From NCBI RefSeq assembly GCF_000003815.2, contig NC_049981.1, forward strand, positions 13,041,304-13,105,303: DNA of 64,000 bases, read 5' to 3'. Origin of the DNA: Branchiostoma floridae (lineage: Eukaryota > Chordata > Leptocardii > Amphioxiformes > Branchiostomatidae). The translations under genes and the position numbers were made by a program. A model generated the notes under the pieces. The model worked only from the letters and a program-made list of their open reading frames with translations, was not told where the DNA came from and ran no database searches. Shown here piece by piece: positions 1 through 64,000 of the stretch; within the stretch, counting starts at the first letter, position 1, and each line of letters opens with the position of its first letter.

Positions 1-751
1 GCATAACACATGCTACTATTAGACGAGCAACGATTGATATAATAGGTTGTACCACACTACTTTCAAGATGAGGGTGCCGGTTTATAATTCTGCAGTACCT
101 GAAAATACTGGTTCGGTGCCCTAAAATCGCCATGTTTCAAATTCAACAACTACCAACATGGCTAAATTCGAATTAGTCCAACAAAATGATATTGAACACA
201 CAAACAGAAACGGTATCTCCGTCGAAGGGGAATCTTCTACCCGGAGGTAACAAATTGCTGAGCTGAATATGATTGTTGCTAGCTAGTTTGCTACCAATGG
301 TGTTCTTTCTTTTCTAGCTGTAAATACTACTGTTACGTACGTGTCGTCATCTATAGGGTTAGCGTTTCAAGGCTTAATGCCTAGTGGCAGTTTCATTTCA
401 CCTAAAAGCTCCCTTAATCATAGCTCCTATGGGGGATCAGGGGCGCCTAATGAGTTTAGCATTTGGTCCATGTGATTAATCTGATGAACATGATAATTGT
501 AAATACCACATCATCCCGTCCTTTGAAGTAGAACAAGGTCTGCTACATTAGTGAGATTACATCGACATTTATCTTTCAGCTAGATGGATGGGATAATAGT
601 CACAGTGCGATTGACTGGTCTCATGTGATGTGGTGTCAAGTGGCCAGATAATAAAGACGTTAGGTGACAGCAAGCGTCAAAGAACATATGGATCAGAAAC
701 TTGTGTCTGTATGTGTGTTTTTGTTTTTATTGTTGGATATTGTACATCATA
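1..751. other. no gene recognised
   Basis: I see no exon with similarity to a known family and no RNA gene. The 3' exons of the decarboxylase gene that starts further right should lie left of 1773. I could not recognise them here, so they are probably beyond the window edge. Confidence 0.4.
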
Positions 752-1105
752 AAGACAGCCACTATCCAGTCATGTTCACTTGTGTGTTTATAGTGTTCAG
801 TACCAAGAACAGACACGTCTACCTGTGTGTAGATGGTGTTCAGCACCAAGGACAGGTATGCCTACCTATGGTGTGTGTATATGGTTTTAAGAACCAAAGA
901 CAGGCATTTACTTCTGTGTGGATAGTGTTCAGCACCAAGGACACTCATATTTACCTGTGTGTGGATAGTGTTCAGAAGTAAGGATATTACATTTTCAACT
1001 TTGAGTGAATAGATAGTTTTCAGCGCTAAAAACACACACACTTTCAACTGTGTGTGGATGGAATTCATCACCAAGGACAGGCATATTCACCTGTACGTAT
1101 AATGT
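752..1105. repeat. degenerate minisatellite, ~43-bp unit
   Basis: About seven imperfect copies are present, each carrying a version of GTTCAGCACCAAGGACAGG followed by TACCTGTGTGTGGATAGT. Adjacent well-preserved copies are about 43 bp apart (near 795 and 838). The core is the reverse complement of the one in the arrays at 16166-16615 and 32100-32530. Confidence 0.75.
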
Positions 1106-1651
1106 TAGTATCAGTGACAGATAGAAGGGAACATAGGATCCCCGCCATAACGTTACTAGGATGATACATCAGGCTAGTGGGAGGAGGTTCCTGTGAGCTT
1201 TCTATGTTTCTTCAGGTTATCACTAACGCATAGGTCCAAATGTGAAAGCCTGGCGTGCTGATGTGTATATGGTGACATTAGGTCTCGAAGTACCCAGAAC
1301 CACGTAATACACACATAAACCACTTCGTTTGATGGCTGTATGGTGATGCATGATAAATGTCGACAAACATATTTTCAGATTGGGAATTAGCTTCCTTAAC
1401 TGTCGTTGAACCTTCCAACTATATAGAGTATTATTGTTATAGTTAACAATTACTACTTCAAAGGCTCCTGTCTGTACTTTGCATGTAATTATGTTGTAAA
1501 TTTTCAAGATCGATGAAAATGTGCCTGTCTTGAATCTAAACTAACAGGTGTAAAATCGGAGAGAAACCTTCCATAAGTTATGTCTAATACTGGAAAGCTT
1601 CACGTTCATGAATAGGCAAATGCACCAACAGGTTTTACTTTTCTCAACTTT
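1106..1651. other. no gene recognised
   Basis: Nothing beyond short chance ORFs is visible. It should contain decarboxylase intron if the gene continues to the left. Confidence 0.4.
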
Positions 1652-1681
1652 TCACACACACAAACACACACACGTACACAT

Positions 1682-1740
<59 letters not shown>
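1652..1740. repeat. (CA)n microsatellite
   Basis: A near-perfect CA dinucleotide run, interrupted only near its left end. It lies just 3' of the last visible decarboxylase exon. Confidence 0.95.
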
Positions 1741-1741
<1 letters not shown>

Positions 1742-1772
1742 CGGAACAGTGGAAAGTTATGTTATTTCTTAC

Positions 1773-2750
1773 CACATGGCGGTACAGTCGAAGTGAACCA
1801 TCATCCACTTGCTGGGGTTGAAGGCGAAGGAGTGCGCCAGCTCGATCCCCTTCATCAGATAGCGGTACTCGGGACAGATGAACGCCGTCCCCGCGTAGGC
1901 AGCGTCAATGTGCAGCCAGATGTTCTCACTGTCACCTGAAAGATAATCATTCTTAGTGTCTTCATCTCTATTTCTTTGTCTGCTACTGCATACTCAATTT
2001 ATGATAATAATTTAACACTTCTTGGTGGGTGTCATTGTGCAGATGTTGGCACGTTGACTCACCAAATCCTCAGTGTGATTTTTGGCACACAACTAGACAA
2101 ATTACCCAATAAAGGCTCCATAGGCTCAATCGTAAATGAAAGTCGTGAAAAGTGTGCCCTTTCCCAGGGACACAACGACGGGGCATGGTGGGATTGAACT
2201 CGGGACCTCTTGATTCCGAGCCCAACGCGCTACCAGTTACGCCATACAAATGCATACCCAGCTTGGACCAGTGTAGCTTGCTGTTGGAGCCTCCTAGTGC
2301 TTGTCCTTTATACTGCAGCAGAATTTCATGTTTTTCTACACTCCTTTAAGGAACTGCTATGTTCGCATTACGACTTTGCTGATGGAGTCAGACATGTAGT
2401 AAAATACATTCTGTTGGTACAGGTAACGTTTTACAATGCACTACTCTGATGACATTGTACGAAATGCCTTTAGAATGCATTGTGAAAATCTGTACTCACA
2501 TATGGGACCGATCTCTTCCAGACTGTCAAAGGTACACGCTCCTGTGGAGCCCAGTGTCGCACACACCTAAAAATCCATAGACCACCATTGTTAGTATCAA
2601 TATGTGGTATGCAGTATGCATAGAAGTCCGGGCTAAACTAGCTTTAATACTATGAACGTATTTTGATAGCATGTTATGTCATTGTTAAGTTGCATTTCTG
2701 CCGATTTACACTTAAACTTTTAACACACACACACGCACACACACACACGT

Positions 2751-2791
<41 letters not shown>

Positions 2792-5638
2792 TACACAAAA
2801 CGCATTCATACGTACAGAGAGTAAGAAAAAGAGACACCGAGTCAGAAAGAGAGATAGATAGAGGCGGAGGGATACAGAACGACATGGGTGCAAAGGTATG
2901 TAGTTGAAGACCCTTGAGAATTAACAGATGCAATTCAAAGATCCTTACAAAGAAGGGGATGAGTCCCTCCTGTCTGTCCTGATCTATAGCCTTCTGCAGG
3001 TCAGCACCTCTCATCCGGCCCTTCTCGTCCGTGTCCAGCTGACGCAGCTTGACCAGAGCAACCACACAGTTCTTCTGGACTTGGGAATGGGCCTGAAACA
3101 AGGACAATGATAGTGCATGTCCACATGTGCAGGGATTGCTTGTCAGGATGTCTGTTTTTGTTTAAACAGCTAAAGGTGACTTATCATGATGAATGCCATT
3201 AAATCTTGAAACGATTTGATCTTTGATGGTCTCCTAGCAGTTATTGGGTGTGTGTTTTTAAATATGAATTCTTTTGAAGTAGGTGTGCTACGGACGATCA
3301 TAGATGGCTTTACAGATGCAGATACATAACCCAGTTTACATATTATCCACGAAGGAATACACGGCTCCTTACTTGGTCAGAACAGTACGCCACCAGTCGG
3401 CCCGTGATGTCACTTTCCTCTGCATCCGGGACCTGTTCTTTGAGCTTGCGCACTGCTTCTGCACGAGCCGCCAGCATGGACACCAGCGTGCTTTCACTTA
3501 CGGTCCCCTAACAAACAAACAAATACTAGAAGATAAACAATTTGTTTTTATGTTGAATACGGAAGAAAACCTGATGAATAGAGTTAAGTTCATGTGCTTT
3601 ATTTTGCAGACTTTTACGGACATTTACCTGAATAACTCCTCCGCCTTTTCCATCCGACAGGGAGTAAAGGAACTGTGGTGGGAGACCGATCATCTTGCCT
3701 AAGGGAATAAATAGTACCTTACGTTCAAATGTATATGTGCTATCAGGTATGTAAGTATGGCTATTTCTTAGCTATTTGATCTTGAAAGCTGTTCACAACG
3801 ACTGCTTGAACGCAAGGTAGTATCGTTGTTCATACCAACGACCAGAATTATGGACTATGTTTAATATATATAGTTGTTACGAAAAGAAAACGGTTATAAA
3901 CATGTAGATTTTATGTAGGATTAAAAGGGAGTGACAATGCTTGGTTTCGGCGTCCAGCTACCAATTTCACACGATGTAGAAGAACATCACATGATCACAG
4001 GAGCAAATATTGAGAACATTGCACGCACCCAACCAGTCCATGACTATCATCTCCAGCTCCGTACAGGCAGGGCTGGAGGCCTGGATGTTGGAAATACAAT
4101 CGTGAAGTCTTTTAAAAAAACTTGAAGTCTCCCCTCCCCCCTCCTATATGGTGCACAGGGCGGAACCCATCTGCGTGTCTATATCCCTTGGGCCACAACG
4201 TTGTGCAAGCACTGATAATACGATAACTGCGGACAAGCTAAGTATCAATAAAAGTCGCGTCTGCCACACGTTTGACTTAACACATGACCCTAAGTATCTA
4301 CATCCGTGCACTTTTCAATTCGTTGCTGACGTCACATATCGTAAGATCTCACTTGTCCAAAGCGTGTATTCACTCACAATCTTAAACTTGAAGAAAGCTG
4401 TAGTATGCATTTTCAAGTCAGCCGAAACTGTGGGTATATTTTTGTGTGTGTCAGAACAAAGTTTAAGCCCCTAAATCTCTCCAAAAGGAAGAGATTTAAT
4501 GTGCCTCTGAATCAGAGTAGAACTGTATGATAAACGTTGAACCATAACTTGCTTTTTTGTATCTTTAGATGTTTGGAAGAAAGATGGTCAACGTTCGCTC
4601 AACGTAGACATTTCTATAGAATATGTTTGCGTAAAGACGCCAAGTATACAAGTCTATGAGACATGATGACACTATCTTTCTATACAGCGTCGTTTGGGAC
4701 ATACTGTCCTGAATATATCCATATAAACATCAGCTAGATTCTACGCAGAGCGTTTCAGGGCTTTTCAAATCCATGTCACATATCTTCAAAAGCGTGAATC
4801 GTATCTAGTGAATTCATTGTGGCCATGAAAAATGCATGGATGAATATAAACCGTGGATGCCCAAAGGTGTTTGTGACATGGCCGTACATGAAAAGATTCC
4901 CCATGTTGCGTTCATCCGCAGATTGAATAGCTGAGGGACACTGTTAACTCACCCAGGTGAAGCCGATACAACCTATTGCATCAGCCAGCATGTCTCCCAG
5001 CAGAGACGGTCCGCTGTTCAGGGCAGGGTAGTAGGCATGCATGTGTGGGCTCTGCCAATGCACAACCTAATGCAAACAGTACAACCTCTAGGTAGTGTTA
5101 TTATAATACTTATTTATAGTAAATGAGGCAAGGACTATAGATGTGTTTTTATCCCTCAGGGAATGACCTGGCATAAACATACAAACATTGTTCGCGGTAC
5201 TGAACTATGTGTAAGCCCAAACTGTGACAGTATATTTAGTAGATCACGCATATCAATGTTAGTACTTTTACTTTTAGGCACATATGTATGTACTTTTTTG
5301 ATAGCTATTCTATTTAAACTTAGCAATCATTTTGCTATCAATCAATTTGTCATGTTGGTAAAAGGTATATTGAATTTATCGTATAGATCCAACAATGAGA
5401 TTATTGAGTTCAAATGTTTCTGAGCACCACAAATTCAAAATGTTTGAAAAAAAAACGTTACAAACTCCAGGCATGATGACCCTCTCTACGTCATCAAAGA
5501 TGTCTTCCCATGATTCCCCGTCCATGGGGGCGCTGTCCGGGACCAGGCTGCGCATGTACCCCGGCTGTACATCCGGGTACACTCTGCGGGTGTGAACAGT
5601 CTGCAAGTAGTCCGCGATGTAGTCCACCATCTCTTTGG
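1773..5638 (-). CDS. hdc: histidine decarboxylase-like PLP enzyme (partial, 8 exons)
   Basis: Group II PLP-dependent decarboxylase; family members turn histidine into histamine (HDC) or make dopamine/serotonin (DDC). Exons in transcription order: 5638-5466, 5066-4953, 4080-4029, 3698-3628, 3507-3373, 3092-2949, 2566-2500, 1935-1773. All join in frame with AG/GT borders, giving about 306 aa. Visible motifs: [11 protein letters not shown] near the start, [27 protein letters not shown], the cofactor-stacking His in [10 protein letters not shown], the PLP-binding Asp in HIDAAYAG, and the Schiff-base Lys in [13 protein letters not shown]. The stretches [23 protein letters not shown] and [12 protein letters not shown] are closer to vertebrate HDC than to DDC as I know them. 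Missing: a short N-terminal exon with the start codon, and the C-terminal third including the substrate-specificity residue. The gene is therefore HDC by similarity; DDC-like specificity cannot be excluded. The donor after MPG is the weak GTTTGT, but the reading frame requires it. Confidence 0.88.
2110..2253 (-). mobile_element. tRNA-derived SINE in a decarboxylase intron
   Basis: On the minus strand there is a tRNA-like head with box A (TGGCGTAACTGGTAGCGCG) and box B (GGTCCCGAGTTCAATCCC). A body starting GTTGTGTCCCTGGGAAAGG follows. Similar box-B-plus-tail elements lie at 11125-11255 and 25000-25175. The 3' boundary is uncertain. Confidence 0.75.
2722..2800. repeat. (CA)n microsatellite
   Basis: A CA dinucleotide run with a few CG interruptions, inside a decarboxylase intron. 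Confidence 0.95.
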
Positions 5639-5861
5639 CTGACGTATCAGGAAAAGATGATAAAAAGATAAGTAAATAAGTTAGAAAGTTATGATGCAGC
5701 GCAGGTCGCTAGAGGATCCAAATCTATACCATCTACTCGAAAAGGTTAACGTTCATTAAAAATTATGACCATATTTAAAACAGAAAATATGAAACTCGCA
5801 ATTCCACAGCAATACCAAAGAAAATCATCAGGAGGCCTATGGTTGATATAGTGTTTTTGTA

Positions 5862-6580
5862 CTAGACCTGCCACTGGTAACTTCACACTGGCCCTGTCCC
5901 TGGTGCTGAACTCATATCCACACTTATTATCCTCCTACAGACGTCACACTGGTCCTGTCCCTGGTGCTGAACTCATATTCACACTGATTATCCTCCTACT
6001 GACTTCACAATGGTCCTGTCCCTGGTGCTGAACTCATGTTCACACTGATTATCCTCCTACTGACTTCACAATGGTCCTGTCCCTGGTGCTGAACTCATGT
6101 TCACACTGATTATCCTCCTACTGACTTCACACTGGCCCTGTCCCTGGTGCTGAACTCATATTCACACTGATTACCCTCTTACTGACTTCACAATGGTCCT
6201 GTCCCTGGTGCTGAACTCATATTCACACTGATTATCCTCCTACTGACTTCACACTGGTCCTGTCCCTGGTGCTGAACTCATATTCACACTGATTACCCTC
6301 TTACTGACTTCACAATGGTCCTGTCCCTGGTGCTGAACTCATATTCACACTGATTACCCTCTTACTGACTTCACAATGGTCCTGTCCCTGGTGCTGAACT
6401 CATATTCACACTGATCATCCTCCTACAGCCTTTACACTGACCCTGCCCTTGGTACTGAACGTATACCCCCACTGATTACCCTCCTATCCTACTGACTTCA
6501 CACTGGTCCTGTCCATGGTCCTGAACTTACATTCCCACTGATTATTCTCCTTCTAACTTCACACCGGCTCTGTCCTAAAT
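5862..6580. repeat. tandem array, 61-bp unit, ~11 copies
   Basis: Each unit contains CCTGTCCCTGGTGCTGAACT followed by a CATATTCACACTGATTATCC-like segment and CTCCTACTGACTTCACAATG. The pattern advances 61 bases per copy. Inner copies are nearly identical and the right edge decays. The core matches the shorter-unit minisatellites elsewhere in the window. The array lies just 5' of the first recognised decarboxylase exon, so the missing first exon may be beyond it. Confidence 0.95.
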
Positions 6581-8514
6581 CCTAAATCCTGCGAGATATT
6601 TAAATATGATATCAATTAGCAGGGATATCTGATATTAGTTGTCTGTTATTCATTACCTTAATCAAGAAGAATAAGGGGGATTGTGTAAGACAACAGATTA
6701 AACGATATAGTCGATTTTACATTTATCCAGCAAAAGGCTCGGCCGCATTTCAACAGTGAGGAGGGCGCCTGCCAATCCTCTCATGCTGCACAGAACTTAA
6801 TGGTTCAACAGACCTTAAAACATCGGTAAAGTCTTCGTTTTTCACGAAAGTATGCTTTACGCATGTTTTACGAATACTTTAAGTCTGCGCAAATATCCCC
6901 TTATGTATGCTATCCAGGCCGTCATTTGTTCAGGATGAACACACCATTTAGATTACTTGTTATGGAGTAGCCAAGAACCTTTTGGTCATGGCTTGGCAAA
7001 GCTACAGGTAGCAAAATGATTGTCAGGAACTATAAACGGAATTTCTGATGTAGAGCATAAAGAATCGCTCAAGTGTAAAAGCAACATAAGTCTCCCACGC
7101 CAAACATTATTGTAACCTACGCCACTGTCATGTGTGGACCTTCGTAGAAGGCTGCCCCCTTGTGACCACAGAACATCTCACACAGATAGAAAGCTGTTCG
7201 GCTGTCTCCGTGATAAATGACTTTCTAAGATCATAATCAGGACGATATGTCACAGAGCAGGCTCTCATTATCAAACCCGGCAGTCTGATTTAGCTCACTT
7301 GCAGGTATAGCCTGGCACATAATTACCACATAAATCAGCGGGAAATGTCAATACTACAACGATAACGGCGGCCGTAAGGTAACCTATAAATTACGGGACT
7401 CCACTTCAAGAGGAACGACCTTATCGGATGGCCTGGTTTTGCCCGAAACGCCAACTTTCCTTTGAAAGTGTCGGAGGAGAGTGGGTGAAGATGTGAGTGC
7501 ATTAACACTGGGCCAAATCAGAGGAACATTGATGAAAGGGCAGCGGCCCAAGGAACTGGGTCATCGACTTTAGCCATCACATCTTGCGGCGTGTATCATT
7601 TTGAGAAAAGTAGCTGGCAGTGCTCTCTTCTAGAGCGACAGAGATCTGAAAGAGTTGATTTAGAGGCTCCGTTCGATCGGAGGATGCTTAGGAAGTGACT
7701 TTTCGTGTTGCATTGAATTCTTCTCTTTACTTCCAGAAAACTACACGTATGATGTTGAACACATCTATGTCTGTAATACATCTTGCTCAGTGAAACTGAC
7801 GAAAGATAGTGGATGCTGTCTGAAATGTCTGACCGTTTCCAAAACCATTCCAGTTTCTTTGTAACTTCCATTTGATTTCTAAAGTTGGAAATTGGGAACG
7901 CTGTTGGTAACGCATACAGGCTAATGGTTAGCTTCAGCAAAACCTCTCAAAACGTTTGACACTCCTCTATCCCTTAGTCCCACTATTTGACCGTTGGGAC
8001 CACGCAGACATGTTTTCTCTCCCTCTTGGTCTTACGCTCTTGATATTTCACTTATAATGTCCCGATTGTCCATTCTCTGATGTCATCCTCCTATCTTCTG
8101 CTAACACATCCTTCTTATCTACTGGACATAAAAGATATCTAAGGCTTTTTGCTGCACCAGACACTACATAAAAGACCTGTGGCGCCTGCTACGTTATTAC
8201 AAATGTACGGGTAGATACTTGGTCGTGCCCGCGTAGAGCGACCTGATCCTGTAGTTCTGACATATTTTCCCCATTGCTTTAAACTTGTCACCAAATGTGT
8301 GTCCCTAAACGGTCTAGTATTACGTATGAGACGTTAGGCGAACTTTGAAAAGGTTAAATGCTGCGGAAAGTGTTCCGGTGAGATCGCTTTGTCTCCCGTT
8401 AACAGACAATATGGGAGGCCTTGATTGACCAATAAACTCCTGCGCCTCGCACTGCAGTACCCCCGAGATGTAACTATCGATGTAGTATGATTATGATTAA
8501 ATCATCCAAGAAGA
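6581..8514. other. no gene recognised
   Basis: About 1.9 kb of apparently unique sequence with only short ORFs that resemble nothing I know. It may hold the first exon and promoter of the decarboxylase gene. Confidence 0.4.
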
Positions 8515-8790
8515 CGGGGTGTCCCTGTGGCTCAACTGGTAGCAGCCTCGCAGTATGGTTTCAATTATATTTGGTAAGGCTAACGTCACATTTCCAAACC
8601 GGGGCCCGGCCTAGATGTTTGTGGAAATGAAGGATACAAATGTATGCGTACAAATGTACACAAGTAATGTCCACGGCTATCTCGTTACGTCTTGTGTAGT
8701 TTGGTGTCTTTTATATCATAATTGTCGTTCCCGAAAGCTGCCCGGCCGGGCCCCGGTTTGGAAATGTGACATAGGCCTAACTGGTTCACT
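8515..8790 (+). repeat. SINE-like head with hairpin-forming inverted repeat
   Basis: It begins with a box-A-like TGTGGCTCAACTGGTAGCA. A stretch containing GTCACATTTCCAAACCGGGG then CCCGGCC (about 8583-8612) recurs inverted at about 8741-8775, separated by roughly 130 bp. It is probably a non-autonomous element or two inverted fragments of one family. Limits are approximate. Confidence 0.55.
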
Positions 8791-8879
8791 CCTGGGAGGG
8801 GCTTCTTCGGTTGGGCCTGCAACCGTCTTTCACAGGCCGAGGGGACGTGAAATGGTGGTCCAATGTTAGAAAGGTGCAC

Positions 8880-9460
8880 ATTAAAGGGCTACAATGTAGG
8901 AATGCCTCTCTGTAAAGAAATATACCCTGCTTCTGAAACAACAAGGAAACTTGCTGCATGCCTTATGTGACATACAAGGTGAACATCATCAAGAACATTT
9001 ACGAAGAATAGCGGCTACATTTCCAAAAAAAAGTAGTAATCGTTTTCATGTATTTTTGTTCATCGAAAGATGTGTTCGTATATATAATGAGATGGTAACG
9101 GCATCGTCAATGTGTGGATGTAATTATAAAATTATCTTCCTCTTAATCCCTTGGCGACATGATTTTCAATTCAGATTAGCATGATTTAATCGTTCTTCTA
9201 CAGTAGGTCCTTAATTAACGAAGAAGCTTTACTTTATTGATTATCAAAGTGTCTTACTTAACGTCAATATTATTCCCGAGTTGCGAATCGAAAGGCGTCT
9301 AATTACTAGGGTCTGTCGCCTGTAATTACTAATTCATTTCTGTTCACACTCAGTGGCATAAGCACCGCTTTTCAGGGAGGCCTTGGGTATACACAATACA
9401 ATATATACATAACCATCATTAAATGAAAATTCACCTAATAGTTCTTATACATGCCTTAAA
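8880..9460. other. no gene recognised
   Basis: AT-rich; nothing identifiable. Confidence 0.4.
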
Positions 9461-9467
9461 TCGTAAA

Positions 9468-10540
9468 TCAGAAGTCAGAAGTCAGTATTGAAGACGTTTT
9501 TAGACGTTTCTTGAAAGATCGGTCAGTCCTGGCCACTCTTACCGTAGCTGACAACTCATTCCAATTAAATGCACCCCTATACGCAAATTGTCTACGGCCG
9601 GAATCAAGCCTGACTTCAGCAAGTCGTAATGATATATCTGAATTGTGCCTTGTTGCGTAGAAGTGAGATGTTCTAGCAAATATACCTAACGTTAAGTATC
9701 CTGGTAACTGTTGAAGGATTAGCTTGAAGACAGTATGCAGACAGATGTTCATTATCTACATGTGTGTACGTGACAGACCGAGGACAGCCCATGCTGCACG
9801 GTTCTGGAGTTTCTGAAGATTGTCCGAGAGAGATTTCGCGCAGTTGTCCCATAAGATATCACAACACTCAATTTTCGGAAGCAAGTGTCTTAGCATGAAA
9901 AATGGGTACCAAACGTCTTAACATCCCAAGCCTAGAGGATACCGCATTGCATAGTTTGTTGATGCGAATACCTCGTGTCACACAGGGATCAAACCAAGCA
10001 CCTAAATGCGTAGGTGAACGAATAGTCGCTGAGTCATGAAGAGCACACGCCATAGTCCGCAACATTCTTAGGGCTAGCTGTTATAATGACGTCAACGGAG
10101 GTGAAAGAGTTCTCAGTTATACGTGTTGGCTTGTATATAAGTTGTTAGGCTTGAAATAGGTTACAGCGATAGTCCATTTTCTTACTGGAACTTTTAGAGA
10201 TATAGTGTTACGATTCAGATCTTCAAGTATAAAAATCTCATCTGATAGCCCTGTAGCGCTGGTCATGGCTGGTTCAAGGACATCAAAGTATTGCATAGTT
10301 GAGATCAATGGGTGGTATATTGTGCCAATAACAACAGGTTTTCCTATTGGATATTTTATCTCCACCCTGACGTCAAAATCAGTCAACGCAGGAATCGATT
10401 TGTGCTGACAGTTTCTACCCTGTAAAGTGTGTAGTTAGATATGTATAGTTCGCTGTTATTACGACTCTGGATAGACCATTTACTTAGTCTTCTAGCTACC
10501 GCGATAGATATCATATCAAAGTGTCATTTTGCTTCATTGC
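9468..10540 (-). mobile_element. decayed non-LTR retrotransposon
   Basis: Three minus-strand coding remnants follow in order. The first (about 10540-10117) resembles a retrotransposon endonuclease domain, with NYTLYR, PVVIGTIYHP and EIFILEDLN. The second (10065-9868) is a late reverse-transcriptase remnant ending RRLVPIFHAKTLASEN. The third (9752-9468) is the typical C-terminal tail, with TRHNSDISLRLAEVRLDSGR and QFAYRGAFNWNELS. The distance between the endonuclease and the late RT part is far too short to hold a full RT domain, so the middle has been deleted. Stops and frame changes separate the pieces. It is a dead copy of a LINE-type element; clade not assigned. Confidence 0.75.
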
Positions 10541-10798
10541 TATTGTTCTTAACCTTCATGCAGCAGTTGGTTCTGAATCTTTCCAATACTCCGCGGTTTT
10601 TCAGCTCAAATGACATATGCATTACGTCAGACTATTAAGTTCAGCTTTGCCACACTTGTGGAATGATAGACATAACATGTGACTATCACATTTGCCAGAT
10701 GTCAGCTTGGAGACCAAACTGCAAGGTTTGATCCACTAACATCTGGAAGGACTCCTGCACTTTTCAATTAACTGCTGAATATTGTTTAACATGCTTAA

Positions 10799-11049
10799 AG
10801 GTGGTATCTCACTGCACCTGGGGCACTAGTAAGGCACTGCGGGGTTCGTAGATGACAAAACGAATTTTAGAGATAAAGAAAGAATGTTCTTACGTTTTGT
10901 GTACTAGTATTTTGTTGTCTTCTAAGTCATACTTTTACATATTTTGCAATATCTAAATTATTAAAACAAATCGGCAAAAATAACACAGTGCCGCAGTGAA
11001 CAAACCCCGCAGTGCCGCACCGGTGCCCCAAGTGCAGTGAGATACCACC
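10799..11049. mobile_element. MITE with long terminal inverted repeats, TTAA flanks
   Basis: The left end GGTGGTATCTCACTGCAC is matched by the inverted right end GTGCAGTGAGATACCACC. Similarity continues inward (a GGGGCACTAG-like and GGCACTGCGGGGTT segment on the left, AACCCCGCAGTGCCGCAC on the right). TTAA sits directly outside on both sides (10795-10798 and 11050-11053), as expected of a TTAA-targeting transposon such as piggyBac. There is no coding capacity. Confidence 0.85.
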
Positions 11050-11124
11050 TTAAGGCGTGGCTCTCCTCGAACACGGGGATTGCGGTTTTACGTCCCATCC
11101 CAGGGGAAAGCCCTAACCGAAGCT

Positions 11125-11255
11125 AAGTACCTTTTTTTTCATATGACGAGATAGATGTGAAGTGCTTTACCCAAGGGCACAACACTTTTGACTACAAGGG
11201 AATTTAACCCAAGATCCTCTAGATTCTAAGTAGAAAACCCTTACCATAAAACTAG
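11125..11255 (-). mobile_element. degenerate tRNA-derived SINE
   Basis: The minus strand shows a box-B-like GATCTTGGGTTAAATTCCC followed by GTTGTGCCCTTGGGTAAAG. This is the same tail style as the SINE at 2110-2253. The head is strongly diverged. Confidence 0.55.
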
Positions 11256-13684
11256 CTCACTGTTAGTGTGTTCATATTCACAATGCTACAAGTTGTTCGA
11301 GGAAAGCCATACCGCAGTAGAGCATGTGCCGTGCATGACTGTACCGGCCTGTTTGCTAGAGATAAGCGGTCAAAGGCAGGAGGAACGCCGAGAGATTGAC
11401 CCTCTTCTGACTGATGTGGAAAAACCTACCGGTAAAAAAGTATTCCGACAACTGAAATAGACTGCCCTTTCATAAAGGCGAGTCAAAATGCAATTATTGA
11501 ATACAAAACTTAATCATGCGTGTCATAAATTGGATTCTTATTAGGAAAGATACTTCAGACTATGTTGTCTGTCATATGTACATGAAGAAAACGATAGAGA
11601 GAGGTCCCATGTGACAACGTAGAATTGAGATAAAACGTTACAAAGACTAAAAATGAAGATGTGTAAGTCTAGTAAAGTGAAATAAAACTTATGAATTGCG
11701 AGATAGTACAATCGTGGGTTGTTTGACTAATTGGAATGTACATGTGGGTTTTGAGAAAGTAAAAGAAGCATAGTTTTTGCGGGGAAGAAAAAAATAATGG
11801 TGAGTGTTACATGAAGAAAAATGGTCATGTGTCTTGTGAGGAAACAGAAATATGGATAATTAATGTGATTACGTAAATGCGTGGGCTGGGAGAATGCATT
11901 TACGTCGAATCTTTTATGAAGTTGAATTGAATCGGCAAAAGTTAATTGAACTGAAATCAACGCATCGGTTACGAGGAAAAAGATAAAGCTGTGTTTCTTG
12001 AGCGTTAAGACAAGTTGGTTCAGAGAAAGTTGAAAATGCAAGAATTAATGGACGTGATCGACGTTTGGTGTAATATACTAAAATAAATCTGAAACAGAAT
12101 AAACACATGTGTGTTCTGAAAATCAATAGATGGTAGCTGTGGTTGATCGATTATGGCGTCTTCAATGTCTTTCTATATTTGCAACATTAACAACAACAAT
12201 GGACCTATCCTACCTTACGTGTTGTTTTATACAACATGAGACCTAGCAAGTTTCAGTACCAAGGACAGGTACGTATGATGTGTTCAACATAGTTTGGTCA
12301 GGACGCTGTTCTATTGATTTTAGGCAATTACATGAAGATGAAGTCGATATATAGCATACTGATGTGACACGACATGATTCACTTCATAAAAAAAACGCTG
12401 ACTCTTCTAATCCTTTGAAAATTGCATTTACGAACAGATAGAAGCTGTGAAAGGTTGATGAATTGAAAGAAATAAGCTCACTTTATGCTTACTTGGAAAC
12501 AAAATCGATGTGTTTTTCCGTAACATGAACAACAAAAGTAGCCAGATAAAAGAAACCCACGCACGAAGTAGCGCGAATCAAAGACTGAATCGATGTCACG
12601 CTTTGGGACAAGCTTTATTTGATGTAGTTATGAAACCAGAATGTGGGAGTACATGTGCCTTCAAAGTCATATGTACGCTTGCGTATTGTCTTGTTGAAAC
12701 ATGACAAATGTGCCAGCAGTACATTTATTATGATGCATGTGTCTCTAGCGACTTATCCGTAAATACTAACAAAGTTAGCAGGAGGATCCGCCACAACCAA
12801 TCACACATGACTGAAACAGAAAACCTCTATAACAGCCATCTCTCAATCAACACGCGAAACAACACACTTTTGCAACACTACTACAGAATGTATCATTGTA
12901 TGGTTGTGTTCATGTATTTAATGATTATATCCCGGGTAGAATTTGCAGGTCTTTGGTCGGAGATGATAACGTTATATGCAACGGGCGAAATTCTGATGCA
13001 ACCACAACCAAACATACACAAGAAACGGTAGTGAATTAATTCTGTCGCAACTACAAGACAACAACTCTTGTACAATGCCTGATAGCACGTATAATGCAGC
13101 TGAAGTACCATGTTGGTCAAGGGGTAGGATGTGTCAGGTTATTGTTGATAATTGATTTTACCACTGATAGATACAAACAATTCCATTGCCAGGCTCATCG
13201 CCAAGAGTCCCGCGTACGCACGGTACGTTCTGGGACAATGCTGATTTTTACTAGCCTTACCAGTCTCATTCTCTTACTAAAACAAATAGTAACATATTTC
13301 AGATGTAGGGAGTGATTTGCTAAAGAGATATAGCCAGCCGACCATACAGTTATGCAGTTGCAAGCAATGTCTAACTCAGTCGATTAACGTCTTTGAAAAT
13401 TATTCAACCCATTTGACGAAATTCTATCACTTCTTTCAGCTAGGAGAAAACGTTTGGTAGAGTCTATTTTTCTCCGGGGCTACTACAGTTTATTTGAAGC
13501 CATAGCTACGACCTTTCTGTCAACAAAAAGCTGTCACTTTCTTGTCGATGTTATTTTGGTTATTCTAAGCCGACATTCCAAATGAGATACGGTTTCGAGC
13601 AGCAACAAAAAACACGGATGTCTGATTCCCTAGGGGCATATCTTTTATTGTAACATGCTGTAACCTATAGTAACGCACACGTAT
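11256..13684. other. no gene recognised
   Basis: AT-rich, with several 60-107-codon ORFs on both strands, none of them recognisable. A single unit of the dispersed minisatellite core (CAGTACCAAGGACAGGTACG) occurs near 12255. Confidence 0.4.
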
Positions 13685-14457
13685 NNNNNNNNNNNNNNNN
13701 NNNNNNNNNNNNNNNNNNNNNNNNNNNNNNNNNNNNNNNNNNNNNNNNNNNNNNNNNNNNNNNNNNNNNNNNNNNNNNNNNNNNNNNNNNNNNNNNNNNN
13801 NNNNNNNNNNNNNNNNNNNNNNNNNNNNNNNNNNNNNNNNNNNNNNNNNNNNNNNNNNNNNNNNNNNNNNNNNNNNNNNNNNNNNNNNNNNNNNNNNNNN
13901 NNNNNNNNNNNNNNNNNNNNNNNNNNNNNNNNNNNNNNNNNNNNNNNNNNNNNNNNNNNNNNNNNNNNNNNNNNNNNNNNNNNNNNNNNNNNNNNNNNNN
14001 NNNNNNNNNNNNNNNNNNNNNNNNNNNNNNNNNNNNNNNNNNNNNNNNNNNNNNNNNNNNNNNNNNNNNNNNNNNNNNNNNNNNNNNNNNNNNNNNNNNN
14101 NNNNNNNNNNNNNNNNNNNNNNNNNNNNNNNNNNNNNNNNNNNNNNNNNNNNNNNNNNNNNNNNNNNNNNNNNNNNNNNNNNNNNNNNNNNNNNNNNNNN
14201 NNNNNNNNNNNNNNNNNNNNNNNNNNNNNNNNNNNNNNNNNNNNNNNNNNNNNNNNNNNNNNNNNNNNNNNNNNNNNNNNNNNNNNNNNNNNNNNNNNNN
14301 NNNNNNNNNNNNNNNNNNNNNNNNNNNNNNNNNNNNNNNNNNNNNNNNNNNNNNNNNNNNNNNNNNNNNNNNNNNNNNNNNNNNNNNNNNNNNNNNNNNN
14401 NNNNNNNNNNNNNNNNNNNNNNNNNNNNNNNNNNNNNNNNNNNNNNNNNNNNNNNNN
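13685..14457. other. assembly gap (773 N)
   Basis: A run of N. The non-round length suggests it was sized rather than set to a default. Confidence 1.
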
Positions 14458-16165
14458 TTTAAAAGAAATGTGATAAACACCGACAAAAATGTTTGATTTC
14501 TCTGTATTGAGACAGAACTGGTGGCCAAACAACTGTTGCTATCTGCTAGCACGTACACGTTCAGTGTGACGACTCAATGCGGAACTGTTGCGCCTGCCCT
14601 GGTGTTTGACAGTTTTATATATCGACTGCGCCCAGATGACAGGAAAGATAGCAGCTGATTTAGCTTCGGAATATTCGCACGCCCACCTCGACCCGGGCAG
14701 TTTCAATTACCTACAACTAAACATCCTGATTGTGGAACTTCCGCCGTAAGATGGATGTTTCGGTCCCTGTGGGACTCAGGACGGATAAAGGGGCTTCGAA
14801 AAAATGGAGTAAAATTTGCATTTCTGACTTTACTTAATGACCAGTGGCCTGGGGAATGTTTGCAACGGGAATTGTAACGACTACTCTCATAATTCCGTGG
14901 GTGCCCTATCTCCGCCACATCAAAGAAAACGATGGATTTGATCATAATGATATCTACTAATACAGCATCAGTAAACCCACAGGCATGCACGCTTCAGGTA
15001 TATTCAGGTGTTCAAGACAGTCTTGAGAAGACCTTAATAACATGGCTGTGTTAATGTGCTGGTCTTGAGGTACTCCTAAAGTATGCGAATATACGTTACT
15101 GTGGTATCATATTACATTGCACATTTATATGGCTATACTGCATCTACAAGCAGACGTAAGAATTCGGTTCAGTCTCAGCAGTTTATTACGTGTATTTTGT
15201 GGTATATAGTACGCATTATACGCGTAAAGATCAGAGCCGGATTCTACATCTACTTGGAGATAACTAACAACCTTTATGCATAAAACCTACACATTTCGTG
15301 TTGAACTTTGATGAAAAATAGTTTTGAAAATACTTTTATTTAGGTATTTTTTTGTCTGCGATAATTTCCTCTTTGATCATTTTCCTTTTACTTTTCGGGT
15401 TCAATCTGCTTGATTTCCTCCCATGTTTACTTCCGGCATCAGTACAAGTTCTTTCAAAATCTATTAGTAATTTACTGGACAAAAAGCCTGTTAAACATGT
15501 TTGTTGACGCTTTTAAGAAACAAAGTGATGTGGTTTTAGTTGAGTGGACAAATATTTTTACAGAAAGGGAGGGTCGGTAACACACAATAGTCACCTGGGA
15601 ATAAAAAACCAGCACAGAAAATCCAGGGGGTGGGTAAGTATAACACATGTGCCTTTGTCAAAAGCAAAAACAAAGCCAGTGGGAATGGCCCCGATTATAA
15701 TATGTAAATATGTTGTCATTTTACATGTAGTGACGCATGTTAGGACGAAGTGGGGATAGTGTTGAAGCTTAAGCCTGTTTAATTTTTTTCATGTTTATAA
15801 TAAAAACACAAAAATTAGTGCAAGCGTTCAACATGTCATCACACGTTGCCAAATACCAAAGATAATGGCTAACTATGTGGTTCGATCTGTTTTATAAGGT
15901 CGTAAGTGCCACGTTGAACGTGCTTTAGCTTTTAAATAATGATTCGGGATTGACGAAAAACCCCATATTGGTCCCGCGTGTGACATCAGCGGCGGGCGAA
16001 ACATGAGTCAACAGTCCCCGGGCGGGAATTAATGGAGATGTGCAAATCTGGGGCTTATGAGTGGCTTTACAGGTGCCAGCTTTCTCTGCAGCAATAGTTA
16101 CGTCTTTCTCATGTAAAGGCAGAAACAGGTCAAAGCAAGAAGCAAGGTTCAGTTCACCAAACATA
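14458..16165. other. no gene recognised
   Basis: Only short, unremarkable ORFs (for example 14703-14990 minus). Nothing identifiable. Confidence 0.4.
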
Positions 16166-16615
16166 GGTCAACATGCCTGTCCTTTGTGCTGAACACAATC
16201 CCCACATAGTGAACATGCATGTACTTAGTGCTGAATGGGAGGGTCCACACGCACTGAACAAGCCTGTCCTTGGTGCTGACCACTATCCACACACAGTAAA
16301 CAAGCCTGTCCTTGGTGCTGAACACTATCCCCACACAGTAAACAAGCCTGTCCTTGGTGCTGAACACTATCCACACACAGTTAATAAGCCTGTCCTTGGT
16401 GCTGAACACTATCCCCACACAGTGGACAAGCCTGTCCTTGGTGCTGAACACACTCCACACACAGGGGACAAGCCTGTCCTTCGTGCAGAACACCATCCAC
16501 ACACAGGTACTGAGCACTATCCACACACAGTAGACAAGCGTTGCCTTGCTGCTGAACACATTCATACTCAATGGATGTCCCTGATGATTAAAGATATGCA
16601 CACTCAGATGAATGT
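16166..16615. repeat. minisatellite, 42-bp unit, ~10 copies
   Basis: The unit is CCTGTCCTTGGTGCTGAACA followed by CTATCCACACACAGTAAACAAG, with copies starting 42 bp apart (16263, 16305, 16347 and so on). Because 42 is a multiple of three, the array stays open on both strands (16173-16676 plus, 16149-16712 minus). Those ORFs are products of the repeat, not genes. Confidence 0.95.
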
Positions 16616-16986
16616 GCCTGTCCTGAACAACTTCCCACACATATGTAATGCATTGAACCCCATATGTTATCAGTAAGACAACATCTGAAAATATAGATTT
16701 GTTAATAGTCATAATCTAGTTCAGACGATATACACGACGCATCACCTGTGTATCAAGTAGACTTGTGATACCATCATTTTGGCAGGGTGGATCATGCTGG
16801 ATTAGTCTGATGACGTCAGTAATTAGCTTTATCTGGGATTACATCCTTTAATCACATCGCCGGGAATTCAGTACAAGATCCCGTGTAGTGATATCATTGC
16901 TATGTATCTACAATGATCCAGGATTCTCTATAGTATTAACGATGTTTTCATGCGAAACTGTACCACACACATACGTGAGATGTTTC

Positions 16987-17822
16987 ACAGTAAGGCCACG
17001 TTGATTTGATTATATGGATGACATCCGCGCTCGCACCAATTGTGCAAAGCAGCTGTAAAATGAGTACAAATATTCCGTAGATTGAAAGAAAAGTATCAGA
17101 AAACAGATAACTAATGCCATAGAATGCCAAAATGAATCTAAAGTCAAAGAATAAGATGTGAAAGGACAGAAAGAAAAAAATCTATTGTTGTTTGGGGGAG
17201 GTACCAGTACAGAAAATTCAGGTCCAGAGGATCATTTCCAGGTCCGGACATGAACCTGGATCTGATTGTCTGTGGAAACTTGAGAACTGGCAATACTAAA
17301 AAAATGGTAATTGGTCAATTTTGCTACAAAGGAATCTGTTTGGTGGATTATTGGACTCCCACTGCATTTTAAAATCCCATCTCCATGTAATAAAGGCTAA
17401 CTGTCTCTGTACCTTTGACTGTAGAAACTTGGTGCAATTGACTATAAACTCTACTGGACTTCGGTCTTGTTGTTTTCTTGGCCCCCCGGTTGTTTTCTTT
17501 TTCCCCCCCCCCCCCCCCCCCGGTTAGACCCCAAATGGCTGCCGACATAGACATTTTGTAATTGGTGAAACCTGTTCCTCTGGGTTTTTTCAGGTCTGTT
17601 TTTTCGGATTGGTCCAAGAAGAAAAAAATGTTTTGCACCTACACCTAACTGTTGGTATACCATACTATGTGTATTTAGTCCTATGTCCAACCTTCCTGGC
17701 CACTTTGATTTCATACTGAAGGCAACTTTTTTTTGGCCAAACGTTTTTTTTATTCGCTCGCTCGCATCAGTTTTGGAGTTCCCGGAGGATGTCATCCATA
17801 TAATCAAATCAACATGGCCTAA
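16987..17822. mobile_element. element with ~35-bp terminal inverted repeats
   Basis: The left end carries GTTGATTTGATTATATGGAT then GACATCC. The right end carries the inverted GGATGTCATCCATATAATCA then AATCAAC. The roughly 760-bp interior includes a poly-C run at about 17503-17521 and no recognisable transposase. A fragment of the left end (TTATGGATGACATCCGCGC) recurs near 60870. Confidence 0.65.
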
Positions 17823-18526
17823 AGACTAGGCCTCAAAGTACGGTAAATGCAGATTTTTTGTGTCCACAGTGCCGGTCTCCGCTCTGCAAACATTGTTCCC
17901 TACAACATTAGATCAGATGGAGCGCATCTCACGGTACGACAATCACCTACACACATCCCGAGAGCTTTGGTAAACAACTGCCGTACGTCAACTCGATCTT
18001 AAGTGAGGAAATGTCATTGGGCAGCTGACATTAAACAATCAAGCAAGCTAACCTATCAATGCAGCGTTTGCCCTCTCGTGAGATTTGTTTGGACAGCTTA
18101 TGCGAGTTTGATAGGAAATATACACAGACTGGATCGAGTTAACGAGGGTTTGGGGGATTCGTGGACGTCATAGCTGCGAATCTGAAAGGTTACATTGTTT
18201 ACTTTCGCCAAGGAATCTGTTGAAGTACATGATGGTGCTGCACATCATCTTGTTGACTAATGTTCCCTTTTGACAAGGTATATCATTTCAGGACATCTTG
18301 TCCTTTCCCTAGAAATAAATGTTCTTGAGCACATGTGTACATCAAACTAGCATATGTCTCATGAAATTATATTTTCCTTTCGAAGTACTGATCTTGAACG
18401 TGGACATCTTTGAGATGCCTTCACGGGTCGCAATGGATCCTTCTTCTCCACTCAGACTTGTCTTCCATGAGGGAGCGAAGCTCAGCTGTGGAGATGTTGT
18501 TGATTTGTGTGTCCCTTTTAAGGTTT
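17823..18526. other. no gene recognised
   Basis: Unique-looking sequence up to the foldback element; nothing identifiable. Confidence 0.4.
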
Positions 18527-20234
18527 TTAAGAGCAAATGTCTGTAAGGATCAAACAATGGTGGCAAAGGTCAAAAAATAGATTTGGCTCATATTTTGCAC
18601 AGTGATAGTACTTGGTCCACAACCCCTCAAAATAGCTTTCTTTTAGATCAAAACTCCTTGTTGCCATGGTAACGGGCAAACAAAGTTTTCTGGCCATTTT
18701 TCCCAATTTTCGCATCTCAAAAACACAGAAATCAGCATATTTTACGGCACTGTCTCGGCAACACCTTTAAACCTATCATCAAAACAAAACAAGATCTACA
18801 TAGACCAACATTTTGGCTTTTTAAAAATTGTTGTGAAATTTCCAAAGTCGTACATTTTCGTTCTTGGGCAGCCTGAAAACAGTGCAATGTTTCAAGCTTC
18901 AAAAAAATTTGATTTTTGGCCCAACTTTGTAACGCTATAAGTGCCAAGCTGGTAATTTTTTTGGCTTGAAATTTGTACCATATATAGATCATTAGAATAT
19001 CTATCAAATGCATTGTTGCAAAGTTTGGGGTCTTGTTTGGTTGTCACGTGACTGTCCCCTAAAGTAGGCCACTTTTTGTGTTTGGCGAAAATTGTGAACT
19101 TTAGCCATGTTCAACGCACGCTACGTGACGAAGTAAACAAGGATTCTTATTCAACTTCTGATCAAATGTACATCTATGTATTGTCTATCAAAAAAATGCT
19201 TGTAGAGTTTCGGGTCATGACGTTTAGTCACGTGGTTGTCCCTGAAAGTAGGCCATTTTTTGCATTTGACGAAAATTGTGAATTTTAGCCATGTTCAACG
19301 TACGCTACGTGACGAAGTAAACAAGGATTCTTATTTAACTTCTAGTCAAATGTACATCTATGTATTGTCTATCAAATGAATGCTTGCAAAGTTTCGGATC
19401 ATGACGTTCAGTCACGTGGTTGTCCCTGAAAGTAGGACATTTTTTGCATTTGACGAAAATTGTGAATTCTAGCTTTGATCAAAGTACGCTGGGTATCAAA
19501 GTGAACAAGAATTCTTATTCAACTTCTAGTCAAATGTACATCTATGTATTCTCTATCAGATGAATGCTTGCAGAGTTGCAGATCATGACTTTTAGTCACG
19601 TGGTTGTCCCTGAAAGTAGGTCAAATTTTGCTTTTGGCCAGAAATCACCACATAGGGCTGTAGTTAAATCTGTCGAATTGGGGAACTGAAATACTTTACT
19701 GGCACTGACTCTGATTATGTGTAGCCCTTAACATTGTCTGTTGAATGAGTGTTAGTAAGGCTTGGGGTCGCCTTTCTTTGCGGTGCAGTTGCTCCCTAAA
19801 GTAGGGCAGATAGTTAGCTAAATGCTGTTAGGAGGTTCTGTTAAACTTAGAGAAGATGCCTCTTGAACAGTTTCTTTCTTTTAACATTGCCAATGTCCAA
19901 TGCATATCATATTGGTACTACAATGACCGATAATGGGCTTACAGTGTTAAATTAAAGCTTACTTAAGCGATGACTCTGTTATAATTGTAAATATCAATTT
20001 TGATAATGTAACTAAGATGTCGTTTTAAATTCAGCTATGTTCTATAATGCGCTAAAATTCACAATTTTTGTCGAGCACATAAGGTGACCTGGCTTCAGGG
20101 ACAACCATGTGACTAATTGTCATGACCCGAAACTCGACAAGCATTTATTCGAAGAAAGAAAATTAAGAATACAAAGATGTACATTTGACCAGAAGTTTAA
20201 TCAGAATTCTTCTTAATTTCGTCACGTAGTGTAG

Positions 20235-21861
20235 CCTGGTATCCAGCTATATTATAGCTCCCGATCGCGAGTCTCTTCTGTCCTCTTCGCAAATGGCTCG
20301 TTCTCATTTAAATGTAAAAATGCTGTCGCCTGCTTTTGCGACTTGATTTGCAGCAAATTTTAGACAAAATCACAGGTTCCTTCATTTTTCCACAATCCCT
20401 GGAATGTTTTCCAAAAGATTCATTTTGGTTGATGGCTTGGAAGATTATCTTAGCCACGGGTGGAATTTCACCCCCGTAAAAAATGGTTGTCGCCTGATAA
20501 CAAACGAAGAATTCAAGTAGTAGCCAAAAATGTAACAATTCAGTTCCCAGAATGATTGTTCGGTAGATGAAACCAGCTGAGCAGGCCCTTTGCCCGATAA
20601 CGCCAGATCGGTACTGTCACTGATCTTGGAGGCTGTGTGAGGTGGGGTTATTCCTGTTGCCAAATTCGGTAACAAACGTTACCACCACCAGTTTGATGGT
20701 TGCCAGTTGCCACTGTTATATTATCCACGTATAAGACAAGAAATGACCGTTTTTGTGACGCTGCACAGTTTTCTGGCTTTCTAAAGAAACAAGGAAGGGT
20801 TGTTGACTGCCATTTGTATCCCACCTAAGGCCCCCTTTCCACTTGACGGCGCTCTCACGGCGCTCTCGCTGCGATGGAAAATTTACCTTAGCGCCGTGAG
20901 AGCGCCGCGACGCCAGAAAAGCTGCTCTAGTGGAATCTCTCCGGCGACCCCAGCGCGCTCTCACCGCGACGAAAAACTCAAATGTCAGCATCTTTTTATG
21001 AGCTAGCAAAAGTTCGAAAGATTACTCAACGAATTTCAGAGATAAAGAACGAACCTTTTTGACGAAAAGTGTATTCTGGTATCCTTGAAGTCTTCCTTTT
21101 ACGTCCTACATAACATTCAAAGTATAAAATCAAGGCTGTAATGTAAACAAATCCAATTTTGGTCACTGTACAGTAATTGTACATTACAGGTAGATTTTGA
21201 ACATTTCTTCGGGTTCTGTGTGTGTCAAATATACTTCTTCACAAACCGCAGTTGAGAGCGCAGAGAGAGCGCGATGAGAGCGCCGTCCTAGCTAAATTGG
21301 CATCATAAACCACTGTTGAGACCTGTTGCGCTCACCGCGCTCGCTGTGCGCTCTGTTGGCGCTCACGGCGCTCTCTGCGCGCTCTCTTGGCGCCCTCTCT
21401 GCGCTCATCGTTGGATCGCCGTTCACGGCGCTCTCACGGCGACTGTTTTGAGCAGGTTCAAAACAGTCGCGGAGGTGATGGCGACCGTGGCGACCATGGC
21501 GATCCCACCGCGCTCTCTGCGCGCTCCCATGGCGACCTTGGCGATCCCACCGCGCTCTTCCAAATTTTAGGTCGCAGAGAGAGCGCCGTGAGAGCGCCGT
21601 CCTAGTGGAAAGGGGGTATAACAAAATGTTGTACAGAAATGACTGTAACGAACGTTAGCATTGTTCGAAGCTTTCTAAGCTTTCTATTTGACCTGGTGTA
21701 AAAAAGCTGCCCACTTTTTAAGTGTCCCTAGGGACATCCTCTTATACCTAAATGATGTAGTCAATAAGGCCATTATTTACAATTCAATGAGAACGAGTGA
21801 AATATGTATCTGCGAAGAGGACAAAAGAGACTCGGGAACTATAATACGGCTGGATACCAGG
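20235..21861. mobile_element. nested inverted-repeat element inside the foldback array
   Basis: The left end CCTGGTATCCAGC and right end GCTGGATACCAGG are inverted copies. Similarity extends about 80 bp inward (GTCTCTT-TGTCCTCTTCGCA, CTCGTTCTCATT). Both flanks are the 184-bp array of the host element: CACGTAGTGTA lies before the left end and CACGTAGCGTA just after the right end, so the element was inserted into the array. No transposase is recognised; short ORFs inside match nothing I know. Confidence 0.75.
20831..21616. mobile_element. third-level GC-rich inverted-repeat element
   Basis: The left end CCCCCTTTCCACTTGACGGC and the inverted right end (reading CCCCCTTTCCACTAGGACGG on the other strand) match over about 44 bp, including GCGCTCTCACGGCGCTCTC. 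Multiple direct and inverted GCGCTCTC octamers fill both subterminal regions, which is far more GC-rich than the surroundings. Subterminal short repeats are typical of transposase-binding regions of some DNA transposons; the superfamily is not assigned. Confidence 0.75.
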
Positions 21862-22297
21862 GTACACGTAGCGTACTTTGAAAATTCACAATTTTCGTCC
21901 AATGAAAAAAGTGGCCTACTTTCAAGGACAACCGCGTGACTTTACTTCATGATCTAATTTTCTACAAGTATTCATTTGGCAGGCAATACATAGATTCACC
22001 TTTGGCAGGAAGTTGAATCAGAACTTTATTTTGCTTCGCAATCTAGCGTACGTTGAACATGGCTAAAGGTCACAATTTTTGTCAAATGCAAAAAAATGGC
22101 CTACTTTCAGGGACAACCACGTGACTTTACGTTATGATCCGAAACTCTACAAGCATTTATATGATAGACAATACATAGATGTACATTTGATCAGAAGTTG
22201 AATAAGAATCCTTGTTTACTTCGTCACGTAGCGTGCGTTGAACATGGCTAAAATTCACAATTTTCGTCAAATGCAAAAAAATGGCCTACTTTCAGGG

Positions 22298-22593
22298 NNN
22301 NNNNNNNNNNNNNNNNNNNNNNNNNNNNNNNNNNNNNNNNNNNNNNNNNNNNNNNNNNNNNNNNNNNNNNNNNNNNNNNNNNNNNNNNNNNNNNNNNNNN
22401 NNNNNNNNNNNNNNNNNNNNNNNNNNNNNNNNNNNNNNNNNNNNNNNNNNNNNNNNNNNNNNNNNNNNNNNNNNNNNNNNNNNNNNNNNNNNNNNNNNNN
22501 NNNNNNNNNNNNNNNNNNNNNNNNNNNNNNNNNNNNNNNNNNNNNNNNNNNNNNNNNNNNNNNNNNNNNNNNNNNNNNNNNNNNNNNNNNNNN
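22298..22593. other. assembly gap (296 N)
   Basis: A run of N inside the 184-bp tandem array of the foldback element's right arm. Confidence 1.
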
Positions 22594-23566
22594 GTCACGT
22601 AGCGTGCGTTGAACATGGCTAAAATTCACATTTTTCGTCAAATGCAAAAAAATGGCCTACTTTCAGGGACAACCACGTGACTGAACGTCATGACCCGAAA
22701 CTCTACAAGCATTTATCTGATAGACAATACATAGATGTACATTTGATCAGAAGTTGAATAAGAATCCTTGTTTACTTCGTCACGTAGCGTGCGTTGAACA
22801 TGGCTAAAATTCACAATTTTCGTCAAATGCAAAAAAATGGCCTACTTTCAGGGACAACCACGTGACTAAACGTCATGACCCGAAACTCTACAAGCATTTA
22901 TTTGATAGGCAATACATAGATCCACATTTGATAAGAAGTTGATTTAGAAATATATTTTACTTCTTCATGTAGCGTACTTTAAACATGGCTAAAGTTCACA
23001 ATTTTCGCCAAACACAAAAAGTGGCCTACTTTAGGGGGCAGTCACGTGACAACCAAACAAGACCCCAAACTTTGCAACAATTCATTTGATAGATATTCTA
23101 ATGATCTATATATGGTACAAATTTCAAGCCAAAAAAATTACCAGCTTGGCACTTATAGCGTTACAAAGTTGGGCCAAAAATCAAATTTTTCTGAAGCTTG
23201 AAACATTGCACTGTTTTCAGGCTGCCCAAGAACGAAAATGTACGACTTTGGAAATTTCACAACAATTTTTAAAAAGCCAAAATGTTGATCTATTTAGATC
23301 TTGTTTTGTTTTGATGATAGGTTTAAAGGTGTTGCCGAGACAGTGCCGTAAAATATGATGATTTCTGTGTTTTTGAGATGCAAAAATTGGGGAAAATGGC
23401 CAGAAAACTTTGTTTGCCCGTTACCATGGCAACAAGGAGTTTTGATCTAAAAGAAAGCTATTTTGAGGGGTTGTGGACCAAGTACTATCACTGTGCAAAA
23501 TATGAGCCAAATCTATTTTTTGACCTTTGCCACCATTGTTTGATCCTTACAGACATTTGCTCTTAA

Positions 23567-24999
23567 TGAGGGTTGTCCGCATTCTGCCCCTTCTTCTCTT
23601 TCCTTCTGTTGGTTCCCAGAGGATAAACTGATAGTCGCACTAAGCTTTAGGGTTCATATTTGTTGTTATAAGTCACCATGAAGACGTATTATAACCATAA
23701 TTCAGAACACCAGAAAAAATGGACATTGGTCTTTTGCAAGGCAAGTGGAGTAGGGACGGAGGGAGCTATAGGCTATCAACTGAGTCACGTGTTCGAAATT
23801 TGCATAAACTGGCGTCATAAATTGATAAAAGCATTTCAATTTTGTTGAAGTTATCATTTGATCATAAAATCTTCTTGATGCATGGCATACCAGTTATGCA
23901 ATTAGGATCGGGAACCACTGGACGGGAAATCTAGCAAGCGAACACATACTGTTCTGTTTGTTCTTACTTATTCAAACCTTTTCATATATATAAGGTGGTT
24001 TCCCTCCAGTGTCGTCCTGCCACTTACTACATAATGTATTCGAACACCACAGGCCAGGGTTACCAGTTTCCACGGTGACATGTACATCCGTCTTCTAATG
24101 TCATTCGTAGAGCTAGAAGAATAAAACAATATACCCCCTTATGTAAAGGTAGACATTATGTTACATAAGATAGAAAATAAGGCTCTGAGCTAGTTTACAA
24201 TTTGTATATCATTGAATGGTTATCTTCATTCATACTTGCATAGCGCGTTTGTTCCCTCATTGAGAATCACTCAGTCAGATATTGTTACAACCTGTACGGT
24301 TCACAACGACTGCAGCTGCGGAGACGATGGAAGCTTCTCCTTGCTCCCTGAGAAAGATCAAAGCTTAGATAAGAAGTAGTGTCTTCACCTTCCCCCGTGT
24401 GGTATCGATCTCCCGTCTTATCGGAGATGTGCAGATTTGAAATTACGTAGTAGTACTTTCGCTGAAACACCGGTGTTGGCGTTCTTAACATAGACAAGAT
24501 CTCTGCAGAAACGGTGGTCTTGTATGCATTAGGTAAGGCCATACTGACTTCATTAAAAGAATGACGTCCGCTAAGCACGGCAAATTGATGCAAGCGTGCG
24601 AAAAAAGTTGCCTTCATTACGAAATCTAAGTGGTCAAGAAGGTTTTACATATGACTGAGTTTACAGAACATGGTAAACAAAGCAATAAATCATTCAGTTT
24701 TGCTCTTTCAAACATTCTTGGAAGAGAAAAGTTTACAACAAATCTAGCACGTTTTACAATGGGAAAAGAGGCATTAGTTAACCTTTGAGTCAGTTTTCCG
24801 ATATTTGTTTTACAATTTACGGTATAAAGATGCTCATTTTGTAGCTTCCTTGTGTACAATTTACAGCAAGGTTGCAAACTTTGGGGGTGGCGATATCATC
24901 CATATCATAAAGTCAGTGTTCTTAAGGTCCCATGATAACTCCTAGAGCCCGTAGCTACAGTGGCCCGTTGATCTACTGTGTCAAGGGCCTTGAAGGCGG
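23567..24999. other. no gene recognised
   Basis: A 110-codon ORF (24617-24285 minus) resembles nothing I know. A dispersed repeat lies at 24010-24100 (separate entry). Otherwise nothing is identifiable. Confidence 0.4.
24010..24100. repeat. dispersed repeat, second copy at 46626-46700
   Basis: GTCCTGCCACTTACTA followed by an ACCACAG and CAGT-TCCACGGTGACA-like stretch recurs in the same order near 46626-46700. Both copies lie in non-coding DNA. Family not identified. Confidence 0.55.
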
Positions 25000-25175
25000 A
25001 ACCCATCTCTCTCCTTCCACCACATTCTACCTCATAAAATGAAATCAGTTAGAGTGAGGAGAGTCCTGCAAAGTGCCCTGAGTTCCGAAGGCCACAACGT
25101 CTGGGTAGGAATCAAACCCGTGACCTCTCGATCCCACGTCCGCTATTCTAACCACTCGGCTTTCATGAAGCCATG
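25000..25175 (-). mobile_element. tRNA-derived SINE
   Basis: Minus-strand tRNA-like head: AGCCGAGTGGTTAGAATAGC (box A region) and GAGGTCACGGGTTTGATTCC (box B). A non-tRNA body ending near a GGGTTCCGCC stretch follows. The head resembles a serine/leucine-type tRNA, unlike the SINE at 2110-2253. Confidence 0.7.
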
Positions 25176-28048
25176 GCTACAACATGTGGAACCATACCGA
25201 TAACACGACAACACTATCCAGGTGTATAACCTCCGCGAAAAGTTTGAAAAATGTCTCTAACCAGCGTATTGATGGTGATGTGAGAAGAAATGTCTGCATA
25301 CGTGTCAATGGGTTTGAAATAAATCTTTACTGGTTGCGAGGGCTCCAAGTAATCCTGCGTGTGTCAGGGTCAGAGAAACACGCACAGGTGTGACATTACA
25401 CTCGCAAGTTCTGACATTTGTCTCACATAGGTGAAGGCGTGTCCACGTTGCCCTATCACACTGTGGACGAGCTTAGGCCGCATTTGTTGATGCCTGAAAG
25501 GCGCCAAATCTAAAAGTCGCCCAATGTAGTTGAGCGTAGAGGAGTGATCTATATGTTTTCGGCCTCACCCAGAAAAAAAGGTGCACAACTCAAAAGTCTT
25601 TTTTTGAACGTGTACCAAAATTCAAATCATTGTGATCATTACTTTAATTTGTAGGCGACATAAAGTAACTGTAGGTAAGAGATAAGGAAAAAAACATGGA
25701 CAATTGAACTGTGACCTGGAGTGTGCGGGTCAACTTGCTCTGCTGAAAGTCAACTTGCTCTGCTATATGAAGCATTCCAAATTTGAGTTGTGCTTATTAT
25801 TTCTGGGTGAGGCCGAGTAACACAAACTTATTGCTTTCGCCGGAAACTTTGCCCTATCAAATTGAACGGGGATCATTGACCGTAAAAAGTGGATCGATCT
25901 ATAAATCTCACGCAATGATTGAGAGCATACCGGATTGTTACTGATGAAAAATGTGATTTAGAACTACAATGCTAGTCGGTCGATCGATGTTCTTTCTTGA
26001 TAATAAGTGTCGTCAATACAAGCTAGGACCCCTCTATTTACAAAATATATGGTACATCCCGACAAAGATCACTGCACGAAATCAATAATTTCCAGGTGTT
26101 TCAAGGGACTTACACACCTGTGAAATGTTCTGTGTCCTGGCTGTGTACATGACTTTCCTGGTTCGGCGTGTAATGTCCTTGTTTTTTTCTTACATACCTG
26201 GACTCGCGCTTGTACAGGAATTTCTAGGACCCTTACACCAGACGTGTAGGGGAAATAGGCAGACAAAGGCTTGGCGGCGCCTATTCTCAAAGTCAAGCTT
26301 GGGTCGCGGGTTTACTGTTTACGGCAACTACTACCCCTGCAACCCAGCCTAGGCTATGCTTGGACAATTAATAAGCAATAAGGTTTACATTTTAAACACA
26401 AAATAAGGGGGAGTGTCTGGGGGTATTGAATGGTTGGTATGTCTACCCGTGACATCGTCTGACAGAACAAAGTGGAACAAAATACAACTATAAAAAGAAA
26501 CGACATCCACATTTTTAGGAATACAGTCAAGTCAGAAAGAAAGGTCTACAAAATACTAAAAAAAACAATCATAATTAATGAAGCTGTGATTTGTTTGGCC
26601 CGATATTTCCAACTTATTTGGAAATCCTACGGTCGGCGCGTATTGAACGGGCCATTCATATTCATTTCTACATGTCGGAAAGAAATAAATTTAATGCTAG
26701 GGATAGATCTTGGCTTATAAATAGAAAAGTATGTCTTAAACCAAGGAGGTTTCAACTTCCTTGCTTAAACAAACTCGTCATTTTCATTACATAAACAGCA
26801 GTTCGTTAGCCGGATGTGTATTGCATTGTCTAGCACAGACAAAGGCCACAAACACCCAGCGTTCATTGAATCATTCTTATTTCTTCTTTAATCATTTTGC
26901 AATCACACTGAGATTCTGTTTCAACATACATAAATCTGAACTGCTGCAATAGACTTCTGCGTGTATCGCGATAATCAGTTACGTGATCTGCCCCCTTTGT
27001 ATGAAGAGCTAGGAAAATAAACTAACCAAAGAAGTTTAATTTGGAAATTCGTAAACTAGTGATGTACGATGTTTTTATAGAGTGCCTGTCGCGTCATAGC
27101 GAGGAAGTTGAACTGAAACGACGTTGGACATAGGGAAAACATAGGACTGCGATCTGATTTATGGGCAGCTTTTTGTCAAAAGAATAGAGCGAACACGGGA
27201 CAAAATACAGTCCATTTTCTTGGTTACTGTCTCTAACTTTGGCTACTGTCGACGCACAAACTGAGTGAAATGATCTATGTTAAGATATAACCTCCTTGAC
27301 TCGATGTACTAAATTTTTGTCCCGGGTTATGTTCTTGATTGTACAAACTAAATGACAACGTTGAACGTTAAATTTTTACCGATGTTTCAAGCTGTTGATA
27401 ATCACAGCGGCATGTTTGACATCTTTCTAGGCAGGTATTGTTTTACTGTGAAGTGAAATACGGGTAATTAGGCAGCTCAAACAACCTCCTTGACCTGATT
27501 GTAACAATAGACATCATGGCTGGTACTAGCGGTAGTTCACAGCTCTTTGTGTCTGTGCCCATGCAAGTTCTTCAGAAAAAGCCAATAGAATTTCTCCTCG
27601 CACAATTACAGGGTCAAACCTTCGGCCAATCAACGTGCCAGTCACAATTTTCAAATTCTTCAGTTGAGTTGGTATTGTGAATTCCGCGTCTTTGTGTGTG
27701 GATGTGCGTTCTTGCTGTCCAAGTGTGTCTATATACCAGGGTGCGTTATCTGATGGTACCGAGGAACATTGGTCATTATTTTACATCAGCAAGGAGTTTC
27801 TACTCAAGATCGCGGAACAGGACGACAGGACGTCAGCTGCAACTAATAATAACAGGACCACCGTCGGGCCAAAGTTCTCTCCCATGGCTTCAAGGATCTA
27901 GGAACTTCCGTATACAACTGTAGCGATGATATTGCAGTCGGCATTTGACTTTGCTTTCGACGGAAATAGTGCGGAGGAATATCGAAACGGCTCTCATGTT
28001 TGGGTAGCGAAACCAACCTCATCTAGGAACGACAACTGTATCACCTAG
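25176..28048. other. no gene recognised
   Basis: Nearly 2.9 kb with short unremarkable ORFs and no clear exon. The stretch near 25460-25500 (GGCCGCATTTGTTGAT) recurs in diverged form near 54145, so part of it is repetitive. Confidence 0.4.
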
Positions 28049-28148
28049 NNNNNNNNNNNNNNNNNNNNNNNNNNNNNNNNNNNNNNNNNNNNNNNNNNNN
28101 NNNNNNNNNNNNNNNNNNNNNNNNNNNNNNNNNNNNNNNNNNNNNNNN
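28049..28148. other. assembly gap (100 N)
   Basis: Exactly 100 N, the usual placeholder for a gap of unknown size. Confidence 1.
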
Positions 28149-28159
28149 CCGTCCGAAGA

Positions 28160-28222
28160 CTCGCTATCACGGCAAACTCCCTTCCACAGCAAACTCCCTT
28201 CCACGGCAAACTCCCTTTCCCG
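28160..28222. repeat. short tandem repeat, 16-bp unit
   Basis: Three to four consecutive copies of GGCAAACTCCCTTCCAC-like sequence directly beside the gap. The array probably continues into it and may have caused it. Confidence 0.75.
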
Positions 28223-30187
28223 GCACAAGAGAACATAGTCAACGTTGAAAGTCGCGGACCAACGCCCCCCCCCCCCCAAAAAAAAACCCAGCCCCGTTCC
28301 AAAGACTGCAAGGGAGTCTATGTACTACCCTGCATGCCGTCAAGAAGTGCATACTAGTAGCCTACGAAGACTAGAAGACAACAAAAGACCAGCCGGCATT
28401 CTATGACATACAAAAGGCACTCGCGACTTCAACCTATCATACACACGCACAAACACTAATAAAATTGTCTTCTTTCAATATGAATAAATATATGGTGCTA
28501 TTACAGAATAAGAAATGCGAGTAAGAAACTGCCGAATAAATGGGGAGGGGGGCAAAATCCAGAAGGGGGGGGGGGGGGAGGGCGTCAGATCTCTCGACGC
28601 CACTTTCCATGACAAAAGGGATGCACTGGGTGAGGCAGACCGGGGAAAGATAATTAGGTGGTAATTGGCCGCTAATGTATGCATATTCCGCCAACAAACA
28701 ATGCAACACACGACTCGTGTCCTGTTGTGTAAGGTTGTTTCAAGGCAATCTGTAAGGGTATTTCAAGCCCTTTACGCGTCCTGCACACAGAAATGGTTCG
28801 TTTCCGCGAGATTCTAGGACATGTAAAGGACTGTACACGTCTCGTTTGCAGGCATGAAACCTCCGGATTTTGAAGGACATGTTTAATTTCCAGGACTGTG
28901 TAATTCAGTTTCCATCCTGGAAATGAGGCTTTTCAGGCAGTGGATCCATAAAACGGTTTTCAAGGTTTGACGCATTTTCTTCTATTACAAACAGATGAGT
29001 TGAAATTGAATCAACACGAGACTGTTTAAAACGTGGAACACTGACATTTAGTGTTCAGCACGCCACTGTTGTCATTGGAAACCGGAAAGGGCCTCCGAGC
29101 AGATATTGGGGAGACAGATCGTAGTGTTTCCTGAGTGACAGCCTGACTTGTCTGACAGTAACTCACCATATAGGTAAATGGACACTTACGTAAAAGGAAA
29201 AAAGTGTTATCGATAAACAAATGCTAGCAGTAGTGCCCACAGATATCCCGGAACTAATCATTACAAACAAGACAAGGTGTATACATGAATACAGGTGGCG
29301 CTTCGACAGGCAGACATGGGCTCCTCCAATTGATCCTTTTTATATCAACTCGCATCTCAAATGTTATTCTACATGCATGTTTAGATGTCTATAAGCCTAT
29401 ATTGGAAACTGAACATCTATTTTGAGGCTAATATCTAGTAAATTTTCACATGTTACAAGTCGTGACTAATAATAATACAAACCTCATCAGGGCCTAATCT
29501 GCAGTGCCGCATCCAGCCGCGACTAGAAAAGTGGCTAAGGAGACCGTCAAAGTGCCAAATTTGGTATTTTCCTAAAGGGTTTTGTTCTAAGACATATAAT
29601 GAAAGTATGACAATATTCGGCAGATAATAACACGGCATATTCGGTCATAAAGGACGCATTTTCTTTGCAGTTTACCGATAGCAGTGTCCAAATCTCATTG
29701 CAATGTTCTTGTGAAACAACTCAAAAACATGAGAGACGTTCACTGAATTTTTATTGCTGAGAACTCTCACAGTTGTGTTACTGTTAAAATCGCATCATTA
29801 ATGTTGTTTCTCTTTTAAAGCATACAGCTTACTTATGGACAAATCCTGAAATAACAAGCGTAGGAGTTGATTTTGCTTTTGACAAACATACATTTCATAA
29901 ATCCATATAAACTTCCAAACTCAAAGATGTCACAAACATTCCAGCAAAAAAAGACAATGAAGGGTAATATTCATTTAGAACAATACCGTTAACATTTCTA
30001 ACACCCCCAGCCATACTTGGTATGATCCGCTATATGTATATGTCAACTTTTCACATTACACAATAGTCTCACCGGTCAGAAAATGTATATAAGTCATAAG
30101 TAATAGAGATTACCAATGTTACTTGCTTGACAAAATAAAGTTTTGTAAGGCATTCAACGGAACTAACATAAGTTGTTAAACAACTTT
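28223..30187. other. SLCO-1 3' flank; no other gene seen
   Basis: Contains poly-G and poly-C runs at about 28265 and 28567. The part next to 30187 should be the 3' UTR of SLCO-1. A minus-strand AATAAA at 29755-29750 would give a 3' UTR of about 430 nt. Confidence 0.45.
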
Positions 30188-33100
30188 TCATATAGGAGTA
30201 GCAGTCTCGCTGCTTTGCTCAGCACCTCCGCCAGATGGCGTCACAGTAACAGTAGGTTCCTGTGATCCATATAGCCGTGCCAGCTTGGCGTGAGTTACGG
30301 TGGTGTTGAGTGGGGGCTTGTAGGACCACAGCGCCAGGCCGAATCCGACAAGTGATATCGCTTGCCAAATAAGAGCGACCATGAGGAATTTGTAGGCCAT
30401 GCTTTCTTTGTCGTAGATCCAACAGGAGCCGCGCTCTCCGCACTTTTCCTGCCACACCAGGCAGGTGCTGTCGATGATCTTACCGAAGACTATCGGACCG
30501 GGAATGCTACCTACATAACAGTATACATGAACACAGCAAGTGGGTTTGATTAATGGATTGGTTGACGTTAATGTTGTGAACTGTAAATGGCAGATATATG
30601 ACACATTCTATGACCATAGTTCACATGTTAACACGTCTGTCCTCCTTGCTGGACGTTTTCATCTTGTCTGTGAAATTGTGCCCAAATGGATAAATTTAAT
30701 TCCACTCGTGACGAAGAGTTTGTTTTTGTGTGTTTGTGAACACCATCTCTGAACATTTCAGTTTGTTTCTGTGGGGAGGGTGTTACTTACCGAGGAATCG
30801 CAGGATGATGGTTTGAACACCCAGAGCAAGGGACCGCTGGCTTTCTGGAACACACCTAAAATAAGATCATATAAAGCACTGAGCAATTGTGTATACAGCG
30901 CAGCAACCTAACGTTTCAACTTTTTAATATTCGTAATAAACTATCAACAAACTGTCCTTGTCACTGAACTACTGTATGATTATTCCCATACTGTCATGTA
31001 TAAAGACAACATACAAACATCGTATGTTAGGAAGTTTCTACTGAAAGCTGTACGTACCCCCTTCTTGGTTGAAGTAGTTTTATCGTTTACCCGTCATTTT
31101 TAAAAACAGACATGTAAGTCTATACCATATATCTTGTAAGACAAGCTTTGCTGACACGACAAAATGTACAGTGACTTTCGTATAGTTAATTATAAACTAT
31201 AAAAAAATATAGAGTAGTATGACCTGAGAGTAGCCCCGGTAGCTGCAGGTATTTCCATGATCGTCACGACCATGAGTAGGAAGAACAGGAAGAGGAAGAC
31301 AGACATGTTTCCACAGGAGGGGGAGGGGCACGGCTTCTCGTGGGCGTCCTGACTACCGTCTGTCGTGTTAGTGGACACGCAGCTGCAATTCGTGTAGCGC
31401 TAACGTGGGGTGAAACAAGAAATGCTTTTTCTAAAGCTGGTCACACAAGCTAACATAATGGTGAGGATGAAATGCTGTCTGTGTGCCGAACTGGAAGGCA
31501 CCCAGGCATTGCGCTTGCGTGGCAAAAACACAGGAATCATGTCAAAATGATTAGAATGAAGAAGCTCAAATACTGCCGGAGAACACATCAGCATTATAAA
31601 AGCCGGACTATTGTATGATGAGACTCACTGTATTTTATGAAAGGACACAAGCATAGTACATACATGTATCACTACAAGTCAGTGCAAAGTCATACTTGTC
31701 GTAACATAGGTTTCCGACAGCAAATTTACTGCGTCGAACAAACCTCAGCTGTGGTGTGATTAAAAATTTTTTTCATGCATCCTTGTTAATGTCAATGATA
31801 TGTTCTGCCATAGCATTGCTTAACATCCTTGGACAAAACGAAATCTTGCGACAAATGTGATCATAAATTTAGAAAAAAAACTTTTTCTTCACCTTTATAC
31901 CGTTGTCGTCGGCACTTTCTCCGGTGCACCCGGCAAAACACGGGGAGAAATACTGCACGTTGTTTGCTCCACAGGTGGGGACCAGGAACGCCGTCTTGCA
32001 GTTACAGTCGGCATTGCAGGTGTCAGACAGGTTCGTACTAGTCATCGGTATGTCATTGGTCAAGCTGCAACAACAAAATCAATAATGGAGCTTCGTAGAG
32101 CCAACATACCTGTCCCTGGTGCACACTACCCATCCAAAGGTAAACATGCCTGTCCTTGGTACTGAACACTATCTACACACAGATGAACATGCCTGTCATT
32201 GGTACTGAACACTATCTACACACAGATGGGCATGCCTGCCCTTGGTGCTGAACACCATCCACACACAGGTTAACATGCCTGTCCTTGGTACTGAACACTA
32301 TCTACACACAGATGGGCATGCCTGTCCTTGGTGCTGAACACCATCTACACACAGGTTAACATGCCTGTCCTTGGTACTGAACACTATCTACACACAGATG
32401 GGCATGCCTGTCCTTGGTGCTGAACACCATCCACACACAGGTAAACATGCCTGTTCTTGGTGCTGAACACTATCTAAACATAGGTAACGTGCCTGCTCCT
32501 GGTACTAAACACTATTAACACAAAGACGCACTTGCCTCTTCATGATACTGAGCAACATTCAATACATCTATCCCAGAGAAAATGCCAACAAATAACATTA
32601 CAGTACACTAACTTGTTTTGGTAAGGTACTGTGACACCAGCGAATGACATGCCAGGGCAGCTCAGTAACAGTGCGAAGTCCAGGATGAAGCCAAGAGCGC
32701 CCCCTATCATCACCAGCTTGATCATCCCCGGACACTTCAGCTTCAACTTCTTCATCAGCAGCCCGCCCAGCACCGACCCTACTGCGGCCCCGGGGACGAT
32801 CGCTGCACCTACAGAACGAATCGCAAAGATGAAAAAAAAGTGCTAAACATTGCATTAAATGCAAATCAGGAACTTCAGTGAAACTATGCTAAAACATATC
32901 ACATTACCAACAGTTGTTATGCAGTGTTTGTAGTCACGTGTCTATCACGTAGATATTTAGCCCCGTTTTCGATGGTTAAACCTTTTTGAGTTGACACGTA
33001 ACTTTGAACTTGGTCTTTCATTACAGTGACGTAACTATAACATTGTTCGCATGCCAATTTATGGGTAGTACTCTTCCAGGTTTAGCCAACCGGTATGGTG

Positions 33101-36100
33101 AAAGTGACATCACTCAATGAGAGCGTTATTAGAAAATTGAACGGAGGAGAAAACTTTTTTGTCTTACCAAAAAGCGTTGAGGCCCGCCCTGACGGCTGAC
33201 CGAACTGCATCTGCACGAACTTGGGTCCGAAGGCGGCGAATGTTGCGGACAGGAAGGCCTCAAAAGCGCCGCCTATGTTGATCAGCATGAAGGTGGGGTT
33301 TCGCAGGAGGAGGAGAAGAGCTGTAGGGAAATCTCGCCAAGTCTTCCCTGGATGGGCAAAAACGATATCCGTACATTACTTGCTTCAGATACACATTATA
33401 CATGTTCAGAACAGATAAACGTAATCACTGTATTGCCTTACAATCACCAAATACCACTTATCATGGAAGCTCATCTGTGTCTGTGTGTGTGTGTGTGAGA
33501 GAGAGAGAGATGTTATTGTGTTATTTTTTCTAAAGACTATCAACAAGCAAATAATACAATCTTAGGTTTGTCACTACTATATTTAAAGAGTGGTTACCAA
33601 ACTCAGGAGTCGATGCGATGTCCTCTCCGCCCTTCTGGTGGGCTTCAGACCGCTTCTTGGCGTTAATTTCAGCAGCACCTTTGATATTTCATAAAGTGGA
33701 TATGGGTTAAATGATAAGTGTGTAAAGGTGCAGATAGAGCTTTTTCGTTGAGACTATCAAACACGATAAAAAAGATAAAATCTCACAATTAGCAATGCCA
33801 TTCTCTGTTATGGATGTGATAATCAATGCCTTCTTCCTTTCAGTGATATAGGTTCATATATAAAGAAAAGTGGCATATATTTACCTGGTAGTTCCTTAGG
33901 ATACCCAGCCAGTGGTATACTAACCGCCCAGGCCACGGCTGCGCACACAACAAACCCGATCCACCATGCACCCACCCACCGGGGGTCATCTGGGGTCAAC
34001 TCGGACCTGCCAAGCAGCAAATTAAAAAAAGGTATAAAACTTACATATATATAGTATGACTGAATTCATGACTGTTGATCTATACTGATAAAAAAAATAA
34101 TAGTACATTAGCACCTAAACATATGAATTGATTCCAACTTACCCGTCGTTTCCTTTGTAGATGTCAGTAAAGAAGTCCAAGAGTTTCCCGCCGAAGAAAT
34201 AACCGGTGGCAGGACCGAAAAAGGCGCATGCGTAGAAAATACCTGCAATGGCGTCGAAGTGTGGTAGATATGTGACATTGCAGTTTATAATCAAAGCTTA
34301 CACCACAAATGTCATTAACGTGTTAGGTTTGAGTTCCATTCATTATCTACTTTTTTTTCATACTTGGTATACACTATCCGTGCAAGAAAAGAAGAGGTTC
34401 ATATAACATACCTATGTACAATCCTGAATTCACCGTGTCGACATTTTCATCCAGGTAGGAGACACCAATGGTGTAGAGCGGAGTAGCTCCAAGTCCGTGT
34501 ATGAGTTGGGCTAAATTTGGGGGCAGAAACAAAAGATTTAAACAGACTTTCCAGTTACAAATCTTCTGTGAAGAGATAGTTAACGCTATTCCTGTTCTTT
34601 ATTTTCTTAGGTATTGTGTAATCGGAGAGAAAGTACATTTTTAGCATCTATACATTCTGTTTGTTCTTACCTAAAACGAAGATATAAAAGTAGTTGGAAA
34701 GGTTGGTGTTTTCGTTGCAGTCTGTGTCGGTGGCGTTACCCTCCGCAGCACAGGTATCCTCGAACCCCGCCCCGTACATGTACCGTCCCGTAACAAAGTG
34801 GGGAATGGCGAAGGTCAAAGAACCAATTCCTAACACAAAGACTCCCAGAGACAGCCATTTAGGTTTGCTACCCCCTGTGCTGGCGTGATACGTCACGAAC
34901 AGAGCCAGGACGGAGTAGGCTACGTCATAGCTGCCCTTGATGACGCCGAGGCTGAAGCTGGGCAGGTCGAACCGTTTCTCTATGGACGTGATGCTGACGT
35001 TCACCAGCCCGTTCACACTCGTGCCTTGCACGAAGGCGAACAGGCACACAAAGAACAGTGCACCTTTGGAATTGTTGAAGATCTAAAAATATGAAAATAA
35101 GGTACTTAGACAAATACTTGTGCATCATGTGTATGGAACATAGAGAGAAGTAAAGTAAAGTGTACATCCGCGAAAACAATATGACAAGATGTACATCCAT
35201 TAAGATCTGAGATTTTAGCTTTCTTCATCAGGGTGGAATACTATTACGTACCGCATGTCGGGGCTACGGCAAATAGAATGTGACTAAGACTGCACCGTAC
35301 CCCTGTGGCTGTGAGAACATTAATGGGATACTACAAGCTGTTACGAGAAACTCTCAAAAAGCTGGAGTTTCACCTGTAACCATGCCGGGCGAACTGCTCC
35401 CCATCCACACAGCAGGTCATCCCCTTCTGCTGCGTCAACTTCTACTGTCGGCTGGGACTCAGGTTCTCCGTCTGCGGTCTTACTGGGGCTGAACAACACA
35501 GAACTCAGTATCATCCCCTGTCTTACAAACACACACATACTAACACAAACACACACGCGCGCGCGCGCGCGCACACACAAACACACACACACACACACAC
35601 ACAAACACACAAACACACAAGACCAGCTATGCACAATATATGGCTCCCTTTATATCAAGTAACTATAGCTTGTGCCAGTATTATTTTAAATGTAACGTTA
35701 GTATTGAAGGTCACCAGGCAATGGTCGACTACTTTATAAATGACGTGACCTTTCAGCAGGCTGTAAACATGTGACCATCCGTAAAATTGGTACACTACCA
35801 AAAACTAAACCTGCCTGAAGGTATACTAAAAATTATCAGACAGGGTAGTTTTTTACATGTCATTTAAGTATGTGGGTTTAACTTACACAATTGACAAGTA
35901 GTTGTTGAGACAGTAAATAAACGTCGCGTTGCCACTGAGATACCTTCTTTTTCAATGTTGTCCTTTAATTTGTTCAGTAAGCGTATCCTTCCATTTGCTA
36001 CATACAGTCAAACCTGTCTATAGCGGCCACTCAAGGGACCGGACAAATATGGCCACTATAGACAGGTGGCCTCTGTATAGAGGTGGCAACTTGTAGATAA

Positions 36101-36438
36101 AATACCCAAGGGACCCACACAAAGTGGCCTCTATGGACAGGTGGCCCCTCTGTAGAGGTGGCCCCTAATACAGGTTTGACTGTACTTATACTTTGCTACA
36201 TACGTATAATTTGCCATTCCAATCTAAATTTAGTTCCAGACACAGAAGGGTGCATAGAATTTCTTTTCATTCTAAACTGAAAATCAGTTATACAGAGAAC
36301 AAAATTAGATGTTGCTTTTGTACACAATCCGTGAGCACACGGGTAACCCGCCTTCTGATCTGACATGGGTCACTGAACATGACTGCGCTAGTTTACTTAC
36401 CGATACCGGCTTCCCTCCAAAGTCTCGTATTCCGGCAT
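30188..36438 (-). CDS. slco4a1-like: organic anion transporter SLCO-1 (SLCO4-like), 692 aa
   Basis: Twelve-TM plasma-membrane carrier of the OATP/SLCO family, which exchanges amphipathic organic anions such as conjugated steroids, thyroid hormones and prostanoids without sodium. Coding exons in order: 36438-36401, 35488-35374, 35082-34671, 34510-34412, 34242-34143, 34006-33885, 33678-33598, 33347-33168, 32808-32613, 32064-31893, 31399-31224, 30855-30791, 30510-30188. The sum is 2079 nt and all phases close. Start is MPEYETLEGSRY in a 38-nt first exon. The N-terminus has the SLCO4-style CGWGAVRPAWLQ. The family signature [12 protein letters not shown] is at residues 262-273. A Kazal-like Cys-rich extracellular loop runs about 455-535 (CNADCNCK, PTCGANNVQYFSPC, NCSC). 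VPESQRSLALG precedes the last TM region (about 565). The C-terminus ends T-P-I, a possible class I PDZ ligand. Lies 0.9 kb downstream of SLCO-2 in the same direction. Substrate unknown. Confidence 0.95.
32100..32530. repeat. minisatellite, ~43-bp unit, ~9 copies
   Basis: The unit is CATGCCTGTCCTTGGTACTG followed by AACACTATCTACACACAGATGAA, with two alternating variants (ACTGAACACTATC and GCTGAACACCATC). It lies in the SLCO-1 intron between the exons at 32064 and 32613. Same core as the arrays at 752-1105 and 16166-16615. Confidence 0.95.
35518..35624. repeat. (CA)n/(CG)n microsatellite in SLCO-1 intron 1
   Basis: CA-rich tract with an embedded (CG)n core at about 35557-35571. It begins about 30 bp 5' (transcript sense) of the acceptor of the second coding exon, so length changes could affect splicing of that exon. 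Confidence 0.9.
36005..36182. mobile_element. 178-bp MITE with TA target site, Tc1/mariner type
   Basis: The ends CAGTCAAACCTGT and ACAGGTTTGACTG are perfect inverted copies, and TA lies outside both (36003-36004 and 36183-36184). Inside, a segment like GACAGGTGGCCTCTGTATAG occurs twice in direct orientation. It sits in SLCO-1 intron 1. No coding capacity. Confidence 0.9.
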
Positions 36439-37343
36439 CGTTAAAGGTAACATCGGGTTAAGTTCAGAAACACGCGTGCAGCTGCGCTCTTCCCCAGTCT
36501 TGCAACTTCCAGCTCTCCGAACCTTTGCGTGTTGGTGCTGTCTTCACCATGAACAGTCCCTGCGCACGAGAACTGTTGCAGCACTCACCATGTTTGGGTC
36601 TGATCATTAGCTTCTACGTGTTCTGGGAAACCTGTTGGACAGGCTTGTAAAGATCTATTCACTCGTCACTAATTACATCAGACGTTCCTCCCACACCAAT
36701 GAATACAGTAGGACATGTATGGCACAGTCACTACGTAATAGGGGGCTTTGAGTTAAACTCGGTGCCTCTGACGTTTAAGTTCCATGCGTTTAAATATAGA
36801 AAAATATTAATTATATATACTAAATATGAAAAGTTCTACGAACAAAAAAGACCAAGACTGATAGAAATAAAAGCTTAAGAATATAACCAAAATGTGTCGG
36901 GAAAGTTCCCTATAATGAGAGATAACGCCGGTCGGACAGACAGACAGACAGACAGACAGACAAAGAGATAGTGAAGTAATAATTGACAAAGGTTCCAATC
37001 ACCAAGACTTTAATTGCAGTAGATGTAGTTCTACAACATTCACTATTGGAATTGAATGCTAGTTAATCTAGATTCGTCTATTGGCACTTATCAACTAACG
37101 TTATCCTTATATATACATACATATACATATACATATAAAATATAGTAAGTGCGCCTAAGCTTATGTGTACATACCAAAAAAAACGCCACATACAAAAGAT
37201 GTACATAAACAAACTAAATCTATGGTCATAACTACCGGCCTTACTGTATATACGCTCCAGCAAAGTACAGTGTTTAGTACTGTGTACATAAATTTATATA
37301 CTTGTTCAAATGTATAATCAGGCATGTGCTCTGTGAATTCGTT
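36439..37343. other. SLCO-1 5' flank / SLCO-2 3' flank
   Basis: A 0.9-kb spacer that must hold the SLCO-1 promoter and 5' UTR and the SLCO-2 3' UTR. A (GACA)n run lies at about 36937-36962. No other feature is visible. Confidence 0.5.
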
Positions 37344-40300
37344 TTAAAACTTTGTGACTTCATACAAAGGATTTTCTGGGTGTCCTTCAGAATCTGAACC
37401 TTTCCCCGCAGCATCTTTGACCGGTTTGTAGGAGAATACAGCGAGGGCGTAGAAAATGACGGAGGCAGCCTTGACGCCTAACGCGATGTAGAGGATGTTG
37501 AGAGTCAGGGAGTTGTTATCGTAGATCCAGCAGGCACCCTCCACCTCACAGATCGTCTGCCGCAGGAGACAGGCCTGATCAATCACAAACCCCATCAGGA
37601 TCGGGCCCGGTATGCTACCTGTAATACACAGCACACGATGGGGAATATCAGCTTTGCTTTTATTGAGTGTCTGTGAGATTGAACTGTGTTCCGAGACCTC
37701 TTCCACACTAAACTTATCTTCGGACAAACTTCTGTCATACATAGTCAATTGCTATACCACAGAGAACATACAGTTATTCTGTCATGGGAATGAAACTGTG
37801 GCCACAATTATGAGAATTTGGCAGAAATAAAAAAACTACAAGAAATGTAAAATGTATCTACTGATTCAAAAAAACATCTGAGAAGGAGAGTACATTGAAA
37901 AATGTGACTGGAGAAAACTATACTACTGGAATATAAACGCCGCCATTTTTCTATCTTAAAGTTTATATGTCTCCTTGTCCTATTTTCTGACTGTCCGGTA
38001 AATGATGGCTCTGTCCCAGGACGTCTGTGTGAGAAGGTCAACGCCCCTTTTCCTGTCAATCAAAAATCATTCCGCTCCACTTTTAGATTCAATAACTTTT
38101 CCGAGATTTTCCACTGTAGTCACATTACATTACATTGGGGGGGGGGGGGGGGGGGTATCCACATAAAAGTCACGTTTATGAATATGGCAATTTACCTAGT
38201 TTTAGGAACAAAACTCACCCAAAAGCCTGGCTACAACATTTTCCAGGCCCAAAGCGAACGGTCTCTGGCTATCAGGAACACATCTGAAAATGTGATATCA
38301 ACATCATTAACAATATATCATAAATTCCAGGTGTCTTATTATCCTGCAAACCTACGCTTGTGTATTACAGTTCGGACTTGAGGTGAAAATGTAGCAGCAA
38401 ATCTTCACATAAGACATGAGTGGATCACGGAAATGGGAATGAAACAAAATAAGACCAAAGAGGAGTAAAAAAAGAAGAAGATAAAGTCTGCTGATAGTCA
38501 ATCCTTCCACAAATGGGGCCAAATCTAATATATCAATAAAATGATAAAACCAACCGCAGAGTAGCGCCTGTTGCAGGCGTCGTGTTTCCGAAGGTGAACA
38601 CCATGATGAGGAAGAAGATGAAGAGAAAGACCGGCAGTGTTTGGCAGCTGGACGGGCAGTTCCCCACAGTAGCTTCCACTGCGCCCACTGTTTGGTTGTT
38701 CATGATACATGTGCAGTTTGTGTATTGCTGAAATACAGTTCATACGATGTGTAAACAAAGTAGAGAAACTAATGATCATTGAAAGATGACGACAGAGCAA
38801 ATGTGTACGTTGTTATAAGTTACAGGTAAGCTTCGATGTTACAATCGTGCACTTGTACATCATCAGCTTGGTTGTTCCCAACTTGTTGCTGTCCTTTCTG
38901 GTAGATTCGTTTTGTTTAAACTTATTTATCGATATATATCAATGCCGAAAAAAGAACTTGTGAGCCAGCCGGCCTCATTGCTACTCAGCTTTGCAAAGCG
39001 CTCGAAGTATTGGCTTTTTATCGTAATCTTCAATTACGGAAATTTATTTTCGCTGTCCAAAGAAAAAAGGCATAGAACACGATATGCTGTGTCCAAGTAT
39101 GTTTATATGTTACCATCATCCCATCAGCATCTGCCGTCAGTTCACCGGAACATCCCGCGTGACACGGCGAGAAGTACTGCAGACTGTCTGCTCCGCACGT
39201 CAGCTTTAGAAACTCCCCCTGGCAGTTGCAGTTCTTATTGCAGCTGTCTGTCAGATTTGATCTTGTCCATTGTTCTGTGATGGGACTAACGTTGAACAGA
39301 AGACCAGAGAAGTGATCGTCAGATATGGAGAAATAGAGATATATGAATAGATGGATAGAGATGGATAGATAAAAAGAGGAGAGAGAGTGTGTAACCAATG
39401 AATGTGTAGACGTTTCAGTCTACCAGCAGCATTCATTTTGTAAGCCGCTCCTGGATATACAATGTAAAATCACATCGACAATATCACAGTGGTGCTATTC
39501 TTGTTCAACCCGCTCGGGGGCGCCTTTGATACACGTGTTGATTGCCTGAAATGCGGCCATCAAGCTGATTCCTAACGTTTCTGTTTTCCATACATACCTA
39601 TTTCCGTACGCCTGCGTGACTCCTGAGAACGGTATGTTCGGACAGCGCAGAAGGAAGACCAGTAAACACGCCATGGCGAGGACGGCGAACACCACACACA
39701 GTTTTAGCATTCCTCTGCAGGTTAGCTTCAACTTCTTCATCAGTGCGCCGCCGATCAGGGAGCCCAGTGCAGCACCGGGCACAATGACAGCACCTAGAGA
39801 GAACAATATGTACATTGTCTTTTTGACTGTACCATTCTCCTTTCCGCAATGCCATCATGCGGTTGGGAGTTCGAATGGCATTACGTATTGACGAAGATAC
39901 AAAAGGCAGATACAAAACGCTCGTTGTGTCAGAAATTTAGCTTCAAATCTCTCAACAACCTGGTAAGGCTATTTAGAGAGTTAACGTTACCTGACAATAT
40001 GGACGCTCGCCCAGACGACAGGTTGTACTGGTTCTCCACGTACTTTGGTCCGAAGGTAGAAAACGCGGCGACCAAGAACGACTCTGTGGCCCCGGACAAG
40101 CAGAGCAGCATGAAGGTCGGGTTGCACAGGAGGAGCTTCAGCGCGGCAGGAAAATCCCTCCAGCTCTTCCCTGTACAACATGGAGCGGGTTGGAACACAC
40201 GATAGAAAAGTCATGACTACACATCCACATAGTAGCAAAGTTTCACCTGAAAGAGATATTCATGGCTATTTCCAAATTGATTTTATGATTTCCACAACAA

Positions 40301-42953
40301 TTTTCTGTACCGTTGCATTCGTAATAATAAGAAAGTTTGAAAAGCAAGAAACACTTGACGCACCGAAATCTGGATTGGAGGCGATCTGTTCTCCCCCTCT
40401 CTTGTGAGCTTGAGATATCTTTTTCGCTCTGATCTCTGCCGTGCCTGAACAAACCAACAAACAAATAAAAGAAATAAACAAAGAGGTGGTACATGTATAA
40501 TGTTATCCAGACATCTCTCGTCGGACCACATGTAACGACAGCAAATTTGATATATTCCCGAGATAGTCGTGGACATCGTGTAGATCTATGTCGAGGGTTG
40601 TTCTGCATCTGTCCCAGATTCGCTGTAAACCCACGTGCACTGTAACAATAGAATACCATTTGGCTCGCCCCTGGGGCGTCGCCAAAAAAGTTGCGATTTT
40701 TGTGACTTCTCGCAGTTTCCTTGGAGTGTGTGGATTCTCATAGATACCTAACAGGACTGCTTTGTGATGGGAGTAAAGGAGGTCGTCTACATCACCATTT
40801 TTTACAACCGGGACGATGGGCGGTATCAACTTCTGACGAGATTTGACCCATTGCTGACGTCACCCATACATAAAGCCATGTGTCCTTGGGTCAAAGAGCT
40901 GAAGATGGATTCCTGTGATAACATCTTGTTTCACCATACATACCAGGAAATTCTTTGGCGTATCCTAGCAACGGGACCGCGAGGACCCAACCCAGGACTG
41001 CGGAGATGACGAAAGGAATCCACCAGGCACCCACCCACCTCAGGTCAGCCGGGGTCAACTCCGACCTGCACGGAGACATAGGTAGAGAGAAGAGAGACGG
41101 AAGTAGAATTGTGAAAACTGTCAACTATCAAATGGATAACACATGTGATCACAAATATATTATATATAGTTGGCAATATGCACCATGACGTGGTAGATAT
41201 CTGGCGTTACCACCTACGTGACAATGGCCTGCCATGACGGTTAGCTAAACCTAAAAATGCCTTTTAGATTTGGATTTGCAAACGAAATTATAGCCACGTA
41301 AATGTAACATTGAACTGATTATGCAAAAGTTAATTGTAAAAGGGTTCAACCAAACAGAACAACGGCTGGAATTTCAGGTGCAAACGACACTAGAATTAGG
41401 CGCGAAACGTCTGGGGTGTACGGCTATACGTACCCGTCGTTCCCGATGTCGATGTCAACGAAGAAGTCCAAGAACTGACCTCCAACCAGGTACCCTACGG
41501 CAGGGCCGATGGTGGCTGATGCGTAAAATATCCCTAATGCCCAAATAAAAGTAGTCAGAGATGGTAGACTTCACACCTGCTTTGCGGCCCTACCAGTCCC
41601 ATAGGTGAGTATGTAAAACAGCACTATATATTGTGTCTATGGGGAATTACAAAAACGCATGCGCATAGACAAACACACAGACAAGTCCTAAAGACTTGGG
41701 TTGAAGTAAACACAACTCGTCAGCCATAACTATACTATCTACTAGCTTACAAAACTAGGTTAAGAAGAGCCGCTCTAAATCGTACCTATGTACAGCCCCA
41801 AGCTGACCTCGTCCACATTTTCGTCCAGATACGCCGGCCCGACAGTGTACAGGGGCGTGGCGCCAAGGCCGTGCAGGAGTTGAGCTGAAAGCCAAATAAA
41901 GTCCTTTGAGAATTATACGTGAATGTACCATAGGTATACACACGTCAAGACTGCAGGAATGTTGCGTTTTTTTTTCTGTGATCACCCGAGGAGCCTTACA
42001 TTTCCAGTTTTACGTTTAGCTACCATCGTTAGGTTACTATGAGATAGGTTTGGCGTTTCAAATTGGGGGCATCCGTTGGGACAATCGTGTATCTGTCGGA
42101 CATAACTCATCTGTTTTGTTAAAGAAACAATCATATGATGAAGACCGTCCCTTGGGCCGAATATATTTTTGAATGTCAATGACATCAATTGTAGGTAAGA
42201 CAACAGCTTAAGACGTTACTATATGTATGTTGACTTTATACTATGCGTTCGATGCCATATTGTATATGCGTTTCTAAAAAACGTAACAGATTTACACAGT
42301 GCGCAATTTTCACCTAAAATGAAGACGCCCAAAAAGTACGACAAGGTACTCCCTTCCGCCGTACAATCCGTGCTGGAGGTGGCATTCCCGGTGACGTCAC
42401 ACATATCCGTGGTTCCCGACCCGTACACGTACGGTCCTGACGCGAAGTGTGGGATGGAGAACAGCATGGCGCCCGTCCCCAGCGCGAAGCTGCCAAACGC
42501 CAGCCACTTGGGTTTACTGTTGCCCTGCCCTGCGTGATACGACACCACAAGGGCCAGCACCACATACGCGATGTCGTAGCACGCGGCCACGATGCCGGCG
42601 TTGTAACTAGACAGTTGGAACCGCTTCTCTATGGACGTGATGCTGGAGTTCACGTAACCGTTCACCAGCATGCTCTGCACGAAACCGAACAACGAGATGA
42701 ACACGAGCGCCCCCTTGGCGTTGTTGCACACCTGTAGATAAAAAAAATGTGGATGTGAACATTTTACAGGGAGGATATGGGATGACAATAACAGAAAATA
42801 CACCACATTTCATTTGACATCATTTGCATGTACATACAGGCAAACAGACACGCACGATACACGCCCACGATACACACACACACACGCACATACAGCACAC
42901 ACACACTTGTACACACACGTATAGTGCACACACACACTCACACACACACACTA

Positions 42954-42999
<46 letters not shown>

Positions 43000-43181
43000 A
43001 GCGAGGAGAGAAGGGGGATGCCGACAACAATACTTTGCTCCCTTGTGTTGAGGTATTAATAAACTCTCACCTGAACACATGTTGGCTTGATGTTCCCCCA
43101 GCCACACCTCAGGTCTGGTGTGTCGTCTTTTGACAGGTTCATCTCCCCGTCTGTTCCCGGCTCAACCCTTGAGTCTGGCAT
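37344..43181 (-). CDS. slco4a1-like: organic anion transporter SLCO-2 (SLCO4-like), 663 aa
   Basis: Second OATP gene. Coding exons in order: 43181-43071, 42731-42314, 41884-41786, 41533-41434, 41065-40944, 40444-40364, 40170-39991, 39793-39598, 39285-39114, 38727-38555, 38283-38219, 37618-37344. The sum is 1992 nt and all phases close. The start ATG gives MPDSRVEPGTDG in one 111-nt exon, so the short N-terminal exon of its neighbours is absent. CGWGNIKPTCVQ marks the N-terminal domain (about 26-37). The family signature near residues 250-260 reads [12 protein letters not shown], with Pro where Gly is usual. The Kazal-like loop is present (CNKNCNCQ, LTCGADSLQYFSPC, NCTC), as is VPDSQRPFALG before the last TM region. 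The C-terminus ends T-K-F. Exons of 65, 173, 172, 196, 180, 81, 122, 100 and 99 nt equal or nearly equal those of SLCO-1 and SLCO-3, showing tandem duplication. Expected in the plasma membrane; substrate unknown. Confidence 0.95.
42840..42998. repeat. (CA)n-(GA)n compound microsatellite
   Basis: CA-rich tract followed by a (GA)n run at about 42961-42996, in the first intron of SLCO-2. Confidence 0.95.
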
Positions 43182-45677
43182 TTCTATTCAAATTACAGTG
43201 GAATGAAACGGATCAACTATCGCGAAAAATAACAGGAAAGCAAGTCTATGAAACCATGAGTCACTAATAAGGGAAGTGGTGCAAGTCTACGTAAGTCACG
43301 ACTTCCGGACTGGTGTTCCAGGCTGATTCAGTGCTGATGGCCAAAACGTAGTCCATGGGCCATGTCCCCAACAAAATTGGGTAACGTTACAGGTTTTCCA
43401 GTGCTGAGCTTGAATTCCATGGAAATTAAAAAAATCAACTTATACACGCCTTTATTATTGTAATTCAGTACACCACCGTCACTACTCAGCACGTAAAGAA
43501 ATACGTAGTACAAAATTATGAAACACCTGCAAAGGATCTGTTCCACCTGACTAAACTTACATTGTTTTGATGGGTATCTCAAGGTTACGAGACGCAGTGT
43601 TTCAAGGCGACATGTTTATCTTGTTATGACAGTGACTCTTGGCTAAGAACTGAGCGAGGCCGGTGACCAGCGTCCCCATTTGAACCCCTTTGTCACCGGT
43701 CCTAAGTAAGGAGACATCGTCACCATTTTAAAAGCGACGACCTACTGTTCAGAATGCATCCATGTGAAACAGGACTAGGGCTTTCGGAGAAATAGGTGCA
43801 ATTCAGTTTACTCTGGCTGTTGAAATATTTGGCCTTGGGGCTAATTCCAGGACTCGACAACTGTAAGCAGTAAACTGTTATCGTTAGCTCCTTCCAAAAA
43901 CACATCTTATTTTGACGTCGTCTTTGAATAGACAAATGTATTTTTGTTTCCCACGTTTCTAACCGTTTAGAGGGAGCTTGATTTAAAAACAGGTCACTGA
44001 ACACATTGTCACTTAAGGTCACAATGTGTCGGTCTGTACATTCCGAGTGCCATTCCTACGTCTTATACGTTCTTATATCTGCCAAGATCCTCCAAATAAC
44101 ATCCGATTGCAAACTTAAATACTCACATGAAGTGAATACAGCACAGACAGCGCCTCTTTGATATCAGTAAGTAGCCACTAGGTAAATACTGAACTAAATC
44201 TAGAGAATGTTTTCTTTGAACAGTGCAATGATAGACAGCACCTAGACAGAACATGACTGGAAAAACGTCTTACTTTGAGTCGAGTAGTGTTGTTTATCAA
44301 TGTCAAGTCTTTTGTAGATACGTAAAGACAGGAGACAAATACTGATCGGTCGCCCGAGACTTGTCTGGTGATCTTTAACTCATCGAGTGGACAAAAATAT
44401 CCACGGAAAACCTGTTTAGCAACATGATTATCTTTTACGGGTCAAGGGTCAATCTCTAAAGTGTGGGAGTGAGGGTATTATGGGTTAACCTTGGGAAGAG
44501 GACAACGTCCGTGGGCGGGGCTTATACTGAGTGTTGGAGGGTATGGATCGAGGTTGACTTTATACTATCGGACATAGATAAGATACATGTGAGTTAATCT
44601 ACTGTTGAGATTTTGGTTTTAATGTCACTGATGATAATAATGATAACTGTTCTCACGGTGATTATAGGCTAAGCTGTTGGAGAACCCAAAATACTAACAC
44701 TTGCATGCTGACTCGAAGGGCTGCATGCGCTATGGCTTTCACAACAAAACCGCTAGGAGACGCTGTAAGCTTTACGTCCGCCTGTCAAAAGCCATGAAAA
44801 TCCATCCGCTCATGACATTCTTCTGAAGCCTGTTTACCTACAAACACATGAACTTCAGAAAAAGACAGTATCCTTCGTGGAATACAACAACTTTGCTTTA
44901 ATAACTTTTTTGTCTCACAACAGACACCAGTGTAGTGAGAAATATGATACTTCCAGATTATGGCAGAGCACGCTTGAATAGAAAGAAATTGGGATGTATC
45001 AGGCCATATGAACAAGTCAGAAAAAACTCCTTGCAAAAGCTTTAAAAATGCACCCGCCCCATGTGCGTCATCAAAAATAGATAACACTGTAAATGGTACG
45101 TAAATAATAAGATTTTACTTTACAGCGTTGTTCCTTCCTAAGACGTTGCCTGAATATGAAAATGTAGGTCAATGACTTAGAATATGTGTTATTATATAGC
45201 ATAAACCAACTAAATTAGAATTCAAAATTGATAACATTAACACCTATATGGACATGTAATACACTATATACATGTGAATAGTACGTTCTGAATAACCATA
45301 TAGCGTGAAACAGGACATAAGATATAATAAACTTATACATATACATTTGTCGTTCATGATGTACATCTATATGGTATATACATTTACATGTATATGTACA
45401 TATACATATACATACGCAGTATAAAGTGTAAAAAGAAGCTTCTTTGTCACAAATATACAATACAAATTCCATTATGAGATAGAAATACTTGATTATATCA
45501 TACATATAACTACGTATGCCATTGACGTGCTGAGTCATTTCTGTTTGTATTACAATAATTGCTTTCTTTAAAATCGCGTTTACACATGTTATTGACGTAA
45601 CATATATAGCTCAACCAGACAATCACTTTTTAGAATGTTGAGAACATTGTACCCGTACAGAAGCGCTTCCTAGCGGC
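43182..45677. other. SLCO-2 5' flank; no gene recognised
   Basis: A 2.5-kb spacer with no recognisable exon. The part next to 43182 should hold the SLCO-2 promoter and 5' UTR. Confidence 0.45.
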
Positions 45678-46465
45678 TTATGTGCTAATAACAGCGATCT
45701 CCGCAGTTGACTCCATCCTTGTGAGCGTGGTCTGTGTCATCGTCTTGACCATGCCTACAGAAGGTGGCGGCGTGTAGGACATGTACGCTGCCATAAACAG
45801 GATACATGCTACCGTCTTCACGGATAACATCAAGGCGAGAAGGCTGTACCCCATGTGCTGGTTGTCATACTGTAGACACGAGCCCGTCTCACCACACGAC
45901 TCCCCCCACAACACGCAGGAGCTGTCCAAGATCGCTCCCAGGATCACCGGCCCGGGGATTGATCCTGAAAGTTTAAAAAAAAAAACACAACAACAGACAT
46001 GAGCATGATACAACTGACTGAACATCAACGTGACAAGCTCTAAATGTCTATAGATATTACTGCTTGTGTGTAGCCATGAGTCAACTATCAATGTTCCCCC
46101 AAGCCGTCTACAACTTTGTACCAGAGCCAAACTACTGCAGTTACCTAAGTATCACATGAGAACATTTCTCATTCATTGTCTCTTCCCTCCTCTCTGCGTA
46201 TACGTGTGTATATGTGTGTGTGTGCATTTGTTTGTGTGTGAGCGTGCGTGTGAGTTTGTGTGTGTATATTGTGTTTTCGTGATTATTATCAACAGGTTTT
46301 GACTAAAGCATGTATTCACCACTGTATAGTGAATTACATTGATCAAAACATTCCCACGTGTCCTGTAATGACCTCTGTAAATCTGACTGAAAGTTCGTAC
46401 CTATGAGTCTCCCAAATATGTTTTGCACCCCAAGAGAGAACCCCTGCTGGTTATAAGGGACGCAC
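45678..46465 (-). CDS. extra SLCO terminal exon pair (alternative C-terminus or remnant)
   Basis: Two exons, 46465-46401 (65 nt) and 45964-45678 (287 nt with stop), are homologous to the last two coding exons of the SLCO genes. They read CVPYNQQGFSLGVQNIFGRL and GSIPGPVILGAILDSSCVLW, continuing to a final TM segment and MSYTPPP. Both have AG acceptors, the first has a GT donor, and both lack stops or frameshifts. The 65-nt exon starts with one base that completes an AG-ending codon, so it fits exactly after SLCO-3 exon 49794-49622. No other SLCO exon is visible between 46465 and 47931, so this is not a whole gene. The tail motif PPP-MVK-TQ-L is shared with the SLCO-3 tail, but the C-terminus ends I-S-T. 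If used, SLCO-3 would become 713 aa. It could instead be a leftover of an incomplete duplication, although intact frames argue against long neglect. Confidence 0.8.
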
Positions 46466-46625
46466 CTGAAATACAATACAAGGAACAACTATGATTATGG
46501 ACAACATTTGCAAGGTACGTTTGCAAACACATAATGTTTACCTTCACATGGTGTAGCTCAACAAAGTATATCTGTTTATTCTTATTCAAACACATTAATG
46601 TATATTCTGAACTGCAAATCCAGCA

Positions 46626-46700
46626 TTGTCCTGCCACTTACTAGTACTACCTTATGTAACCAAATACCACAGGGTGCCTGTCACCAGTAACCATGGGGAC
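46626..46700. repeat. dispersed repeat, second copy at 24010-24100
   Basis: GTCCTGCCACTTACTAGTAC, followed by an ACCACAGGGTGCCTGTCACC stretch, matches the 24.0-kb copy in the same order. It lies between the two SLCO-3 terminal exon sets. Confidence 0.55.
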
Positions 46701-47686
46701 AGCCAGGTCATTGACCTTATTTGCTTGGAGAAAAAGAGGAAAAAAGCAAAAACAATATAGGTGAAATATACTACTTAATATACTATTCAATATACTACTT
46801 ATTAGTTTTATTTGCTCACTTCTTATAATTTATGGCTAGTTTTAATGTACGCTGGAGGTGTCGGCCTTGTAAAGGATGTACTATCCTGTTGCCTACACCT
46901 CTCAGATTGATGAATGAAATATTAAATCGGAGGGGACAAGGCTGTAGACAGAAGACGAAATACGTACAAGATGGATTAAAGAAGGCATTTAAATGGGTGG
47001 GGACAATGTCTCAGGCTATATGTGACTATAGACGGAAATGATTCTGGGACCCAGTCTTCTTCTTCACCTTCTTGATACATCATTTCAAGATGCTCTTTAA
47101 TTTTTAGACAAAATAGCACAAAATAATTTGCATCTTATTGTATAACTCAACCTACTAACGCAGTAGAATTTGCTTTGCAAAGGTGATTCCACAAAAAGAT
47201 AACATCTAAAGAACAAGATAAGATAACAGAATGCAAATTTCCACTTTATTGAATTCTATTTTGTGACAATTATATATGATTAATAACTTAGACACAAAAT
47301 GACATACATGTTGTATATCATATTTTCTTGTCCCCCTAGTTTGATGATATGCTATCATAGTTTGTAGACGGCATCTTATGGGGATTTCTTTATCTCTGTA
47401 GTTACCGGAACATCTTAACAAATTACTACCATTAAAATATGCACAAAATGCCATTGAGGCAGCTTGATCAGTTATAACATATAGCTATAACAGTTATAAC
47501 TTGATTATATACTCCCGTCGTATCACCAAGTTGAACACTACACTATGTACACTGCATATACTCATATTGATTGTGGCAGCACTATATATATATATATGCT
47601 TTATGTTTTATAAAGAAATGAACAACTTCATATATCATACAATATACAGTAGGTACTTTTCTTATCTAAACATTACATTATATACA

Positions 47687-47692
47687 TTTATT
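47687..47692 (-). other. candidate poly(A) signal of SLCO-3
   Basis: Minus-strand AATAAA about 240 nt past the SLCO-3 stop codon and before the extra terminal exon pair. Such a position would let the gene end at the proximal last exon. In AT-rich DNA the hexamer alone is weak evidence. Confidence 0.4.
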
Positions 47693-47930
47693 TCACAGGG
47701 ACTAATAGCATTATACAGGCTTCTTACCGAATACAGTTCAAATTTTTTCATGTTGTCGATATTGCAGACATATTTATTACATGTAATTGCGGTCCAATCC
47801 AAATTGTTAACCATTTTTTTCTATTTCAATGGCAGTGTACACGCCTGTGGATTATTTCAACCCTTTTGCAAATTTGTAGGCCTCACAAGGATTTCCTTAC
47901 TTTTAGTATACCAGAATTAACGTTAACGGT

Positions 47931-50900
47931 TCAGAGTTCAGTGCTTTCTATATCCATGCCCTTATTGCTTACTCCGTTCGACCCTGGAACAGTAACAGTG
48001 GCTAGCTCGTCCGCATGTTGCAAGGAGGCCTGAGTCGTACTTTTAACCATTTCCCCTTGCGGCGGGGGTTTGTATGACAGGTAGGCAAATGAGTAGAACA
48101 GGAAAGCCAGGACCTTCCCGGCGACAGTGAGGTACAGGAGAGAGCGAGCCATCGCGGCGTTGTCATAGAACCAGCACGCACCACGCCCATCACACTTCTC
48201 CTGCCACACCAGGCATGTGTCGTCTATGAATCTGCCGAAGAGAATCGGCCCAGGAATGGTCCCTGTGTTTTGGACGAAAAGTGGAACTACATTTAGTCAA
48301 CATGTAACTGTCGTGTAAAGAGGTTCGCACGGTTCTAAGTGCGCATACACATGGTTAAAGGTGAAGACCCTGACTTCTGAACAGTTCTTGTCTCGAAAAT
48401 GTTTTATACATGTCCAGACTAGATCGGTCGATTCGTTGTTCTAAAGAATTAACAGAAAAGAAAGACGAAACGCATCGCAAAACAAGATGTTCTAATAAAC
48501 ACGATAGATTGATAGATAATAGAGCTAGCATTTTTTTCAATAAGGGTTAGTTTCTAGTTGTTACATTTCTCTGCCAATGTCTATAGCCTATCAACGTTTT
48601 CTTTGGTCATTTTGAAATAATTTCAAACAAAAAGAAGGATTTTCAATTTTTTTTAGTCGTTATCAACAATATGACATGCACGCACCGATACATCTAACGA
48701 AGATCCACTGTACGCCGAGCGCGAACGACCTCTGGCTGTCGGGAACAGTCCTGCAGAACAAAATAAATCGGTGAGAGGAAGACAAGACGATGTGTGTATC
48801 ACTATTGTGTGTTTGTGTGTTGTTTGGCGTTTGTATTGACATAAACGCGCAAAAACTGTCAATGGTCTTTCAACAATGGACATTCGTACGACTCATACAC
48901 TAATGCCGCACGAATGTCCCAATTTGTGGGCACGACATATGAGATTGGCTCTTAGGGCATGCAGATTTCATGATATATATATATGTACAATTATTTCTTA
49001 CAACGTTGTCGCAATTGCAATTTCTACGTATACAATGTAAACGATGACTTACCGAGTGTTGGATTTGAAAAATTCATTGTTCGATTATTGTTTCTCATAA
49101 TCGTTGATTGAGTAATCATGGAGACAGGATCACACAGTCAATCAGATAGAGTCTGGAACAAGTCAACAAGCGAGCGAGCGAGCGAAAAATATGGCAGCTG
49201 CTGTAGAGGCTTGCGCAGAAGTATCAGAGTTAGCATATTATAGGTAAAGCTATTTAACATTCAGTCGCAAGGAGCTTTGATGTTAAATGCTTATAGAATG
49301 GATGAATAAAATCATGAACAATATATATTTCATCACACTTTGTTTGCAAACAAACATGTGGTACTATTCGCCATGGCCGTGCCCCTGGATTTACTTTATC
49401 CGGAGTTAAAATCAACCTGGGACCCGGTAACAAATAGTCGCCGTAAAATAAATCGTGAAAACACCGAGATGTACCCCCGCGGTATCCGTGAGTCTATTGG
49501 AGCACATCTGTGTCTTCAGCGCCTGGTAGGGGCTACATCCCCATTTGGGCATCGTTGGAAATGGAACCGTAGCATCAGTGACAACAATGACAACACAGAC
49601 ACGACTAAGACCCCGCCCTACCTGAGCGTGGCTCCCGTGGCCAGGGGGTTGTTAGCGAACGTTAGCAGCATGATGGCGAAGAACATGGCCAGGAACACCG
49701 GCATGGTGCTGCAGGTCGATTCGCACTTCCCCTGAATGGTGTCTGCCAGGCTGGCCACAGAATCGTAGAAAATGCACGTGCAGTTGTGGTAGCGCTAGAA
49801 ACAGTAGGAAACAAGCAATTAGAGATGACAGGATCCCCCCCTCCTTCCCCCCTGTGCTTTGCGATGATCCTTGCGACGAAATATCATCACTGATGATATA
49901 TGACAACGTTTCTACGAATAACATAAGAGAACACACACCTTAGCACACATACCGCACGCACACATACACACCCTGAAGCGTCGCCAAAAAAAAACATACC
50001 TTTGTTCCGTCTGTGTCCGTCAAGACAGTACAGCCTGCATGACAAGGCGAGAAGTACTGCATGCCGTCCGCCCCACAGGTGGGTGTGTAGTACTCCTCCT
50101 GGCAGGTACAGTCAGTATTGCATTGACTGGTAAGGTTGAGCCCGGACACTATTGGGTCCACTGAGCTGGGGTGACGGGAAACAAGAATGTATCAAACCAA
50201 GACGGGGGACGACACCGACTTGCAATCAATTAGTCACGTGATCTGACCAATCAGATCATCGGTTATCCTAAAGAAAATCAGTGGGATATATTTTGTCGTG
50301 TTTGAAAATAGATCAATTATCCTTTCAAAAAGTTGTGAAGCTGAGGTGAATGGAAGATCGTAAGATAAAAGTTTTATTAGTTTGGACTACAAAATTGAGT
50401 CAAGTTGAAGACTGTTATGTTATTGTATTTGCCATACCTGTTGGTGTACCGCTGTGTGACTCCGGCAAACGGGATGTTTGGACACTGCACAAGGAACACC
50501 AGGTACAGCGCCAGGCAGACCCCGCCCAGGATGATACACAGCCTCAGCATGCCCCTGCACTTCAGCTTCATGAACTTCATGATGACTCCGCCCAGAATGT
50601 TTCCCCCAGCGGCGCCCGGAACCACGACAAACCCTACCAGAAACACAAAATACGAAGTACATACCCAGTGGTCCCTTACTCAAGCTGGAGCTGATACTAC
50701 AGTATCAATGATTACTTCAGTTCATCGAATAGCTTCATCAGGATTCTCAGTCATTTGAAAGTAACGTTTTTGTTCAGTTTGTCGACTGCCTTCACCAGGG
50801 CGTAATAAGTAACCTGTGCCACTCCTTGCCGCTTGGTGGCGCTGTTGCACCAGGGTGTGCCAAACATGACTGTGTTTGTATCTCCATCGTAAGAGTATAT

Positions 50901-53900
50901 AGCAGAGTTCATTGCACCACGATGAATGCAGCTTACGGGGTAAAGTTTACTGTTTATAAGTGTGTGATGGAGGTCAGAATATTTGTGTGGGCTGCAAAAA
51001 AGTTAAACTTTTTTATCAACAAAAAAAAAAATCGCTTTTGATCTTACCGCAAAGCATGGCGGCCCATCCTGACGTCTGACTAAACTGCATCTCCACAAAC
51101 TTGGGACCGAATGTGGCCAGTCCGCTGGTCAGGAAGCCTTCAAACGCACCGGCAAGGCTCACAAACATGAAGGTCGGGTTGAGCAGGAGGATCTTCACAG
51201 CGATGGGAAAGTCTCTCCAACTCTTCCCTGGTGGCAAATATCATACACAGATGTTAGGGAAAAGGCTACTTTTTAGCACGCAAAAGGGATCCTCGTCTAA
51301 TAGCTGAGAGCTCAATCAATTGTTCCGAGTACGAAAGGTTGAGCAATGCAGGTCAAAGGTCGTGGGAAGTCGGTATAGTCCCCATCCGAAACAAAGTGTT
51401 TCGTTCTCATGGTTACTTCTCCAATCTTTTTGTGTGTGTGTGTGTGTGTGTGTTTTTTTTCTGCACAGAGCAAGGGCCATCATCACCCGGAACAACACTT
51501 TAACAGTTTGACAGTGATCTGAGAGCAACGTTCCGACACTATCTTTACATGAGCAATAATGACCACTGTCATCATTGCAAGTATGAAAACAGTTGTACAT
51601 CTCATTTGAGAGCAATAACTATACGTACCAAAGTCCGGTTGAGACGCCACGTCCGCCCCTCCCTTGACGTGTGCCTCAGACTCTTTATTGGCTTTGATTT
51701 CTGCCGCACCTACAGTGGTACATGGAGGATTGTCACATCAGCACGTACCTGGTTGGGGTTTTAAACACTTCTTCATTAAACATTGCTTGTATGCATCCTA
51801 CCTGTATGGCAGTTGATACAAAATAAGATCTCTGCAATAATTTATTGCCCACTAATACCTAAAAAAAACTAATATTCCATGACACATGCTGTGTGCAATG
51901 GTGCCGTCGTAAAAAAAAAAAAAAAAAAACTTTTTTGGTAACGCCTCAGGGGTGGAGCCTACATTGTTTACCTGGCAGTTCTTTTGGATAGCCGAGGAGG
52001 GGAATAGTGATGGACCAGGCGAGGAAGGTGCACATCAGGAACCCGATCCACCAGGCGCCCACCCACCGCGGATCCGCATCGGTTAGTCCGTCCCTTGTAG
52101 GGGTGAACACAGAAAGGTTTTGTGATAATTGGTCAACTGAGTTGATGGTTAATATTGGAAAAAAACTGAATTCTGATTGTAACGCAACATAACATAATAT
52201 GACATGACATGATATGACATGACATAACATAACACGAAGACTACTAAGACCATGTATGTTTACCCTGTCCGCCCGAGGTCGATGTCAGTGTAGATGTTGA
52301 GAAACTGTCCTCCTATCAGATACCCTGCAGCCGGGCCCAGCGTGGAGGCTGCGTAAAATAATCCTGAAAGCAATAGACTGTATTAAGCAATAATCCAAAT
52401 ACTGAAAAGATGATATCAAAAGAATATGATATTCTAAGAGGCACACTTCAGTTTAACATTGAATATTGCCATGTGCTTTTATGTATACACCTTATCACTT
52501 ACCGATATACATCCCTGAGTTCGTTTTCTCAACGTTTTCGTCCAGGAATGTTGTACCCAGGGTGTACAAGGGTGTGCCACCCACACCGTGGAGCAGCTGG
52601 CCTGAAATAGCAAAGGAGGTCTTATCAATTGAGTGAGACTTGTAGTTACCTCTTCTAAGGTAAACAATCATACTTGAATCAGAAAAAAAACTAACATGAC
52701 ACAGACTAAAAGTTATTCACCTGAGTAACATTTCGATAACTCCCAGGCTACCAGTGTACCTTCCTCACAGGATCAACTGGATACTACTTCTACTCGCCGC
52801 ATGGTGGCGCTTTAGCAAGAATGTGAGCCCAAACGTGACTGAGTCTATACCCCCTCGTCTTAGTTCAGGTGTGGACTGTCTGATCTTGATCCATACACAT
52901 GTAGCCTTAATCCAAACAACTTGATGGATTTATGAACAAAATATTGGCATAAAGAAAAAAATGATCTTACCTAAAATAAAGACGTAGAGATAATTCCTTA
53001 GACCAGTGCCTGTGCTGCCGCTGCTGCAGTCCTGACTGGTGGAGTTCCCGCCGATGTCGCATGTCTCCGTCTGTCCCGTGCCGTACACGTACGGACCGGT
53101 GGTGAAGTGAGGCAGGGAGTAGATCAGGGCTCCCAGACCTAAAGAGAAACTACCGAAGGCTAACCACTTGGGTTTACTGTTGCCCTGCCCGGCGTGAAAC
53201 GTCACGAACAGCGCCAGCACCACGAAGGCGATATCGTAACTAGCGGAGACGATGCCTGTATTGGAGCTGGGCAGTTCAAACCTGGTCTCTATGGACGTGA
53301 TGCTCACATTGACCAAACCGTTCACGATGACGCCTTGTGTGAACGAGAACAGGCACAGGAACAACAGGACTCCGTTGGCATTGTTGCAGCACTGGAGATA
53401 AAGAGATGATGATAAGAAAAAGACTTTAAGTGCTGAATGGCTATTTCAAATGGCACGAGGTCATTGAAAGGGAGAGTTCAGAGACCTCTTAACTCCACAG
53501 GTTTTCTAAATGTCTTGTCTCAGCTTGTCTCTTGATTATGCAAACAAAGCTGTAACTAGCATGATCTATCCTAAAATATAGTTTTCTCTACCAAATTGCA
53601 TATATTGCATGTGTAACGGTCCTCTTAATGATTTATTCATGAAGATGCACAACAATAACTTATTAACATATAGTATGAAACTTACATCATTTATAACACT
53701 AAGAACCATGACGCTTTCGCATTAATTGTGCGAGATAGGCCCTTACTTGCATATTTGGTATCTGCAAATGTTCCACCTGCTATAAATTACACCCTCCCCT
53801 CCCGTGTACGCTATATGACATGCAGTAGATTTCTGGCGAATTGAGTTGACCTCCCTAGAAATCTACTTCATGTCGTTCAGAGCTGAGCCTCCCCTCCCAT

Positions 53901-56331
53901 CCTTCCCGTGCACAAACCTGCAGACATGCGGGAGTGAACCGCCCCCAGCCGCACGACTGTTCCTTCTCCCGGTCCGTGAGTCCCAGGTCATCAGCCGTGG
54001 TGTGGGCACTGCTCTTATTGGTCACCACTACATCAGCAGCTACTGGGTCTGGGGCCATGGTCTTCACTTCTTCGGACGGACTGAAACAAGAGTTATACAG
54101 AATGTTGGCAAAGCCATGTTATGCTCCTAAACAGTCGACGAGCTACGGCCGTATTTGTTGATCGCCAGAAGGTCGGCGGAAACGTGAGCGTGTTCTTCAG
54201 CTGGAAATATACCCCAGCTTAGGCTTCGGTCCCAATTGGAAAATAGGCCCTGTCGGGCGGTTCACGGGCTGTTTGGGCACTTTTGGGTGGTACTGTGGGA
54301 CTGGGTGGTACTGCGAATCCCGGGGCATTAGGGGGACTCAAACATTTAAGTCGGACTCAAAATGACCCGGGGACCCGGTAACAAATAGACGCCGTCACCT
54401 ACCCGTGGGGTACACCAATGATCTCTCACTACTTGTCCCTCCATCGAGAGCATTCAATTACCAGTACCAAAGTCCTTCTACTTCTAGAGCACCAACTTCT
54501 TTCTAGGGACTGTCAAACTATGGAGTTCTCTCGATGACGACTGTTTCCCTCCTGTCTACAATCTTCAAGCATTTAAAACCATTGTTCACTGCGTGTAAAA
54601 TAAACCCATCGTCCATCAACTCGACAAACCCGTCAAAAATTGCGATTCCTGTCTTTCCAGTTGAGTTGCCCTAATCCATGTGATTAGGTTGTTGAGCTCG
54701 AGTGCCAGATAAGCTTCACTGGATTACCCAGACAAGTATCCGTCTTTACCAAAGTACTGTTAACAGATGAAAACGGTATCATGATCAGCTTATTTCAGGT
54801 ATTTACACCCAGACTTTGTTTTCACAACAGGTGTCTTGTTAAACTTAAAGTCTAGTAAAGCACGAGAGATATAAACAACACTGAGTGGTATCATTTTGTA
54901 TGCTTGACCAAATTCCGTGGATTGACATACCAGTAGTGTCACCGATATCAAAATGAACTGAACTGAAAAAGGGACGTAAAATTGGGGTCCCATTTTCGAG
55001 GAGGTGCCTCGAGCACGTAAACAGCCTCTTCATAATGGGTACCTACTGGCTGCAATACTACACCAAGGTGAAAGAATTACACCCCTCCCCATTTTCCTCT
55101 ACACCTGATACCACACCCTTACGCAGGCGATGGGACTGCATTTCCTACGTTACTGTGCAACTAAGTGTTTACATCGTCAATCAAAGTCACCTTGGTTGAC
55201 CTTTAGCCTAAATTCTAGTTCCAGTCGGGTGAACACTGGGACAAAAGTTGCTACGTTGATAGAGGTCAAATTGCGAGTTACGTTTTCTCTGCATACACTG
55301 GTGTAAGTAACTTTTATGTTACCTTATATTACATAGACACGGTTGTACCATACATTCCCTTTATTCTAAAAAAACATGTCTGTAAGATGACCCAGCTAGG
55401 ATCTTGTAAACTATGACAAAGCAAAGGTGGTTCGGATACTGGATTCTGTGTCCCGTAGAATGATAATAATGATAAACATAAATTTATATCCCCATAACCG
55501 CGAAGTTTAAGCCTCCTTGTTACAACGTACAACAACATCGTAATCTGCATAACAAGACACATAAGTCCGAAAAAGAAGATGGAAAACAAAAGACTGATAT
55601 GAAGAACTCACCATAGGTGTTCGGGGTGTGTTAGTCAGGTACTTTCCTCACTAGAGCAGGAATATGGGTCAATTAACGAGGCAGTTCGGAATGTTCCTCC
55701 CGGCCAATTTGTTGATATAAGGTGTTATGGGGGAGATAGCTACCTGTCTTTTGGAAAACAACGGCTTTTCTAGGAAGTAAAACTGACCAGCCAAACAAGC
55801 AGATAAACAAACAAATACTGAAATGGCCAAACCAACATTTAAACTGACTGCGCAAATGTATGTTTTGATGAAGCTTATTATTCTTTTAGAACTAATCTAT
55901 TCAAAAACAATGGAAAGTCTTAAACAAATATTGCAAAGCCGAACACATTTCTACGGTGGAAAGTGCTACTTTTACAGTGATTGTAAATATTCCCTTTTCA
56001 AAGATTAACTGTCTGAATAAAGTTTGTTGTGATTCCAAAACCTGCAAAACCTGCAGTAAAAAAACATCTTACTTGAACCAAGGAGGTTTAAAAGTCCTTG
56101 CTTGAACATACCAGGTGGATTTAGCCAGAATAACTGCCTGGTGCTATTATCGCCGATGAATGCACATGAATGTTTCCTTTGTCGTGTTGGTGTGCTTGCC
56201 AGCCAAGTGGTATTGATCGAGCTCTCGGTCACTACGATACCGCTAAGGATTTGTAAGCACAGAGGCAAGTTAAAAGCGAAGCCACCATAACTAGACATGA
56301 GATCGAGAGTGTGTGTGTGTTTACATGTATG

Positions 56332-56366
<35 letters not shown>

Positions 56367-58656
56367 ATGTGTATGTGTTTGTTTGAAGGGTGTGCGTATA
56401 GTCCGTGTCCGTGTCCGTGTGTGTGTCCTTTTGCGTGCGCGTGCATGTGTATGTGTACGTGCGTCTGTGAGTGTGCGTGCTCGCGTGCGTACTTGTGTGT
56501 GTAGGCCTAAAATCGGTAACGGCGTGGTCACATATACCGTGTTATTGTTGCGTCGATCTTCTTTTCCCTTGCCAACATACCATTACACTACAGACCGCGG
56601 GCACTCATCTATGGCATCGCTGTCCACCACAAGACAGCTAGCTGAATTTTGTATGACACTTTGCCCAGGCTGCTATCAGTGGTAGACTCTACCAGACTAA
56701 GTACGTTGGCTATTACAGGGAGAATAATTTACCAAGGGAGTTTTGCTACCAGATAGTTTGGCCGGTCAGAGATGTAACATTTTACCTTTACATGGACTTA
56801 CTCCCCTGGCCAATTTCCCGATTTTTTTGCCGAATTGTACAATCCCCGTATCCCCGTAGGAAGGCCTGGTGGAGGATACCTCAGTGTACTGCCTTAAACC
56901 TATCGTAGGACGGATGTGACCAAGCCCTGTAGTAATCTGACTGACAGACAGGTACACAAGCAAACATGATGTTTGAACATCGAATAATGACTAACTAAAG
57001 TACAATGATTCATATTGCTAAAGTCAGTAATAGTCGGTACATTGGTAACGATTGTATCACCAGTAACAAACAGTCTGAAGCTATGGGATGTTTACTGACA
57101 TTGCGTTAGCATATCCCCTGTTGTTATATTGGACGTTATTCACCCAGTACTGTAAACATTACGGTGGTTGGCATTTGTTTGTCCCTATTTTCCAAAGACA
57201 TTCAGGAGACAAGATGGCGAAAGAAAAGGGAGAGAGCAGCTATATATAGACTGCATCGTGAAAGGACATTAGAGAAATAGACCATAAAAGTTCCATCAAC
57301 ATAATTACTGGTTTGATAGAACCGGTTTCTTTGAAATGACGATAGGCGTAAACACATTGCTGAAGAGCAATTTTCATGCCGAATCCATGCCTAAATTGAC
57401 TGTACATTTAATGCTTGGGAATGATGGAATCATTAAAAACGCTGTTGCTGTTATTGGTTTGCGCCAGCACGCTTTGTGCTTTAGAAGATAGTTTCTATGA
57501 CCACATATGTCAGAAGTGGCCCTCAGTGCCTTATTGACGTCGGTACAGAGTACACAGTGTCACATAATCACCACATACTAGGTTTCTAGGTGCATGGCAT
57601 GAAGACAGTTCAAACAAGGTAAATCGAAGTTGGCAGGCTTGACCCAAACTACCCTTAATGCATTGAGACCCTTCCAGTTCCACTGACAAGTATAGTACTA
57701 GTAGCACGGAGTGTGGTTTTTAAATTGCAAGAGACACGCACAGACACACAGAATCAGACAGACAGACAGACAACTAGGTCAAAAATAAACATTGGGGTGA
57801 AGTGAGTACGGGGTAGGATATGATCTAATTGTCATTTTTCTATGGACCATCTTATAAGATGGACGTTATATCTTAATGTAACAAACCTTCCTTTGATACA
57901 AGTTATGATGAGTATAGATCAACAAAATCTAAATTTCCTAAATGAAATCTCACAGGTTGTGTGCTAAGAAATGTCACCTATACAATACAACGACAATTTG
58001 TAAACAGTTGGGATCGGGAACGTGTAACAAATTGTGTTAGTCTATTTTTAAGTATTGTAAATTTTCCACAGTGCAAACAGTCAACCGAAGGGCGGCAAGT
58101 TTTTGCCTAGTTACGATATCTCCAAATCTTCAGTCCCAGCAACAGAAATGAAGTTTGTCCCCAGCTGCGAAAGAATCTTTAGAAATACAACAATGCGTCT
58201 CTTGAAAAACATGTTATTCTATGACATCAACTTAGATCGAGTATCCCCAACAATTTTGCGATGAGGTTACTCTCTGTGATCATGCGGCGCACTCACTATC
58301 AAAGAAGTTATCACGTCCCATTATGTTATCGCTGTGTGGTGTGGCTCGGAAATAAAACACCTGTAACCTGACCCAACTGGAAACACCATTGTTCAATCGC
58401 TGGAAACGCCGGTTTGATTTATTGCACTACCACGCCTACCGTACTAAACGTATAAACCTAAGTAGTCTTACGTACCTTATACTATTCGGGTAGCTGTAAA
58501 AAAACACGGAGGACTAGAATGGAGCTGCGACTACCACCATGTTGGATTTGTCTAAGTGTGTACTCACCTGATTTTGGGGTGAAAAGGGGGTGTGGTTTTC
58601 GTGGTCTTTGCCCCCATGTCCTGTGGGGCAAAGCTGGAGGCGCCTGACACGCTCAT
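47931..58656 (-). CDS. slco4a1-like: organic anion transporter SLCO-3 (SLCO4-like), 728 aa
   Basis: Third OATP gene. Coding exons in order: 58656-58568, 54080-53918, 53391-52971, 52601-52503, 52363-52264, 52093-51972, 51709-51629, 51227-51048, 50633-50438, 50165-50000, 49794-49622, 48750-48686, 48262-47931. The sum is 2187 nt and all phases close. The first exon, [12 protein letters not shown], lies 4.5 kb upstream of the second, and the AG-T junction is in phase. The second exon holds an in-frame ATG ([10 protein letters not shown]) that could serve a shorter form. [12 protein letters not shown] begins the conserved part (about 73-84). The signature [12 protein letters not shown] is at residues 298-309. 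The Kazal-like loop is about 490-570 ([26 protein letters not shown]). [12 protein letters not shown] has Thr where SLCO-1, SLCO-2 and the spare exon have Cys. The C-terminus ends T-E-L, a class I PDZ-type ligand. Expected in the plasma membrane; substrate unknown. An alternative pair of last exons lies downstream. Confidence 0.94.
52188..52236. repeat. ACATA/ACATG pentamer-type simple repeat
   Basis: A run of ACATAAC, ATGAC and ATGAT variants in an SLCO-3 intron. Confidence 0.85.
54440..54600 (+). mobile_element. non-LTR retrotransposon tail fragment
   Basis: The plus strand encodes a short C-terminal reverse-transcriptase tail, [17 protein letters not shown], then [11 protein letters not shown] and a stop. 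It resembles the usual FFPRTI-LWNSLP ending of LINE proteins. It lies in the long first intron of SLCO-3. Only the end of an element is present. Confidence 0.55.
54601..58567. other. SLCO-3 first intron, no further gene recognised
   Basis: About 4 kb with short ORFs only. It contains a (GT)n tract (separate entry) and a (CAGA)n run at about 57755-57772. No alternative first exon could be recognised. Confidence 0.4.
56312..56500. repeat. (GT)n-rich tract
   Basis: A GT dinucleotide run at about 56336-56366 is followed by degenerate GT/GC-rich sequence with TCCGTG repeats. It generates long Cys- and Val-rich ORFs that are not genes. Confidence 0.9.
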
Positions 58657-58823
58657 GGTCCGCCCTGTACAAACACCTGTGCACTGTTTACAAGGTACAC
58701 GATGTAGTCACGTGATGGGAATAACGCACTCTCATTGGACACAAGTTGTTTTCAACGGACTAGTACATGTGAGGCTTTGGGTCAGAAAGACCGAACTAGT
58801 GAGGTCTCAGAGTATAGTATGGC

Positions 58824-59135
58824 ATGGAAGCTAAGACAGACAATTGTGACAAGATGTTCAATAGCGTTTCAACTCCAGGCCTTTACAAGAACTTAGATTT
58901 ACTTCCGGACGTTTCGAGTGACATCGATCACTTCTTCAGTGTTATTAAGGAACGCTGGAGAAGAGTGATTAACATCTCCTTTTTTTCACGCGAATGTGAC
59001 AGTGATTCGTGTGATTTTCACCCGGTCGAAGACTTTGAATTGCCTCTAAATTTGTTTACCTGGATGTCTAACCTTCACAAACGTGTGATAAGAAAATATG
59101 CATTCACAAAACCTGTCGAGAAGCACAACAGCTGA
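58824..59135 (+). CDS. hypothetical 103-aa protein
   Basis: An ATG-started ORF divergent from SLCO-3, beginning about 170 bp from that gene's start codon. The protein is acidic at the N-terminus, has a basic patch (KERWRRV) and a CDSDSC motif, and ends HNS. It has no signal peptide, membrane segment or known domain. Its composition looks more like real protein than most ORFs of this size here, but there is no homology support. It could be a small gene sharing a bidirectional promoter, a first exon, or chance. Confidence 0.25.
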   Translation: MEAKTDNCDKMFNSVSTPGLYKNLDLLPDVSSDIDHFFSVIKERWRRVINISFFSRECDSDSCDFHPVEDFELPLNLFTWMSNLHKRVIRKYAFTKPVEKHNS

Positions 59136-60078
59136 CCATGAGCGTTATGAGTTATGTAACGTTATGTCACGTGTATAATTCACGTGTTTCATGGCAGATT
59201 GGATAGATACGTGGGTATGTAGTCTGTGTAACACAAACTCTGCTGTCCAGCGCTGTAACTGGCCCCTTCCTGGAAGGATGTTAGGCAGGTTGCTATATGC
59301 GAGATTTAATCAGGCTACATATTACTAGTAGGTAGGCAGGTGAATCGATTGGTAGATTTATTGATTGATGGGTGGATCGATCATAACCATCATTGTATCA
59401 TATTTACTTAATAGAGAGACAAAAAGATAGATGTTTACGCTTATTTTAAGACTGAAAGAAAGGTTAAATCCTCATTGAGTGCTTCGCGCTCCTCCTAACA
59501 AAGCACTGGGCGTATCTGCATAAATGTTACATTTTTCAACCTCCTTGAGACAAGCTAATCTTTTTTATCAATAATTATCTTAGTCGTGACTTACGAGGTC
59601 GATTGCTGTTCTCATATTTGGTAGTTGGAAGTTATTCCAAGTGCACGTCTGGGGTCGCTTTGCGTGTTTTATCATTTGGTTGAACGCGTTCAAAACGTCG
59701 AAAAATACACCCTTGCCTGAAAAGCCTTCGAAAATTAACGGGTTTTGTCATTCATAATGCTTGGTTCAGTGGGTGTGTTTCGGCAATTCCAAATTTGTTG
59801 TTCGGCTGATAAAACCACATTGAGTTTAACCAAGTCAATTGTTTCGGCTGATAAAACCACATTGGCTGAGAATATATGTTACATTTTAGTACCATTGCAA
59901 TTATTAATAGCGTATAATTCCCGGTCAAAACCCTGAAAAATGAACAAATAAAAACATCGTTGACGAATGGAATTTATGTAACATTGAATTTGAACGAAAT
60001 CGATGTAGCTGTAAAACATATGTGTGCGAGAAAGTGATAAGGAAGTAAAACCCATTAAGATTTGGGAAGAAAAAAAAT
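59136..60078. other. no gene recognised
   Basis: AT-rich. A 21-bp sequence, TCGGCTGATAAAACCACATT plus G, occurs twice about 45 bp apart near 59803 and 59848. Otherwise nothing is identifiable. Confidence 0.45.
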
Positions 60079-60151
60079 CGAGCTTGCCAGGATTCGAACC
60101 TGGAATCTTCTGATCCGTAGTCAGACGCGTTATCCGTTGCGCCACAAGCCC
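60079..60151 (-). tRNA. tRNA-Arg(ACG)
   Basis: The minus strand folds as a full cloverleaf of 73 nt. The acceptor GGGCTTG pairs with CAAGCTC. The D arm contains box A (TGGCGCAACGGATAACGCG). The anticodon stem TCTGA/TCAGA encloses the loop CTACGGA, giving anticodon ACG. The T arm contains box B (GGTTCGAATCC). There is no intron and no encoded CCA, as expected for a eukaryotic nuclear gene. The body is nearly identical to vertebrate tRNA-Arg(ACG) as I know it, so it is probably functional rather than a SINE head. A minus-strand poly-T (plus-strand poly-A, about 60070-60077) directly follows and would serve as the Pol III terminator. Confidence 0.95.
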
Positions 60152-61507
60152 GGATGTGACGTAGCGATGGCATTTTAGTGTCTATATACTTTTTTAAGAT
60201 GAGGACAATCCTTCAGACCGTTTTTGGATGATGTGTTTTGAATTTACTTATAACTTGGATGATTACTTATTACTTGGATGCTTTAATCTGTACTCCTATC
60301 TCTTTCAAGAAGACATTTCAAGAGCGCAAGACCATACTGCTAAAAGCGCCACCTGTTAGTTGTCTAAGAAACTGCATAATAGTGCTTCAGGTATACGGTC
60401 GTAGTAACGTTTAATATTGCAGTAAAATCGAAAGGGCCTCGAAAGGCTTGTATATCTACACTAGTAAGTCTGCTATCCTGACCATATATAACAGCACCTT
60501 CGACCAGCTCTCAATTGGCATAGTGTTAATCGGGGTTGTTGTTGTCTCTGACCGCTTGATCGAGGTGAAGTTCCCTGGGAACGCGACAGTCGGCTGCGCT
60601 GAAAACTCCCAGCTTTGGAACCTTGTCAGTATTAAACCGAAAGATGAAGAATTTGATTATTACTGTCGACAATTCCTAAGGTAGACGGGATAATCAAAGT
60701 CAGGGTGATCGCTGTTATCCTCCTGATGTGGGGTTACTTACTAGTATTTTGAAAAAGTACAGACAGTGCCATAGATTACAATGGTGACCGGCAAAGCCAA
60801 CAATGAATGGGTTATTCTAATAAGAACAGTTAGGCCATAACGGTATATAGTAAGCAACGTTAGAATTTATGGATGACATCCGCGCGCTCATTAACTTTCG
60901 CCTTAGTTCAGAAAAAAAAAAATGAGTGTATTTGCCAGCATGAGGTTCAAGTAAAGTGATACAAGTCTACAACACTAGTGTCACTTTTACTTGAATACAG
61001 GAATGAATATCTCGTTGGTTCTGATGCCATATTTCGTCACTTCAATCCTTGTTAACGTTACAACGTTTGTGGTGTCTATTTTTTAGATTTTGTTTTGTTT
61101 TTTTACCTGTCTTGTTTTTTCCACCCTTTCTCATCATTTTTCCAGTCTGAAGTGGACGTCATAAAATTTACTTGCTGTGGCCTTACGAAATACAACCTAC
61201 TACTAGTAAGCTTTTTGGGTTCGGTTTCTTTCCTCTGAGAAGCAGTGAAAGACGAAGTATCCTATTTTTATTCTAATGGGTGGAAGTTGTAAGGTTAATA
61301 GGGTTGTAGTTTTCCTTTCGTCAGAAATTATTTCTGATATAGAAAAAAACATGTCATTCGTTATATAAAGAATTGCAGCAATGGTTTTTTGTCAAACAAC
61401 AGAACTTCCGTACTTGCTACTTGCATCTTGGCAAACATTATGTAAATAATGATATTATTTCAATGTATGATCAATGAGATACATACAACAGGGGTGCCTA
61501 AGCATGT
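60152..61507. other. no confirmed gene
   Basis: A 78-codon open frame at 60448-60684 (plus), without an ATG, has a hydrophobic stretch (LSIGIVLIGVVVV) and then a glycosylation site (NAT). It could be an exon, but it matches nothing I know. A fragment of the 16987-17822 element lies near 60862-60890. Confidence 0.35.
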
Positions 61508-61658
61508 GCACGAACCCTATGAGACTCGTACGAACATTATGTGATACGCACGAATCACTATGCGAAAACGCACGAACCTTATGTGGTTCGCACGAATCAC
61601 TATGTGACAAACACGAACCTTATGCGATCCTTGCACGAACCTTATGCGAAACCGCCCA
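61508..61658. repeat. short tandem repeat, 20-22-bp unit, 7 copies
   Basis: Seven copies of CACGAACCTTATGCGA-like sequence start at about 61511, 61531, 61551, 61573, 61593, 61614 and 61636. Variants CGAACCTTATG and CGAATCACTATG partly alternate. The last bases of each unit vary. Confidence 0.9.
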
Positions 61659-63415
61659 ACCACCGCCGGGTCACGTTACATCACGTTATTCGCACGTTAT
61701 TCGTTATCATGAACACAATATAAATAACTTAGATACACTGAAAATATAATTGTTACCACCATGAGTTCAAGGGTTGCATTTTGTCTCTTATCCTTGATTT
61801 AAAATCAGTGTGGTTGCATGATGTCATTGTGTTTGGTAATGTGTTACAGGTTTGGATGCTTAATTGTAGCCAAACGTCCTTGTTTTAGCGGTTGTTTTGG
61901 GTATTTAAGGATATCAAATTGACGACGCTGGTTTCAAGCTGTGATTTATGATGCACATTATACATTGCAATTCATATTCCCTAAATACCATGTGTTTAAA
62001 AACAGCAGACATAGGTTACCCCACAGATAAAGGTGAAGTAGCGCAAACGTCGACCGAGCTGGTACCCATGGCCAGACAAATTTAAACAAATCGTGTACCA
62101 GCACATGGCAACGATGCATAGTCACGACTTCTCCGCCAGCTTTGCTTCTTCAAAAGAATTCCATAGAAACTGTTGAGATTCCGTTTAAATATATTGACGC
62201 AGGGTTTCAGACGGTTAAGTAATTGACTTGCATACTCAACGCTTCTTTCGATATGGCTTTATTAATCTAATTTTCCTTGCAAGGCATTAATAAACAGTTT
62301 TTATCAAATTTCCTCGCAAATTCAATTCAGGAGTAATTTTCTTTAAGTTTCATCTATAGCCGCATTCTAGTCTTTTTCGACTATGTGTCTAATATGCCAA
62401 ATTCTATCTTATGCAAAAAAAATTTACAAAATACATCATAGGATTTCCTTATTTTCTGTATTTTGAGAATTACAAATCACCAATATCCATGAAACTAACT
62501 TTGTATGACAAACTCATAACCATTGTTTACGCTGGACTCTTCTATCGGATACAATTGTCCCTATGCCGGTGTTTGTGGTCATGGTGCTTGACTGAAAACA
62601 AAAATAAGAATGCTACATTTTACAGTGAGCATATATAACATATGTTACAGATCTACATGGCAAACGAACCCATGTCTTTACCTGAGTCTGATATAAAGAA
62701 CTGCACGTCTAAGTATACATTTTTACTTTAAAGAATTAACACTCATGTTTAACAACTGGCTTATAGCACTGAATCTACACTGTACAATTTGGTGTTTTCA
62801 ACACATACCATTTATTATACAGTGTATAGTGAAGAAAAACATTTCAGTACACCTTAATATCGCAATTTGTACAGCAAAGGCTTCTGGTTACAAGAACTTA
62901 GTAGACTTTAGACAGCTAGGCAGCATCAGCTCTTATAACACAACAACTGAACAAAGCTCTTGAAATTACATAAATTACAATGTTCACAGTAAGGGCCAAG
63001 CAGACTTGCTAATTTTCATTCTAAGTGCTTTCAGTCACAGCACGTGACTATTCCTGTCATATGTCAGCAGTAACATTAAAACATACCACTTACCCCATAA
63101 CAATTCACAATTTTAAATTCCAAAACGTGATGCCTGACGATACCACCTTCCTTTGGTAACTCTCTCAGTCTTGAGTAAGAGATCACATTCCAAGAAGGCA
63201 CCAGGAACATACTAAATACTAAGAAAGCAAAGAAAACATACAGTTCAACATATCAAAACAGAATATCGCTGTCCGTATTGTATCCCATGTACGAGCTAGG
63301 CATGCTTTCTCATCGTTAGTGTAGGCAACAGAGATTGAAGTTTAGTTTCTGAAATGTTCACGTGATACGAGGGTCAGGATTGGATGTGGCACCTGTTGGT
63401 TCCATAACGTCTTTG
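61659..63415. other. no gene recognised; probable 3' UTR at right end
   Basis: AT-rich with short ORFs. Sequence immediately left of 63416 should be the 3' UTR of the minus-strand gene whose stop codon is at 63416-63418. Confidence 0.45.
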
Positions 63416-64000
63416 CTATACATGGTACATCGTATTTTCCAACCAACGCGTCATGTTGGCATCCGCAGCAATGGAAGTGTCGTCTTCACCCAAAAGCAAG
63501 GGTTCTTGATACATGTATGTGTGCTGAAGCGGTGTAGGGTTCCCAGTACTGGACACAGGGGACAGTGGCTGGATGTCAGAGGTGACGTATGTACGGGTCC
63601 GTGGAAGTGGATCCGCCGGGATCTCTTCTGTCTGAGTCATCTCCGAGCCTTGTGATTGTGATGATAAGTTAGAGTTAACGTACGTGTGGGTCCGTGAGAC
63701 TGGATCCGGGATCTCCTCAGGAGTCGTCTCTGAGTCTTCTTGTTGTAATAAGGCGTTAGAGTAGACATACGTGTGGGTCCGTTGGATTGGATCCGGGATC
63801 CATTCTGCTTGGGTCATCTCCAAGCCTTGTGGTTGCGATGAAACGTTGGAGTTGACGTAAGTGTGGATCTGTGGAAATGGCTCAGGGATTTCCTCAGCTT
63901 TTATCGTCTCTGGGATTGGTGGGTAGTACGAGCCGCTGATGTTGACTGAATTATTGGACCGTGAAGGTGAATCCGGGACCTCCCCTACCCGAGTTATGTC
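63416..64000 (-). CDS. 3' exon of an unidentified protein with repeated HTYVNSN motifs
   Basis: An open frame enters from the right edge and runs 194 codons to a stop at 63416-63418. No start is needed because it is an internal or terminal exon. It is built of imperfect ~29-31-residue repeats: an EEIPDP-type segment, then R-T-HTYVNSN-SSQ. Tyrosine motifs in order are HTYVNSN (63859-63839), HTYVYSN (about 63775), HTYVNSN (about 63688), RTYVTSD (about 63595) and HTYMYQE near the end. The C-terminus is N-T-M-Y-H-V. Tyr-x-Asn is the known Grb2 SH2 docking consensus, so this looks like the cytoplasmic tail of a receptor or an adaptor. That role is inference; no catalytic domain or membrane segment is inside the window. 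Confidence 0.7.
   Translation of the reverse strand, partial: DITRVGEVPDSPSRSNNSVNISGSYYPPIPETIKAEEIPEPFPQIHTYVNSNVSSQPQGLEMTQAEWIPDPIQRTHTYVYSNALLQQEDSETTPEEIPDPVSRTHTYVNSNLSSQSQGSEMTQTEEIPADPLPRTRTYVTSDIQPLSPVSSTGNPTPLQHTYMYQEPLLLGEDDTSIAADANMTRWLENTMYHV

Follow-up and report, generated by a model that had tools for sequence, protein, structure and literature searches.

A second terminal exon pair behind an amphioxus OATP gene as a candidate alternative C-terminus

The OATP gene SLCO-3 of Branchiostoma floridae is followed, on the same strand, by a second copy of its last two coding exons. This arrangement raises the question of whether the additional pair serves the gene as an alternative ending or is what remains of another gene copy.

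The SLCO-3 locus and its two endings

The window, i.e., the whole stretch of 64,000 nucleotides analyzed here, lies on contig C3 of the genome that was searched (513 Mb in 431 contigs). It carries three OATP genes in tandem on the minus strand, SLCO-3, then SLCO-2, then SLCO-1. A search with the first-exon peptide retrieved the three first exons, with that of SLCO-3 at about 54058, and all else matched at E 0.43 or worse. One of these poor matches, only 9 residues long (43678-43652), lies past B2; the first coding exon of SLCO-2 lies at about 43.1 kb. A tblastn search with SLCO-3 peptides (E 0.05), covering the window and a further 100 kb to either side of it, detected no OATP gene beyond the three, and one terminal exon pair each for SLCO-1 and SLCO-2.

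Exon 10 of SLCO-3 (49622..49794, minus strand, like all the exons that follow) encodes the end of the Kazal loop and TM10, has homologous exons in SLCO-1 and SLCO-2, and carries the 5' splice site (49621) that is the common donor for both endings. The proximal ending, A, consists of the 65-nt penultimate exon A1 (48686..48750), encoding the start of TM11, and the last coding exon A2 (47931..48262), which encodes the rest of TM11, the last extracellular loop, TM12, and a tail ending in STEL, and contains the stop codon. The spare ending, B, sits between A2 and SLCO-2 and consists of the 65-nt penultimate exon B1 (46401..46465) and the last coding exon B2 (45678..45964), which also contains a stop codon and whose tail ends in VIST. 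The two pairs are homologous and in tandem, with the same strand and phases and with intact frames and splice sites, and GT-AG is found at every tabulated SLCO-3 boundary from exon 2 onward. A sequence-only reading of this DNA had described an intact second copy of the last two coding exons, equal to the first in the 65-nt size, the phases, and the splice sites, and its coordinates and open frames are confirmed. It had further proposed that the exon at 49794-49622 could splice to either set, and the frames would allow this, since all four exon combinations (A1A2, B1B2, A1B2, and B1A2) stay in frame.

The junction of exon 10 with B1 reads GATLRCVP, and the RCVP motif is also present in SLCO-1 and SLCO-2. 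These two genes have the same exon plan, including the 65-nt penultimate exon, and their junctions into and out of this exon score well when the SLCO-3 phases are imposed. Thus, the shared size and phase are a mark of the family and not a sign of a recent copy.

Coding content and origin of the spare pair

Both endings match the Pfam OATP family (PF03137) above its curated cut-off (E 1.1e-26 for A and 2e-21 for B), and both match solved OATP structures. OATP2A1, to which the SLCO-3 body is closest among solved structures (E 5.3e-71), is matched in the PDB by B with E 1.8e-12. A chance likeness of B to OATPs is ruled out by the Pfam, PDB, and genome matches. When aligned to OATP1B1, both endings contain TM11, the last extracellular loop, TM12, and the tail. 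The region that a switch would replace had been described as the last TM region, the final extracellular loop, and the cytoplasmic tail; the loop and the tail stand, but the pair carries two helices, TM11 and TM12, instead of one.

The TM11 arginine is residue 20 in both endings and corresponds in the alignments to R580 of OATP1B1. According to published reports, R580 pairs with E74, its replacement in R580A reduced transport, and R580Q abolished or strongly reduced it (PMC10709409, PMC8602229); TM11 is assigned to the charged side of the cavity (PMC10709409). The cysteines of the last loop and the D..C / YD signature (columns 36, 39, 53, 61, 64, and 65) are also kept in A and B. The two tails end differently. 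A C-terminus of the form [ST]-x-[VLI] is the class I PDZ pattern; STEL of A fits it and VIST of B does not. Such an ending is present in 9 of 27 tails, A included.

The B pair is old according to its sequence. A and B share 47% amino-acid identity over 91 codons, with synonymous sites saturated, which rules out a recent duplication; they are no closer to each other than A is to SLCO-1 (53%). The tails, which were long enough for comparison (at least 10 residues) in 27 of the 29 rows of the alignment, gave a clearer picture. Each of the A and B tails has the other as its best match (z 10.2 and 11.5), and no further comparison involving A, B, SLCO-1, or SLCO-2 exceeds 3.6. As tails change fast, this likeness points to a sister relationship of A and B, with B most likely derived from the 3' end of SLCO-3 itself.

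The core trees do not place the pair firmly. In the 29-row tree, A joins SLCO-1 and B joins genes of contigs C13 and C17, both weakly; this outcome of the free core trees speaks against a duplication of the gene's own 3' end. A 27-row tree, leaving out the short frames L042 and L049, gave no firm placement, an A+B clade not being rejected (AU p 0.515, lnL 0.41 above the free tree), and a small core tree with outgroups gave none either. A genome search for twin endings yielded 38 matches, 30 of them with loci, among the scored candidates listed. Within that list, no same-strand last-exon matches lie closer together than 7 kb except A and B, at a distance of 2.3 kb.

Maintenance of the spare pair and candidate signals for its use

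Four lines of sequence evidence indicate that B was maintained up to the recent past. Firstly, its GC3 is 0.69 (0.64 in A), showing no drift toward the AT-rich surroundings (P 3.6e-11 against 0.39), where the total G+C amounts to 0.34 between A2 and B1, 0.39 within the intron of B, and 0.30 downstream of B2. Secondly, its splice sites score well within the cluster: the B1 acceptor lies above 22 of 23 sites, the B1 donor above 19 of 23, and the B2 acceptor above 16 of 23. This yardstick combines the 10 SLCO-3 introns with 13 of the 16 modelled SLCO-1 and SLCO-2 introns; three low-scoring models and the SLCO-1/-2 junctions adjoining exon 6 were left out, and the retained donor of SLCO-1 exon 2 may be wrong. 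Thirdly, B keeps 19 of the 21 family-conserved columns, defined as conserved in at least 75% of the other 27 rows, which compares with 20 in A, 21 in SLCO-1, and 19 in SLCO-2; all eight fully invariant columns and the TM11 arginine are among those kept. Fourthly, a branch codon model (10 of the 29 rows, 87 codons) gave an omega of 0.22-0.24 for B and rejected an omega of 1 (p 0.0023-0.0066) under four placements of B, a signal that is an average over the whole branch and cannot date its last part. A was likewise found to be under purifying selection (p 0.0009). A four-taxon selection test on B was marginal, its three topologies giving p values, calculated from the likelihoods, of about 0.04, 0.06, and 0.08. 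The selection test has limited power, since for L025, one of the control branches, neutrality was not rejected either (p 0.24).

The acceptor scores of A1 (11.67 bits, leave-one-out) and B1 (11.12 bits) are about equal, making a regulated choice between them plausible; the A2 acceptor is weak (-0.41 bits, leave-one-out). Two TGCATG motifs of the RBFOX type flank A1, one at 48675..48680 on the minus strand, at intron position +6 after A1, and the other upstream of it, at 48963. They are 2 of the 12 on the minus strand of the window, and the pair can be regarded as a post hoc lead only. An inverted-repeat scan for competing RNA structures gave four pairs, none of them convincing.

The poly(A) evidence for both endings is weak. 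Two AATAAA hexamers after the A2 stop, within 47687..47778 of the minus strand (first bases 47778 and 47692), are candidate proximal signals, and three more lie between the sets on the same strand (47250, 46812, and 46580). The sequence-only reading had taken an AATAAA in this interval as fitting alternative last-exon use, but the total of five is not significantly above chance (2.28 expected, P 0.079). AATAAA alone is thus no evidence for alternative last exons, and poly(A) signals were dropped as proof. Beyond B2, no AATAAA was found within 1000 nt of the stop. The first common-type hexamer there is a weak ATTAAA (44897..44902, minus strand), 776 nt past the stop, and the weaker minus-strand hexamers AAGAAA (45568), AATACA (45551), and AGTAAA (45119) are also present.

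Explanations of the pair and known systems

We propose, with a probability of about 0.68, that B1-B2 is a second functional terminal exon set of SLCO-3, most likely produced when the 3' end of this gene was duplicated in tandem long ago, and that exon 10 is spliced to A1 or B1. The searches near B revealed no further 5' part of an OATP gene, and thus splicing from exon 10 of SLCO-3 is its simplest use. The donor site of exon 10 (49621) would be joined to A1, with cleavage after A2, or alternatively to B1, with cleavage after B2. Two OATPs would result, with TM1-TM10 and the Kazal loop in common and with different TM11, last extracellular loop, TM12, and cytoplasmic tail. From these sequence features, we infer that both junctions may be used, that their use may differ between tissues, and that transport or sorting may be altered. 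An alternative C-terminus, as originally suggested, is still the best reading, backed by the splice sites, the conserved residues, and the codon model, and no longer by the AATAAA argument.

The alternative that survives best, which we consider rather unlikely, is that B is the 3' stump of a tandem copy of the whole SLCO-3 gene, which was under selection earlier, lost its first exons in one recent deletion, and is now unused. Whole-gene duplication is a local habit, as the OATP genes in tandem show, and a gene that recently lost its 5' exons would look identical to what is observed. This explanation would also accommodate the missing clear poly(A) hexamer after B2, and the averaged selection signal is blind to the latest part of the branch. 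In simulations of neutral decay, B remained intact in 40%, 23%, and 13% of runs after 0.05 substitutions/site, with 0, 0.05, and 0.1 indels per substitution, respectively. B could therefore have been idle for about 0.05 substitutions/site or somewhat more without a visible break, so that a recent loss of function is possible. However, the loss must then be recent, since after 0.1 substitutions/site the intact runs fall to 18%, 5%, and 2% at the same indel rates, and the GC3 of B, with no drift toward its flanks, also argues against a long idle period. Moreover, relics of the lost exons were not found. Two profiles, one built from exons 2-5 and 7-10 of SLCO-1 to -3 (exon 6 left out) and one from the terminal exons, were run on five non-coding stretches and gave no match better than E 0.98. 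Nothing scored better than E 6 in the 1.46 kb between A2 and B1, so relics of exons 2-5 or 7-10 were not detected there, nor was any relic exon after B2. A comparison of intron 10 with the stretch before B1 for non-coding similarity returned one 11-nt match only (E 0.24).

We give little credence to a second alternative, in which B is transcribed without being a clean alternative to A, through A1-B2 hybrids, readthrough, or a promoter of its own that yields a short two-helix protein. The combinations A1-B2 and B1-A2 are in frame, and the B2 frame is open upstream of the B2 acceptor (46151-45678), as such uses would allow, but none of them jointly needs the strong acceptor, the donor, and the frame of B1, all of which have been kept. 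A misplaced or collapsed gene copy, i.e., an assembly artefact, could be suspected in a tandem gene cluster but is very improbable, as positions 28148 to 72075 contain no run of N (which also rules out a gene concealed by a gap in the assembly), the A1 region, queried with 251 bp, matches the genome only once, and A and B are too divergent for alleles.

For the proposed reading of SLCO-3 as a gene with two functional endings, the general mechanism is already known from other genes. Within the family, the OATP3A1 isoforms V1, V2, and V3 (SLCO3A1) are described as differing in membrane localization, with a PDZ-binding motif in V1 only, and human OATP3A1_V3 shares the first nine exons of V1 and then uses alternative 10th exons, giving a different C-terminus (PMC9479004). 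The initial view that no such cassette had been described for the family thus holds only in part: alternative last exons exist in OATP3A1_V3, but according to the same source only residues 666-697, at the C-terminal end, change there, whereas in SLCO-3 a homologous exon pair would replace TM11, the loop, TM12, and the tail. The two cases would resemble each other in the alternative C-terminus and in a PDZ-type end limited to one form (V1 there and STEL of A here).

Outside the family, the last two exons are reported as duplicated and alternatively spliced in vertebrate GNAO and in preGNAS of Branchiostoma floridae and B. belcheri (PMC5896119). The duplication of the last two exons is shared with SLCO-3; these genes encode a G protein and not a transporter, and the preGNAS pairs have 80-81% protein identity as compared with 47% for A and B of SLCO-3. 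Drosophila pip and PGRP-LC have duplicated 3' exons or variable 3' regions with mutually exclusive choice (PMC9013439); they are arrays in other families, and PGRP-LC uses competing RNA structures, for which the inverted-repeat scan of the SLCO-3 region gave no convincing pair. An ending swap in an amphioxus OATP, or an OATP with TM11-TM12 swapped, was not found among the papers listed in literature searches, going by titles and beginnings of abstracts and with most subscription journals outside their scope. The exact form in the OATP family may thus be new, and its distinctive point would be the swap of a cavity-lining helix.

As a tentative and rather doubtful extension, SLCO-3 might use splicing to alter its substrate range or its mode of transport. 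The swap would take in TM11, which helps to line the charged face of the cavity, as well as TM12 and the sorting tail, and would so yield two transporters that differ in specificity and membrane address. If both ends are used, SLCO-3 would be a natural and clean OATP domain swap, with two proteins that are identical up to TM10. It would then allow a direct test of what the region from TM11 to the tail contributes to substrate choice and sorting, and a transporter would join the known duplicated terminal exon pairs, of which preGNAS is itself an amphioxus example.

Other features of the window

The low end of the window carries a decarboxylase-type gene, whole or partial, since an open stretch on the minus strand (2712-3161) includes an exon that matches the Pfam profile of the pyridoxal-dependent decarboxylases (PF00282; E 7.6e-9). 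A tandem array composed of eight copies of a 42-bp unit is located at 16170-16506. Both strands of this array are open, with ORFs of 169 and 188 aa, and a Pfam scan, which covered the minus-strand frame only, yielded no matches. There is also a tRNA-Arg gene with the anticodon ACG, encoded on the minus strand at 60078-60152.

OATP terminal exons elsewhere in the genome

The genome search for OATP last exons revealed a cluster on contig C17 (3.52-3.72 Mb), where 10 scored last-exon matches are distributed over both strands. At one of the matching loci, L042, the penultimate and last exons are continuous at about 1495-1665, without an intron between them, and the reading frame ends shortly past the YD signature of the last extracellular loop.

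Two further loci, L038 and L045, contain OATP terminal exon pairs on contig C13, at about 7.54 and 7.55 Mb, respectively. These pairs encode nearly identical protein and are spaced by 11 kb, suggesting that the gene was recently duplicated.
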